Assembly: GCA_031292215.1 (NCBI GenBank)
Contig: JARLHO010000090.1
Location: 1-46,815, forward strand
Source of the DNA: Syntrophobacteraceae bacterium
GTDB lineage: Bacteria > Desulfobacterota > Syntrophobacteria > Syntrophobacterales > Syntrophobacteraceae
Direction of reading: 5' to 3'
DNA length: 46,815 bases
The notes beneath the pieces are model-generated. The model searched no databases and was not told the origin of the DNA. It worked only from the letters and a program-made list of their open reading frames with translations. A program made the translations under genes and the position numbers. Numbering within the stretch: the first letter of the stretch is position 1; every line of letters starts with the position of its first letter. Shown in pieces: positions 1 through 46,815 of the stretch.

Positions 1-515
1 AAGTGGATGGAATGCAGGTTCTTGGCAATTTTTCTGATTTTTTTTTATGACCCTGTTCTGCTTTGGTCGCTTTGGGCCGAGCGCTATATCGAATATCCAG
101 GGAAATCATCTGCCCTTTGACGCCCAACGGGAATTGCTGTGCGCTGTAAAGATTTTGCGGATAGTGTGACATTGGTGAACGCCGCGGAGTTGAACGGGGC
201 AGGGCGATCGCTGAAAATCGTGCTTTCATGTCAACTATAATCAAGAAATTTTATTATCGTTAAACAATTCGCGAATATCTTGCTACGTGAGGTAAATACA
301 TCCACTTTGGCGCTTTTGAAGTGGCGTGCTCCCAGGCGCTGGTGCGCCGGCCTCTTCGAGGTTTGCGGGCCGCATCGGTGTAACCGAGTTGGCGGAGCTG
401 TGTGGCTACCGGGCCATGAAAGGCGGCGCCGCCGAAGTGGATAAGGGTGACTTTCTTTTTACCCAAATCGTATGGCATGGTTGATTTGCACCTAACGGAT
501 GGACAGGAGAAGAGC
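1..515. other. Leader region upstream of the export genes, no gene seen
   Basis: No convincing coding sequence is visible; a minus-strand open frame here lacks any recognisable protein character. The last 150 bases are GC-rich and contain self-complementary stretches, including the perfect palindrome GGCGGCGCCGCC at 422-433 and the small hairpin CGGTGTAACCG near 375-385. Promoter or leader-RNA functions are plausible because this precedes the whole export operon, but I could not match it to a known riboswitch (the conserved GEMM/c-di-GMP core was looked for and not found). Confidence 0.4.
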
Positions 516-1220
516 ATGAATTGCAGACGCGTTTTATTTGGTAAGATTGACACCGGGGGGCGGCGTGGGGGGATCGGTGTATTCCTGGTTGCGTGCGTTC
601 TTTCCTGGTCGCTTTTTACCTGCGTGGCGAGCGCGGCGCCTGCGCCAGGCCCGACAGCACAAAACGACATCATCGCCGCCGCCAAGGCCGCCTATGTCTC
701 GGGGCAGAGCCTGGATGCGGTCATAGCGCAGGCTCTGAAATCCGCTGCCGCAGCCGGTGTTTATGTCCCGGACATGGCGCCGGCTCTGGCCGAGACGCTC
801 ATGGAGACCGGGATCGCGCAAAAGCAAGACGGAGCGGCCCTTGCCTGTCAAATTTCTACGGCCATGTATGCGGCATTGGCTGCCCGGGGATCAGACAACG
901 CCACGATTTTCAGAACCATGGCGCAGACGGTGGAAGGTATCCGGGCGGCGGCTGACCGGAATAAGCTCGATGCGGTGGCAATGCAGGCCTCGATTAACGC
1001 GTGCCTGGCCTCGGTAGGTGGAGATCTTTCAACGCAGTTGGCGCAGGTGGTCAATCAGGCCTACAGCCAGACGCACGCTGAAACCTATACCGCGCCGGGA
1101 ACAAACGGCGGGGCTGGGCTAAACGGTGGAGGAAGTCCGCCCTCGGCGCCAGGGGCTAATGGCATTGGAGCTTCGGGGGGAGCCTTTAGCCTCAGCGCGA
1201 GCCCCAGTGGTGGACCTTAG
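516..1220 (+). CDS. Secreted alpha-helical protein with Gly/Ser/Pro-rich tail, function unknown
   Basis: I do not recognise the family. The 234-residue product begins with a basic segment and a hydrophobic stretch (about residues 20-40) ending in ASAAPAP, which reads as a Sec signal peptide. The middle (about 45-190) is rich in Ala, Met and Gln and looks wholly helical, with two or three Cys residues. The last 40 residues are low-complexity Gly, Ser, Pro and Ala. The start at 516 was preferred to an in-frame ATG at 447 because AGGAGA lies at 505-510, directly upstream, and because it puts the signal peptide near the N-terminus. It is the first gene before the beta-barrel, Wza-like and Wzc-like genes, so an accessory role in export or at the cell surface is likely but inferred from position only. 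Confidence 0.7.
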   Translation: MNCRRVLFGKIDTGGRRGGIGVFLVACVLSWSLFTCVASAAPAPGPTAQNDIIAAAKAAYVSGQSLDAVIAQALKSAAAAGVYVPDMAPALAETLMETGIAQKQDGAALACQISTAMYAALAARGSDNATIFRTMAQTVEGIRAAADRNKLDAVAMQASINACLASVGGDLSTQLAQVVNQAYSQTHAETYTAPGTNGGAGLNGGGSPPSAPGANGIGASGGAFSLSASPSGGP

Positions 1221-1269
1221 AGCGGGGTGGCGATTGGCGGGCGGACCCGGGGGTGATAGGGCAAAACTT

Positions 1270-1300
1270 GACACGGATGGACACGGTTGGACACGGGTGC
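1270..1300 (+). repeat. Short ACACGGATGG-type array
   Basis: Three consecutive degenerate 10-bp units (ACACGGATGG, ACACGGTTGG, ACACGGGTGC) lie between the secreted protein gene and the beta-barrel gene. Only one orientation is present here, unlike the paired arrays near 6.4, 7.9-8.4 and 34.9-35.6 kb. It is 34 bases upstream of the next ATG and may lie within its 5' untranslated region. Confidence 0.85.
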
Positions 1301-1333
1301 ATATAGGATGAAGCCCTGGGGGGGGCGGAAATT

Positions 1334-2575
1334 ATGGATAGGGGAAAATGGCGGGGCGGGTTATTGCGGCGGAGCATCTTTTTGATATTGGTCGGGGCGA
1401 TAATCTATTCCGGCGAAATGGTGAGCCCCTGCCGGTCGATGGCCGATGCGGAATGGCGCTTCACCCCATCGCTAAATATCTCGGGGCTGTACTACGATAA
1501 CTATTATTCGAGCCTGACGAACAAGACCAGCACTTGGTCAGCCCAGTATGCTCCAGGGTTCGCCCTGGATGCTCTTACCGGCCGGAGCCGTCTCACCATG
1601 AGCTATACGGCCAACTACAACCAGTATTTCGGGACGCGAAAGGCCACCGGCGCTACTCCTTCACTCGATCTGTCTACCCAGGACTACCTGGGACATAACC
1701 TCAACCTGTATGGCGCGACGAAGTTTGCGACGCGCATTACGGCAGGACTCCAGGAACAATTCGTCCAGACCCGCGAGCCGGGAATTACCGATAACCTGAG
1801 CAACCTGGTGACACGCGAAGAATACTGGATGAACACGGTAGCCCCCTTTGTCACCTACGATCTAGGCGATAGAGGAGCACTAAGCGCTCAGTACCGTAAC
1901 GAACAGATCATGTGGTCCAATACGCAAAACGAGCCCAATTCGACGGAAAATCGCGGAATACTCACAGCCACCTATAACCTGGACAACAGGAATCACGTGG
2001 ACCTCCAGGGGCAGTACTGGCACAGGGATTTTAGCGCCTCCAATTTGCTGGTGCTCGAGGTCCCTTACGACAACTATCAAAGCAGCCTCATCTACCGGCG
2101 CGAAATGAATTCGTGGTTGTCGGGGCAGGCCGGGGCCGGCTACGAGTGGCGCTATTTCGATAACTCGACCGTTCCAAACGTTGGTTCGCCGGTCTTTCAC
2201 CTCGGAGTCACCGGGAAAACGGACCGCTCGAGTCTTAACTTTGCGTTCGATTACGGCCTTGTCGACTACACCATTGCAAACCAGTATTTCAGGGCATACA
2301 AGGTGGGCCTAACGGGGGAGCACCATTTCGGGGAAAGGCTCCGCGCCTACATGGGCGGCTACTACCAGATCAGCGACTATACCAACGACTTTGGCCGAAA
2401 CGACAATACCTATTATCTCAATGCCGGCGTGGGGTATTCTTTCTGCCATAAATTGCTCGAAGTGAGCCTGGAATACGACAGGACCAATAACGACTCCAAT
2501 TTTCCCATCAATAATTATGCCGACAATGTGTTCATGCTGCGTTTAACGGCAAGCTACGGTTTGCCGAGGAAGTAA
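1334..2575 (+). CDS. Outer-membrane beta-barrel protein of the polysaccharide export locus
   Basis: The 413-residue product has a basic N-terminus and hydrophobic segment (about residues 12-28), then alternating polar/aromatic strands throughout, rich in Tyr, Asn, Gly and Asp, with strand-like motifs such as SYTANYNQYF, LSAQYRNEQIMW and AYMGGYYQISDY. This is the pattern of a 16-18-stranded barrel, and it ends with a short strand LRLTASYGLPRK. It resembles the EpsL-like/putative beta-barrel porin 2 proteins found beside Wza-type genes in delta- and betaproteobacterial exopolysaccharide loci, where they are thought to help polymer cross the outer membrane. It is followed directly by the Wza-type gene. 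The family call is by character and context; no catalytic motif exists to confirm it. Confidence 0.75.
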   Translation: MDRGKWRGGLLRRSIFLILVGAIIYSGEMVSPCRSMADAEWRFTPSLNISGLYYDNYYSSLTNKTSTWSAQYAPGFALDALTGRSRLTMSYTANYNQYFGTRKATGATPSLDLSTQDYLGHNLNLYGATKFATRITAGLQEQFVQTREPGITDNLSNLVTREEYWMNTVAPFVTYDLGDRGALSAQYRNEQIMWSNTQNEPNSTENRGILTATYNLDNRNHVDLQGQYWHRDFSASNLLVLEVPYDNYQSSLIYRREMNSWLSGQAGAGYEWRYFDNSTVPNVGSPVFHLGVTGKTDRSSLNFAFDYGLVDYTIANQYFRAYKVGLTGEHHFGERLRAYMGGYYQISDYTNDFGRNDNTYYLNAGVGYSFCHKLLEVSLEYDRTNNDSNFPINNYADNVFMLRLTASYGLPRK

Positions 2576-2586
2576 TAACCCCGGGC

Positions 2587-2603
2587 GACGGGACCATCCC
2601 GTC
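2587..2603 (+). other. Perfect 7-bp hairpin in the beta-barrel/export gene spacer
   Basis: GACGGGA and TCCCGTC are exact inverse complements separated by three bases, 11 bases after the beta-barrel stop codon. There is no T-tract after it, so it is more likely an mRNA-stabilising or attenuating hairpin than an intrinsic terminator. Confidence 0.45.
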
Positions 2604-2684
2604 ACTCGGCTGGGCCCGCCGGACATGAGCCTGAGCCGACGCTTCCCAATTGCAAACCACAACCGCAAGCCTTCAGGGTGTTAC

Positions 2685-3587
2685 GTGAATTTTAAGAAAA
2701 AGATTACCCTCGTCTTTTGTGTTCTGGCGGCAGTTTTGTGGATCGCTAACAGTGCGGCCGCCGACAGCGGCTACACCCTGGGCGTGAACGACATCCTCAC
2801 CATCAAGATTTTCGCCGGGGGAAAGACGCAGGATTCCTTCGATGTCACGGTGTCTTCGAAGGGGACCATCAACTGTCCTTTCCTCGGAGAGGTAAAGGCC
2901 GCCGGGCTGACAATCCCGCAGCTAACCGACGAGATGACGGCGCCGCTTGCCCGCGATTACTTCGTAAATCCGCAGGTGATGATCGCCATAAAGGATTACA
3001 AAAGCAAGAAGGTCTATGTAACCGGAAATGTCAGCAAGCCGGGCCTCTACACCCTGGAGGGGCCGACGACTCTTCTCGAACTGATTGGCAACGCCGGCGG
3101 GATCGGGGCGGCCGGGGGCAAAGGAGGGGAGCGAAGCGACTTTGCCTTTGTCATCCGGGGGTCCCTGGGCGAGATGAAAAGCGACCAGGATATAACGAAG
3201 TTGATCGAGCGCAAGAAAGCCATAAAGGTCAATCTGCACGAACTCCTCGACCAGGGCAGGACAGACCAGAACATCATGGTCCAGGCAAACGACATAGTTT
3301 ACATCCAGCCTTCAAGCTCCGCCAATGTCAACCTGTACAAGATCTCCGTCCTGGGGAAAGTTAAAAGCCCCGGCGTCTTCGACTTCCAGGAAGGGCTGAC
3401 CGCGCTTGACGCAATATCGTTGGCCGGCGGTTTTTCAGAGTACGCCGCCCCCAACCGCACTGTGATCACCCGACGCGATTCCTCGGAAAAGATCACGATA
3501 AATCTTAGCAAGGTGCAAAAGGGCCAGGAAAAAGATATCGTGTTAAAACCGGGCGATCGCATCTACGTCCCGGAATCGTGGTTCTAA
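2685..3587 (+). CDS. Wza-type polysaccharide export protein (Poly_export + SLBB)
   Basis: This is an outer-membrane polysaccharide exporter (OPX) family protein that forms the periplasmic/outer-membrane channel partner of the Wzc-like kinase. From a GTG at 2685 the product is 300 residues with a textbook signal peptide (MNFKKK, then a hydrophobic core, cleavage near NSAAA-DSG). The polysaccharide-export domain follows at once (YTLGVNDILTIKIF, then GTINCPFLGEVKAAGLT), and two SLBB-type beta-grasp segments follow (VYVTGNVSKPGLYTLEG and ISVLGKVKSPGVFDFQEG), ending in KPGDRIYVPESWF. An upstream ATG at 2625 is also open but would bury the signal peptide behind 20 residues, so the GTG is preferred. 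No lipobox Cys is seen after the signal, unlike E. coli Wza. It is 120 bases upstream of the kinase gene. Confidence 0.9.
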   Translation: MNFKKKITLVFCVLAAVLWIANSAAADSGYTLGVNDILTIKIFAGGKTQDSFDVTVSSKGTINCPFLGEVKAAGLTIPQLTDEMTAPLARDYFVNPQVMIAIKDYKSKKVYVTGNVSKPGLYTLEGPTTLLELIGNAGGIGAAGGKGGERSDFAFVIRGSLGEMKSDQDITKLIERKKAIKVNLHELLDQGRTDQNIMVQANDIVYIQPSSSANVNLYKISVLGKVKSPGVFDFQEGLTALDAISLAGGFSEYAAPNRTVITRRDSSEKITINLSKVQKGQEKDIVLKPGDRIYVPESWF

Positions 3588-3630
3588 GGGTTGCGTTCCG
3601 TAAATATATCGATACGCGTAATCAATCGTT

Positions 3631-3651
3631 GGGCAAGATAGTGCCTTGCCC
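3631..3651 (+). other. Hairpin between the export protein and kinase genes
   Basis: GGGCAAG and CTTGCCC form a 7-bp stem with a 7-base loop in the 120-base spacer. It is followed by ACCCTACAT, not by a T-run, so a strong Rho-independent terminator is unlikely. Partial read-through control or mRNA stabilisation between wza-like and wzc-like genes is possible. Confidence 0.45.
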
Positions 3652-3707
3652 ACCCTACATTTTGCACCAGGGTCCACTTCGTCAACCCGTCACCCCAAGG
3701 TTTTTTT

Positions 3708-6395
3708 ATGTTGCCACAAAATATTCAGCCTCATTTGACCGACTACTACTACCGCATCCGCCGAAGGGGCTGGGTCGTAGTGTCCGCTCTTTTCCTCACG
3801 GTGCTGATTACCGCCCTGCACGTTTTTACGACCAAACCGGTCTACGAGGCGACCGCCGGGCTGATCGTAGACGCGGAAACGACCCGTTCGCCTTTGACCG
3901 GGGAGCAACTGCAGACCGGTGACCTCATGAGCGAGGATCTCACTTTCCGCACGCACTTGAAATTGATCACCTCCAAACCGGTCCTGGAAAAAGTGTTGGC
4001 CGAACTGGGCCCCCAGCCCAAAGGGCCCCGGAAGTTTAAGACGACCTTTTTGTCGAACCTGGAAGCCATCTTTGGAAAAAGCAAGGCGGTTCCCGGTCCG
4101 GAGGGCCAGTTGCTGCAAAGAGTGAACGGACTGGCGGGAAAGATCAAGGTCGACAGGGTGATGGGCACCCGTTTGCTGTCTATCCACGTGCAGGATACCA
4201 ACCCGAAGATGGCCGAAACGATAGCCAATTCCGTCGCCAACAACTACATTCTCTACGACACCGGGACGCGGCTCGACAGCTCCCGCAGGGTACTCGACTG
4301 GCTATCCAAAGAACTCTATGAAATGAAAAAGAAGGTGGAAACCGCCCAGATGGCGTTTCTCGCCTACAAGACAAAGGAGAACCTGATCTCCATCAAGGGC
4401 AACCAGAGCTTCAACCTGAGTAAAATTCAGGGGATGAATACCGACTTGATCAAAACAAAGAGCGATCGCATGGCGGCCGATGCCAACATCGTCGAGCTGA
4501 AAAAATTCATCGGCAGAGGCAATCTAAACGCTGTCCCAACTTTTCTAAACGACCCGATCCTTTCCGCCCTCAACTCTCAACTGGTGGAAGCCGAAGTCGA
4601 TTACCAGAAGCTTTCCGGCATTTATAAGCAGAAGCACCCTGAAATTGTCAAGATCACTTCCAAAATCGGTGAACTCAAAACCGAGATACGCGATCAGTTG
4701 CAAAAAGCCCTGACCAATGCGGAAGCCGCCCGCTCCGTGCTCATCGCCAGGGAGGGCTCACTGCAGCAGGCCATCGCAGGCATTGAAAAAGACGCCCAGA
4801 ACACCAACAAGAAAGCAGTCGGGTATTCGATCCTCGAACGCGATGTTGACACAAACACGCAACTCTACAATACGCTGCTCGCGAAGATCAAACAGTCCAA
4901 CATAACCGACCAGATCATGAAATCGAACCTGCGCCTCGCCCTGCCGGCGACGCTTCCCTTGGTTGCGGTGCGGCCGAAGAAAGCGAGCGCCATGACGATG
5001 GCCGTCTTTTTGGGTCTTGCCATCGGCATCGGCCTGGCCTTCTTCCTGGAATACATGGATCAAACCGTCTACAGCAACGAAGCTGTAACCGAGGCGCTCC
5101 AGATCCCCGTCCTCGCGGAAATTCCGCTGGAAGGCCCCGACCCCGCAAAAAAGGAAGAGCCGGGAAAAGGCCGTCCCCCCGTTCCCACAGTGCTGGAAGC
5201 GCCCTTTGCCGGCCACTTCTCGGAATCCTTCAGGCAGCTTGCCACCAACTTGCGGTTTTCGGAACTTAACCGCACCCGCGGGGTATACCTGATTACGAGC
5301 TGCAACCCGAAGGAAGGCAAGACGACTCTTACCTATAACCTCGGCTTGACCATGGCCCAGATAGGCATGAAGACCCTGGTAATAGATGCCGATCTTCGGA
5401 TTCCAAGCATCGGGAAAGTCGTTAAACTTAGCAAGGATCGGCCGGGCCTCACCGAAATACTGGCCAATTCGTTTAGCACCAAAATCACCGAAGGCGAACT
5501 CGGCGACCTCACCGTGGGAGATATTCACAAGCTGATCGAAATGCAGGAAAGAACCGGCGCCCTCTATTATCAAAACGAAAAAAACAGTTTCGCCGTAAGC
5601 TTCGTAAAAGGCCGTCTCGTCGACGTGGACTGGTCCACCCGGCCCGAAGATAAAAAGCTCGGAGGGCTGCTCGTCCGGTCCGGCAAAATAACCGGAGATC
5701 AACTGGAGATAGCTCTTGCCAGCCGGCAGGCCTCGACCGAAAGATTGGGGCAGGTGCTGCTTCACCTCGGCTTTATCGGCGTGGACGAACTGGCCGGCCC
5801 GCTCAGATTGCACATCCAGGAAAATATCGATGAGCTCAATCGATGCGGCCACGCGCAGTATCGTTTCGAAGAAAGACTTCCGTCGAGTTCTCCTTTCCAG
5901 GACTCGAAGGAAGCGGCGCTTATAGAAGCGATCGGCATTATCGACAACGACACGTTCCATTTGACCCCGTTTCTCATGGCCCAGATCGAGCAATGCCTCC
6001 ACCATGTGCCCGAACAAAATATGTGGGTGCTAACGAGCGGAAAGACCCCGCCCAACCCGCCCGAGCTTCTGGCAAGCAACCGCATGCGCGTCCTCGTCGA
6101 ATTGCTGCGCCGGCGGTTCGACACCATAATCATCGATTCGCCCCCGGTCGCAACGGTAAACGATGCCGCGGTGCTCGCCTCGCTTTGCGACGGATTGATC
6201 ATGCTGGTAAAGGCCGGCAGCACCGACCTGGTCGAACTGGAGCGCGCCAAGCAAAAGCTCGACAGCGTCCAGGCCCCCGTGATCGGCCTGGTCCTCAACA
6301 TGCTCGACTTCAAGAAGGACCCCTACTATTACGGCCGGTACTATTACAAGCGGTATGACAGCTATTACAAAAAATCCGATGTGGATGGACAGTAG
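3708..6395 (+). CDS. Wzc-type polysaccharide co-polymerase / tyrosine autokinase with PATAN-MshEN-like insert
   Basis: An 895-residue bacterial tyrosine kinase that controls polymer length and export. Order: TM1 (about 21-42), Wzz periplasmic domain with long coiled coils (about 45-420), TM2 (about 429-449), cytoplasmic kinase. Walker A is SCNPKEGKTT at 531-540, Walker A' is VIDADLR with D560/D562, and Walker B is IIIDSPP with D810. The C-terminus carries nine Tyr between 873 and 887, the autophosphorylation cluster. Unusually, about 185 residues separate GLTEILAN (about 581-588) from MWVLTSG (772), where ordinary family members have a short link. The insert has a DUF4388/PATAN-like part (from about 601) and two tandem LGxxL...G.I...L...L..Q repeats starting at K650 and R679, the MshEN pattern. 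An AAGG ribosome site sits upstream of the ATG. The likely antagonist is the phosphatase at 35.7 kb. Confidence 0.9.
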   Translation: MLPQNIQPHLTDYYYRIRRRGWVVVSALFLTVLITALHVFTTKPVYEATAGLIVDAETTRSPLTGEQLQTGDLMSEDLTFRTHLKLITSKPVLEKVLAELGPQPKGPRKFKTTFLSNLEAIFGKSKAVPGPEGQLLQRVNGLAGKIKVDRVMGTRLLSIHVQDTNPKMAETIANSVANNYILYDTGTRLDSSRRVLDWLSKELYEMKKKVETAQMAFLAYKTKENLISIKGNQSFNLSKIQGMNTDLIKTKSDRMAADANIVELKKFIGRGNLNAVPTFLNDPILSALNSQLVEAEVDYQKLSGIYKQKHPEIVKITSKIGELKTEIRDQLQKALTNAEAARSVLIAREGSLQQAIAGIEKDAQNTNKKAVGYSILERDVDTNTQLYNTLLAKIKQSNITDQIMKSNLRLALPATLPLVAVRPKKASAMTMAVFLGLAIGIGLAFFLEYMDQTVYSNEAVTEALQIPVLAEIPLEGPDPAKKEEPGKGRPPVPTVLEAPFAGHFSESFRQLATNLRFSELNRTRGVYLITSCNPKEGKTTLTYNLGLTMAQIGMKTLVIDADLRIPSIGKVVKLSKDRPGLTEILANSFSTKITEGELGDLTVGDIHKLIEMQERTGALYYQNEKNSFAVSFVKGRLVDVDWSTRPEDKKLGGLLVRSGKITGDQLEIALASRQASTERLGQVLLHLGFIGVDELAGPLRLHIQENIDELNRCGHAQYRFEERLPSSSPFQDSKEAALIEAIGIIDNDTFHLTPFLMAQIEQCLHHVPEQNMWVLTSGKTPPNPPELLASNRMRVLVELLRRRFDTIIIDSPPVATVNDAAVLASLCDGLIMLVKAGSTDLVELERAKQKLDSVQAPVIGLVLNMLDFKKDPYYYGRYYYKRYDSYYKKSDVDGQ

Positions 6396-6432
6396 GATTT
6401 CGATGGGCGCGGACATGGAAAAGGCAAAGGCA

Positions 6433-6518
6433 TGACACGGATGGACACGGATTTGCACAGATGACAGCTTCTGCGCTTCGCTCTTTTATCCGTGCGCATC
6501 CGTGTTCATCCGTGTCAA
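6433..6518. repeat. Inverted pair of ACACGGATGG-type arrays (solo hairpin)
   Basis: The left arm at 6433-6463 (TGACACGGATGGACACGGAT and one further degenerate unit) is matched by a right arm at 6486-6518 in the opposite orientation (ATCCGTGTTCATCCGTGTCA), leaving a loop of about 22 bases. It could fold into a long imperfect stem. It lies 38 bases after the kinase stop and contains the ATG used for the TPR protein, so its right arm is translated as part of that protein's N-terminus (peptide IRAHPCSSVS). Confidence 0.85.
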
Positions 6519-7954
6519 CTATTGGTTTGTTCTTGATTTGGGCCTCCGTGCGGCTTTTTAGCTTTACTGCTGCCGGCGTCTATGACCGGGTGGGCAGAGA
6601 AAGGCTAGAGGCGAAGCAGTATGAATCCGCCGAATCCTACTTTGCCAAGAGTGTCCGCCTGGCCGAAAGCAACCTCGATTACCGGTTGGACCTGGGCGAC
6701 TGCCTCTACGCCATGGCCGGCCAGGCCAAGGAGTACAAAACCGTCTTGTCCGATCTTCTCCAGGCAAGGCAGCAATACCTGAAGGCGACAGCTCTCAACC
6801 CCCGCGAGGGAAACGGTTGGTTGGGGCTCGCTCAGACCTGCTGGTGGCTCAGCCGCTTTTCCGGCCACAAAAAAGAGCTCGAAAACGTGGAATACTATTT
6901 TCAGCACGCCCTGTCGACCGACCCCAATAACGGGCAATTCCTGTACGGAATCGTGGGCTTTTACCTGGCTCAGCCCCCGGGAGAGCGAACCGGTCTTCCC
7001 GCTGACATCGAGCATCTTGCCGCCGTCTATCCCCAGGCGTACAACGATCTAAAAAAACTACCGAATTGGACCGGCGAGCGGCAGTCTGATTTTTTGAAAG
7101 GCCTTAAAATCGCGGCTTCAAACCAGCTTACCTGCGACTCGGCCCTCTCGACCCTCGCCGGCATCGCCGTAGAAACAAAGCAGTGGGGGGAGGCAGCCTC
7201 CTATACCGAGCGGCTCATAAGGCTAAGGGAGGATAGCAACCCGTCCTGTTCGGCCTATTTTGACCTGGGCTATTATCGACTGATGTCCGGGCGGGCGGAT
7301 GAGGCAAAAAAGGCGTTCCTCCATGGCCTGCAGATTTCCGACAATCGCCTCGAGGCTCTGGACAACCTCCTGTCCCGCCTGTCGGGCAGCGTCCATCAGA
7401 TAACCACCGTGTCTCTATCGGCGAAGGGCGTGTGCGACCTCTATCTCGACCTGGCCAAAGAGACCGGCGCCTTCGATCCGGAGGTTTTCTCCTCCCGGCA
7501 GATGATCCGGGGAAAGGCGTATCTTTACATCGCCGCTGACCTGGACGCCGCCGCAAAATGTTTTCACCGGGCGATCCAGGGACGTGACTCTGCTGCGCCT
7601 CACCGGTATTTGGCAGACATTGCGTCCAGGCGCAAAGACTGGGATGAGATGGAGATGGAAAGCCACCGGGCCACGCTCCTGGCCCCCAGCGACAGCGAGC
7701 TCTATTGCCTGTTGGCTACGGCTCTTCAGAACCAGCAGCGCTACATTGCCGCCCTTCAAGCCATCGATGAGGCGATAAAGCATTCTCCGCAGCCCAATGC
7801 CGGCTATTACAACTCAAAGGGCTGGCTCTACTGGGCGTTTAACGACTACCCCGACGCCATCAAGGCCTGGGAGGCCGCGGGCCGGATAGACCCGAAGGCC
7901 GGCTGGCCGCAAAGCCAGATAGCGAAGGCATACGAAATGCTGAAAAAAAAGTAG
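6461..7954 (+). CDS. TPR-repeat membrane-anchored protein of the polysaccharide locus
   Basis: A 497-residue protein with one hydrophobic N-terminal segment (GLFLIWASVRLFSFTAAGVY, about residues 22-41) followed by degenerate tetratricopeptide repeats, for example ESAESYFAKSVRLAESNLDY, DAAAKCFHRAIQGRD, IAALQAIDEAIKHSP and PDAIKAWEAAGRIDPKAG. TPR proteins next to wzc/waaL-type genes usually scaffold assembly or export components in the periplasm. The first 20 residues are encoded by the repeat arm at 6486-6518, so the annotated ATG may be an accident of repeat insertion; TTG codons at 6527 or 6533 are alternative starts just before the hydrophobic segment, with no obvious ribosome site. The stop codon TAG at 7952 abuts another repeat array. 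Confidence 0.75.
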   Translation: MTASALRSFIRAHPCSSVSTIGLFLIWASVRLFSFTAAGVYDRVGRERLEAKQYESAESYFAKSVRLAESNLDYRLDLGDCLYAMAGQAKEYKTVLSDLLQARQQYLKATALNPREGNGWLGLAQTCWWLSRFSGHKKELENVEYYFQHALSTDPNNGQFLYGIVGFYLAQPPGERTGLPADIEHLAAVYPQAYNDLKKLPNWTGERQSDFLKGLKIAASNQLTCDSALSTLAGIAVETKQWGEAASYTERLIRLREDSNPSCSAYFDLGYYRLMSGRADEAKKAFLHGLQISDNRLEALDNLLSRLSGSVHQITTVSLSAKGVCDLYLDLAKETGAFDPEVFSSRQMIRGKAYLYIAADLDAAAKCFHRAIQGRDSAAPHRYLADIASRRKDWDEMEMESHRATLLAPSDSELYCLLATALQNQQRYIAALQAIDEAIKHSPQPNAGYYNSKGWLYWAFNDYPDAIKAWEAAGRIDPKAGWPQSQIAKAYEMLKKK

Positions 7955-7984
7955 ACACGGATGGACACGGATTAACACGGATGG
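7954..7984 (+). repeat. Left ACACGGATGG array of the GxxExxY cassette
   Basis: Three units (GACACGGATG, GACACGGATT, AACACGGATG) begin at the last base of the TPR stop codon. They are the inverted counterpart of the array at 8385-8418, so together the two arrays bracket the small nuclease-fold gene. Confidence 0.9.
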
Positions 7985-7999
7985 AAGCCAGGGTTGGAT

Positions 8000-8380
8000 A
8001 TGAAGATTTCCGTGCCGGCAGAGGTGGAAAGTCTAACGGGCGCCGTTATTGGCGCCGCGTTCGAGGTTTTAAACTCGCTGGGGCATGGGTTTCTCGAAAT
8101 AATTTACAGGAAGGCCCTGGTTTATGAGTTGGGTGTCAGAGGTGTTGCTGTCGGAGAAGAAGTTCCTTTTGAGGTTAAGTACAAAAATGTAACACTCGGG
8201 AAATACTACTGCGATCTTCTCGTAGAGAATACGGTGGTGGTTGAACTGAAAGCCATTGAGCGGCTTAATCCCTCGCACACGGGGCAAGTGCTCAATTATC
8301 TCAAAGCCGGCGGCTTAAAGGTTGGCTTATTACTCAACTTCGGCACACCGCGACTGGAATACAAAAGAGTTATCTTGTGA
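8000..8380 (+). CDS. GxxExxY family protein (PD-(D/E)XK nuclease superfamily)
   Basis: A 126-residue protein containing the family signature GFLEIIY at residues 30-36. Downstream, D72 in YYCDLLV, then E82 and K84 in VVVELKA, and Q96 in TGQVLNYLK, fit the D...ExK...Q active-site pattern of PD-(D/E)XK nucleases, followed by the usual VGLLLNFG strand. The family is widespread but, to my knowledge, has no established biological role. The ATG at 8000 is preferred to a TTG six bases upstream. The gene is unrelated in function to its polysaccharide neighbours, sits in the TPR/ligase junction, and is bracketed by inverted repeat arrays, suggesting it arrived as a cassette. Its stop TGA overlaps the GTG start assigned to the next gene. 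Confidence 0.9.
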   Translation: MKISVPAEVESLTGAVIGAAFEVLNSLGHGFLEIIYRKALVYELGVRGVAVGEEVPFEVKYKNVTLGKYYCDLLVENTVVVELKAIERLNPSHTGQVLNYLKAGGLKVGLLLNFGTPRLEYKRVIL

Positions 8381-9723
8381 CAAATGTCAATCCGTGTCAA
8401 TCCGTGTCCATCCGTGTCGGGAATTTGGCCTTTGTTTTGCTCCTAATTTTCTCCCCGCTAGCCCAAGGATCCGCCCCGAGATGGGCCTTCTGCATCTGCC
8501 TGTGGCTAACCCTGGTAGCCTTTAAGGCCATGTTCCTTCGCCGCCTGTGGCAGGGAGAAACTATCCTCCCTCGATCGCCCATCGATCTACCGATTGCTGT
8601 CCTTATCATTTTTGCGGCGGCGTCCTGGACCTGGTCCATCTACCCCGATGCCACCCTGTGGGCTTTTCTTCGCCTCCTGCTCTACACGGCGGTATTTTAC
8701 ATGACAGTCGAGATGACCGAATCCAGGCGTCAAACCCGCCGCCTGGTCCAGGTTATCGTAGCCATGGGGCTTATCGTGTCTTTCCTGGGGTTGGTGAAAT
8801 ACGCAGGAGCCCCATTCCCATCTTTTTGGAAGGGCGAAGACCCCAACAGCCTGAATTCGACCTTCGTAAACCGCGATCACCTTGCCGGGTACCTGGCGAT
8901 GATTTTCACCCTCGGCCTGGGCATGGTCTTCCACCGAACCACCGATCGGGTGATGATCTGGGCCGGCGCTCTATTCGTGATCCTGGTCGCGGTATGCCTG
9001 AGCCTTTCTCGCGGGGCTTGGACAGGGATCTTTATCGCCGTCGAACTGATGCTTGTCCTGTTCATGGTCGGAAGAGAGGCTAAAAGGTTCAAAATAGGGA
9101 TCGTAGCCTCCGCTCTTCTGCTTGTTGTCGGTGTCACGCTGCTAGGCTCCAACGCCATGATCGCCCGGATGGAAACCCTGAAGTCGGTCACAGAAGACTC
9201 GTCATTCTATGGGCGGACAGTCGCCTGGGGCGGCAGCCTGAAAATTATCGAAAAATCCCCGCTCCTGGGCGCCGGCCTCGGCGCCTTTCCTTGGTCGTTC
9301 CCGTACGTTCGCCCCGCCGGCCTTACCATGCGCTGGCGCGAAGCCCACAACGACTGGCTCCAGATCGTCACCGAGCTTGGCCTCCCGGTGCTGCTCCCCC
9401 TCCTATGGGGACTGGGACTGCTATTTAGAAGAGGCCTTCGTATCTACAAGGCCACCCCCAGCCGATTGCAGGCCGGTGTCATTTTGGGGGCGCTAGGAGG
9501 CATCACGGCGATCCTGGTGCACAGCATCGTTGACTTCAACATTCAGATAACATCGAACGGGATTCTTTTCGCCTGCCTGGTTGGTCTTGCTGCCGGACCG
9601 TACTCATGGGCAGGCAAGACATTTACCCAATCCCCTGTAAATACTTTTAATGGCGGGTCTATTATTCCGACAACGGCAGGACCAGAGGATAGAGTCGATT
9701 GCGAACTGTATTTGACACCTTGA
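8377..9723 (+). CDS. O-antigen ligase / Wzy-type polymerase family membrane protein
   Basis: A 448-residue protein with about 10-12 predicted membrane segments. The central Wzy_C (O-antigen ligase) signature is visible: KIIEKSPLLGAGLGAFPWSF followed by EAHNDWLQIVTELG, including the conserved His in the periplasmic loop region and the following GLPVLLPLLW helix. Such enzymes either join undecaprenyl-linked glycan to lipid A core or polymerise repeat units; sequence alone does not separate these. The assigned GTG at 8377 overlaps the TGA of the GxxExxY gene, and the first 14 residues come from the repeat array, so the native start may have been lost or lie further in (the first helix begins near residue 16). 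The 3' end overlaps the TTG start of the FkbM gene by 25 bases. Confidence 0.85.
   Translation: MTNVNPCQSVSIRVGNLAFVLLLIFSPLAQGSAPRWAFCICLWLTLVAFKAMFLRRLWQGETILPRSPIDLPIAVLIIFAAASWTWSIYPDATLWAFLRLLLYTAVFYMTVEMTESRRQTRRLVQVIVAMGLIVSFLGLVKYAGAPFPSFWKGEDPNSLNSTFVNRDHLAGYLAMIFTLGLGMVFHRTTDRVMIWAGALFVILVAVCLSLSRGAWTGIFIAVELMLVLFMVGREAKRFKIGIVASALLLVVGVTLLGSNAMIARMETLKSVTEDSSFYGRTVAWGGSLKIIEKSPLLGAGLGAFPWSFPYVRPAGLTMRWREAHNDWLQIVTELGLPVLLPLLWGLGLLFRRGLRIYKATPSRLQAGVILGALGGITAILVHSIVDFNIQITSNGILFACLVGLAAGPYSWAGKTFTQSPVNTFNGGSIIPTTAGPEDRVDCELYLTP
8385..8418 (-). repeat. Right ACACGGATGG array of the GxxExxY cassette
   Basis: Units TCAATCCGTG, TCAATCCGTG and TCCATCCGTG read as ACACGGAT units on the opposite strand. 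The array starts four bases after the GxxExxY stop codon and is translated in the next open frame as NPCQSVSIRV. Confidence 0.9.
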
Positions 9724-10595
9724 AATATATTGTTGGGCACCCCATGAACAGAGGAAGAGCCCTTTTCGCCCTGTCGAGATATCTGCGTTGGCAGGTGGGC
9801 AGCCGCCTCGTTCCCGGCGCCGTAGCGGTCCCTTTTGTCGATGGCACAAGACTTCTTGTCGAGCCAGGAATGACAGGAGCAACGGGGAACATCTACTGTG
9901 GCCTTCACGAATTTGCAGACATGGCCTTCGTTCTCCACGCGCTCCGTCCTGGAGACGTCTTTGTGGATGTCGGGGCGAATATCGGCTCATACACGGTTTT
10001 GGCCGCCGGCGGCTGTGGGGCTAGTGTCATTGCGATAGAGCCGGTTCCTTTTACATCCACACGCCTTATTGACAATATACGCCTCAACAATATTGAAAGC
10101 CTCGTAGTTGCAAAAAATACGGCAGTTGGGGCCGCTCAGGGCCATCTCCGCTTCACGACGACCCTGGATACTATGAATCATGTTCTGTGCGATTCGGAGG
10201 CCGGCGAATCGGCAGCGATCTCGGTGCCTATGAACACGGTCGATGCGATCTTGGACGGGCGAAAACCGGTGCTCGTTAAAATCGATGTCGAGGGCTATGA
10301 AAGCGAGGTCGTAAGAGGCGCTGAAGATGCTCTTAAAGCTGAAACGCTTCTCGCAGTGTTGATGGAGATTACCGTAGACGGAAATCCTTACGGTTTTGAC
10401 GGATCCGAACTACATTCCCAAATGGCAGGCCTTGGCTTTACCCTCTGCGCGTATGACCCGGCGACGAGAGAATTGACGGCGTCGGAAATTGCGAATGTTA
10501 GGCAAGGCAATGGCTTATATGTTCGAGACCTGTCAACCCTGAGGGAACGAATCAAGTCCGCACCGGAACGAGCCATTCATGGAACGCGCCTGTAG
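9699..10595 (+). CDS. FkbM family SAM-dependent methyltransferase
   Basis: A 298-residue enzyme predicted to O-methylate a sugar of the polymer. The SAM-binding motif I is clear (DVFVDVGANIGSYTVLAA, about residues 87-104), followed by the acidic residue of motif II in VIAIEPVP and the family motif VLVKIDVEGYESEVVRGAED, which is diagnostic for FkbM. A TTG at 9699 with AGAGGAT upstream is the longest start; an ATG at 9744 (MNRGRALFAL) is an alternative. It overlaps the ligase gene, implying cotranscription. A second FkbM gene lies at 21.0 kb. Confidence 0.88.
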   Translation: MRTVFDTLKYIVGHPMNRGRALFALSRYLRWQVGSRLVPGAVAVPFVDGTRLLVEPGMTGATGNIYCGLHEFADMAFVLHALRPGDVFVDVGANIGSYTVLAAGGCGASVIAIEPVPFTSTRLIDNIRLNNIESLVVAKNTAVGAAQGHLRFTTTLDTMNHVLCDSEAGESAAISVPMNTVDAILDGRKPVLVKIDVEGYESEVVRGAEDALKAETLLAVLMEITVDGNPYGFDGSELHSQMAGLGFTLCAYDPATRELTASEIANVRQGNGLYVRDLSTLRERIKSAPERAIHGTRL

Positions 10596-10723
10596 CACAA
10601 AATGATGAGGAATTTAAAGTCGAAGGTCAGCCCACTTCAGTTGGCGGCCTGTCTTTTACCGTCTCCCGGCCGTCGGCTCGAACATAATGAGTCGCCCCCG
10701 CGACCCAGGATTAATTAAAGCCC

Positions 10724-12526
10724 ATGTGCGGTATAGCAGTAGTCTTTGCATATAACGATAACGCCCCGAGAGTGGACCGGGACGAGCTTTTGCGCATCCG
10801 CGAGCGCATGGTCGCCCGCGGCCCCGACGGCGCGGGAGAATGGTTTTCGGCTGACATGACCGTTGGGCTTGGGCACCGCCGCCTTTCGATAATCGATTTA
10901 ACCGAGGCCGGCGCTCAACCTATGGCTACGCCGGATGAAAACCTTGTGATCGTCTTCAACGGCGAAATTTATAACTACAGGGAACTTCGTAAAGAACTGG
11001 AAAATAAAGGCTGCCGGTTCCGGTCCGGGAGCGACACCGAGGTGCTGCTTCACCTCTATGGAGTAAAAGGGCCGGAGATGGTTCACGATCTCCGCGGCAT
11101 GTATGCTTTTGCCATTTGGGACCAGAAGAACAGGCGCCTTTTTGCCGCGCGCGACCCGTTCGGCATAAAGCCGCTTTATTACAACGACAACGGCAAGACG
11201 ATCCGGATAGCGTCCCAGGTGAAGGCCCTGTTGGCGGGAGGAGAGATAGACACAGCTCCCGAGCCGGCCGGGCACGTGGGCTTTTTTCTCCTGGGTTCGG
11301 TTCCGGAGCCCCACACGCTGTACAAGGGCGTCAAGGCCTTGGCTGCTGGTTCTTGTCTTACCGTGGGCCTGAGCGGTGGAGTTCGGATTCAGACGTTTTG
11401 CCGAATATCCGATGAACTGGCCGCAGCCGATGGAAGCCAGGTGCGGGGCGACCGGCGGGAAATACGGGAGTCTCTACGTGAGGCGCTCCTGGACAGCGTT
11501 CGCCACCACCTTATTGCCGACGTCCCAGTAGGAGTGTTTCTGTCCTCCGGCCTCGATTCCACGACAATAACGGCCTTGGCCTCCGAAATAAGGGGTGGCA
11601 TAAAAACTGTGACTCTCGGGTTCGATGAGTTTGTCGGGACCGAAAACGATGAAACGCCCCTGGCGGAGCAAACCGCAAACCAGTACGGCACTGAACATCG
11701 GACGATTGGGGTCGGGAAGGGCGATTTTGAGGGCGAACTCGCGCGTCTCCTCGATTCCATGGATCAGCCGAGCATCGACGGGGTGAACAGCTACTTCGTC
11801 TGCCAGGCGGCGGTTAAAAGAGGGTTGAAGGTTGCACTGTCCGGGCTGGGCGGGGACGAGCTTTTTGGGGGATACCCGAGTTTTAAAGAGATTCCGCGTT
11901 TGGTCGGGATGCTTCGTCCGATGAGTCTTTTCCCGTGGCTGGGCAAAACATTTCGCATCGTTTCAGCTTCCTTCTTAAAACAAATGGTTTCTCCGAAATT
12001 CGCCGGCATTTTTGAGTACGGGTCGAGCTACGGGGGGGCATATCTTCTGAGGCGCGGGCTGTATATGCCCTGGGAGCTGCCAAAGCTCCTCGATCCGGAG
12101 ATGGTCCGGGAGGGCTGGAGAGAGCTCAACTTGCTGATGCGCCTGGAAGGGACGTCGAACGGAATAAAATCCCGTCCGCTGAAAATCTCTGCCCTCGAGA
12201 TGAGCTGGTACATGCGAAACCAGTTGCTGCGCGATACGGACTGGGCGAGCATGGCCCATTCTCTTGAAGTCAGGGTCCCGCTGCTCGATTTGGAACTGCT
12301 TCGGAATTTTGCCCGCTTGACGGCCATGAATGGGGCGATCACCAAGCAGGACATGGCAGCAACCCCCCTGGAACCTATCCCATCCACGGTGCTCGCAAAA
12401 CGCAAGAGCGGTTTTTCCATTCCGGTCCGGGACTGGATAAGCGACAATGGGCCGGGAACAGGCGAGCGTGGCCTCCGAGGGTGGCTGCGCTCGGTATATG
12501 GCCGTCAGGCGGCAGTGAGCTTATGA
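10724..12526 (+). CDS. asnB: Glutamine-dependent asparagine synthase family amidotransferase
   Basis: A 600-residue two-domain enzyme. The N-terminal class II glutaminase starts with MCGIAVV, so Cys2 is the nucleophile, with the RGPDG, GHRRLSIIDL and NGEIYNY motifs. The C-terminal synthetase domain has the ATP-pyrophosphatase loop FLSSGLDSTT and LSGLGGDELFGGY. In polysaccharide clusters these proteins commonly amidate uronic acids rather than make free asparagine, and that is the inferred role. It is shortened at the C-terminus relative to some relatives but retains all catalytic motifs. Its TGA overlaps the ATG of the next gene (ATGA), so translation is coupled with the GT9 gene. A 128-base gap without features precedes it. 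Confidence 0.9.
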   Translation: MCGIAVVFAYNDNAPRVDRDELLRIRERMVARGPDGAGEWFSADMTVGLGHRRLSIIDLTEAGAQPMATPDENLVIVFNGEIYNYRELRKELENKGCRFRSGSDTEVLLHLYGVKGPEMVHDLRGMYAFAIWDQKNRRLFAARDPFGIKPLYYNDNGKTIRIASQVKALLAGGEIDTAPEPAGHVGFFLLGSVPEPHTLYKGVKALAAGSCLTVGLSGGVRIQTFCRISDELAAADGSQVRGDRREIRESLREALLDSVRHHLIADVPVGVFLSSGLDSTTITALASEIRGGIKTVTLGFDEFVGTENDETPLAEQTANQYGTEHRTIGVGKGDFEGELARLLDSMDQPSIDGVNSYFVCQAAVKRGLKVALSGLGGDELFGGYPSFKEIPRLVGMLRPMSLFPWLGKTFRIVSASFLKQMVSPKFAGIFEYGSSYGGAYLLRRGLYMPWELPKLLDPEMVREGWRELNLLMRLEGTSNGIKSRPLKISALEMSWYMRNQLLRDTDWASMAHSLEVRVPLLDLELLRNFARLTAMNGAITKQDMAATPLEPIPSTVLAKRKSGFSIPVRDWISDNGPGTGERGLRGWLRSVYGRQAAVSL

Positions 12527-13638
12527 GCGACCAGAGAATGCAGAGCAGCACTTCCGGCAGCCGTGTACTGGTATTCCAGATCGGCAGCATAGGCGATACT
12601 GTGGTTAGTATTCCTGCATTAAAAGCAGTGCGGAGGCACTTCGGTCCGCAATCCAGGATTGTGGTGCTGCACGATCTAAACCCACGGATCACCGTAACGC
12701 CGCGCGACATCCTGGCTGGAAGCTCTCTGGTCGACGATTTCATCGGCTATCCGTTCTATTCGGGATTTGTCGGAAGGCTGGCAACATTTCTGCGGCTTGT
12801 CCGGCGAATAAGGAAACTTTCCTTTGATGCGGCAGTCTGCCTAACGCCCAGCAATAGGCCTGCGTCGAGTTTGGTCCGCGACAGTTTTATCTTCAGGCTT
12901 TTCGGGATAAGGAAGCTGGTAGGTTTTCGTGCGCTTTGCCCCATGCGCGCCCGCTTAGCCGTGAAGAGGCCCGACTTCGGAAAGCATGAAGCTCTTCTTC
13001 GCCTGGAGCGAATCGAAACCGATGGGGTAGACGTTTCTTTGGAGAAGGATTTGTCGAAACCTTTTCTGAACCTCCCTGAAGCGGCCGTAGCCGAAGCGGA
13101 AGCATGGCTGTCCGGCAATAGATCTCGAACAGAGACTGAAATGGTCGCCATATTCCCGGGGTGCAAGCAGCCCGCGAATTCGTGGCCTATCGAGCGGTTC
13201 GTAGAGATTGGCCGGCGGCTCGCGAGCCTGGGGAAATTCGAACTTGTCGTTGGCGGGGGGCCGGCGGACAGAGACGCCGGGGATTTTATGGTCAAGGCAT
13301 GGGGAGAGGGCATCAATGCCGCTGGAAAGCTCTCGGTGCTCGGATCGGCTGCTCTAATCGCGCGGTGCCGTTTTCTGATAGGCCTGGACACGGGGACGAC
13401 CCATCTGGCCGGGGCGATGGGTGTTCCATGCGTAGCGATATTTGGGGGCAGAAATCCCGATGGTCAGTGGTATCCATTGGGAACGGGACATACAATACTC
13501 ATCTCGGATGTTCAATGCGCAAGGTGCGGCCTGCCGGTGTGCCCGCTGCCGGATCACCCGTGCATGACCGGTACGAGTGTCGAGCGCGTATGGGAAGCGG
13601 TCGCCGGGATAGCCGGGCGGGAGAGGGCTGCCGGATGA
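12523..13638 (+). CDS. Glycosyltransferase family 9 (heptosyltransferase-like)
   Basis: A 371-residue GT-B enzyme. The N-terminus has the family start VLVFQIGSIGDTVVSIPALKA split over about residues 15-35, and the C-terminal donor-binding half has FPGCKQPANSWPIERF and GLDTGTTHLAGAMGVP, the conserved GT9 D-x-G-x-x-H-L-A motif. GT9 enzymes transfer ADP-heptose or related sugars. The ATG at 12523 overlaps the asnB stop, and the TGA overlaps the ATG of the ABC transporter, giving a tightly coupled asnB-GT9-ABC block. Confidence 0.9.
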   Translation: MSDQRMQSSTSGSRVLVFQIGSIGDTVVSIPALKAVRRHFGPQSRIVVLHDLNPRITVTPRDILAGSSLVDDFIGYPFYSGFVGRLATFLRLVRRIRKLSFDAAVCLTPSNRPASSLVRDSFIFRLFGIRKLVGFRALCPMRARLAVKRPDFGKHEALLRLERIETDGVDVSLEKDLSKPFLNLPEAAVAEAEAWLSGNRSRTETEMVAIFPGCKQPANSWPIERFVEIGRRLASLGKFELVVGGGPADRDAGDFMVKAWGEGINAAGKLSVLGSAALIARCRFLIGLDTGTTHLAGAMGVPCVAIFGGRNPDGQWYPLGTGHTILISDVQCARCGLPVCPLPDHPCMTGTSVERVWEAVAGIAGRERAAG

Positions 13639-15452
13639 GCGTAGAACAATCAAAGAGCACTCTAAGGAAGATCAGAATCTTGCTGACCCGGCGCGAGAAA
13701 TTCAAAATGCTGGTTGCGCTTGCGGTCGTTTTGTTCGCGGGCCTGTTCCAGGTTTTTAGCGTGGGATCGATCTTGCCTTATGTGGCGCTCTTGAGCAATC
13801 CCGGGCTCATCCGCACCAATCGGTGGCTGCATTGGTTCTATGTTGCGCTTGGGTTTAACAGCACCCACAGCTTTCTTATCTTCAGCGGCATTATGACACT
13901 GACGGCCCTGTTTCTGGCTAACTTCAGCTACCTCGCGAGCTACTGGGTAAACACGCGGGTTTCCTGGTCCATACAGCATGGACTGGCCTTAAGGCTTTTT
14001 CAGCGCTATCTCACCGCCCCCTACCTGCTGATCCTGCGCCGCAGTCCTGCGGATCTCAAGAAAAATATACTGCAGGAAACCGAACAGTTCTCCGGTGGTG
14101 TGCTCCAGGCGAGCCTTCAGTTGGTTTCAGCGTCCGTCACGGTCGTGCTCATTGTGGGCTTGCTCGCTGCGGTCAACCCGGCATTGACGCTTATAATAGG
14201 CGGCGTCGCCGGCGGCAGTTTCGCACTGACGTATCTTGCCATCCAGAGGAAAATACGATCCGCCGGGGATTTGCGCTTCCATTCGAACACGGGCCGCTAC
14301 AAAGCGGTCGACGAGGGCCTGGGCGGACAGAAGGAACTGAGGGTCCTGGGCCGCACTGATGCGCCGTTGCGGCAATTCCGGGCGAGTTCTTTATCCTACA
14401 CCAGGAGCCTGGCGACGAGCGCGGTCCTGGGGTTCACACCCCGCTATCTGATCGAGGTGCTGGGCTTTGGGAGCATCCTCGCCATGGTGGTCTACCTGAT
14501 GTCGAGGCAAGCGGACATCCGCAGCGCTATCCCGATTATCGGCCTGTTCGCCTATGGCGGCTACCGTCTTCTCCCTGCCATGAACATGGTTTATATCAAT
14601 TTAATAGTGCTGAGATTTAATTCCGTTGTCATCGCCACGTTATCCGATGAAGCGGCGGTTCCGGATGCCCCAGAGAGCATGGTCGGCTGGCCCCACGACT
14701 GTGCAGCGATTTCGTTCGAGCTGCAGATGGAAGTGAAGGACGTACACTTTCGCTACGACAAGGGCAGGCCTCCTGCTCTCAGCGGTGTCTCCATAACCGT
14801 CCCTTACAAACACTTTGTAGGCATCGCCGGCAGCACGGGCTCAGGGAAAACGACACTGGTGGATGTCATATTGGGTCTTTTGCCGCTGCAGACGGGCAAA
14901 ATTTTTGTTGACGGCGTGGAGATCACGCCGTCCAACCTTCGGGCCTGGCAAAACCTGATAGGCTACGTTCCACAGGACATCTACCTCGCCGACGACACAA
15001 TTGCCCGCAACATCGCCTTTGGCGTGCCGCCGCAAGAACTCGACATGACAAGAGTGCGGCTTGCCTCGGAGATGGCCCAGATCAAGCATTTCATTGAAGA
15101 AGAGCTTCCGGAAGGCTATGAAACCCCGGTGGGGGACCGTGGCGTTCGCCTGAGCGGCGGGCAGCGGCAGCGCATCGGGATCGCCCGGGCCCTCTATCAT
15201 GAGCCGGAAGTGCTGATACTTGACGAGGCCACCAGCATGCTCGACGGGATGACGGAGCGTGACTTCATGCAGGCCATCGAGGGCCTTTCCCACCGCGTGA
15301 CCCTCATCGTCGTCGCTCACCGTCTGACCACTCTCGCCAAAGCCGATTGCATTTATCTCCTGGAGGATGGGCGCATTGAGAGCGAGGGAACGTTTGATAA
15401 CCTCCTACAGCGCAGTGAGCGCTTCAGCACGATGGCGCAGGCGGTGAGGTAA
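13635..15452 (+). CDS. ABC transporter, fused permease/ATPase, PglK-like lipid-linked oligosaccharide flippase
   Basis: A 605-residue half-transporter. About five or six membrane helices occupy residues 20-310 and the nucleotide-binding domain the rest: Walker A GSTGSGKT at 399-406, signature LSGGQRQR from 506, Walker B VLILDEATS with D530/E531, and switch His in VAHRLTTLAKAD. Architecture and location among glycosyltransferases point to a PglK/WlaB-type flippase for undecaprenyl-linked glycans; an MsbA-like lipid exporter is the alternative. The start at 13635 forms an ATGA overlap with the preceding gene; a longer open frame upstream is the shadow of that gene. A 65-bp stretch of its 3' region has a diverged copy at 16421-16485. 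Confidence 0.88.
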   Translation: MSVEQSKSTLRKIRILLTRREKFKMLVALAVVLFAGLFQVFSVGSILPYVALLSNPGLIRTNRWLHWFYVALGFNSTHSFLIFSGIMTLTALFLANFSYLASYWVNTRVSWSIQHGLALRLFQRYLTAPYLLILRRSPADLKKNILQETEQFSGGVLQASLQLVSASVTVVLIVGLLAAVNPALTLIIGGVAGGSFALTYLAIQRKIRSAGDLRFHSNTGRYKAVDEGLGGQKELRVLGRTDAPLRQFRASSLSYTRSLATSAVLGFTPRYLIEVLGFGSILAMVVYLMSRQADIRSAIPIIGLFAYGGYRLLPAMNMVYINLIVLRFNSVVIATLSDEAAVPDAPESMVGWPHDCAAISFELQMEVKDVHFRYDKGRPPALSGVSITVPYKHFVGIAGSTGSGKTTLVDVILGLLPLQTGKIFVDGVEITPSNLRAWQNLIGYVPQDIYLADDTIARNIAFGVPPQELDMTRVRLASEMAQIKHFIEEELPEGYETPVGDRGVRLSGGQRQRIGIARALYHEPEVLILDEATSMLDGMTERDFMQAIEGLSHRVTLIVVAHRLTTLAKADCIYLLEDGRIESEGTFDNLLQRSERFSTMAQAVR

Positions 15453-15617
15453 ACGAGGCGGCGCTGTGAACAAGCGTGCGAGAACAAACGGATTAGATTT
15501 CATTCAGATGGTCCGCCACACTATTCTGCTTTATTTACTCTTGCCAAACATGCCTTTCGCATTCCTGATCTTCTATCATCTCACTGTAATTCTTGGCTAT
15601 CATAGGGTAGGTAACAT

Positions 15618-16400
15618 ATGACTGTATCAGAAAATATTAAAGGACAGTTAAAAAGCAGGCTCAATGAGCAACAAAAAAGAATAGTAAAACGTGTTCTTTG
15701 CAGACTTTTTTACGGAGGCAGCCTCTCCAAGTTGGCGTTAGCTTCCGGTACCGACAAATATTCTCACCATTATACCAAATACTATCAGCACCACTTCGGG
15801 CTATTGCGCAAAAAGAAACTCAATATTTTAGAAATCGGGATTGGTGGTTATGATGATCCACGGGCTGGTGGAAGCTCGTTAAGGATGTGGGGGATATATT
15901 TTCCCAACAGCAATATATTCGGTATAGATATTAATGACAAAACATATCATGATGAACATAGAATAAAAACGTTTCGAGGTAGTCAAATAGATAAGGACTT
16001 CCTGATTAAGGTAATAAAAGAAATTGGTACAGTTGACATCATAATTGACGACGGAAGCCATTACAATGATCATGTGATAACGACATTTAAGATTCTTTTC
16101 CCATTGATGAACATCAATGGAATCTATGTTGTGGAAGACCTGCAGACATCCTATTGGGATGATTTCGTTGCTGGCCAAAAATGGGATGGGTCAAAAGATT
16201 TAACCGCATCGCATACCAGCGTGAACTATTTCAAAACCTTAATTGATGGATTGAATTACGAAGAGTTTGTAGATGATGAATATAAGCCAAGCTATTTTGA
16301 TAAACATATTATCTCTATGCATTTCTATCATAATATCCTATTCATTTACAAAGGGCTGAATAACGAGGGTAGCAATATACTCGGTAAACGATTCTTGTAG
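15618..16400 (+). CDS. Class I SAM-dependent methyltransferase (MycE / sugar O-methyltransferase-like)
   Basis: A 260-residue enzyme with motif I in LNILEIGIGGYDD (about residues 72-84), an acidic motif II in IFGIDIND, and DIIIDDGSHYNDH, the DDGSH motif typical of the macrolide/tetracenomycin sugar O-methyltransferases. Expected to methylate a hydroxyl on a glycan sugar. It is strikingly AT-rich compared with genes on either side, prefers AT-ending codons, and is followed by fragments of other genes, all signs of recent acquisition. The ATG at 15618 follows GTAGGTAACAT. The 165 bases upstream hold no visible gene. Confidence 0.85.
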   Translation: MTVSENIKGQLKSRLNEQQKRIVKRVLCRLFYGGSLSKLALASGTDKYSHHYTKYYQHHFGLLRKKKLNILEIGIGGYDDPRAGGSSLRMWGIYFPNSNIFGIDINDKTYHDEHRIKTFRGSQIDKDFLIKVIKEIGTVDIIIDDGSHYNDHVITTFKILFPLMNINGIYVVEDLQTSYWDDFVAGQKWDGSKDLTASHTSVNYFKTLIDGLNYEEFVDDEYKPSYFDKHIISMHFYHNILFIYKGLNNEGSNILGKRFL

Positions 16401-16420
16401 GCCTAATGCAAGAAGTAGCT

Positions 16421-16485
16421 GACGGAACGCGACTTCATGCAGGCCATCGAGGGACTTTCCCACCGTGTGACCCTCATTGCCGTCG
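16421..16485 (+). pseudogene. Fragment of a second PglK-like ABC transporter gene
   Basis: These 65 bases match 15251-15315 inside the intact ABC transporter with about six mismatches, mostly silent, and encode TERDFMQAIEGLSHRVTLI, the segment just after Walker B. No other part of the gene remains nearby. The divergence suggests the fragment comes from a different allele of the flippase brought in or left behind by recombination rather than a fresh local duplication. Confidence 0.85.
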
Positions 16486-16519
16486 GCGGATTTGCAGACT
16501 TTCATCGGCGCTAAATGTA

Positions 16520-16826
16520 AAAGAAAAGTCAAGGCGATCTAATTGCTTTTAGCGACCAGGATGACGTTTGGCACGAGGATAAGTTGTCAGTCATATCCAG
16601 AGCTGTCCAATCTAGCCGAGCGCTTGGACTCCCTATCCATTCGGCCTTAGCAGTAGACAGATACCTTAAACCTCCAGGAAGATACTTTATACAAGCTACG
16701 CCGTTGGGTATCAGGGCCATACATGGCAAACTGCTTAAAAGATCGTGGGGTTCCTGCGGTTTCGCAAGTGTTGTCAAGAGAGAGATAATTTATTTCTTGT
16801 TAGGGGGATGGGACAGCAAGGTGTAA
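16520..16826 (+). pseudogene. Remnant of a family 2 glycosyltransferase
   Basis: Reading in the frame that ends at TAA 16824-16826 gives GDLIAFSDQDDVWHEDKL, the DxDDVW donor-binding motif of rhamnosyl/glucosyl GT2 enzymes, followed by about 75 residues ending GGWDSKV. The N-terminal third (the nucleotide-binding strand before this motif) is absent, and the acceptor half is much shorter than normal, so this is a broken gene. It directly follows the ABC transporter fragment and precedes the intact GT2 gene at 16870. Confidence 0.65.
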
Positions 16827-16869
16827 TATTTATGTTATGTGGTCTTAACACATATATTAGGTTACCAGA

Positions 16870-17820
16870 ATGGAACTATCAATTATAGTTGTCTCTCATA
16901 ATACGATGCATGTTACTCGGGATTGCCTCGAATCGATCCTCCACTCAAAGATCCAGCTTGAATATGAGCTTATCGTTGTAGACAATGCATCGTCAGATGG
17001 ATCGGTTGAAATGATCGAGCTGGATTTCCCAGAGGTGTACCTACTCAAGAACTCTACGAACTTGATGTTCGCAAAGGCGAACAATCAGGCAATGAAGATT
17101 GCACGTGGGGCGTATTTTCTCATCCTAAATAGCGACACCATTGTGGAATCTGGTAACATCGAGATGCTATACGACTTCATTCACCGCAATAGAGAGAAAG
17201 TGGCGTGTGTTGGGCCGAGGGTATTAAATGATGACAGGTCTATCCAATCTGAGGGGTATTGTCACGAGAGCGTTAGAAAGGCTGTTTGCTCTGCGTTTGG
17301 AGTTATGTATTGGCCTGTTTCAATACGATGGAAAAGAAAAGTGCTCCCTCCAGGGTATGTTTCATTCGAGGTCGGAGCCACAAGGCAGGTGGGTTGGTGC
17401 AGTGGTGCCTGTATGATGATCAACAGCGAGGCTGCTGAAAAAGCTGGCGGATTCGACGAGGATTTTTATTTTTACCATGAGGAAGTGGAGTGGTGTTATC
17501 GGGTAAGGCAGCTTGGTTATGAAGTATGGGTGCTTCCTATGTCAGGTATTGTTCACTTGGGTGGCGCATCTGTTAACGGAAAGATTGCAAAAAGTATTGG
17601 CAATAAGTTATTACAACAGAGGATGCTTTACTACAAAAAAACCTATGGTATAGGCGTGGCGTTTTTAGAGAACCTGACTGAAATACTGTGCTATAGCATG
17701 TCAGCGACCATATGCCTTGTAAGTGGTAGAAAGCAGAAATATCATGAATATGCAAATATGATCAAAACAGCGATATTTAGACTGTCTTATATTGTTGAAG
17801 ATTTATTGTCCAATATGTAG
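16870..17820 (+). CDS. Glycosyltransferase family 2 (rhamnosyltransferase-like)
   Basis: A 316-residue GT-A enzyme that probably adds a deoxysugar to the repeat unit. Motifs: MELSIIVVSHN at the N-terminus, VVDNASSDGS (UDP/dTDP-binding Asp), ILNSDT (metal-binding), GACMMINSEAAEKAGGFDEDFYFYHEEVEWCYR (acceptor and catalytic region, quoted in part: GGFDEDFYFYHEEVEWCYR). The C-terminal 70 residues contain hydrophobic helices, as in membrane-associated members of this group. It is noticeably lower in GC than the asnB-ABC block, and belongs to the AT-rich island. Confidence 0.9.
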   Translation: MELSIIVVSHNTMHVTRDCLESILHSKIQLEYELIVVDNASSDGSVEMIELDFPEVYLLKNSTNLMFAKANNQAMKIARGAYFLILNSDTIVESGNIEMLYDFIHRNREKVACVGPRVLNDDRSIQSEGYCHESVRKAVCSAFGVMYWPVSIRWKRKVLPPGYVSFEVGATRQVGWCSGACMMINSEAAEKAGGFDEDFYFYHEEVEWCYRVRQLGYEVWVLPMSGIVHLGGASVNGKIAKSIGNKLLQQRMLYYKKTYGIGVAFLENLTEILCYSMSATICLVSGRKQKYHEYANMIKTAIFRLSYIVEDLLSNM

Positions 17821-18077
17821 CAATATTAAGATCACTGACGTTTAGTGGCCGTTGCTGGTCTACTCATAGCGATTAAAGTATAGATTGAAGTGGGTTATTG
17901 TAACACTATTTCATAGTGCCACGTGCAATCTTTTTATTCTAGTAATGCTAGCGTCTCCTATTTATTTGCGTCTGTTTGGGCGATTAATGACATGACCTTA
18001 TTCTGTGTGTTCAGACTCTACGCCTGTTTTTCGGAACACGACTGGATCTGTTGCCTTGCTTACGGACGCTATTTGTC
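17821..18077. other. AT-rich intergenic stretch, no gene recognised
   Basis: About 260 bases between the GT2 stop codon and the palindromic element. One short open frame crosses it (ATG near 17923) but its translation has no recognisable domain and its 3' part is the repeat element, so it is not called. It may contain the promoter for the glycosyltransferase run starting at 18333. Confidence 0.4.
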
Positions 18078-18090
18078 GCCCTTCAGCTTC
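18078..18090 (+). repeat. Left copy of 13-bp direct repeat flanking the palindromic element
   Basis: GCCCTTCAGCTTC, identical to 18301-18313. Removing the element plus one copy restores a continuous sequence reading from TTTGTCGCCCTTC into the leader of the gene at 18333. Confidence 0.85.
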
Positions 18091-18300
18091 AATGCTGTTG
18101 CTTTAAGAAAAATCATCGACCGCAGAACCAGAGCTCCATACTTTTTGCTCTTCCTTCGTGTTCCTCGTGTTCTTCGTGGTTGACTACCTGCCCGCAAGTC
18201 TGAACGGACCTCGGGACAAAGATTCAACCACGAAGACCACTAAGAGCACGAAGGAAAAAATGGGCCTTCGAGGTGTCGATCGCCCTAAAGCAACAGCATT
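18091..18300. mobile_element. 210-bp palindromic MITE-like element with 15-bp terminal inverted repeats
   Basis: The ends AATGCTGTTGCTTTA (18091-18105) and TAAAGCAACAGCATT (18286-18300) are perfect inverse complements. Inward the arms remain partly complementary: TTCCTTCGTG...TTCTTCGTGGTTGA on the left (to about 18183) against TCAACCACGAAG...CACGAAGGAA on the right (from 18223). Only the central 40 bases are unpaired. Immediately outside both ends lies the 13-bp direct repeat GCCCTTCAGCTTC, consistent with a target duplication. No transposase is encoded, so mobilisation would have to be in trans. Confidence 0.85.
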
Positions 18301-18313
18301 GCCCTTCAGCTTC
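18301..18313 (+). repeat. Right copy of 13-bp direct repeat flanking the palindromic element
   Basis: GCCCTTCAGCTTC, 20 bases before the ATG of the downstream glycosyltransferase, so the insertion lies within that gene's promoter/leader region. Confidence 0.85.
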
Positions 18314-18332
18314 GGCTATTAGGTGAATCCCT

Positions 18333-19658
18333 ATGAAAATCGCTCACCTTGTACCATATTTTATCCCTGAGAGTGTAGGCGGGACTGAAATATACGTACT
18401 AAGGCTCTGTAAGGCGCTGAGGCAAATGGGCGATGATGTGTGCATCATCGTGCCTGGCAAGTACGCTCTGAAAACCCAGCAACAGGTCATTGAGGATATA
18501 GCAGTATATCGTTTCTCCGTGAGTGCAAGAGATTTCAGGCACGGTCTACGCGACGGTGGCGCCTTAGATGGATGGGGTCTTATCATGGAGTTTTTGCGTG
18601 ACTGGAAGCCTGATCTTTTGCACTCTCATGCAATCGGTACGATCTTCCAGACGAGGGAAATTGAGGAGGTCAAGGGATTGGGGTTGTCCGTGGTTGCTAC
18701 CCTCCATCTGCCTACCCTCGGCTACGGTTGTGCTAAAGGCACACTCATCCGAAGCATTGGAACTCCATGTGACGGAATCTCCGAGTCCGTCACATGCGCA
18801 TCCTGTGCGCTTGGACGCCATGGTCTCTCCGAACGTTTTTCTAAGAGGCTGGCGAGTTTGCCGCTGACGGCGAGTAGAATCCTTGATCTGTTTCCCGGAA
18901 AATTCGGTACAGCGGCAGGCATGAGACATCGCATCAATCGCATGCAGAGCCTTCAGCGTGAATGGATCAAGTCGATCGACGCAATTATTGCAGTTGCCGA
19001 CTGGGCAAAACGAGTTCTTTGCGAAAACGGAACACCCGCAGGAAAGGTGCATGTTATCAGGACGGGAATCGAGCCGCCAGAGACCGGCGAATCAGGCCCA
19101 GCGCTGGAGCCAGTGCAACCTCCGATTCGGATCGGATATATGGGGCGGCTGGATGAAACCAAGGGTGTACATGTAATTATCGGGGCCATGCATTCTTTGC
19201 CGGAACATACAGGGCTATCGCTCGAAATTTATGGAGACGGGGACCCTTCCTATCGCGAAAGATTGCTTGCAATGATCGGAAAAGACGAGCGCATTAAACT
19301 AAAGGGATTTGTCGAACCGGAGCTTGTTTATGGTGTGACGGCGAAGTTCGATCTTCTATGTGTGCCGTCTACCGGGGTCGAAATGTATCCTCTTGTTGCA
19401 GTTGAAGGACTCGCTGTAGGGACTCCGATTATTGCCAGTGACATCGGGGGACTTGCAGAGATCGTAATCGATGGTGTGAATGGAAAATTGTTTCCTCCCG
19501 GTGACCATATTGCACTCGCCAAAATTCTGGAGGAAATAGTGAGACAGCCCGGTATCGTGGACAGATGGCGCGGCGGTATCGGCGTACCGATAACCGTGAG
19601 TGAAATGGCGAATAAACATAGGCAGCTATACACAAACCTTCTTGGCACAAGAGTGTGA
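18333..19658 (+). CDS. Glycosyltransferase family 4
   Basis: A 441-residue GT-B enzyme. The N-terminal half starts MKIAHLVPYFIPESVGGTE, the usual GT4 glycine-rich acceptor loop. A Cys-rich insertion near residues 135-155 (containing CDGISESVTCASCALG) is typical of a subgroup of GT4 enzymes with a CxxC-like knuckle. The donor-binding half has IGYMGRLDETKGVHVII and CVPSTGVEMYPLVAVEGLA, where the E-x7-E-like motif carries EMYPLVAVE. AGGTGA precedes the ATG. The upstream MITE-like insertion may alter its expression. Confidence 0.9.
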   Translation: MKIAHLVPYFIPESVGGTEIYVLRLCKALRQMGDDVCIIVPGKYALKTQQQVIEDIAVYRFSVSARDFRHGLRDGGALDGWGLIMEFLRDWKPDLLHSHAIGTIFQTREIEEVKGLGLSVVATLHLPTLGYGCAKGTLIRSIGTPCDGISESVTCASCALGRHGLSERFSKRLASLPLTASRILDLFPGKFGTAAGMRHRINRMQSLQREWIKSIDAIIAVADWAKRVLCENGTPAGKVHVIRTGIEPPETGESGPALEPVQPPIRIGYMGRLDETKGVHVIIGAMHSLPEHTGLSLEIYGDGDPSYRERLLAMIGKDERIKLKGFVEPELVYGVTAKFDLLCVPSTGVEMYPLVAVEGLAVGTPIIASDIGGLAEIVIDGVNGKLFPPGDHIALAKILEEIVRQPGIVDRWRGGIGVPITVSEMANKHRQLYTNLLGTRV

Positions 19659-19764
19659 TAAATAAGCTCGGAGCATCCTTTGCAAAATTCTTGATGCAGC
19701 AGTGTCGAGACTGGCAAGGGAAAGGCCTCATTGCGAACATCTTTCAGATTTTAGGCGGTAACCG

Positions 19765-21027
19765 ATGAACATTTTGTTTGGCACCCTTGCCTATCATGAA
19801 CAGGCGCAGCAAGCAGCGCTCGCGCTTCAGGAAGAAGGGTTGCTCGGCAGATGGGAAGCCGGAGGAGTAAATGCTCTTCAGAAAGACTTGACCAGTACTC
19901 TCTTAAGTATTGGCCAGAGGCTCTTCCCGGAAGCCGAGGATATTTTGAGAAGAAGAGCTGTTAAGGCGGAGCTGGTAGGCAGAGTACAATCCCACTGGGG
20001 CTGGGAAGCGGCACGATTAATTGCGGCACGTGGTCTTAAGAAGCCGCTTTTTGCAGATTGGCTGTGGGAACGGAGTGAACGGCGCCTGAGCAGACTCATG
20101 GCTCGCCTGATTCAGGGTGACAATTATGACATTGTGTACGGCTATGAGCACGGATGCCTTGAAGCATTGTACGCTGCCCGATCGGTGGGGAAGAAAAGCA
20201 TCGTGGGATTTGTGAGTCCACACCACTTGACGCGAGAAAGCATTTTGGAACCCGAATACCGGAAATTCCCAGAACTACATACCGCTGAAAGCAAAATATT
20301 ACAAGAACTTGGCCGAACACGCGACGCCCGTCGGGACCGGGAAGCTGTAATGGCTGATTTCATCGAGTGCAATTCATCCTTCACCGCGCGCTCACTTGTG
20401 GAAGCAGGATTTGAGCCCCAAAAAATCTTTGTGGCGCCATTGGGATGCCCGGATGCTATACCACGTGAACGGCTCCCTTCACGAAGCAATGGCTGCTTGC
20501 GTGTGCTTTACGCTGGAACATTGAGCGTTCATAAAGGCACTCATCTTCTTGCGCGTGCATGGAAGCGCCTCGGAGTTTACCGTAGCGCAGAGCTTCACCT
20601 TTACGGCTCAGTTCGCCTGCCACAACGGATTCTACAGGGGATAGGTGAAAATGTGTTTTTCCATGGTTCAGTGTCGCAGGCAGAACTCTTCGCTGCTTAT
20701 GAAGAAGCTTCGATCCTCTGCTTCCCAACTCTCTGTGACGGCTTCGGCCTGGTCATCGGTGAAGCATTGGCTCACGGGCTCCCTGTGCTTACGACCCGAA
20801 ACGCGGGCGGGGCGGACCTTATAGAGTCGAATCGAAATGGAGTCTTAATTGAGGCGGGGAACCTTGACCATTTAGTGGAAGCTCTCGATTGGAGCCTTCG
20901 AAATCCGAAACTGCTCCATGACATGCGCGCATCTGCGCTCGAGACGGCTCAATCCAATGACTGGAGCGCATATCGCCGGAAACTGCGCACAACCTTAAGA
21001 GAGAAGTTAAACCTAAATTATCAGTAA
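19765..21027 (+). CDS. Glycosyltransferase family 4
   Basis: A 420-residue GT-B enzyme beginning MNILFGTLAYHEQAQQAALA. The donor half has VLYAGTLSVHKGTHLLARAW and the catalytic FPTLCDGFGLVIGEALAHG motif (E-x7-E type, though here D-G-F-G-L-V-I-G-E), then GLPVLTTRNAGGADLI. Acceptor and sugar cannot be told from sequence. AGGCGGTAACCG upstream serves as the ribosome site. A 106-base spacer separates it from the previous GT. Confidence 0.88.
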   Translation: MNILFGTLAYHEQAQQAALALQEEGLLGRWEAGGVNALQKDLTSTLLSIGQRLFPEAEDILRRRAVKAELVGRVQSHWGWEAARLIAARGLKKPLFADWLWERSERRLSRLMARLIQGDNYDIVYGYEHGCLEALYAARSVGKKSIVGFVSPHHLTRESILEPEYRKFPELHTAESKILQELGRTRDARRDREAVMADFIECNSSFTARSLVEAGFEPQKIFVAPLGCPDAIPRERLPSRSNGCLRVLYAGTLSVHKGTHLLARAWKRLGVYRSAELHLYGSVRLPQRILQGIGENVFFHGSVSQAELFAAYEEASILCFPTLCDGFGLVIGEALAHGLPVLTTRNAGGADLIESNRNGVLIEAGNLDHLVEALDWSLRNPKLLHDMRASALETAQSNDWSAYRRKLRTTLREKLNLNYQ

Positions 21028-21041
21028 AGGGTGAGACTGCG

Positions 21042-21776
21042 ATGAAAGGACTGGGCCTGTTGGGGAAGTTTTTGCCTGGCCGCATCAAATCCAAATTTAA
21101 GGATTACCTGGGTGTTCCAAGTATGGAATGGGGCCTACGCAATCTTTATCGAAACGGTTTTCGGCCTGAACACATATGGGATATTGGAGCATATGAGGGC
21201 GGGTGGGCCCTGTTGGCGGCGGCTACCTTCCCCGGAGCTAAGATCCTGATGATCGAGCCACAAGTCGCAAAGCGTGATAAGCTTGGGCAACTGACGGTAA
21301 TCCACAAAGGGAAATTACATTACATTCAGGCATTATGCGGCAGACAGAAAAAGGATAAGGCGACTTTTTTCACTAATGAAACGGTCAGCTCAGTGCTTGA
21401 GGAATGGTATTCAATGGCCGCTGTCGGGCTTGAAATGCCCATGACAACACTGGATGATATTGCGCCAATATCGCCGATTGCCTCTCCCCAGCTTATCAAG
21501 CTGGATGTGCAGGGGTACGAACTGGAGGTCTTGGCTGGCGCATCCACAATGTTGAGTCATGACCCTCCAGAAGTCATCGTGATCGAAGTGTCTTTGATCG
21601 ATATCAATAAAGGCGCGCCTCTCTGGAGCGAGGTCGACCTCTGGTTATCGGCACATGGTTACAAGCTTCACGATATTTGCGGTCTGATCCGGCGCCCATC
21701 GGACAGAGCGCTGTGGCAGACTGACAGTATCTATGTTCGGAGAGACTCATCGTTGGTCGTTTCGAAGTGCTGGTGA
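21042..21776 (+). CDS. FkbM family SAM-dependent methyltransferase
   Basis: A 244-residue enzyme, second of its family in the cluster. Motif I is divergent but recognisable in HIWDIGAYEGGWALLAA (about residues 45-61), motif II in KILMIEPQ, and the family hallmark in LIKLDVQGYELEVLAGAST. GTGAGACTGCGATG forms the translation start 14 bases after the previous stop. It is only about 28% similar by eye to the FkbM protein at 9.7 kb, so it probably methylates a different sugar position. Confidence 0.88.
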   Translation: MKGLGLLGKFLPGRIKSKFKDYLGVPSMEWGLRNLYRNGFRPEHIWDIGAYEGGWALLAAATFPGAKILMIEPQVAKRDKLGQLTVIHKGKLHYIQALCGRQKKDKATFFTNETVSSVLEEWYSMAAVGLEMPMTTLDDIAPISPIASPQLIKLDVQGYELEVLAGASTMLSHDPPEVIVIEVSLIDINKGAPLWSEVDLWLSAHGYKLHDICGLIRRPSDRALWQTDSIYVRRDSSLVVSKCW

Positions 21777-21787
21777 AGAATTTGGTC

Positions 21788-22870
21788 ATGACTGGACAGA
21801 ATTTTAACTCGCTTTGCATTCTCTTGACGGTCGATCCCGAAATCCCTGTCCCTCCTGGCGAATACGGCGGTATCGAACGTATCGTCGCAATGCTTGAGAG
21901 AGGGCTGGTATCGAGCGGGCACAAAGTGTTTCTGCTTGCCCATCCGGATTCCAGGCCCTGTGGGTCGCTGATCCCATATACAGGGCGGGTAAGCCGTTCC
22001 AGAAAAGATACATTCTCGCATATGCGTCAGGTTTGGGACGCCTGCCGGCGCCACGATATAGATGTTGTCCATAGCTTTGGCAGATTGGCATATCTTCTGC
22101 CCATTCTCAGAAATCGTGTGCTTAAGATACAGAGCTACCAACGCCACGTGGCGGGCAGCCGCGTAGCATTGGGACGAAAGCTCTCCGGAGGCACGCTCCT
22201 GTTCTCAGCCTGCAGTTCTTACTGCGCGGGAACTGCAGGAGATAACGGGGCGTGGCACGTCGTCTTTAACGGGGCGCCTAGGGATGTCTTTACGTCAACA
22301 GAGGAAATAGAGTCCGATGCTCCGTTGATGTTTCTTGGCCGAATGGAGCGAATCAAAGGCCCGCATACGGCGATCCACGTGGCCAAGGCTTCCGGCAGAA
22401 AACTTATGCTTGCCGGAAACATTCCCGATACCGCTGAAGCCAGGGGATTTTTCGCAAAGGAGATCGAACCGCACCTGGATGGAAAACAAATCAATTATGT
22501 TGGCCCGGTGGAAGACGCGCAAAAGAATATCCTGCTGGGGAAGGCTTTTGCCTTTCTCATGCCGATAGAATGGGGGGAGCCCTTTGGCATAGTGATGGCG
22601 GAGGCGCTCGCATGCGGCACGCCGGTCTTGGGTTTCCCCCTTGGGGCGGTCCCGGAAGTAGTAAAAAACGGCGTTAACGGATTTCTGTGCCATAGCGTGG
22701 AAGATATGGTGAACGCCGTGGAACGAATCCCTCTTATCTCGAGGGCGCAATGCCGAAAAGATTTTGAAGAACGATTTTCCGATCGTGCAATCGTATTGGC
22801 TTACGAAGCTCTATACAGGCAAGGATTGGAGGGGATTTCGGCCAGGTATGGGGGGGCAGAGAGTGGCTGA
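21788..22870 (+). CDS. Glycosyltransferase family 4
   Basis: A 360-residue GT-B enzyme. It has the acceptor-side glycine-rich loop VPPGEYGGIERIVAML, a donor-side start PLMFLGRMERIKGPHTAI, and the catalytic region IEWGEPFGIVMAEALACGTPVLGF with the E-x7-E pair (EPFGIVMAE). The fold and motifs match enzymes of the WcaI/TuaC-like class. An upstream GTG at 21767 overlaps the FkbM stop; the ATG at 21788 is preferred because it places the first beta strand (SLCILLTVDPE) close to the N-terminus. Confidence 0.88.
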   Translation: MTGQNFNSLCILLTVDPEIPVPPGEYGGIERIVAMLERGLVSSGHKVFLLAHPDSRPCGSLIPYTGRVSRSRKDTFSHMRQVWDACRRHDIDVVHSFGRLAYLLPILRNRVLKIQSYQRHVAGSRVALGRKLSGGTLLFSACSSYCAGTAGDNGAWHVVFNGAPRDVFTSTEEIESDAPLMFLGRMERIKGPHTAIHVAKASGRKLMLAGNIPDTAEARGFFAKEIEPHLDGKQINYVGPVEDAQKNILLGKAFAFLMPIEWGEPFGIVMAEALACGTPVLGFPLGAVPEVVKNGVNGFLCHSVEDMVNAVERIPLISRAQCRKDFEERFSDRAIVLAYEALYRQGLEGISARYGGAESG

Positions 22871-24089
22871 CACGATATGCATCGTCACACCCAGCCACCT
22901 CGCTATCTCGTCGCGAACTGTAAAAGAGGCGGATGCGCTCTACCAGGCCGGGTACAGGGTCACTGTTGTTTTCGGGCAGGGCGACTCTTCAACTCTGACT
23001 GCCTACGATGCCACGATCGCCACGTCGAGAGACTGGCGGCCAAAGGCCGTGAACTGGAACCGCGATCGCCGTTGGGGCCGATGGGCGTTTAGCGGTCTAC
23101 GCCACAGGCTTTGTCGTAAGGCTTGGCGGGTCATGGAGGCCAGATTCTTTGCACCGCTTGTGCTGGGGCGGGTCTACCCGGAGCTGGCTCGCGCTGCCGC
23201 GGCAGAGAGGGCCGACCTCTATATCGGCCATTTCCCCGAAGGATTGGCTGCAGCAGGGAAAGCCGCAGAAAGGACGGGGGCTTTGCTCGCCTTTGACTCC
23301 GAAGATTTCCACCTTGGTGAAGGCGCTCCATCGACGCAGCAGGCCGTCGAAGTCATTCAAGGAAAATACCTTCCGGAATGCGCCTATGTGTCTGCATCCT
23401 CCGAAGCCATCGGCAAATGTCTCACGGAGCGCTACCCGTCATTGAGACCTGTAACGGTGTACAATGTTTTTTCTCAACCAAACGCGGGCGACTCGCTGGA
23501 TAAAGCGCCACATCGGCGACGACATCTCTCAATTTGCTGGGTTTCTCAGACGATTGGTATGGACAGGGGCTTGCAAGACGCTATTCGAGCAGTTGGACTA
23601 TTAGACAGCCCTGCCGAATTGCACATTCGTGGGACCTTTGCAAATGGGGCCGAGAGGGAATTGAAGGAGTTAGCGGAGAGGGCAGGTGTTCTGGAGCGGC
23701 TGCATTTTTATCCGCAAATAGCGCCATGGGAATTGATTGCGAGCGTGGCCAGCCATGACGTGGGACTGGCGCTGGAACAGCCATGCACTTTAAACCACCA
23801 GGTTTGCGCCGCAATTAAACTCTTTCTCTACTTTTCGGCAGGAGTGGCAGTTGCTGCCACCGACACGCCGGGACAGAGGGAAGTGCTGGAGCTGGCGCCT
23901 GGAGCCGGCGCTCTCTACCTTCCTGGAGATTACGAAGCGCTGGCTGCGATTCTAAATCGCTGGCAATCGGAGCCGGATGCACTCGCCGCCGCCAGGAAAG
24001 CGTCCGCAAGAGCGGCAGATGAACGCTTCAACTGGGCTGTGGAAGGCCGCAAGCTCGTAGCGGTTGTCAATTCTGTTCTTGGCCGCTGA
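22848..24089 (+). CDS. GT4-like glycosyltransferase, divergent
   Basis: A 413-residue protein of GT-B type. The N-terminus reads TICIVTPSHLAISSRTVKEA, the acceptor-domain pattern, and the C-terminal half has ISICWVSQTIG-like and GLALEQP...NHQVCAAIKLFLYFSAGVAVAATDTPG segments (quoted in part), where the usual E-x7-E pair is not well conserved, as in fucosyl/mannosyl GT4 variants that lack a clear first Glu. The start at 22848 overlaps the previous gene by 23 bases and follows GGAGGGG; a longer frame to 22764 would intrude on the upstream gene. Substrate unknown. Confidence 0.75.
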   Translation: MGGQRVADTICIVTPSHLAISSRTVKEADALYQAGYRVTVVFGQGDSSTLTAYDATIATSRDWRPKAVNWNRDRRWGRWAFSGLRHRLCRKAWRVMEARFFAPLVLGRVYPELARAAAAERADLYIGHFPEGLAAAGKAAERTGALLAFDSEDFHLGEGAPSTQQAVEVIQGKYLPECAYVSASSEAIGKCLTERYPSLRPVTVYNVFSQPNAGDSLDKAPHRRRHLSICWVSQTIGMDRGLQDAIRAVGLLDSPAELHIRGTFANGAERELKELAERAGVLERLHFYPQIAPWELIASVASHDVGLALEQPCTLNHQVCAAIKLFLYFSAGVAVAATDTPGQREVLELAPGAGALYLPGDYEALAAILNRWQSEPDALAAARKASARAADERFNWAVEGRKLVAVVNSVLGR

Positions 24090-24137
24090 AAGAGCCGACG
24101 TGACGATATGGCGAAGGATAGAACTCCAGGGACTCCC

Positions 24138-25427
24138 ATGAAAAAGGTATTGATAGTCGCTCCTCACTTTCCGCCCAGCAACCTGGCCGGTGTGCATCGC
24201 AGTCGCCTGTTGAGTCTCCATCTGCAGGAATTTGGCTGGGAGCCCGTCCTACTCACTGTTCATCACGATCATTATGAAGAAAACCTCGATTGGAGACTGA
24301 CCAGGTTGGTGCCTGTGGCTCTGCGTATTGAACGCGTGGGCGCGATTCCGACCAAACCGATCAGGTTGGTGGGAGACATAGGGATTCGCGGCTTTTTACC
24401 CATGCTCAAGCGAATCCTGCACAATGCACAGAGCGAGAGGGCCGATTTCATCTACATCACCATCCCTTCCAATTATGCGGCTTTGTTGGGCAGGCCGGCG
24501 CGATTCCTGACAGGGATTCCCTATGGCATCGACTATATAGACCCCTGGGTCACGCCGCTGGAACCGTTGGAGAAAATCGGGGTCAAGGCATGGCTCAGCA
24601 ATTGGTTGGCCAGATTGTTGGAGCCGGTCGCGGTGAGACATGTTTCACTCATTACGGGAGTTGCCGAGCGCTATTACGACGGTGTGCTGGAACGGAACCC
24701 TCAGCTTCTTGACAAGGCGGTCCTGGCGGCCATGCCCTATGGGGCGGCGCCGACAGACCATGACGCTGCGCGAAAGTTGGCGCTTGCCCCTTACCTATTT
24801 TCCGGCCAGCCTGCGGCAATGCGCCTCTGCTATGCCGGCGCCATGCTGCCGAGAGCTTTCGGCCCATTGGAAACCATACTGCAAGCGATTTCTGAAAAAT
24901 CCAAGTCCTGCGAGGGGGTGAAATTCGAGTTTATAGGAACCGGCAAACGGCCGGACGACCCGGAAGGGTTCAATATAAGGCCTTTGGCCGAGAAGTACGG
25001 CCTGTGGGGAACGGTGGTGAGAGAGCATCCGGCTCGCATCCCCTACCTGGATGTATTGACGCACCTTGAGGCATCAGATGCCATTTTTATTCTTGGTAGC
25101 ACAGAGCCTCACTATACGCCTTCCAAGGTATTCCAGGCTGTACTTTCGAGGAGACCTGTCTTCGCGGTTCTGCATGAGGCGAGCACTGCAGTATCGATCA
25201 TCCGGGAGTCCGGGGCGGGGATTGTTTTGACGTTCAATGGAGACCACGATTTGAGCACAATTCGTGAAGGCTTCCTCCCGGCGTTCCAGGAATTCCGAAA
25301 ATTCTGTGAGACCTTCGACCCGCTGAAGGTAAACATGGATGGGTTCGAAGCCTACTCGGCGAGGAATATGGCGAAGGTTCTGGCGAAGGCACTGGACCAG
25401 GCGTTGGAGCGCGTCAATGGAAACTAA
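24138..25427 (+). CDS. GT-B fold glycosyltransferase, GT4-like
   Basis: A 429-residue protein starting MKKVLIVAPHFPPSNLAGVH, the GT4 acceptor-loop pattern with the long insert that WbuB/TuaC-like enzymes have, then YIDYIDPWV-like (GIDYIDPWVTPLEPLEK) and donor-half strands MRLCYAGAMLPRAFGPLET and KFEFIGTGKRP. The E-x7-E motif is replaced by ILGSTEPHYTPSKVFQAVLS, which is seen in a branch of GT4 enzymes that bind differently. The ATG at 24138 has AGGGA seven bases upstream; an ATG at 24108 is also open. Its last 11 bases overlap the start of the next gene. Confidence 0.75.
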   Translation: MKKVLIVAPHFPPSNLAGVHRSRLLSLHLQEFGWEPVLLTVHHDHYEENLDWRLTRLVPVALRIERVGAIPTKPIRLVGDIGIRGFLPMLKRILHNAQSERADFIYITIPSNYAALLGRPARFLTGIPYGIDYIDPWVTPLEPLEKIGVKAWLSNWLARLLEPVAVRHVSLITGVAERYYDGVLERNPQLLDKAVLAAMPYGAAPTDHDAARKLALAPYLFSGQPAAMRLCYAGAMLPRAFGPLETILQAISEKSKSCEGVKFEFIGTGKRPDDPEGFNIRPLAEKYGLWGTVVREHPARIPYLDVLTHLEASDAIFILGSTEPHYTPSKVFQAVLSRRPVFAVLHEASTAVSIIRESGAGIVLTFNGDHDLSTIREGFLPAFQEFRKFCETFDPLKVNMDGFEAYSARNMAKVLAKALDQALERVNGN

Positions 25428-26616
25428 GCGCCGCCTCGGCATCCTGGATACCCATCCCATTCAGTACCACGCCCCCTTTTACCGAAAGCTGGCCGAGGCG
25501 GTGGATTTGACGGTCCACTATGCCCACCGGCAAACACCGGAAGGGCAGGCGGCGGGGGGCTTCGGCGTGGCCTTCGAGTGGGACGTGCCGCTGTTGGAGG
25601 GCTATCCGCACGAGTTCCTCGAAAACGTGGCGCGGCGGCCGGGAGTGGGGCACTTCCGCGGCTGCAATACGCCCGGCATAAAACGTATTATTGAAGAGCA
25701 GCGCTTCGACGGCTTCCTGGTCCACGGCTGGCACTCTCTCGCATACTGGCAGGCCATGCTGGCGTGCCGGCGGACGAAGACGCCTCTTTTCGTGAGGGGG
25801 GATTCTCAGTTGGCCACCCCGCGGCGATGGTGGGTGAGGGCGGGCAAACGGTTGCTCTACCGGGCTTTCATCCCTCGGTTCGACGCCTGTCTCTGCGTGG
25901 GCCGGCGGGCGCGGGAATACTACCTGCACTACGGGGCGAGTCCGGCTAAGATGGTCTTCTGCCCCCACGCCGTCGATAACGAGTGGTTCGCTGAAAGGGC
26001 CGAGGAGATCCGCCCCCGGAGGACTGCACTGCGCCGGGAAACGGGCGCCGATGCAGGCGATGTGCTCTTGCTTTTCTGTGGGAAGTTTATCCCCAAAAAA
26101 CGGGTCTCCGACCTCGTTGCGGCGGCGGCGCTTCTTCGCGGGCAGGGCCTTCCGGTAAGACTTTGCCTCGTGGGCTCCGGGCCGCTGGAGGGCGAACTGA
26201 GGGTGCAGGCCGAAGAACTTGGTTCTCCGGTCCATTTCGCGGGCTTCAGGAACCAGTCGGAGCTGCCCGCCTTTTATGTCGCCGCAGACCTCCTGGTCCT
26301 GCCGTCTGACAGCGAGACGTGGGGCCTGGTAGCCAACGAGGGCATGGCTTGCGGCCTGCCGGCCGTTGTGTCCAGCGCTTGCGGGTGCGCTCCCGACCTG
26401 ATCGATGAGGGCAGGTCCGGGGCGAGTTACCCCGCAGGCGACATTCAATCCCTGGCCGGGGCCATTCGGGACATGCTGCCCAAGCTGGGCTCGGATGGGG
26501 TGAGGGAGGCCGTGCGCGACAAGGTGCGGGTCTACAGCGTCGATGGGGCAGTCGAGGGGGTGCTCAAGGCGCTGGCCTTGGTGGCATGTCAGAGGAGAAA
26601 CGATCCATGCGACTGA
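25417..26616 (+). CDS. Glycosyltransferase family 4
   Basis: A 399-residue GT-B enzyme. N-terminal METKRRLGILDTHPIQYHAP is a common GT4 start, acceptor half continues to HAVDNEWF, and the donor half has LLLFCGKFIPKKRVSDLV, then the catalytic LPSDSETWGLVANEGMACG with the E-x7-E pair, and GLPAVVSSACGCAPDLI. The gene is unusually GC-rich compared with the GTs before it. The ATG lies inside the end of the previous gene (11-base overlap), and its stop overlaps the next start by 10 bases, so this is a coupled run of genes. Confidence 0.88.
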   Translation: METKRRLGILDTHPIQYHAPFYRKLAEAVDLTVHYAHRQTPEGQAAGGFGVAFEWDVPLLEGYPHEFLENVARRPGVGHFRGCNTPGIKRIIEEQRFDGFLVHGWHSLAYWQAMLACRRTKTPLFVRGDSQLATPRRWWVRAGKRLLYRAFIPRFDACLCVGRRAREYYLHYGASPAKMVFCPHAVDNEWFAERAEEIRPRRTALRRETGADAGDVLLLFCGKFIPKKRVSDLVAAAALLRGQGLPVRLCLVGSGPLEGELRVQAEELGSPVHFAGFRNQSELPAFYVAADLLVLPSDSETWGLVANEGMACGLPAVVSSACGCAPDLIDEGRSGASYPAGDIQSLAGAIRDMLPKLGSDGVREAVRDKVRVYSVDGAVEGVLKALALVACQRRNDPCD

Positions 26617-27731
26617 TGTTTTTCTGTGGCGGCACTGCCGTATTCGGGATGGAGAAGGTTGCGCTGACGCTGATGGGAGGTTTGCGGGACTGCGGGCACG
26701 AGGTTTTTTGCGTGGCCAGCGCCTGGACAGACGGCGATTTCCCAACCCGGCTGACGCGCTTGAGCATACCTTACGAGCAGGTCTATCTCGGCAAGCTGAC
26801 CAAATCGCTCAGGCACACTCGCTGGATGGCCGATACGCTTGCGTACTGGCCTGGCGCCCGGCTAAAGGTCAGAGGGCTGCTGAATCGTTTCCAGCCAGAC
26901 GTGGTTTTGCTCTATCAACTGGACCACCTCGTCCTCATCCATGGATTGTTGAAGCGCCGGCGATGCCTCTTCCACGTGCATAGCCTCTTGCCGTCCGGAG
27001 GGCTGTGGCGGATCCTCCTGCCCTGGACAGACCAGGTAGTGCATCGGTACGCGGCGGTCTCACGCTTCGTGCAGGACCAGCTCGTGAATCGAGGTATCGC
27101 GGCCGAGAAATGTTGCATGGTGTACAATGGGCTAGACCGCGCAGCCACGAGCCCGGGCGCGGAAAGAGATCTGCCTGCGCCCGTCCGCATCGGCATCGTG
27201 GGGCAAGTCGGGGCATGGAAGGGCCACCTGGACTTTGTCGAGGCCCTGGCGCTGCTGAACTCAAAGGACCTTCCCTTCGAAGGACACATCTACGGTGAGG
27301 GGAGCCCCGAGTTCAAGGCCCTGCTGCGGAGGAAGATAGAAGTGCTCGGATTGAATGAAAAGATCGTATGGCATGGCTACGTGAAGGATACGGACGCCAT
27401 TTACGGAAGCCTGGATATCGTGTCCATGCCGAGCATACATGAAGAGCCACTCGGCCTGATTCCTTGCGAAGCCGGTCTGCGGGGCCTGCCGGCCGTAGTC
27501 ACGCGGCAGGGCGGATTGCCCGAGATCGTGGAGGATGGGGAGACAGGCTTCATCGTGGATGCCGGTAGGCCAGACCAGTTGGCCGACCGCCTGGAGCGGC
27601 TCACTTGCGATTCCGATCTGCGCCGCGGCATGGGCGAGAAGGCTCGATTGCGTATCGCGGAGCGGTTCAGCCGGGAGCGCATGGTGAGCGAATTCGAGTC
27701 GCTCTGCAGGGAGCTGGTAGCCCATGCTTAA
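26607..27731 (+). CDS. Glycosyltransferase family 4
   Basis: A 374-residue enzyme beginning MRLMFFCGGTAVFGMEKVAL, the glycine-containing acceptor loop. The donor half has VRIGIVGQVGAWKGHLDFVE and the catalytic MPSIHEEPLGLIPCEAGLRG with E-x7-E (EPLGLIPCE), then LPAVVTRQGGLPEIVEDGETG. AGAGGAG at 26591-26597 and nine bases of spacing favour the ATG at 26607 over 26586. Overlaps the upstream gene by 10 bases and the downstream membrane protein by eight. Confidence 0.88.
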   Translation: MRLMFFCGGTAVFGMEKVALTLMGGLRDCGHEVFCVASAWTDGDFPTRLTRLSIPYEQVYLGKLTKSLRHTRWMADTLAYWPGARLKVRGLLNRFQPDVVLLYQLDHLVLIHGLLKRRRCLFHVHSLLPSGGLWRILLPWTDQVVHRYAAVSRFVQDQLVNRGIAAEKCCMVYNGLDRAATSPGAERDLPAPVRIGIVGQVGAWKGHLDFVEALALLNSKDLPFEGHIYGEGSPEFKALLRRKIEVLGLNEKIVWHGYVKDTDAIYGSLDIVSMPSIHEEPLGLIPCEAGLRGLPAVVTRQGGLPEIVEDGETGFIVDAGRPDQLADRLERLTCDSDLRRGMGEKARLRIAERFSRERMVSEFESLCRELVAHA

Positions 27732-29259
27732 GCGGCCGGCGCCCGACGCCCTCCCCGCGCCTTTAGGCAGCCTCTTCATGCGGCTGCCCGGGTGGTTGTG
27801 GCGGCTTTTTACCCTTACGGTTCTTTTGAGCCTGGCAACCGCCAACCCGCTTCCAACGGCCCTTTGCCTTCTTGTCCTGCCGGTTCTCATTCTGGCCTCC
27901 TGGCGCCGGGGCGAGGTTCCGGTTTTGACCTTCGGTCTGGGGTGGCAGTGGCTGGAGGTGACCCTGCCGGTCTTCTGGGCCGACGTTCAGGGCTTGCCGG
28001 TTACCGATACCACTCTTCTCCCCTGGGTAGGCAAGGCGATCTGGCTCTCCTTGATCGGCCTGGTGGTGCTGGCGGCGGGAGTATACGCGGGCCTTCGCAT
28101 TTCCAGTCGCCGGTGGCGTTGGGAGGCTTCCGGGTCTATCGACGCAAACTGGAACCTTTCGAGGCTATTCCGCCTCTATGTGGCAGCCTCACTGGCCTCG
28201 CTGCTTTTGTTCGCGCTATCGGGCGTCTCCGAGGCTATTCGGCAACCGCTGCTGACCCTGGCTGGAGTCCATTGGGTCTTCTTCTTTCTGCTTCTCCTCA
28301 CGGTGCTACGGTCCAAACGTGGATACCCACTTCTTGCCGCGGTGACGGGGTGGGAAATTGTCGCAAGTCTCGGCTTTTGGTCCGGCTTCAAAACCCCGCT
28401 CTTCTACCTGGTGCTGGCCCTGTTCACCGTAGACTCAAGGCTCACCTTCAAGAGGCTGGCCGTCGGTTCGGCGTTTGTCGTGGCATTGATCTTCCTTGGC
28501 TGTGTCTGGACGAGTATCAAGGGGCCCTACCGCGAGTTCCTCAACGAGGGCACGGGCCAGCAGGCTGTTCTGGTTTCGCCCGGGCAGAGGGTGGCCGAGC
28601 TGGGCCATCTTCTGGCTGGCTGGAGCCTGGAAGACCTGCCCGACGGGTTGGAGCGACTTGCCGAGCGTATCTCTTACGTGGAATACTTTGCGGCGGTCCT
28701 TGGCTATGTCCCGGCCGTCGTCCCCTACCAGAACGGCCTTATTTGGCGCACGGGCGTCGAGAACCTCATCCCGAGGCTATTCTGGCCGGGGAAGCCGGCG
28801 CTAAACGATTCCGACATCACACGGCGGTATACGGGGATTATGGTCTCTGGCGCAAATGAGGGTACCTCCATCGGCATCGGCTACATGGCCGAAAGCTACG
28901 TGGATTTTGGCCCCTATGGCATGTTTGTGCCTATTTTCCTGCTGGGGATTTTGTGGGGCGGGATTTATGCCTATTTCGTCTCGCGCCCCCACCCGGCGGC
29001 GGTTAATTATGCCTTTGCAGTTACCGCGCTCATGGACTCCGTAAGCGTCGAAACCTCCGCAACCAAGATAGTGGCAGGACTGGTGCTGGGATTGCTGTTC
29101 CTTGGGCTCTTGCTCCGGTACTTCATGCCAAAGGTGGAGGCTTGGCTCTCGGCTGGTTCCGTGCCCGCACCGGAGCTGCCGGTTGAGCAGGGTCTTGCCG
29201 GGGAGAGAGGGGGAAAAGCAGTGGGATCGACTAAATCCCTCCAACACCTCAACTATTAA
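27724..29259 (+). CDS. Multi-spanning membrane protein, candidate polysaccharide polymerase (Wzy-like)
   Basis: A 511-residue protein with about 10-12 hydrophobic helices and a large loop (about residues 275-390) containing GTGQQAVLVSPGQRVAELGH and RLFWPGKPALNDSDITRRYTG (both quoted in part). This size, topology and its place inside a glycosyltransferase run suit a repeat-unit polymerase, a class with little sequence conservation. The motif WPGKP...N..IT..Y resembles segments seen in exosortase-locus and O-antigen polymerase-like proteins, but I cannot prove family membership. The TAA overlaps the next ATG by one base (TAATG). Confidence 0.6.
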   Translation: MLKRPAPDALPAPLGSLFMRLPGWLWRLFTLTVLLSLATANPLPTALCLLVLPVLILASWRRGEVPVLTFGLGWQWLEVTLPVFWADVQGLPVTDTTLLPWVGKAIWLSLIGLVVLAAGVYAGLRISSRRWRWEASGSIDANWNLSRLFRLYVAASLASLLLFALSGVSEAIRQPLLTLAGVHWVFFFLLLLTVLRSKRGYPLLAAVTGWEIVASLGFWSGFKTPLFYLVLALFTVDSRLTFKRLAVGSAFVVALIFLGCVWTSIKGPYREFLNEGTGQQAVLVSPGQRVAELGHLLAGWSLEDLPDGLERLAERISYVEYFAAVLGYVPAVVPYQNGLIWRTGVENLIPRLFWPGKPALNDSDITRRYTGIMVSGANEGTSIGIGYMAESYVDFGPYGMFVPIFLLGILWGGIYAYFVSRPHPAAVNYAFAVTALMDSVSVETSATKIVAGLVLGLLFLGLLLRYFMPKVEAWLSAGSVPAPELPVEQGLAGERGGKAVGSTKSLQHLNY

Positions 29260-30428
29260 TGGCCATACGCACACTTCATATCGTCGCGAGCCTCAAGCGA
29301 GACCAGGGAGGGCCTGCTGTCAGCGTGCCCCGGTTGTGCGAGGCCGTGGCGGCTCTTGGCGCACAGGTGGGGCTCGTGTCGCAAAAAGCCGGCAGCTCTC
29401 CGGGCGCCTACCTTCTGCCGGAGACCGGATTGGTTCGCACCCGGCTGACCGCTCAACTCCATGTCATGGGACGGCAGCTTCCTTATTCGCCATTCTTTAA
29501 GAGAGCCGTGAGGGAGGAATTTACAGCGCAAAAGGCCCAGGTTATTCATTCACACGGTCTTTGGCTACCCTGCAACCATTCCGCTGCCCGATGCGCTAAA
29601 GAGCTTGGAGTTCCCCTTGTGGTCCATCCCCGCGGCATGCTGGAACCTTGGGCGCTTTCGTACCGGGCCTGGAAAAAGCGGCTCGCATGGAAGCTTTACC
29701 AGCAAAGAGATCTGGAAACTGCGGCTTTATTTATCGCGACCTCCCGGCAGGAGGCGGAGTCCATCCGATCCGTTGGGCTGCGGCAGCCTGTTGCGGTCAT
29801 CCCGAACGGGGTGGACCTGCCACCGTCGCCTTCTGGTCCAAAGCAGAGGCAAGATGTTCGAACCGCTCTTTTCCTGTCCCGCATTCACCCTAAAAAAGGA
29901 CTTCTCAACCTTGTGTCCGCCTGGGCAGAGGTAAAACCTGACGGGTGGCGGGTGGTCGTAGCCGGGCCGGACGGAAACGGCCATCGGTTGGAAGTCGAGA
30001 GAGAAGTTCGTGATGCGGGGCTTGCCCATGTGTTCGAATTTGCCGGACCCGTGGCCGGCGAGGCGAAAGAGAGCCTTTACCGCAACGCGGATTTATTCGT
30101 CCTTCCAACGTTTAGCGAAAACTTCGGCATCGTGGTCGCTGAAGCGCTCAGCTACGGCATCCCCGTAATCACGACACGCGGGGCGCCCTGGGAGAGTCTG
30201 GTCACACACGGGTGCGGATGGTGGACCGAAATAGGGGTTGGACCACTGGCTGAGGCTATTCGAGAGGCTACCGCGCTTAGCGATGGAGAACGTATGGCGA
30301 TGGGGATGAACGGCAGGCGTTTTGTTGAAGCTGCTTTTTCATGGCCGGAAGTCGCGCGGCAGACTATCGCCGCCTACGAGTGGATACTGGGTCTTGCCGG
30401 GAAGCCGCCTTTTGTAGTGACTGACTGA
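29259..30428 (+). CDS. Glycosyltransferase family 4
   Basis: A 389-residue GT-B enzyme. The acceptor half starts IRTLHIVASLKRDQGGPAVS with the GGP loop, followed by IHSHGLWLPCNHSAAR and PLVVHPRGMLEPWALS. Such HPRGML motifs occur in WcaI/WbaZ-like and putative colanic acid transferases. The donor half has FLSRIHPKKGLLNLVSAWAE and LPTFSENFGIVVAEALSYG, the E-x7-E motif. One-base overlap with the preceding gene indicates coupling. It ends the GC-rich GT run; 100 bases of non-coding DNA follow. Confidence 0.9.
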   Translation: MAIRTLHIVASLKRDQGGPAVSVPRLCEAVAALGAQVGLVSQKAGSSPGAYLLPETGLVRTRLTAQLHVMGRQLPYSPFFKRAVREEFTAQKAQVIHSHGLWLPCNHSAARCAKELGVPLVVHPRGMLEPWALSYRAWKKRLAWKLYQQRDLETAALFIATSRQEAESIRSVGLRQPVAVIPNGVDLPPSPSGPKQRQDVRTALFLSRIHPKKGLLNLVSAWAEVKPDGWRVVVAGPDGNGHRLEVEREVRDAGLAHVFEFAGPVAGEAKESLYRNADLFVLPTFSENFGIVVAEALSYGIPVITTRGAPWESLVTHGCGWWTEIGVGPLAEAIREATALSDGERMAMGMNGRRFVEAAFSWPEVARQTIAAYEWILGLAGKPPFVVTD

Positions 30429-30528
30429 GTGGACCGTGGCGGCGCCAATAACCATCCACTGCAAAAGGGGCGCTGTTGCGTGAATCCATTGAATTCTACC
30501 TTTGGTTTTGACTTCGGGAGGTGATCTC

Positions 30529-32301
30529 GTGTCTATAATACTTGGCATTAATGCCTTTCACCCCGATTCGGCGGCGTGCCTGGTGATCGATGGGGTTCTG
30601 CAGTCCGCTATCGCAGAGGAGCGGCTCGGGTCGAGGCTGAAACACTCGCCTCACTTCCCGGAAAATGCCATCCGGCGGGTTTTAGGAGATGCCGGAGTTC
30701 GGCTGAAGGATGTAACGCATGTGGCTTTTGCGCGGGATACTAAAGCAAATCTGCCGGCCAAAGCGGCCTATGTTTCCAGGCACCCGTTGAAATCTGCTCG
30801 CGCGGTTCTCGAACACGTGCGCAGGAATTCAAAAACCCGGGACATCATCCACGAACTCGCTCGCATTTGCGATGCCGACCCATCCGAAGCCAGATTCGAA
30901 CAATGCAATGTCGAACATCATTTGGCTCACATCGCCAGCGCCTACTACCTTTCCCCCTTCGACTCCGTGACGGCGGGTTTCTCTTATGACGGTTCAGGGG
31001 ATTTTGCAACGATGATGGCGGCAAGATGCGAGGGCAACGAGATTAAAATCCTGGGCCGGGTGTATTTGCCTCACAGCATGGGCGCCTTTTACACGGCGTT
31101 ATGCCAGGTTATAGGCTTTGACGTATTCGGCGAGGAATACAAGGTCATGGGGCTTGCGCCATACGGTGAGGACAGCTATGCGGATGAAATGAGAGACCTT
31201 GTACGTATTGAGGAAAAAGGGTGGTTTAGGCTCAACGCCCCTTATTTTGAAATGCATGACGGCAGCGCGAGCGGCGTTTTTGACGAAGACGGCCGGATTC
31301 TTATGGGGCGGTTATTCTCTGCGCGCCTGGCCCAACGGCTGGGTGGGGTTCGAAAAAGAAGCGAGCCCCTGGGAAAACGTGAAAAAGACATCGCCAGATC
31401 ATGCCAGGCACGCTTCGAGGATATTGCAATCCACTGCATGAACCGGCTTCACGACATCACCGGAACCGACAATCTGGCCATGGCTGGGGGATGCGCTCTA
31501 AACGGCGTCACGAATGCGAGAATATTGAGGGACACCCCGTTTACAAAACAATACCTGCAATGCGCCTCATCGGATGACGGCACGTGTATCGGAGCGGCTT
31601 ATTACTGCTGGCACTCGGTGCTGGGGCAAAAAAAGCGTTTCCACATGACCCACGCCTACTGGGGGCCGGAGTATACGACTGAGCATCTTCGAAAGGTCGC
31701 CGAAGGCTGCGGCTGCCCTGTGCGTCATTGCGAGGACGAGCAAAGCCTTTTGCGGTCGGTGGTTGGCTATCTCGTCCAGGGACTGGTTGTCGGATGGTAC
31801 CAGGGCAGGAGCGAGTGGGGGCCGCGAGCGTTGGGGAACCGGTCTATTCTGGCTAATCCCACCCTTCCGAATATGAGGGACACCATCAATGCGAAAATCA
31901 AAAGGCGTGAGTCCTTCAGGCCCTTCGCGCCCACTGTCTTGAGAGAACTGGTGGGGACATACTTCGAGCAGGACATCGAAAGCCCCTTCATGATGCATGT
32001 GGTAAAAATCAGGCCGGAGTGGCGCGAGAAGCTGCCCGCGATAACCCATGTAGATGGCACGGGCCGTTTGCAGTCCATGTCCCGAAACGACAATCCTCGT
32101 TATTATGACTTAATCGAACTCTTTCGACGAGAAACTGGCGTGGGAGTGCTTTTGAACACAAGCTTCAATGAGAACGAGCCGATCGTCGATACTCCAGAAC
32201 AGGCCATGGCGTGCTTTCTACGCACGGATATGGATGTGCTTTGCCTGGGTGACTTCGTAATTGTGAAGCCCGATGCTAAAATTGATGGTGACGGGCGCTG
32301 A
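30529..32301 (+). CDS. Carbamoyltransferase (NodU/CmcH family)
   Basis: A 590-residue enzyme that transfers carbamoyl from carbamoyl phosphate, via an adenylated intermediate, to a hydroxyl, here presumably on a sugar of the glycan. The N-terminal Kae1-like domain starts IILGINAFHPDSAACLV and includes the metal-binding CNVEHHLAHIASAYY. The C-terminal YrdC-like domain shows GWYQGRSEWGPRALGNRSIL, the family signature, and VLLNTSFNENEPIVDTPEQA. The GTG at 30529 is chosen because GGGAGGTGAT lies at 30517-30526, an ideal ribosome site; the longer frame to 30502 would start inside it. Confidence 0.93.
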   Translation: MSIILGINAFHPDSAACLVIDGVLQSAIAEERLGSRLKHSPHFPENAIRRVLGDAGVRLKDVTHVAFARDTKANLPAKAAYVSRHPLKSARAVLEHVRRNSKTRDIIHELARICDADPSEARFEQCNVEHHLAHIASAYYLSPFDSVTAGFSYDGSGDFATMMAARCEGNEIKILGRVYLPHSMGAFYTALCQVIGFDVFGEEYKVMGLAPYGEDSYADEMRDLVRIEEKGWFRLNAPYFEMHDGSASGVFDEDGRILMGRLFSARLAQRLGGVRKRSEPLGKREKDIARSCQARFEDIAIHCMNRLHDITGTDNLAMAGGCALNGVTNARILRDTPFTKQYLQCASSDDGTCIGAAYYCWHSVLGQKKRFHMTHAYWGPEYTTEHLRKVAEGCGCPVRHCEDEQSLLRSVVGYLVQGLVVGWYQGRSEWGPRALGNRSILANPTLPNMRDTINAKIKRRESFRPFAPTVLRELVGTYFEQDIESPFMMHVVKIRPEWREKLPAITHVDGTGRLQSMSRNDNPRYYDLIELFRRETGVGVLLNTSFNENEPIVDTPEQAMACFLRTDMDVLCLGDFVIVKPDAKIDGDGR

Positions 32302-32480
32302 GGTCCTTTGTCTTCACGACGGTGGGTCGGGCTTTGGAATTCGTATTTGTTCCGCCTCGGACTTCTCGATGACCGCCACTTATTGCCGGTCATGTCATTC
32401 TATAAACACGTGACCCTTTTGAAGATTGGAAAAATCAAGGTTGCCAGAAGGGCCGGTATTCAGGCTACCAGGCAAAAGCG

Positions 32481-33254
32481 ATGCATCTCCAAATGTCTAA
32501 AAATCTCCCTTCCATCTCTATCATTACGGCTGTCCGAAACGGCGCTGAAACGCTCCATGATTGCATCGCAAGCGTCAGTTGTCAGACGGTCAGAGCTGAG
32601 CATGTAATCATCGACGGCGGTTCGACCGACGGCGCCCTGGATGTGATCGAAGAGTACCGCCGCGATCTCGCCACAGTCGTCTCCGAACCGGACCGGGGCG
32701 TCTATGACGCCATGAACAAGGGAATCCGGCTGGCCTCGGCGGACGTTGTTGGCATCCTGAATGCGGATGACTTTTATTCTCACCCCGAGGTGCTCGAAAG
32801 GGTGGCTCAAGCGTTTATCGATAGTCGGGTGGCGTGCTGCTACGCGGACCTCAACTATGTGGATCGTCTTTACACCAGCCGCGTCATTCGGGCGTGGCGC
32901 TCGGGCCGCTACGACACGAGAAGTTTTTACTGGGGCTGGATGCCGCCTCACCCCACGTTTTTTGTGCGAAAAGAGGTCTACGAGAGGCTCGGCGGGTTCA
33001 ACCTCGCGATGGGTTCGACGGCCGATTATGAACTCATGCTTCGGTTTCTGGTCAAACACGGGCTGCCGGCAGTCTACATTCCCGAAGTGATAGTGAACAT
33101 GCGCTGCGGCGGCATGAGCAACGCAACTATCAAGGGCCGCATCAAAGCCAATCGCATGGACCGCAAGGCATGGAAGGTGAACGGCCTCAAACCATATCCG
33201 TGGACCCTTTTCATGAAGCCGATGCGAAAAATCGGGCAATACCTTCGGACCTAA
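32481..33254 (+). CDS. Glycosyltransferase family 2 (WcaE/WfaA-like)
   Basis: A 257-residue GT-A enzyme. ISIITAVRNGAETLHDCIAS starts the fold, followed by IIDGGSTDGALDVI, SEPDRGVYDAMNKGI, GILNADDFY (metal-binding DD) and MPPHPTFFVRKEVYERLGGF, the acceptor-side motif of the WcaE/PgaC-like branch. The ATG at 32481 has AGGCAAAAGCG before it; an in-frame ATG at 32493 is possible. The 179 bases upstream hold a small hairpin (GACCG...CGGTC near 32370) but no gene. Confidence 0.9.
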   Translation: MHLQMSKNLPSISIITAVRNGAETLHDCIASVSCQTVRAEHVIIDGGSTDGALDVIEEYRRDLATVVSEPDRGVYDAMNKGIRLASADVVGILNADDFYSHPEVLERVAQAFIDSRVACCYADLNYVDRLYTSRVIRAWRSGRYDTRSFYWGWMPPHPTFFVRKEVYERLGGFNLAMGSTADYELMLRFLVKHGLPAVYIPEVIVNMRCGGMSNATIKGRIKANRMDRKAWKVNGLKPYPWTLFMKPMRKIGQYLRT

Positions 33255-33335
33255 GGTCCTTTTCCTCTTCCAATCCGCATTCAAGCGGCCCTTTTGGCGC
33301 CTGCGTATTATTGAAGCTCTTTTTTTACCTTCCAT

Positions 33336-33353
33336 GTCCGTCGTCGAACGGAC
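33336..33353 (+). other. Hairpin upstream of the initiating transferase gene
   Basis: GTCCGT and ACGGAC pair across a six-base loop, in the 152-base gap after the GT2 gene. A short T-run precedes the stem rather than following it, so direction and function as a terminator are unclear. A second short inverted repeat, CATGG...CCATG, overlaps the ATG at 33407. Confidence 0.4.
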
Positions 33354-33406
33354 TCTGTAGTTGATTCCAAGGTTCTTGCATTGCCTTCCTTCATGGGGCT
33401 AACGCC

Positions 33407-34873
33407 ATGAAAAGCACATTAGCGCTCTTTCTCACATGTCTCCTCCTAAGCCTTCTTCTAACGCCTTTAGTATCAAAAATCGGGATTCGTTTCGGGATCG
33501 TGGATATCCCTTCCAAGAGAAAAGTCCACAACGTCCCGATTCCGCGCATAGGCGGCGTAGCTATCTTCTTTTCCTTTCTCCTGCCGCTGGCCGGCTGGAT
33601 GTTCTATTCCGGGCGACTCAACGAGGGATTTTTCGATCCCGGTGTTTTCTGGGTCATGGGCGGAGCGGCGGTTGTATTTCTCCTGGGGCTCCTGGACGAT
33701 ATTTTCAGACTGAGGCCCTCCGTAAAATTCGGAGTCCAGATCTTAGCGGCGCTCATGGCCTGGCACGGCGGACTTACAATTTCCAACATTGTACTTCCCC
33801 CGGGGATCGGCATACATCTTGGTTGGTTTTCCATTCCGGTTACGGTCTTCTGGTTTTTGCTCGTAGTTAACGCCATAAACCTTATAGACGGGCTGGACGG
33901 CCTGGCCGCGGGGGTTTCGCTGTTTGTCTGCCTGGCTTTGCTCCTGCTGGGCATCATGCACGGGAACTACCAGTTATCGATACGACTTGCGGCGCTTGCC
34001 GGGGCCTCTCTTGGCTTTCTTTACTTTAACTTCAACCCGGCATCGATATTTATGGGCGATAGCGGCAGCTATTTCCTCGGCTTTATGATCGCGGCGCTAA
34101 GCATTGCTGGGTCGGTCAAAAGCCAGGCCGCCGTCGCCATCCTGGTTCCCGTGGTGGCCCTGGGCGTGCCGCTATTCGATACGATCCTGGCGCCGATAAG
34201 ACGGTTCGCAATGGGTAAAGACCCCTTCCTGCCGGATAAAGGCCATATACACCACAAGCTTTTAGCCATGGGCATGACTCAACGGCGAGCGGTTCTCGTC
34301 ATCTATGCCGGAACGGCCTGCCTCGGTTTTATTGCCCTTCTGCTCGTCTATGCCCGAAGCTGGCAGTCGGGGCTGATCCTGGTTTTTCTGGGCGTCGCAG
34401 CGGCCTTTACCGCACAGAAAATCGGCTACATCAAACATATCGCCGTAAGCGCGGTAATCCGCTGGATGAACGACGTAGTGGACGCAGTCGGCCTCAAGAA
34501 AGACCGGCGCAAATTCCTCTACTGCCAGGTCTGCATCGGCCGGTCCGAAAACCATGCCGAGCTGTGGCATTGTATAACCGATGCGGCGGAACTTCTAAAG
34601 ATCGACAGCGCCGAACTCGATCTCAACGACTGGACGACGTGCGGCCATTACCATTGGGAGGCGAACGGATGCCGGGATATGTGCCATAACGGAAACGGCA
34701 AGGAATTCATGTCTCTCCAGTTGCCTCTAAGGACCGATAAGGTCAATTACGGGATGCTGCGCTTTTCCAAGGACCTGGTGGAGCAGCCGATCAAACGGCA
34801 CACCTTGAAGCGGATAGAAAATCTGCGGTGGGACATCGTGCAAAAGCTAAAGGAGTTGGACGGGGAGAGCTAG
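33407..34873 (+). CDS. WecA/MraY-like polyprenyl-phosphate phosphosugar transferase with extra C-terminal domain
   Basis: A 488-residue membrane enzyme that loads the first N-acetylhexosamine phosphate onto undecaprenyl phosphate to begin the repeat unit. About 10-11 helices fill residues 1-345. Hallmarks: KVHNVPIPRIGGVAIF, FLLGLLDD (DD motif), VNAINLIDGLDGLAAG (Mg2+ and nucleotide binding), MGDSGSYFLGF and KGHIHHKLLAMGMTQ (the HHxL motif of the WecA branch). Residues about 355-488 are extra, soluble and Cys-rich in the middle (CGHYHWEANGCRDMCHNG), with FMSLQLPLRTD near the end; WecA itself lacks this. Related extensions occur in deltaproteobacterial homologues, but their job is unknown to me. 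Confidence 0.9.
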   Translation: MKSTLALFLTCLLLSLLLTPLVSKIGIRFGIVDIPSKRKVHNVPIPRIGGVAIFFSFLLPLAGWMFYSGRLNEGFFDPGVFWVMGGAAVVFLLGLLDDIFRLRPSVKFGVQILAALMAWHGGLTISNIVLPPGIGIHLGWFSIPVTVFWFLLVVNAINLIDGLDGLAAGVSLFVCLALLLLGIMHGNYQLSIRLAALAGASLGFLYFNFNPASIFMGDSGSYFLGFMIAALSIAGSVKSQAAVAILVPVVALGVPLFDTILAPIRRFAMGKDPFLPDKGHIHHKLLAMGMTQRRAVLVIYAGTACLGFIALLLVYARSWQSGLILVFLGVAAAFTAQKIGYIKHIAVSAVIRWMNDVVDAVGLKKDRRKFLYCQVCIGRSENHAELWHCITDAAELLKIDSAELDLNDWTTCGHYHWEANGCRDMCHNGNGKEFMSLQLPLRTDKVNYGMLRFSKDLVEQPIKRHTLKRIENLRWDIVQKLKELDGES

Positions 34874-34890
34874 ACAAGGCGGAGACTCGA

Positions 34891-34922
34891 GACACGGATG
34901 AACACGGATGAACACGGGGATG
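34891..34922 (+). repeat. ACACGGATGA array (left, after the WecA-like gene)
   Basis: GACACGGATG, AACACGGATG and AACACGGGGATGG begin 18 bases after the stop codon. The opposite-orientation array at 35585-35637 bounds the other side of a roughly 700-base gene-poor stretch. Confidence 0.85.
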
Positions 34923-35148
34923 GAACCCACTATCCCGGGCCAGTTGCCGCATGGACTTTTGCCGTTTCTGGTCGCCGTTTCTTTTGCCGCTCCTCGTTTC
35001 CGTTTCTCGTTGCCGCTTTGCGGCCCAATACAGCCCCGTGGTATATTCCTTGGCCATGCCGCTCTTTAGCCATTCCGCTCTTTTACAAATGAATAGGACC
35101 GCTTCGCACTTCCGATCGCCAATCACTGCTCTTTGCTGTTAATACGCC
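34923..35148. other. Gene-poor stretch inside the repeat-bracketed region
   Basis: No coding sequence is recognised. It contains loose repeats of GTTTC/GCCG words (for example CCGTTTC, CCGTTTC and CCGCT between about 34960 and 35030) and open frames that are merely the translation of the repeats. Confidence 0.35.
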
Positions 35149-35192
35149 GTTACCATGCTGTTACCATGCTGTTACCATGCTGTTACCATGCT
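35149..35192 (+). repeat. 11-bp tandem repeat, four perfect copies
   Basis: GTTACCATGCT is repeated four times without a mismatch, followed by two decayed copies (GTTATTCACGCT and GATACCCATGCT). It lies outside any gene and could vary in copy number between strains. Confidence 0.85.
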
Positions 35193-35376
35193 GTTATTCA
35201 CGCTGATACCCATGCTGTTAGCCGGCTGTTCTTTTGGGGCTATGAATCGAGTATGATAAGAAAAATCAGTGGGTTGTAAAATGCACGGCTGTGTTTTTCC
35301 CTGTATTATCAGCAGTGGAGGTTTTTGTTTCCCCTTCGCTGCCGGCCCCCGGTAAGTGTTCGCAGCCGCTGAGATC

Positions 35377-35475
35377 ATGAAGAGACCCAAGCTGATAAGC
35401 CATCTCGAAAAACATGGCGCATACCTCTGGCAATGCGCAGGAAAAGAGCTACGAGGAACTGCTCGAATCCCTTAG
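35377..35475 (+). pseudogene. Possible truncated HicA-like toxin remnant
   Basis: The 32-residue frame begins MKRPKLISHLEKHGAYLW, close to the usual N-terminus of HicA mRNA interferases (MKR.xLI.hLekhG), then diverges and stops before the catalytic His region. That His-containing strand is missing, so any product would be inactive. The assignment is tentative because only about 17 residues match, and no intact HicB follows. Confidence 0.3.
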
Positions 35476-35572
35476 AATCGGGGCCGAAGATATGCTGAGC
35501 GCGCAAATCCCCTTCGAGCCGGGAGCGCAGATGACCACAATCGAAATTCCCGATCCCGATTGGGCGGCGTAA
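35414..35572 (+). CDS. Small hypothetical protein or remnant
   Basis: A 52-residue frame rich in Glu and Ala that ends TTIEIPDPDWAA. Tail sequences like EIPDPDW look like the end of a small antitoxin or PIN/HicB neighbour, but I recognise no family. It overlaps the HicA-like remnant in another frame, so it is probably another fragment of a decayed toxin-antitoxin module. No clear ribosome site is seen upstream. Confidence 0.25.
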   Translation: MAHTSGNAQEKSYEELLESLRIGAEDMLSAQIPFEPGAQMTTIEIPDPDWAA

Positions 35573-35584
35573 CTTTGCACCAAG

Positions 35585-35637
35585 TGTAAATCCGTGTCCA
35601 TCCGTGTAAATCTGTATACCCGTGTCTATCCGTGTCC
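35585..35637 (-). repeat. ACACGGAT array (right, before the phosphatase gene)
   Basis: Degenerate units read on the minus strand (TCCGTGTCCATCCGTGT and TCTATCCGTGTCC on the plus strand), ending 28 bases before the ATG of the phosphatase gene, so it lies in that gene's leader. It is the inverted partner of the array at 34891-34922. Confidence 0.85.
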
Positions 35638-35665
35638 GCTTTTCCAATAACCAGGCAACCAACAA

Positions 35666-36487
35666 ATGATAGACATCCACAGCCACATTCTCCCCGGTCT
35701 GGACGATGGCCCGAAAGACCTCGAAAAGAGCCTTGCCATGGCCAGGATCGCCGTAGCCGGCGGAATAGAGCACATAGTATGCACGCCGCACTGGGTGGCC
35801 CGCGCGTTTGAAAATACCAGGGAAATGGTAATCCGGGCGGTCGAAGAATTCCAGAAGAAGCTCACTCAAAACGGGATCGCGCTCCGGGTGCATCCCGGCG
35901 CGGAATTGCACCTAGACCCGGATTTACCCCGAAAGATCGAATCGGGCGAGGTAGCGACCCTAAACGATACGGGCCGCTACGCGCTAATCGAGCTGCCCGA
36001 CATTTGCCTTCTGCAAAACCTCGGGCGGTTTTTCGGGAGTCTGCTCGACCGGGGGATAACCCCGGTCATAAGCCATCCGGAGCGAAACCTAGCCCTGCTA
36101 AGAGCGCCGAGCTATCTCCACTCGTGGGTGGAGATGGGAGTTCTCGCGCAGGTGACGGCGGCTAGCGTTTCGGGACGGTTTGGACCGCAAATCGAGCGGT
36201 TTTCGCTCTTTCTTCTCGAACACCTCCTGGTGCACGTCATTGCAACCGATGCCCACGACCCGCAGATGCGCGCGCCGGTCCTACTGGATGCTGTGGAACG
36301 GGTCCAGCGGCTATTGGGGCCGGAGGCTGCCCAAAAGATGGTCAAAGAAACGCCCCGGCAAATCCTTTCCGGAAACCGGGTTTTGGCCGGCGCGCCTTTG
36401 CCGCTCGTGCGGAGCTCGGGTGGGGCTTCGCTATCGAAAAAGATATTTTCCTTCCTCGGGCTAACGGGCAGAGGCTACATCCTGTAG
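35666..36487 (+). CDS. PHP-family tyrosine phosphatase (CpsB/YwqE-like)
   Basis: A 273-residue metal-dependent phosphatase expected to remove phosphate from the Tyr cluster of the Wzc-like kinase at 3.7 kb. Metal-ligand motifs are intact: MIDIHSHILPGLDDGP at the N-terminus, CTPHW, VHPGAELHLDPDL, ISHPERN and VIATDAHDP. Length and motif order fit the Gram-positive-type CpsB family, which also occurs in Gram-negative exopolysaccharide loci. It is the first gene after the repeat-bracketed stretch, 26 bases before the transglycosylase gene, and is encoded 30 kb from the kinase. Confidence 0.9.
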   Translation: MIDIHSHILPGLDDGPKDLEKSLAMARIAVAGGIEHIVCTPHWVARAFENTREMVIRAVEEFQKKLTQNGIALRVHPGAELHLDPDLPRKIESGEVATLNDTGRYALIELPDICLLQNLGRFFGSLLDRGITPVISHPERNLALLRAPSYLHSWVEMGVLAQVTAASVSGRFGPQIERFSLFLLEHLLVHVIATDAHDPQMRAPVLLDAVERVQRLLGPEAAQKMVKETPRQILSGNRVLAGAPLPLVRSSGGASLSKKIFSFLGLTGRGYIL

Positions 36488-36513
36488 GCCGAAGTTGCGA
36501 TGGAAAATCAGCC

Positions 36514-38418
36514 ATGACAGATCCGACTTCGCAGATTTTGAGGCAGGGGGCCTTACTCTTTTTCCTGGCGTTGCTTCTTAGCGGCTGCGGCTCCCTCGAT
36601 TCCTGTTCTCCGTACCAGCCGGCCAGGGTGGTCATACTCCAGGGGTTCACCAGGGGGAAGCCTGCCGATTTCAAAAAGATAAAGCAGGGGCTCGAAACGG
36701 CGCTAAAAGCGGAAAAGGCCGGAAAGACGGAGGCCTTTTTACAAGGGATGAAGAAGGCCAGGGCGGATGCCGCAAAATTTTTGAGCTCTTCAGCCGAGTA
36801 TAAAGTTTCGGATAAGACCACCTACCAGTTTCTAGCCGACCGGCTGGCCGATGCGCCCGCCTATCCCGAGCCGATGAACGCCGAAATGCTCATGAAGCTC
36901 GAATCCTGCGCCAGCTCAAAGAGCTGCGGGCAGAAGGCCTGGGATGAAACGGTTTGCCGCGGCAAATTCGATGCAAACGCGCTGCTCGATCCCGAAGCGA
37001 TCGAAAAAGGGCTCGATCTTATGCTTGCCGACTGGGGCGAGACTTCGTTTGCCGTAGACGGAGAACTGGTGCGGCATGTGGGATACTTTCTAAAATATTT
37101 CGCCCTCTGCGATACGGACAGGACCAACCGCGTGATCGAAAGGAGCCGAAAGTATCTTCCCTATATCCAGGAAGTGTTTGTAAAAAACAACCTCAATGAA
37201 GATATCGCCTTCGCGGTGCCCTTTGTCGAGTCGGGTTTTACCACTTCGGCGCTCTCCAACGCGGGCGCCCTCGGGATGTTTCAGTTCATGCCGGCGACGG
37301 GAAAAGACTACGGGCTAAATGTTGGGGCAAACGGCGCGGACGAGCGGCTCGATTGGAAAAAGACCGCCGAGGCCGCCGCGCGCTATCTCGACAGAAACCG
37401 CAACGTGTTCGGTTCGAGCGTTCTGGCCCTTGGCTCCTACCATCACGGATCTCTTAAGGTCATGCAGGTGCTCATGCGGGTCGCCCAAAGATCGAAGGTG
37501 AGGTCGTTTAGGCCGATATTCGAACGCGGGGAACTCGAGCCCTATTCGAAGGAGTACATCCCGCAGTGTCTGGCCGCAGCCTATCTCTACCGCTATATGA
37601 AGCAGGCGCATCTTAGCTGTTTGCCAAAAGAAGATGTGCGCTACGTAGCCATCCGGCAGAATGTGGCGGTAAAAAAACTCGCCGGACGCTACAAAGATCT
37701 CCTGGCCGCAAATAAAGATTTAACCAACGCCGACCGAATCTATTGCTATGTGAGCACCGGCGGCTATGCCCTGATTACGGAGGCCAAAGGCTGCGGGCTT
37801 AGGGCCGGCGGTGTGCGGGCGGCTCTTGATCGGAAGCGGGTGAAAGCGGTTAAAGCGGCTGCGCCGGCAAAGGTGTGCGGGGCCAAATATTGCGCCGCGG
37901 AACCGGTCGAGGAAAAGCATGACAAAAGCTGCGGGAGCGCCGCCGCCATGGCGAAAGAGGGCCGCAAATCCTTTTGCACGGTGATGTATACCTTTCAGAA
38001 AGGAAATTCTCTGGCGCTTCTCGCAAAGACCTTCGGAGTCGATTTACACTCGATTTTAGACGAGCCCCTGAACAGCCGCTACAAGGAGCGTTATCCGCGC
38101 CAGCCGAGCCCCGGGGATATTATCGCCATTCCACGGCTTGCGCCGACTACCGCCATCGTATCTTCCGGAAAGTCCGGGGCGGGGCCGGGCTACAGCTTCT
38201 ATACGGGAAAAAATCAAACGCTTACGGAAATCGCTTCGAAGCTCTCCGAAACGTTTAGCTCGTCTGAGGCGCAGAAAAGCGATGCGGGCCTATCCGGGAA
38301 AAATATTTCCGCCGAGCGTATCCTCTACTGGAATCGGGATCGCCTGCCACCCGGAGTAGGTGTCGGGGACCCTTTGCCCGCCGGCATCGCTCTTTTTATC
38401 GTAAGTGATTTTCGTTGA
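36514..38418 (+). CDS. MltD-like lytic murein transglycosylase lipoprotein
   Basis: A 634-residue periplasmic enzyme that cleaves peptidoglycan glycan strands. The N-terminus has a hydrophobic segment and lipobox LLSGC. The SLT domain holds AVPFVESGFTTSALSNAGAL with catalytic E239, then GMFQFMPATGKDYGL and ALGSYHHG. A C-terminal LysM-like module (about 492-540: YTFQKGNSLALLAKTFGVD) fits cell-wall binding. A Cys- and Lys-rich linker lies between. The region between signal and SLT (about 30-225) is longer than in E. coli MltD. It may open the wall for the export complex; that link is by proximity only. Confidence 0.88.
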   Translation: MTDPTSQILRQGALLFFLALLLSGCGSLDSCSPYQPARVVILQGFTRGKPADFKKIKQGLETALKAEKAGKTEAFLQGMKKARADAAKFLSSSAEYKVSDKTTYQFLADRLADAPAYPEPMNAEMLMKLESCASSKSCGQKAWDETVCRGKFDANALLDPEAIEKGLDLMLADWGETSFAVDGELVRHVGYFLKYFALCDTDRTNRVIERSRKYLPYIQEVFVKNNLNEDIAFAVPFVESGFTTSALSNAGALGMFQFMPATGKDYGLNVGANGADERLDWKKTAEAAARYLDRNRNVFGSSVLALGSYHHGSLKVMQVLMRVAQRSKVRSFRPIFERGELEPYSKEYIPQCLAAAYLYRYMKQAHLSCLPKEDVRYVAIRQNVAVKKLAGRYKDLLAANKDLTNADRIYCYVSTGGYALITEAKGCGLRAGGVRAALDRKRVKAVKAAAPAKVCGAKYCAAEPVEEKHDKSCGSAAAMAKEGRKSFCTVMYTFQKGNSLALLAKTFGVDLHSILDEPLNSRYKERYPRQPSPGDIIAIPRLAPTTAIVSSGKSGAGPGYSFYTGKNQTLTEIASKLSETFSSSEAQKSDAGLSGKNISAERILYWNRDRLPPGVGVGDPLPAGIALFIVSDFR

Positions 38419-38499
38419 GAAGCGTTGGAAAAACTGCTAGTGTTGTGTCCCGTAAATTCTTGTATATATACAATATATGCGATCCTTCCGAAGGTCGTC

Positions 38500-38524
38500 A
38501 TTCCGGCAGGATTTTAGCCGGAAT
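38500..38524. repeat. REP-like palindrome (ATTCCGGC...GCCGGAAT)
   Basis: Perfect 8-bp inverted repeat with a nine-base loop, in the 184-base gap after the transglycosylase gene. This word pair is a common dispersed intergenic palindrome of deltaproteobacteria. A second hairpin, AGTATCC and GGATACT (38569-38587), sits just before the next gene and could influence its expression. Confidence 0.7.
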
Positions 38525-38602
38525 CCATGTTTTTAGAAATATCGAAGAACTTAAGGGATGTCACACTAAGTATCCGGCAAGGATACTAATATTGGAGTAG
38601 GA

Positions 38603-39172
38603 ATGATCAGGTCGATTATCTTTTTGATTGTCGCCGGGGTCGTGGCTGTCACGAGCTCCTGTGGAGGCCGGGCGCCAAGCGATCGAAAGCCCGTCGCCGT
38701 GGTAAACGGCTATGTCATAACCGCCGACGATTTTCGACAGGAGCTCGCGCTATACCAACGCTTTCACAATATTTCAGCGCTTAGCGTCGAAGATAAGCAG
38801 CGAATTCTTGATGAGCGGATAAGACAGGAACTCTTTATCCAGCAGGCCGTAAAGCTTGGTCTGGACAAAGACCCCGGGTTCAGGCAAACGATCGAAAGAT
38901 ATTGGGAACAGACTCTTATCTCCTCCCTTATAAAGAAGCAATTGGCCGGCGATAACGCTACGATTGTGACCGAGGAAGAAATCGACCAGGCATGCAAGAA
39001 GTTGCCGCCTCAAGTGCAGGCAAACCCTGCCGCTCTTAAAGCGATGAGGGAGCAGCTCGCAAAGCAGATTCGCGAGGAAAAGAAAGCGAAGCTGCTCGAT
39101 GATTGGTCTCAGAAGCTCTGGAATAAAGCGAAGATCACTGTGTACAAGCAGAATGTAACGGATCTGCGATGA
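38603..39172 (+). CDS. SurA-like N-terminal chaperone lipoprotein
   Basis: A 189-residue lipoprotein: hydrophobic start MIRSIIFLIVAGVVAV followed by the lipobox TSSC (Cys20). The mature part resembles the SurA/PrsA chaperone module: PVAVVNGYVITADDFRQELA, then long helices rich in charged residues. No parvulin (rotamase) domain follows, so any role would be chaperone-like holding of envelope proteins rather than proline isomerisation. GGAGTAGGA precedes the ATG. Confidence 0.75.
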   Translation: MIRSIIFLIVAGVVAVTSSCGGRAPSDRKPVAVVNGYVITADDFRQELALYQRFHNISALSVEDKQRILDERIRQELFIQQAVKLGLDKDPGFRQTIERYWEQTLISSLIKKQLAGDNATIVTEEEIDQACKKLPPQVQANPAALKAMREQLAKQIREEKKAKLLDDWSQKLWNKAKITVYKQNVTDLR

Positions 39173-39201
39173 CGTTTCCTGCCGCGGAAAGGGTTTGCTG
39201 C

Positions 39202-39774
39202 ATGGCGGAAGAAAGCACAAAAAAGAGTCAACGCCGTATCACCTACATCTACAAAGAATACCAGCGAGGCTTCATCGTGAAGTTTTGCGCGGTAGCCCTG
39301 GGGGCCATTTGCATTGCAAGCCTTCTTTTGTTTATTCTTTCGCGTGATACGATAACGGCCACCTACAGGTATCATCACCTTGCGCTGCAGAGGACCTCGG
39401 AGGCCATTTTGTGGCCTCTTTTGATCACCAACGCGATTGTGTTGGTTTGTTTTCTGGTAGCCACCATCATCGTTACAAAGTATGTGTCCCACAAAATCGG
39501 AGGCCCGCTCTGGAAGTTTGGAAAAAAAATCGAAGATATCGGACAGGGCGATTTAAAAGTTGAAATCCATCTGCGGCGAAATGACCAGCTAAAAGATTTT
39601 GCTTCCCAGATAAACCTCATGACTCGGAACCTCAGGGAAAAGGTGTGCGAAGTGGAGGGGCAGGCAGCTCTTCTGAGAATAAAGGCGCAGTCCCCCAACG
39701 GCCTGGAGGAAGGACTGGGAGATGATGTCGAGCGCCTCTGCCAGACCATTTCCCGCCTTTTTAAGACTCAGTGA
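39202..39774 (+). CDS. HAMP-domain inner-membrane protein without output domain
   Basis: A 190-residue protein with two membrane helices (about residues 26-50 and 70-95) and a HAMP linker (VSHKIGGPLWKFGKKIEDIG, GDLKVEIHLRRNDQLKDF, then INLMTRNLREKV). After HAMP there are only about 60 residues of helix and no kinase, cyclase or methyl-accepting module. The start at 39202 has GGAAAGGG eight bases upstream; an ATG at 39169 overlaps the previous stop (ATGA) and is a rival. It probably senses or relays something with the neighbouring SurA-like lipoprotein and exported protease, but this is speculation from context. Confidence 0.7.
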   Translation: MAEESTKKSQRRITYIYKEYQRGFIVKFCAVALGAICIASLLLFILSRDTITATYRYHHLALQRTSEAILWPLLITNAIVLVCFLVATIIVTKYVSHKIGGPLWKFGKKIEDIGQGDLKVEIHLRRNDQLKDFASQINLMTRNLREKVCEVEGQAALLRIKAQSPNGLEEGLGDDVERLCQTISRLFKTQ

Positions 39775-39791
39775 GTGTGAAATAAATAGAC

Positions 39792-40403
39792 GTGCATCCG
39801 ATCCCCTCTCACATCTCCAAGCTCTACCTCCTGGTTTTCATCCTGGCCGTGGCGACGTTTATCGCCCCGCGAGGCGCCAGGGCGCAAGAGGGCGTGCTCA
39901 CCTCGACATATTGCACCCTTTACTACAGCGACCAGGCCCAACTGGACGAATTTTCCTCAAAGATTCATGGCGGCGCTTTTTTGCGCAAATTCGACCAGAT
40001 TTTGGTGGGAAGAGTCGGGATGTCCAACGAATCCGATCTCGCCCAATACCTCGATCAGTTATTCAAAAGAGTTCAACTGGTGCTGGCCATGCCTTTGCCA
40101 GGGGTGCGCGTCGAAATCCGGATACACAGAAGTCAAGAGGGGGTGGAGAGGACCTTCGCTCAATTGACCGGCAGATCCACCAATGCGCCGGCATTTTACT
40201 GGTACCGGACCAACACTATTCATATCCAGACCGGATACCTCACCGTGGGGATGCTGGGCCATGAAATGGGACACTGCATCCTCGATCACTATTTTGCAAT
40301 TCAACCCCCGGTAAAAATCGCCGAGATGCTCTGCCACTACGTGGATAGGCAACTCTCCTCGGGAACCGATACGGGGGGCTTAATCACGTCGAAAGATTAC
40401 TGA
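39792..40403 (+). CDS. Exported HExxH-type putative metalloprotease
   Basis: A 203-residue exported protein. The GTG start gives a signal peptide (KLYLLVFILAVATFIA, cleavage near ARA-QE). The mature part has the zinc-binding HEMGHCILDHYF at about residues 157-168, of the HExxH type, within a helix, with a possible third ligand downstream. Short minigluzincin-like peptidases of this form are common in bacterial envelopes; substrate unknown. The stop codon lies in a direct tandem 11-bp duplication (GAAAGATTACT, 40391-40412). No strong ribosome site is seen. Confidence 0.7.
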   Translation: MHPIPSHISKLYLLVFILAVATFIAPRGARAQEGVLTSTYCTLYYSDQAQLDEFSSKIHGGAFLRKFDQILVGRVGMSNESDLAQYLDQLFKRVQLVLAMPLPGVRVEIRIHRSQEGVERTFAQLTGRSTNAPAFYWYRTNTIHIQTGYLTVGMLGHEMGHCILDHYFAIQPPVKIAEMLCHYVDRQLSSGTDTGGLITSKDY

Positions 40404-40488
40404 AAGATTACTGATGGAAATCCTCCGTTAGTCTCCCTGGAAAACCTCGATTCAGCCCCCCCCCGTAGACTAAAATAGCGCAACCTAT

Positions 40489-41496
40489 CTATCGGCAGGA
40501 CAATTTTTCCACGGCGTTCATCATTTCCACTACCCTGTGCTCGTACAAATGATCCCGCAGGGTGCGGCGCCTGGCATTCATGGCTATTTCGTTTCGCTCT
40601 CTTTCATGTTCGAGATAGTATCCGATCTTGTAGATAAGATCCGATTCATCGTTGAACCGGATCAACTCGTCGTCTGAATAGAGCGGGGGCAAAAGCTCCC
40701 GGTTATCGAGCAGTTGAAAGCAGCCCAGGCCCGCGATCTCAAATGTCCTGGGATTTACGAGATCCCCCCCGATGGCGTCGGGGTCGAGCGAGGAGTGGAT
40801 ATTGAGGTTAACGTTGGTATTCCTGTAGATAAGGCGAGCCTGGGCCTGGGTGATGCGTCGTTTTCCCGACACCACGCCCTGAACGGGGTAGTTGTTCCAT
40901 CCCTCGCCGTAAATCTTTAAGGGGAATCGGGCTGCGAGCCTGCGGAATAACCCGACGCGGTTGGGGTAGGGCGCGCCCATAAACGAGACGTCCATCCTGG
41001 AGGCCCGCCCGGTTGGAAATTCTTCGATATTGTGATTGTAGGCAGCCGGGAGGTAATAGTGATTGTGGACGCCGATTTGCGCCAACGCCTGCGCAAACCC
41101 CTCTTTTTGAATGGAAAAAAAGATGTCGAAATGGGCGGCGATATGTCTCCAATAGGTCATGACCCGAAAATCTTCCACAAACCAATAGGTTGTAATTACA
41201 CCCGACTTCCGCAGCCCTCTCAGAATGGTTTCATCGGAAAGTGGCGCCTGGGCGATTCCAACCACGAGGTCGGGTTTTCTTCGATCGATTTCGCCGACCA
41301 GCACCTTTTTTAGAGTCTTGATAAATGCCGCTTTTCGGCTTTCGTCTCCGGATGTTCGGGCAATAAAGAATTCATTGGCGAAAAGCGAAAAGTCGATGAA
41401 TGTCGTATCGTAGCCAAGGCCCATAAATGCCGAGGCCGTCGCCCGGGCCACAGGCAGGGACCCCCCGGCCACAGGACCTGCGATAAGCACTTTCAT
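40489..41496 (-). CDS. CgeB-like glycosyltransferase
   Basis: A 335-residue protein with the CgeB/DUF3880-type architecture: MKVLIAGPVAGGSLPVARAT, the N-terminal half ending in LPAAYNHNIEEFP, then VSFMGAPYPNRVGLFRRL and the conserved C-terminal VNPRTFEIAGLGCFQLLDNR, which is the CgeB hallmark (RxFE..a.G). Such enzymes are probable GT-B transferases in glycan and flagellin modification. It lies on the minus strand last in a five-gene run and shares a 4-base overlap with the DVU0298-type gene. It converges on the exported protease gene, and the 85-base gap contains a run of nine C at 40456-40464 but no clear terminator. Confidence 0.85.
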   Translation of the reverse strand: MKVLIAGPVAGGSLPVARATASAFMGLGYDTTFIDFSLFANEFFIARTSGDESRKAAFIKTLKKVLVGEIDRRKPDLVVGIAQAPLSDETILRGLRKSGVITTYWFVEDFRVMTYWRHIAAHFDIFFSIQKEGFAQALAQIGVHNHYYLPAAYNHNIEEFPTGRASRMDVSFMGAPYPNRVGLFRRLAARFPLKIYGEGWNNYPVQGVVSGKRRITQAQARLIYRNTNVNLNIHSSLDPDAIGGDLVNPRTFEIAGLGCFQLLDNRELLPPLYSDDELIRFNDESDLIYKIGYYLEHERERNEIAMNARRRTLRDHLYEHRVVEMMNAVEKLSCR

Positions 41497-42287
41497 CGGT
41501 TTTCCCGTGGCGTGGGGCCGGGACCTTCCGGGGTTTCCAGGAAAAAAACCGGCAGACTCAAAAGCTTTCCGGCCATATCGCCGATTTTATAGGGAGAAAA
41601 AGCGCCGTCCTCGAATAGGCGAATCTCCGAGGGGTCGCCCGAAAGGAGACGAAGAAGCGGGGCAAGCCGGCCGGGTTCGGGCAGTTTTTCCGAAGACCCC
41701 GCGAGCAAGAGCAGGGTCTTTAGCGCGAGGCCTCTTTTTACCGGGTCGCCGGCTTGTAACTGCGAAACGATCGGGTCCAAAAAATCCCGCAAAAGCCCCG
41801 GTCTTTTTTGCGCAAGCCTTGCTACTCCCCACATTACGCCGCGCTCAAGCAACCCGTTTTCCAGCGGGTTGCCGTTTTCGTCGATGTATGACAAAAGGAT
41901 CCGATGGTATTCGCAGGCCAGGGTTTCGTTTTCGGCCATTATTTCCCCCATGGCCTCGGGGGCCCCCCAGCCGATCCCCCCCGATTCGTCGTTTAGGCTC
42001 CAGATGAGGCGTCGCATGATTTCCCGGGCAGCCTCGATGTCCGTTGCAGCGATTGCCGACACGGTGATTCCCACCCCCCTTATCGCCCTCCACCTTGTCA
42101 GTTCGTCGAGTGCGGCCAGAAAGCCGAGGAGAGGATTGATGATTTTGATCGGGGCGATATCGAGGTTTTCGAGAGCCTTTTCGAAATCGCAAGACCCAAG
42201 GAGAGCGCAAACGAGCTTTTTTACGGCAAATCCGCCCGGTCCAGCAGATCTTTTTTTGGCCGCATTGCCAAAGGTCTCTACAGCCAT
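41493..42287 (-). CDS. DVU0298-type HEAT-like repeat protein
   Basis: A 264-residue all-helical protein with the family-typical segment NDESGGIGWGAPEAMGEI, plus HEAT-like helical pairs toward the C-terminus (LKTLLLLAGSS and LAPLLRLLSGDPS). The family, named after a Desulfovibrio protein, is characteristic of sulfate reducers and relatives; its function is unknown. No catalytic residues or signal peptide are seen, so a cytoplasmic scaffolding role is possible. The presence of this protein is one reason for placing the organism near the deltaproteobacteria. Overlaps the CgeB-like gene. Confidence 0.8.
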   Translation of the reverse strand: MAVETFGNAAKKRSAGPGGFAVKKLVCALLGSCDFEKALENLDIAPIKIINPLLGFLAALDELTRWRAIRGVGITVSAIAATDIEAAREIMRRLIWSLNDESGGIGWGAPEAMGEIMAENETLACEYHRILLSYIDENGNPLENGLLERGVMWGVARLAQKRPGLLRDFLDPIVSQLQAGDPVKRGLALKTLLLLAGSSEKLPEPGRLAPLLRLLSGDPSEIRLFEDGAFSPYKIGDMAGKLLSLPVFFLETPEGPGPTPRENR

Positions 42288-42320
42288 CGTCTGTTAAGCC
42301 TGTGCGGATGGTTTTCCGCT

Positions 42321-42908
42321 CTATCGGGGAAGGACCGCCGCGCCCCGCATGAAATACAGGTAGAAGGCGAGCTGGATCATGCCGCTCGAAATATGGCCGG
42401 TTTCAATCAGGTGCGGCACATCTTGCAGGGGCAGCCGCACGATTTCTATGTCTTCTCCAGGGTCGGGGTGCGGTTGGCAAGCAGAGCGGGCATTTTGGGC
42501 CAGGAAGAAATAGCAGCGGTTATCCATCACTGCCGGCTGAGGAAAACAGGCGCCCAGGGAGGTAAATCCCGTGGCCTCGAAGCCTGTTTCCTCCCTTAGT
42601 TCGCGTTCTGCCGCAACCGCCGGGGACTCATCTCCTGCGTCGATCAGCCCCCCGGGAAGCTCAAGGCAGACCCCCTCTATTCCATGGCGGTACTGATTGA
42701 CCATTACCACCTCACCGCTCTGTGTAAGGGGCAGCACGATGACGAAGTCTTTTAGGGAAATCGACTTCACCCGCATCGCGGCGCCGGTGCGAGGAGAGAT
42801 GGCGGTTTTGGTGTGGACCTTGAAAATTCCATGGTCTTCCGGGGCCATTCGCTCCAATACGTTCCATTTACGGACCATTGTCGAGGTCTTTCCCAATTTT
42901 TCGCTCAT
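42321..42908 (-). CDS. Nudix hydrolase (ADP-ribose pyrophosphatase-like)
   Basis: A 195-residue hydrolase likely to split a nucleoside diphosphate linked to a small moiety such as ADP-ribose. The Nudix box is visible as GGLIDAGDE then SPAVAAERELREETGF (E-x7-REL-x-EE-x-G). Relative to the strict consensus one residue is extra between the first Gly and Glu, so the register could be unusual. The N-terminal part (VHTKTAISPRTGAAMRVKSI) fits the ADPRase subclass. A 4-base overlap with the UbiX gene stop shows coupling. Confidence 0.85.
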   Translation of the reverse strand: MSEKLGKTSTMVRKWNVLERMAPEDHGIFKVHTKTAISPRTGAAMRVKSISLKDFVIVLPLTQSGEVVMVNQYRHGIEGVCLELPGGLIDAGDESPAVAAERELREETGFEATGFTSLGACFPQPAVMDNRCYFFLAQNARSACQPHPDPGEDIEIVRLPLQDVPHLIETGHISSGMIQLAFYLYFMRGAAVLPR

Positions 42909-43477
42909 GGTTGTAAATCACCGCTCCATCTTGTAAACAGGGCGTGTTCGATGCCGAAAAAGTCGAATATCTTTCCGATCGTCTGGTCGATGATGTCCTC
43001 GATCGTTTGGGGCCGATGATAGAAAGATGGTATCGGAGGAAGGATATGGGCCCCCATGTCGGCGGCCATGGTCATAAGCCGCAGGTGTCCCTTGTGAAGC
43101 GGCGTTTCCCTGACTACGAGGCAGAGCTTTCGCTTTTCCTTTAACACCACGTCGGCGGCCCGCACCAGGAGGTTGTCGCCGTAAGAATTGGCGATGGCCG
43201 ACAAAGACTTTATCGAGCACGGGGCAACTATCATGCCTTCGGTCAGAAAAGAGCCGTTGGCGATGGGGGCTGCGATGTCGTTACAGTCGTAGACGAAATC
43301 GGCCATCGGCAGCAGTTGGTCAAGCGAGTCGGGGGCTTCGATTGCGATGGTGAGCCTGCCGCCCCCGGAGATGACCAGGTGGGTCTCGTAATCGGTATCC
43401 GCCAGGTGTTTAAGGCACCTGAGGCCGTATATCACCCCGCTTGCGCCGGTAATTGCGACGACGATGCGCTTTTTCAT
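42905..43477 (-). CDS. ubiX: Flavin prenyltransferase UbiX/Pad1-like
   Basis: A 190-residue enzyme that prenylates FMN to make the cofactor for UbiD-type decarboxylases. MKKRIVVAITGASGVIYGLR starts the flavin-binding domain, followed by GRLTIAIEAPDS, MIVAPCSIKSLSAIANS (the conserved CSx(K/R) loop) and KRKLCLVVRETPLHKGHLRL. Only the C-terminal 190 residues of a longer frame are UbiX-like; the ATG at 43477 has AGGAGAAG just upstream, so the upstream 60 residues are excluded. No ubiD is present in the window. Located between the phospholipase-D lipoprotein and the Nudix gene. Confidence 0.93.
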   Translation of the reverse strand: MKKRIVVAITGASGVIYGLRCLKHLADTDYETHLVISGGGRLTIAIEAPDSLDQLLPMADFVYDCNDIAAPIANGSFLTEGMIVAPCSIKSLSAIANSYGDNLLVRAADVVLKEKRKLCLVVRETPLHKGHLRLMTMAADMGAHILPPIPSFYHRPQTIEDIIDQTIGKIFDFFGIEHALFTRWSGDLQP

Positions 43478-43723
43478 TCTTCTCCTACCCCGAATTAACC
43501 CGATTTTCGGATCCTCTATATCAATAAACACTCCTTTGTACAACAGGGGCTTCTGCAATCGGGTTTGCAACCTGTTCGGGGCCGACCGCGCCGGTGTGGT
43601 TGCTTTCGAGTCCATGCATCGGAAGGACTCGATGGCCGCCCCGGCAAGTCGCAACCGGGGTAGTAAAGCGGGCGAGTTATTTTATCCGCGCGCAGGACAG
43701 TTGCCGCTTAAACGGCTCGGGCT

Positions 43724-45142
43724 CTAGAGCCAGTAGACGAGCGGAGCGGATAAATGCTCCAGCATCCGTTCGAATGGCGACCTGCTCTCCCACTTCTTTA
43801 CAGTGATCTTTTTGGACTTTGCGAGCTCCTTTGTAAACAGTGTGTCCATCTTTTCCGCGAAACTGCGGCTAAGGATAACGGCGTTTAGCTCGTTATTTCT
43901 CAGGATGCTCCAAAAATCCAGGTTGGTCGATCCAATCGTTGACCAAACTCCGTCGATTACCGCGGTTTTCGCGTGCAATAGGACGCCCGTTCGTTCGTAG
44001 AGTTTGACCCCGGATTTTAGCAGCCGCCCGTAATAACTGCGCCCCCCGTATAGGGCCAGCCTCGAATCGCTTCTGTGGGGCAAGATGATCTTTACGTCCA
44101 CGCCGCGAAGCGCCGCTACGGCAAGCGCCTCCCGGAGCTGTCTGTCGGGGACGAAATAGCTGCAGGTAAGATGAATCGAATGGCGCGCCGAGGATATGGC
44201 GGCAAGGTAGGCGAGATAGTTATCCCGGTTTTTTTCTCCCCAGGTGCTGCCGACAGCCATTACGAGATCGTCGCCTTCGGGAGCTGGGGGCAGGAAGCCG
44301 CTATTTTCGACAATGGGCGGTCCCAGTTCTTTTTTCCAGGTATCCAGGAAAAGTTTTTGGAACCTGGCAACGACTGGTCCTTTAATTTCTACGTCGGTAT
44401 CGCGCCATGGCAACTCTTTGCCCGCCGTGCCCGGCAGAGGCCCGGCGGTTTCTGCGCAAATGTCCGAGATATTCGCGCTCCCGATAAAAGCCGTTATACC
44501 GTCAACGATTGCAAGCTTGCGATGGTCCCGGTGAACCAGGGACCACCTGCCGGCAAAGGGCAGCACACTGAGAGGATTTATCGGATTAAACGGCAGCACC
44601 GCGATGCCCCCCGTGGTGAGGCGCTGGAAAAAGGAGGGGGGAGTGGCGATAGACCCTATGCTGTCATAGATAATGTTTACGTGGACTCCTTGGGCTGCCT
44701 TTTGCAGCAGAAGGTTCGCAAGAAAATAACCGGCCCTGTCGGCGGAAAGAGTGTAGGTTTCGATATCGATATTTTTTTTGGCATTCCGGATCTCTTTGAA
44801 CATGGCGGTGTAAGCCGTAGGTCTATCCGGAAGAAGGATTACCCTGTTTCCCGAAACCAGTGGGTGTCCGCTTATCGCTTCTTGAACGGCCAGGAGGTGT
44901 TCGAGGCTGGCTGTTTCGAAAGATTTATGCCCGGGCCCCCCCTGGACAGCCGCCGCCTCGGTTGCGGTGAGCGGTTCGGGGGCGCCGACACCAGTTGGGG
45001 AAATCCCTTGCTCCGAGCGGTAAGAGCCAAACGCCGGACCCACCTGCGGAACGCTCAGGCAGCCGTTTGATAAAAGCGCTGCCAGAAGGGTTGAAACCAG
45101 GGCGAAAAGCTTGACTGTGGCGGCTCGATTACATGGTCGCAT
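43724..45142 (-). CDS. Phospholipase D-family lipoprotein (cardiolipin synthase-like)
   Basis: A 472-residue envelope protein. From the ATG at 45142, the hydrophobic segment LFALVSTLLAALLSNGC ends in a plausible lipobox Cys28. Two complete HKD motifs are present: HRKLAIVDG (H207, K209, D214) and HAKTAVIDG (H390, K392, D397), so the enzyme should be an active phosphatidyl transferase such as cardiolipin synthase. Lipid anchoring in the periplasm distinguishes it from the inner-membrane ClsA. An ATG at 45229 is in frame but lacks a signal near it. The gene starts the minus-strand run and is divergent from the relic operon at 45.4 kb. Confidence 0.85.
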   Translation of the reverse strand: MRPCNRAATVKLFALVSTLLAALLSNGCLSVPQVGPAFGSYRSEQGISPTGVGAPEPLTATEAAAVQGGPGHKSFETASLEHLLAVQEAISGHPLVSGNRVILLPDRPTAYTAMFKEIRNAKKNIDIETYTLSADRAGYFLANLLLQKAAQGVHVNIIYDSIGSIATPPSFFQRLTTGGIAVLPFNPINPLSVLPFAGRWSLVHRDHRKLAIVDGITAFIGSANISDICAETAGPLPGTAGKELPWRDTDVEIKGPVVARFQKLFLDTWKKELGPPIVENSGFLPPAPEGDDLVMAVGSTWGEKNRDNYLAYLAAISSARHSIHLTCSYFVPDRQLREALAVAALRGVDVKIILPHRSDSRLALYGGRSYYGRLLKSGVKLYERTGVLLHAKTAVIDGVWSTIGSTNLDFWSILRNNELNAVILSRSFAEKMDTLFTKELAKSKKITVKKWESRSPFERMLEHLSAPLVYWL

Positions 45143-45431
45143 GTGTGGCCCTTTAAAAATGCGGTTGCGCCGGAGTCGAGGACATCCGATTTCTTGACCC
45201 GCAGATGGCCCGGGCCGGCTAGCGGGCATTTGCGTCTAGAGCGGATATTCTGCGTCGACGAAACAGCGTGTGAACGACTGTATAGTCACAAGCCTCGAAG
45301 GGCAAGGCCCCGAGGGGAGGCCCGCTCGCTTGACAAACATGGCCGCTGCTCCCAGCTATAGCCGATCGCAAGCGAGTTCTTATTCGTCTTGCCTTGCGCC
45401 TTACCTCTTCTTTTCTCCTCCGGAGGTTGCC
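45143..45431. other. Divergent intergenic region
   Basis: About 290 bases between the phospholipase-D lipoprotein (minus) and the hydroxylase relic (plus). No gene is recognised. It presumably contains promoters for both directions. An ideal ribosome site (CCGGAGG, 45421-45427) precedes the relic's GTG at 45432. Confidence 0.4.
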
Positions 45432-45975
45432 GTGCCCAAAGAATACCCCGGAAAACCTGGAGAACGCAAGCCTCCCGCCGCTGCCGCGGGTAAAACAGGA
45501 GATCCCCCCGAGAGTGTGCCGGTCGTTCTGCGCATCAACGGAAAAGAGCATCGGCTTAGCATCGATACGCGCACGACGCTGCTCGATTGCCTGCGTGAGA
45601 CAATCCACCTGACGGCACAAAGAAGGGGGGCGATCACGGACAATGCGGCGCGTGCACGGTGCACGTAAATGGCAGGCGCGTTAATTCCTGTCCTACTCTT
45701 GCCCTGGTACACGATGGCGAGGAGATAACGACCATCGAGGGGGGCTGGGCGCACCGGATGAATTGCACCCCATGCAGGAGGCGTTCATCGCACAAGACGG
45801 ATACCAGTGCGGGTACTGCACATCGGGACAGATCATGTCGGCGGTAGCACTCCTCACGGAGCCGTGCGGGCCAGACGATGCTGATGTCGGGGAGCTTATG
45901 AGCGGCAACATCTGCCGCTGCGGGGCTTACTCCAATATCGTTGCCGCGATCCAGGAAGTTCGCAAAAAAAGTTGA
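45432..45975 (+). pseudogene. Frameshifted 2Fe-2S subunit of a xanthine dehydrogenase/aldehyde oxidoreductase-type enzyme
   Basis: Resembles PaoA/YagT-type small subunits. Reading across three frames gives LRINGKEHRLSIDTRTTLLD, then (after a one-base deletion near 45613) [20 protein letters not shown] with the plant-type [2Fe-2S] Cys, then (after a second shift near 45739-45751, in a G-run) [20 protein letters not shown] and GNICRCGAYSNIVAAI with the second cluster. All cluster Cys are still there, so loss is recent. The breaks make a single active product unlikely unless they are sequence errors. Confidence 0.9.
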
Positions 45976-46016
45976 CCCGGGCGTTGATCGCCAGGTGAAG
46001 CTGGAGGCGTCGCGAG

Positions 46017-46142
46017 ATGCACCTATTTGCATTCATTAGACCCCGGGATACGCAGGCGGCGATAGAAGACCGCCGCCCGGGCAAAGACCGCGCAGCAGGG
46101 CGCAGACATCCGGTTCCTGGCAGGTGGAACGACGCTTGTCGG
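46017..46142 (+). pseudogene. FAD-binding subunit remnant (molybdenum hydroxylase)
   Basis: A GGAGG site and an ATG at 46017 start MHLFAFIRPRDTQAAIED, the N-terminus of PaoB/YagS-like FAD subunits. A frameshift then moves to the frame encoding GADIRFLAGGTTLV, the FAD-loop motif. The sequence stops being FAD-subunit-like at about 46140, where it is joined to the next relic; most of the gene is missing. Confidence 0.85.
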
Positions 46143-46523
46143 TACTACGGCCAATACGTAGCACTCGCTGTGGCGGATACGTTTGAGACAGCATAAGCGG
46201 CTGCGGACGCGGTTTGCGTGACATACGAGCAGCAACCGCCAAATGTTTCGACCGAGCTCCGGGCAGACGAGGATCCGGAAACGGTTATGGCGACATTCGG
46301 GCCCCAGAAAAGATTGGAAAGCGAGCGCGGAGACGCCGAGGCAGCGTTTGCGGCGGCCCCCGTAAAGATTGATCAAACCTATGTCACGCCGACCGAGACG
46401 CACAACCCCCTCGAGCTGCATGCCGCGATTGCGATGTGGGACCGCCTCCCGCCTCCGGCCTCCTGGGCAAGTACCCGTGGCCGTTTAGAATACGGAAACA
46501 AGGCTGCGAATTGCCTCGGTTGA
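46143..46523 (+). pseudogene. Molybdopterin-binding large subunit remnant (molybdenum hydroxylase)
   Basis: From the fusion point the frame reads YYGQYVALAVADTFETA, then an in-frame TAA (46194-46196), then AADAVCVTYEQQPPNVSTEL, and later PVKIDQTYVTPTETHNPLEL followed by HAAIAMWD. These are early segments of a PaoC-like large subunit. Both the beginning and the catalytic two-thirds of the gene are absent, so this is a dead fragment; the coding ends in unrelated residues. Confidence 0.88.
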
Positions 46524-46559
46524 AATTCTACTGGAGGGAAAGCATAACTTGATAAAACG

Positions 46560-46815
46560 GTGAGTTACTATAGTGGCAAGCTCGGTTGCCTCTCCCCCGA
46601 ATCTGAGAGGCCGGTCATCCACGAAGGCGATAATACGTACAGTGGCAAGAAATTGTTGACTTGGCAGACGCTGGAATCACTGGATATTCGATATACTGTT
46701 TCCTCAAAAAATGATGAAGCCCGGATGTGCCCTCTAAGAGCTGAAGAAGGGGTCCTGAAGCTTTCAATGTCGAAGGCTGGGAACACGGGGTTGTGGGTCG
46801 GATGGGCAGGGGGCG
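46560..46815 (+). CDS. Unrecognised partial open frame running off the window end
   Basis: A frame from GTG 46560 stays open for 85 codons to the end. It reads VSYYSGKLGCLSPESERP and later SGKKLLTWQTLESLD, with no family that I recognise, and the putative ribosome site (GGAGG at 46533) is too far upstream to be convincing. The opposite-strand frame here is no better. It may be non-coding sequence or another relic adjoining the hydroxylase fragments. Confidence 0.25.
   Translation, partial: MSYYSGKLGCLSPESERPVIHEGDNTYSGKKLLTWQTLESLDIRYTVSSKNDEARMCPLRAEEGVLKLSMSKAGNTGLWVGWAGG

Follow-up and report, generated by a model that had tools for sequence, protein, structure and literature searches.

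Several systems described to date come close to the locus analysed here. In REP/RAYT (TnpA-REP) systems, small palindromic repeats with many gene-less copies go together with a Y1/HUH transposase, and the repeat is matched to the enzyme. Free-standing homing endonuclease genes are small and patchily distributed, occur as empty and occupied alleles and disrupt their neighbours little, while MITEs and insertion sequences are recognised by terminal inverted repeats, short non-autonomous copies and insertion between genes. Cas4 nucleases, finally, have an Fe-S cluster bound by four conserved cysteines.

The GxxExxY family is named in passages of PMC12085832 and PMC8934634. The family lines of TIGR04256 (just "GxxExxY protein") and PF13366 mention neither an association with repeat arrays nor mobility, and our search of the open-licence PMC literature found no earlier description of such an association. 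The window, i.e. the whole analysed stretch of 46,815 nucleotides from a Syntrophobacteraceae bacterium, contains the following features relevant to this work:

1270..1299, forward strand: solitary degenerate array with one exact ACACGGATGG
6434..6516, no strand assigned: palindrome built from the same word but without the gene, its arm and inverted arm enclosing a short loop
6461..7954, forward strand: gene of a TPR protein of the exopolysaccharide region, upstream neighbour
7954..7985, forward strand: upstream arm, three gene-ward CACGGAT words from 7956, 7966 and 7976, with a 10-bp period
8000..8380, forward strand: GxxExxY gene, ATG start, 126 aa, predicted PD-(D/E)XK nuclease fold
8387..8418, reverse strand: downstream arm, three words in inverted orientation (ATCCGTG on the forward strand at 8390, 8400 and 8410)
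8530..9723, forward strand: O-antigen ligase (Wzy_C) gene, downstream neighbour
34891..34909, forward strand: left array of a gene-less pair, two words
35590..35636, reverse strand: right array of the gene-less pair, degenerate, words at 35590, 35600 and 35628

The original prediction placed inverted arrays of a 10-bp word on both sides of the gene at 8000-8380, and the arms 7954-7985 and 8387-8418 are indeed complementary (94% over 32 nt). The 10-bp period holds, but it is more aptly divided into the heptamer CACGGAT and a 3-nt spacer. ACACGGATGG is present in 6 copies in the window versus 0.05 expected, and 0/100 shuffles reach 6. The upstream arm begins at the TAG of the TPR gene (7952-7954) and so abuts the stop codon of the neighbour, as had been noticed, and the open frame of the O-antigen ligase gene extends upstream of its ATG, in frame through the downstream arm. 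Array copies lacking the gene likewise exist in the window, namely the palindrome 6434-6516, within which the ATG of the TPR ORF (6461) falls, and the pair 34891-35637, with inverted arrays ~680 bp apart. The gene at 8000-8380 has a GC content of 48% vs 57-58% in both neighbouring genes, and it gave the single GxxExxY match of the contig in the family search. Its 4.9-Mb genome has five GxxExxY genes including this one; exact double words ATCCGTGTNNATCCGTG were found at 8 places in that genome, all on the contig of the window, and other words flank the remaining four genes. The uniqueness of its word could suggest a foreign, mis-binned contig, an idea to which base composition gives no support (GC 55.2% in the window, 54.6-57.2% in the stretches around the other four genes).

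The ORF 8000-8380 belongs to the GxxExxY family according to both profiles (TIGR04256, 140.4 bits, cut-off 35; PF13366, 135.1 bits, cut-off 22); GxxExxY/PDDEXK_3 was the only Pfam and NCBIfam match of the ORF between the arms, with no recognised transposase. Its notable residues are E33, Y36, D72, E82, K84, Q96 and Y100. The assignment of D72, E82, K84 and Q96 to PD-(D/E)XK positions agrees with an alignment of 16 sequences (including that of the window), in which D72 is invariant, the other three are at least 90% conserved and Y100 is present in 13. Among PDB structures, the confident model of the protein (pLDDT 94.8) is closest to 4ic1, the Cas4 SSO0001, with Z 10.4 and an rmsd of 3.2 over 98 residues. 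By this model, the core fold with its D...ExK arrangement is that of the PD-(D/E)XK superfamily, with predicted nuclease activity. Of 345 genomes sampled from one phylum, 121 have a family match over the cut-off, and homologues occur in other phyla. Judging by the dN/dS ratios of 0.03-0.24 (13 of the 14 gene pairs giving a value, with dS near saturation in some), the gene is under purifying selection.

GxxExxY genes elsewhere are likewise tied to repeats. Profile searches gave 261 matches, taken mostly from the best-scoring loci rather than by random draw, and removal of 36 fragments, 18 matches at locus edges and 26 duplicates left 181 non-redundant intact genes (a first sample of 67 genes, 57 of them at or above the threshold, is contained in this collection and counted once). 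A strong inverted repeat between the 300-nt flanks was found for 143 of these 181 genes, compared to 3/345 shifted blocks, 5/181 mispaired flanks and 4/70 small ORFs of other kinds from these loci. When the genes were clustered at 60% identity, 41 of 55 representatives had such a repeat. The 38 genes under the threshold include two of the five in the genome of the window (L115 and L116), of which L116 nonetheless visibly has ACAGGATTA arrays. Among seven remote plasmid-borne homologues, three show the repeat association and four fail the threshold. The arms consist of tandem words of the shape CRCNRAN, oriented inward (382+421) more often than outward (167+121).

The flanks are thus enriched in inverted repeats as anticipated, but not in the same 10-bp word: a single word everywhere is ruled out, and each protein clade tends to have its own CRCNRAN word, for example CACGAAT for a Magnetospirillum-type protein and CGCGAAG for one of Sphingomonas. 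Clade-specific words of a common shape are stronger evidence of a pairing between nuclease and repeat than one shared word would be. Words could be typed for 136 of the 181 genes (at least 4 tandem words, a number also reached by 21/343 control blocks). Among the typed genes, the share of pairs with the same top word rises from 0.7% at 30-35% protein identity to 22% at 60-70%, 72% at 70-80% and 90% above 80%, the closest pairs including orthologous loci; the Mantel test of word versus protein gave 0/500. The whole word is common to the nearest protein in another genome in 46/76 cases and to genome-mates in 20/134 ordered pairs (Wilcoxon p 3e-12), and it changes 61 times on the protein tree vs 106.6 times when shuffled (minimum 100 of 300). 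By these comparisons, the word tracks the protein and not the host. Recognition of the word may involve residues adjacent to the catalytic motifs, namely 31, 99 and 103 (last base) and 17 (base 5). L31 coincides with G at base 7 of the word in 75/81 cases and F31 with T/A/C in 48/51; the correlations of residues 31, 99 and 103 with base 7 reflect mostly one deep split, the tree showing 6 switches between G and non-G, and are not significant after phylogeny. With just 3 independent pairs on supported branches, a simple residue code at these positions is kept as a lead. Residue 17 and base 5 change in the same way in 3.0 and in the opposite way in 0.1 of 6 pairs (not significant).

Near-identical GxxExxY genes with at least one array were found again at unrelated sites. 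Three genes in one genome (G003; 88-89% DNA identity) have in common a block of ~400-430 bp comprising the gene and at least one array, and such a block is also common to two genes of G037, two genes of G355 and a Thiosymbion/G037 pair; in some cases it does not include both arrays. Outside the block, the best matches listed for 1.5-2 kb on each side are only short repeat matches (<120 nt). Orthologous sites without the cassette, expected for a mobile element, also exist, albeit none was found for the site of the window: at the L219 site, 2 of 6 comparable genomes are occupied (G207 and G395) and 4 lack the cassette, with 9 (G279), 0 (G300), 0 (G359) and 58 (G078) bases between the flank matches. 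G257, G320 and G378 were left out, their flank matches being on different contigs, one-sided or at contig ends. The cassette gene is 82% identical between G207 and G395 and the flanks 71-74%; the discordant occupancy of the site could be due to differential loss and slow evolution of the gene. No target-site duplication is definable, a short A/T-rich overlap at the G207 site being indistinguishable from chance. Candidate clean empty sites in genera g21 and g42 were discarded: the 3' end of the gene and an array remain after a deletion in G052 and G054, a lone word without the gene is found in G042, G044 and G050, and gene-less arrays of other words occupy the orthologous site in G160, G215 and G188. 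An apparent insertion difference between G038 and G026 proved to be an unrelated repeat. For the site of the window itself, G006 gave the only ligase match by DNA outside its own genome (G000) among 11 genomes of the genus, and its contig ends just upstream.

Taken together, the association, its inverted geometry, the co-inheritance of word and protein clade and the recurrence at unrelated sites, all seen in the compared genomes, lead us to favour, on balance, the view that the cassette is a minimal autonomous mobile element and that its encoded nuclease has the array word as cognate DNA site. The idea of one element family with and without cargo gains from the association, the gene-less arrays and the site lacking the cassette. 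We infer that the nuclease cuts its own words and drives their spread. The RecB/Cas4-like single-domain enzyme with a QxxxY motif would bind words that follow one another at intervals of about one helical turn, cutting inside or next to them, either in the duplex or in a hairpin of the inverted arms; the break would be repaired from a cassette-bearing copy via array homology, by which the gene and its arms would be copied to a new site. Spread would amount to homing-like gene conversion between arrays, and gene-less arrays would therefore be both targets and non-autonomous derivatives. Upon a change in nuclease specificity, both arms would be expected to change in concert.

Alternatively, the arrays could be MITE- or REP-like repeats whose movement depends on an unrelated enzyme of the host or of a transposon, with the nuclease gene as a frequent or captured cargo. 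This is consistent with the number of array matches, 1107 in 59 genomes (including gene-adjacent and overlapping ones), which far exceeds that of the genes, and with arrays in genomes lacking the gene, such as G050 (no gene over the cut-off, 73 array matches). As the original prediction would have it, arrays are rarer where the gene is absent: 24 of 31 genomes above the family cut-off have at least two array matches vs 8 of 28 others, one of which (G002) has a match below the cut-off (Fisher p = 2.3e-4, approximate because the genomes are related). Against a passenger role of the gene, it is the nuclease and not the host that the word follows, shifts of the word go along with the protein tree, most of the nuclease genes are bracketed by inverted repeats, and no other gene family (ORFs of at least 90 codons, within 1.5 kb) neighbours the cassette at more than 10 of the 181 loci. 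We regard carriage by another enzyme as unlikely.

Less probable still is that the arrays are operators or self-protection sites of the nuclease, in an addiction or defence module for which mobility is secondary. A cognate pairing of word and protein would be equally expected here, and the GxxExxY protein has weak profile matches to PDC-S02, a candidate defence family of PADLOC (best E 5.6e-5, residues 38-103 only, no curated cut-off being shown), and to Cas4 (E 0.0098). However, an operator role leaves arrays on both sides and standalone gene-less copies unexplained, the neighbour survey, which covered ORFs of at least 90 codons, revealed no recurrent partner gene, and no match was found among phage records.

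It is highly improbable that the arrays act as RNA-level stem-loops in operon transcripts (attenuators or processing sites) processed by the protein. Cassettes lie just after same-strand stop codons (106/140 nearest ends, median 15.5 nt) and are therefore probably transcribed, and the copy at 6430-6520 folds strongly, as computed for single-stranded DNA (-25.9 kcal/mol vs -11.2 shuffled, z -6.3, 0/200 shuffles as low). Against this, most of the solved structures with the best scores are DNA-acting nucleases (Foldseek matches include MGME1, LHK-Exo and lambda exonuclease), with tRNA splicing endonucleases also among them, the window has no Rfam match, and similar cassettes occur in unrelated surroundings. 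Mere coincidence of a small gene with common short repeats, conceivable for a single array, which on its own is short, is practically eliminated by the shuffle, shifted-block, mispaired-flank and small-ORF controls and by the pairing of word and protein.

Returning to the autonomous mobile element, the behaviour of the cassette suggests jumping DNA without a known transposase, and if the nuclease drives the mobility, DNA would move without transposase, integrase or reverse transcriptase. The gene-less arrays and hairpins, the empty orthologous site and the purifying selection on the gene all fit this picture. A generalisation on which our opinion is almost evenly divided, leaning slightly against, is that GxxExxY proteins mobilise an undescribed transposase-free class of elements in bacteria and probably archaea, characterised by a RecB/Cas4-like nuclease, evolvable clade-specific inverted tandem arms of CRCNRAN words, nuclease-provoked copying between arrays and the shedding of large gene-less hairpin families. 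The cassette family would then account for a widespread class of hairpin repeat, and a natural series of nucleases that each come with their presumed target word would offer a direct route to a recognition code.

The predicted enzyme resembles Cas4, lambda exonuclease, LHK-Exo and MGME1 in its RecB-like fold and its D / ExK / QxxxY arrangement. It differs from Cas4 in that the protein of the window has ~126 aa with one cysteine and therefore no four-cysteine cluster. Its immediate neighbours are a TPR protein and an O-antigen ligase; no Cas proteins were found among the 8 window proteins scanned. With MITEs and insertion sequences the cassette shares terminal inverted repeats, short non-autonomous copies and intergenic insertion; unlike them, it has no recognised transposase and no defined target duplication, and it ends in tandem arrays with a word that differs according to the protein. 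The likeness to REP/RAYT extends to palindromic repeats, many copies of which lack the gene, to a single short gene between inverted repeats and to the match of repeat and enzyme, but the enzyme is a predicted PD-(D/E)XK nuclease instead of a Y1/HUH transposase, and words of 7 bp in tandem take the place of the single imperfect hairpin of REP. Like free-standing homing endonuclease genes, the cassette comprises a small, patchily distributed nuclease gene that disrupts its neighbours little and has occupied and empty alleles of one site (L219); in contrast to them, its own arms contain candidate target words, and it occurs at numerous unrelated sites, together with non-coding derivatives.

The product of the ORF 8000-8380 (126 aa) is identified as a GxxExxY protein (TIGR04256, 140.4 bits against a cut-off of 35; PF13366 PDDEXK_3, 135.1 bits against a cut-off of 22), a family known to us by name only. 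The gene lies in an exopolysaccharide region, with a TPR protein on one side and an O-antigen ligase on the other, and has a GC content of 48%, versus 57-58% in these two neighbours. The original prediction that it is bracketed by inverted arrays, of which copies without the gene exist, holds for the following features of the window:

7954-7985 and 8387-8418: inverted arms, 94% complementary over 32 nt, each with three CACGGAT words spaced 10 bp
8000-8380, forward strand: GxxExxY gene
6434-6516: gene-less palindrome of the CACGGAT word, folding far better than shuffles (z -6.3)
34891-35637: gene-less array pair, more degenerate
1270-1299: solitary array piece

We refer to the gene with its two inward-pointing arms as a cassette. 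ACACGGATGG occurs in 6 copies in the window (0.05 expected). The upstream arm starts right at the TPR stop codon, and the reading frame of the ligase remains open, in frame, through the downstream arm; compared by eye, the 5' part of the ligase resembles its counterpart in the genome G006 as far as the array edge. The gene-less hairpin (6461-6518) provides the TPR ORF with its ATG and opening codons, so arrays can turn into coding sequence. The region between the degenerate gene-less arrays (34930-35571) contains an 11-bp word repeated in tandem near 35150-35196, as well as a short ORF from 35380, which may be a HicA-like toxin, judging by eye from its start. A Wzc-like chain-length/kinase protein (Wzz, GNVR, AAA) with a DUF4388 match at residues 595-746 is encoded at 3708-6392.

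The AlphaFold model, built from 16 sequences (pLDDT 94.8, pTM 0.87), has as its top solved-structure match 4ic1 (SSO0001, a Cas4; Z 10.4, rmsd 3.2 over 98 residues); lower-scoring matches to other nucleases include LHK-Exo, lambda exonuclease, MGME1 and Hjc. The motif residues are D72, E82-x-K84 and Q96-xxx-Y100 (Y100 in 13/16), the last a RecB-type QxxxY motif. With these residues the protein resembles a compact nuclease of RecB/Cas4 type that lacks the iron-sulphur cysteines. Of 14 pairs tried, 13 gave dN/dS values of 0.03-0.24 and one was saturated, a sign that selection maintains the gene.

Loci were collected by scanning named genomes (which gave 18, from Proteobacteria, Acidobacteriota, Geobacter, Methanothrix, Hymenobacter and others), 59 relatives (31 over the GxxExxY cut-off), the 17 genomes to which the named loci belong, and 345 genomes of the phylum (121 over the cut-off), of which the loci taken are part of the listed matches; removal of fragments, edge cases and duplicates reduced 261 matches to 181 genes. 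With the best ungapped inverted repeat between the 300-nt flanks as the score and a threshold of at least 14, 143/181 genes pass, versus 3/345 for blocks shifted along the same loci, 5/181 for mispaired flanks and 4/70 for other small ORFs at the same loci; the predicted repeat association is thus found at GxxExxY genes elsewhere. After clustering of the proteins at 60%, 41/55 representatives pass. Among seven remote plasmid-borne homologues, those from Bacteroides finegoldii, Bernardetia and Sphingomonas pass, that from Treponema has one matching word per side, and in the other three the repeat is weak or absent; a search of phage records for GxxExxY gave no match.

The arms consist of head-to-tail CRCNRAN heptamers (CGCAGAG, CACAGAG, CACGGAT, CGCAAAG, CGCAGAT, CGCGAAG, CACGAAG, CACAGAT and CACAAAG among them) with spacers of 1-3 nt and a word-to-word spacing of 8, 9 or 10, rarely 11; some loci have words off this type, e.g. 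ACAGGAT. Inward-pointing words (382 upstream-forward, 421 downstream-reverse) exceed those of opposite sense (167 and 121). A direct repeat common to both flanks (score at least 15) occurs at 75/181 loci, and whole palindromes on both sides are frequent among the twelve strongest of these.

The word evidently belongs to the protein rather than to the genome. The original prediction expected the same 10-bp word at other GxxExxY genes; this fails already in the window's own genome (a 4.89-Mb assembly of 177 contigs, the window being one entire contig), where, by eye, the remaining four of its five genes are flanked by ACAGGATTA, CACGAAG, CGCGAAG (L118) and a weak CAGAG type. Exact double words of CACGGAT occur there in 8 places, all on the window contig. 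Three of the five genes pass the strict repeat threshold (window 27.6, L117 24.6, L118 30.6); L115 (9.0) and L116 (12.6) fall below it. CACGGAT recurs at the nearest relatives of the window protein, in G007, Magnetospirillum aberrantis and a proteobacterial assembly. Among the 136 genes with at least 4 tandem words, the top word is identical in 0.7% of pairs whose proteins are 30-35% identical, a share that climbs to 90% where protein identity exceeds 80%, the closest pairs including orthologous loci (Mantel test of word against protein identity: 0 of 500), and whole-word changes on the protein tree number 61, versus a mean of 106.6 with shuffled labels (lowest of 300 shuffles: 100). Thirty genomes have at least two such genes; there, the whole word is common to a gene and the nearest protein of another genome in 46/76 cases, versus 20/134 ordered pairs of genome-mates. 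The last base of the word correlates strongly with residues 31 and 99, which adjoin E33 and Q96/Y100, a correlation that reflects largely one deep split.

The cassette, by all appearances, moves. In each of four sets of genes (three of G003, 88-89% identical as DNA; two of G037; two of G355; one of Thiosymbion with one of G037) one block of about 400-430 bp is common to the members, comprising the gene and at least one array, not always both; beyond it, over 1.5-2 kb per side, short repeat matches of <120 nt are all that appear among the best matches, of which up to seven are listed for each pair. Other similar pairs are orthologous and have flanks conserved over at least a kilobase, so copies can stay in place too. 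In the clearest site comparison, about 562 bp lie between two adjoining genes in G207 (locus L219), and G395 is also occupied; the predicted unoccupied orthologous sites are present in G279, G300, G359 and G078, where the flank matches are 9, 0, 0 and 58 bases apart, and three further genomes, outside this tally, gave no usable comparison. In G300 the flanks join, as read from the sequence, at an overlapping stop/start, TAATG. The genes of G207 and G395 are 82% identical and their flanks 71-74%, and the flanks of G207 are nearer to those of unoccupied G279 than to those of G395. Loss of the cassette could also produce this discordant occupancy; the gene and flank identities would fit transfer of the cassette into the same site. 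At an orthologous site in the genus g21, two genomes retain the gene end (a deletion) and three have a lone word without the gene; the same spot in the genus g42 has gene-less arrays with different words; and the loci L015 and L167, at one orthologous site, have nucleases 43% identical and different words in both arms. This suggests that sites are reused repeatedly. Cassettes usually follow the upstream gene closely (median distance from its end 15.5 nt), and the nearest gene ends are same-strand stops in 106/140. Counting ORFs of at least 90 codons, no neighbouring family recurs at more than 10/181 loci, so the cassette appears to act alone.

Three loci showed further repeats. L252 (G220:C3) has two adjoining cassettes that share 97% identity over 480 bp and, nearby, a third GxxExxY match. 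A different repeat of ~80 bp lies directly upstream of the gene at L174 (1404-1484, G088); G125, G160, G188 and G215 have it as well, and its near-identical copies are numerous in each genome. At L318 (G038:C67), G038 differs from G026 by the insertion of an intergenic repeat about 165 bp long that belongs to another family.

Searched with two generic triple-word patterns, the 59 relatives yielded 1107 matches (up to 161 in one genome), including overlapping matches and arrays beside genes, versus 2 in total for reversed control patterns; many of the matches listed are +/- pairs some 45-80 bp apart, i.e. short hairpins. As predicted, arrays are commoner where the gene is present: at least two matches were found in 24/31 genomes with it versus 8/28 without (Fisher p 2.3e-4, approximate because the genomes are related). 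Five of these eight are under 90% complete, so some GxxExxY genes may be missed; arrays in the rest would be orphan families. G049, G050 and G053 have 12 to 73 matches, with no GxxExxY gene detected.

The most economical reading of this geometry, pairing, mobility and selection, all observed in sequences, is that the cassette is a self-contained element whose nuclease would recognise the words in its own arms. We infer a cleavage and copying step, in which breakage within or near arrays would be repaired from a cassette-bearing copy, spreading the gene and its arms, and gene-less hairpins would be both derivatives and targets. The chief rival, in which a different enzyme moves the repeats and the nuclease is a passenger, is less favoured because the word pairs with the protein. 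No account of the GxxExxY-array association was found in the open literature under family names and repeat words. With putative cleavage by its nuclease, the self-contained cassette would work somewhat like homing genes. It would also work somewhat as REP/RAYT pairs do, but by the membership test its enzyme class places it outside them.
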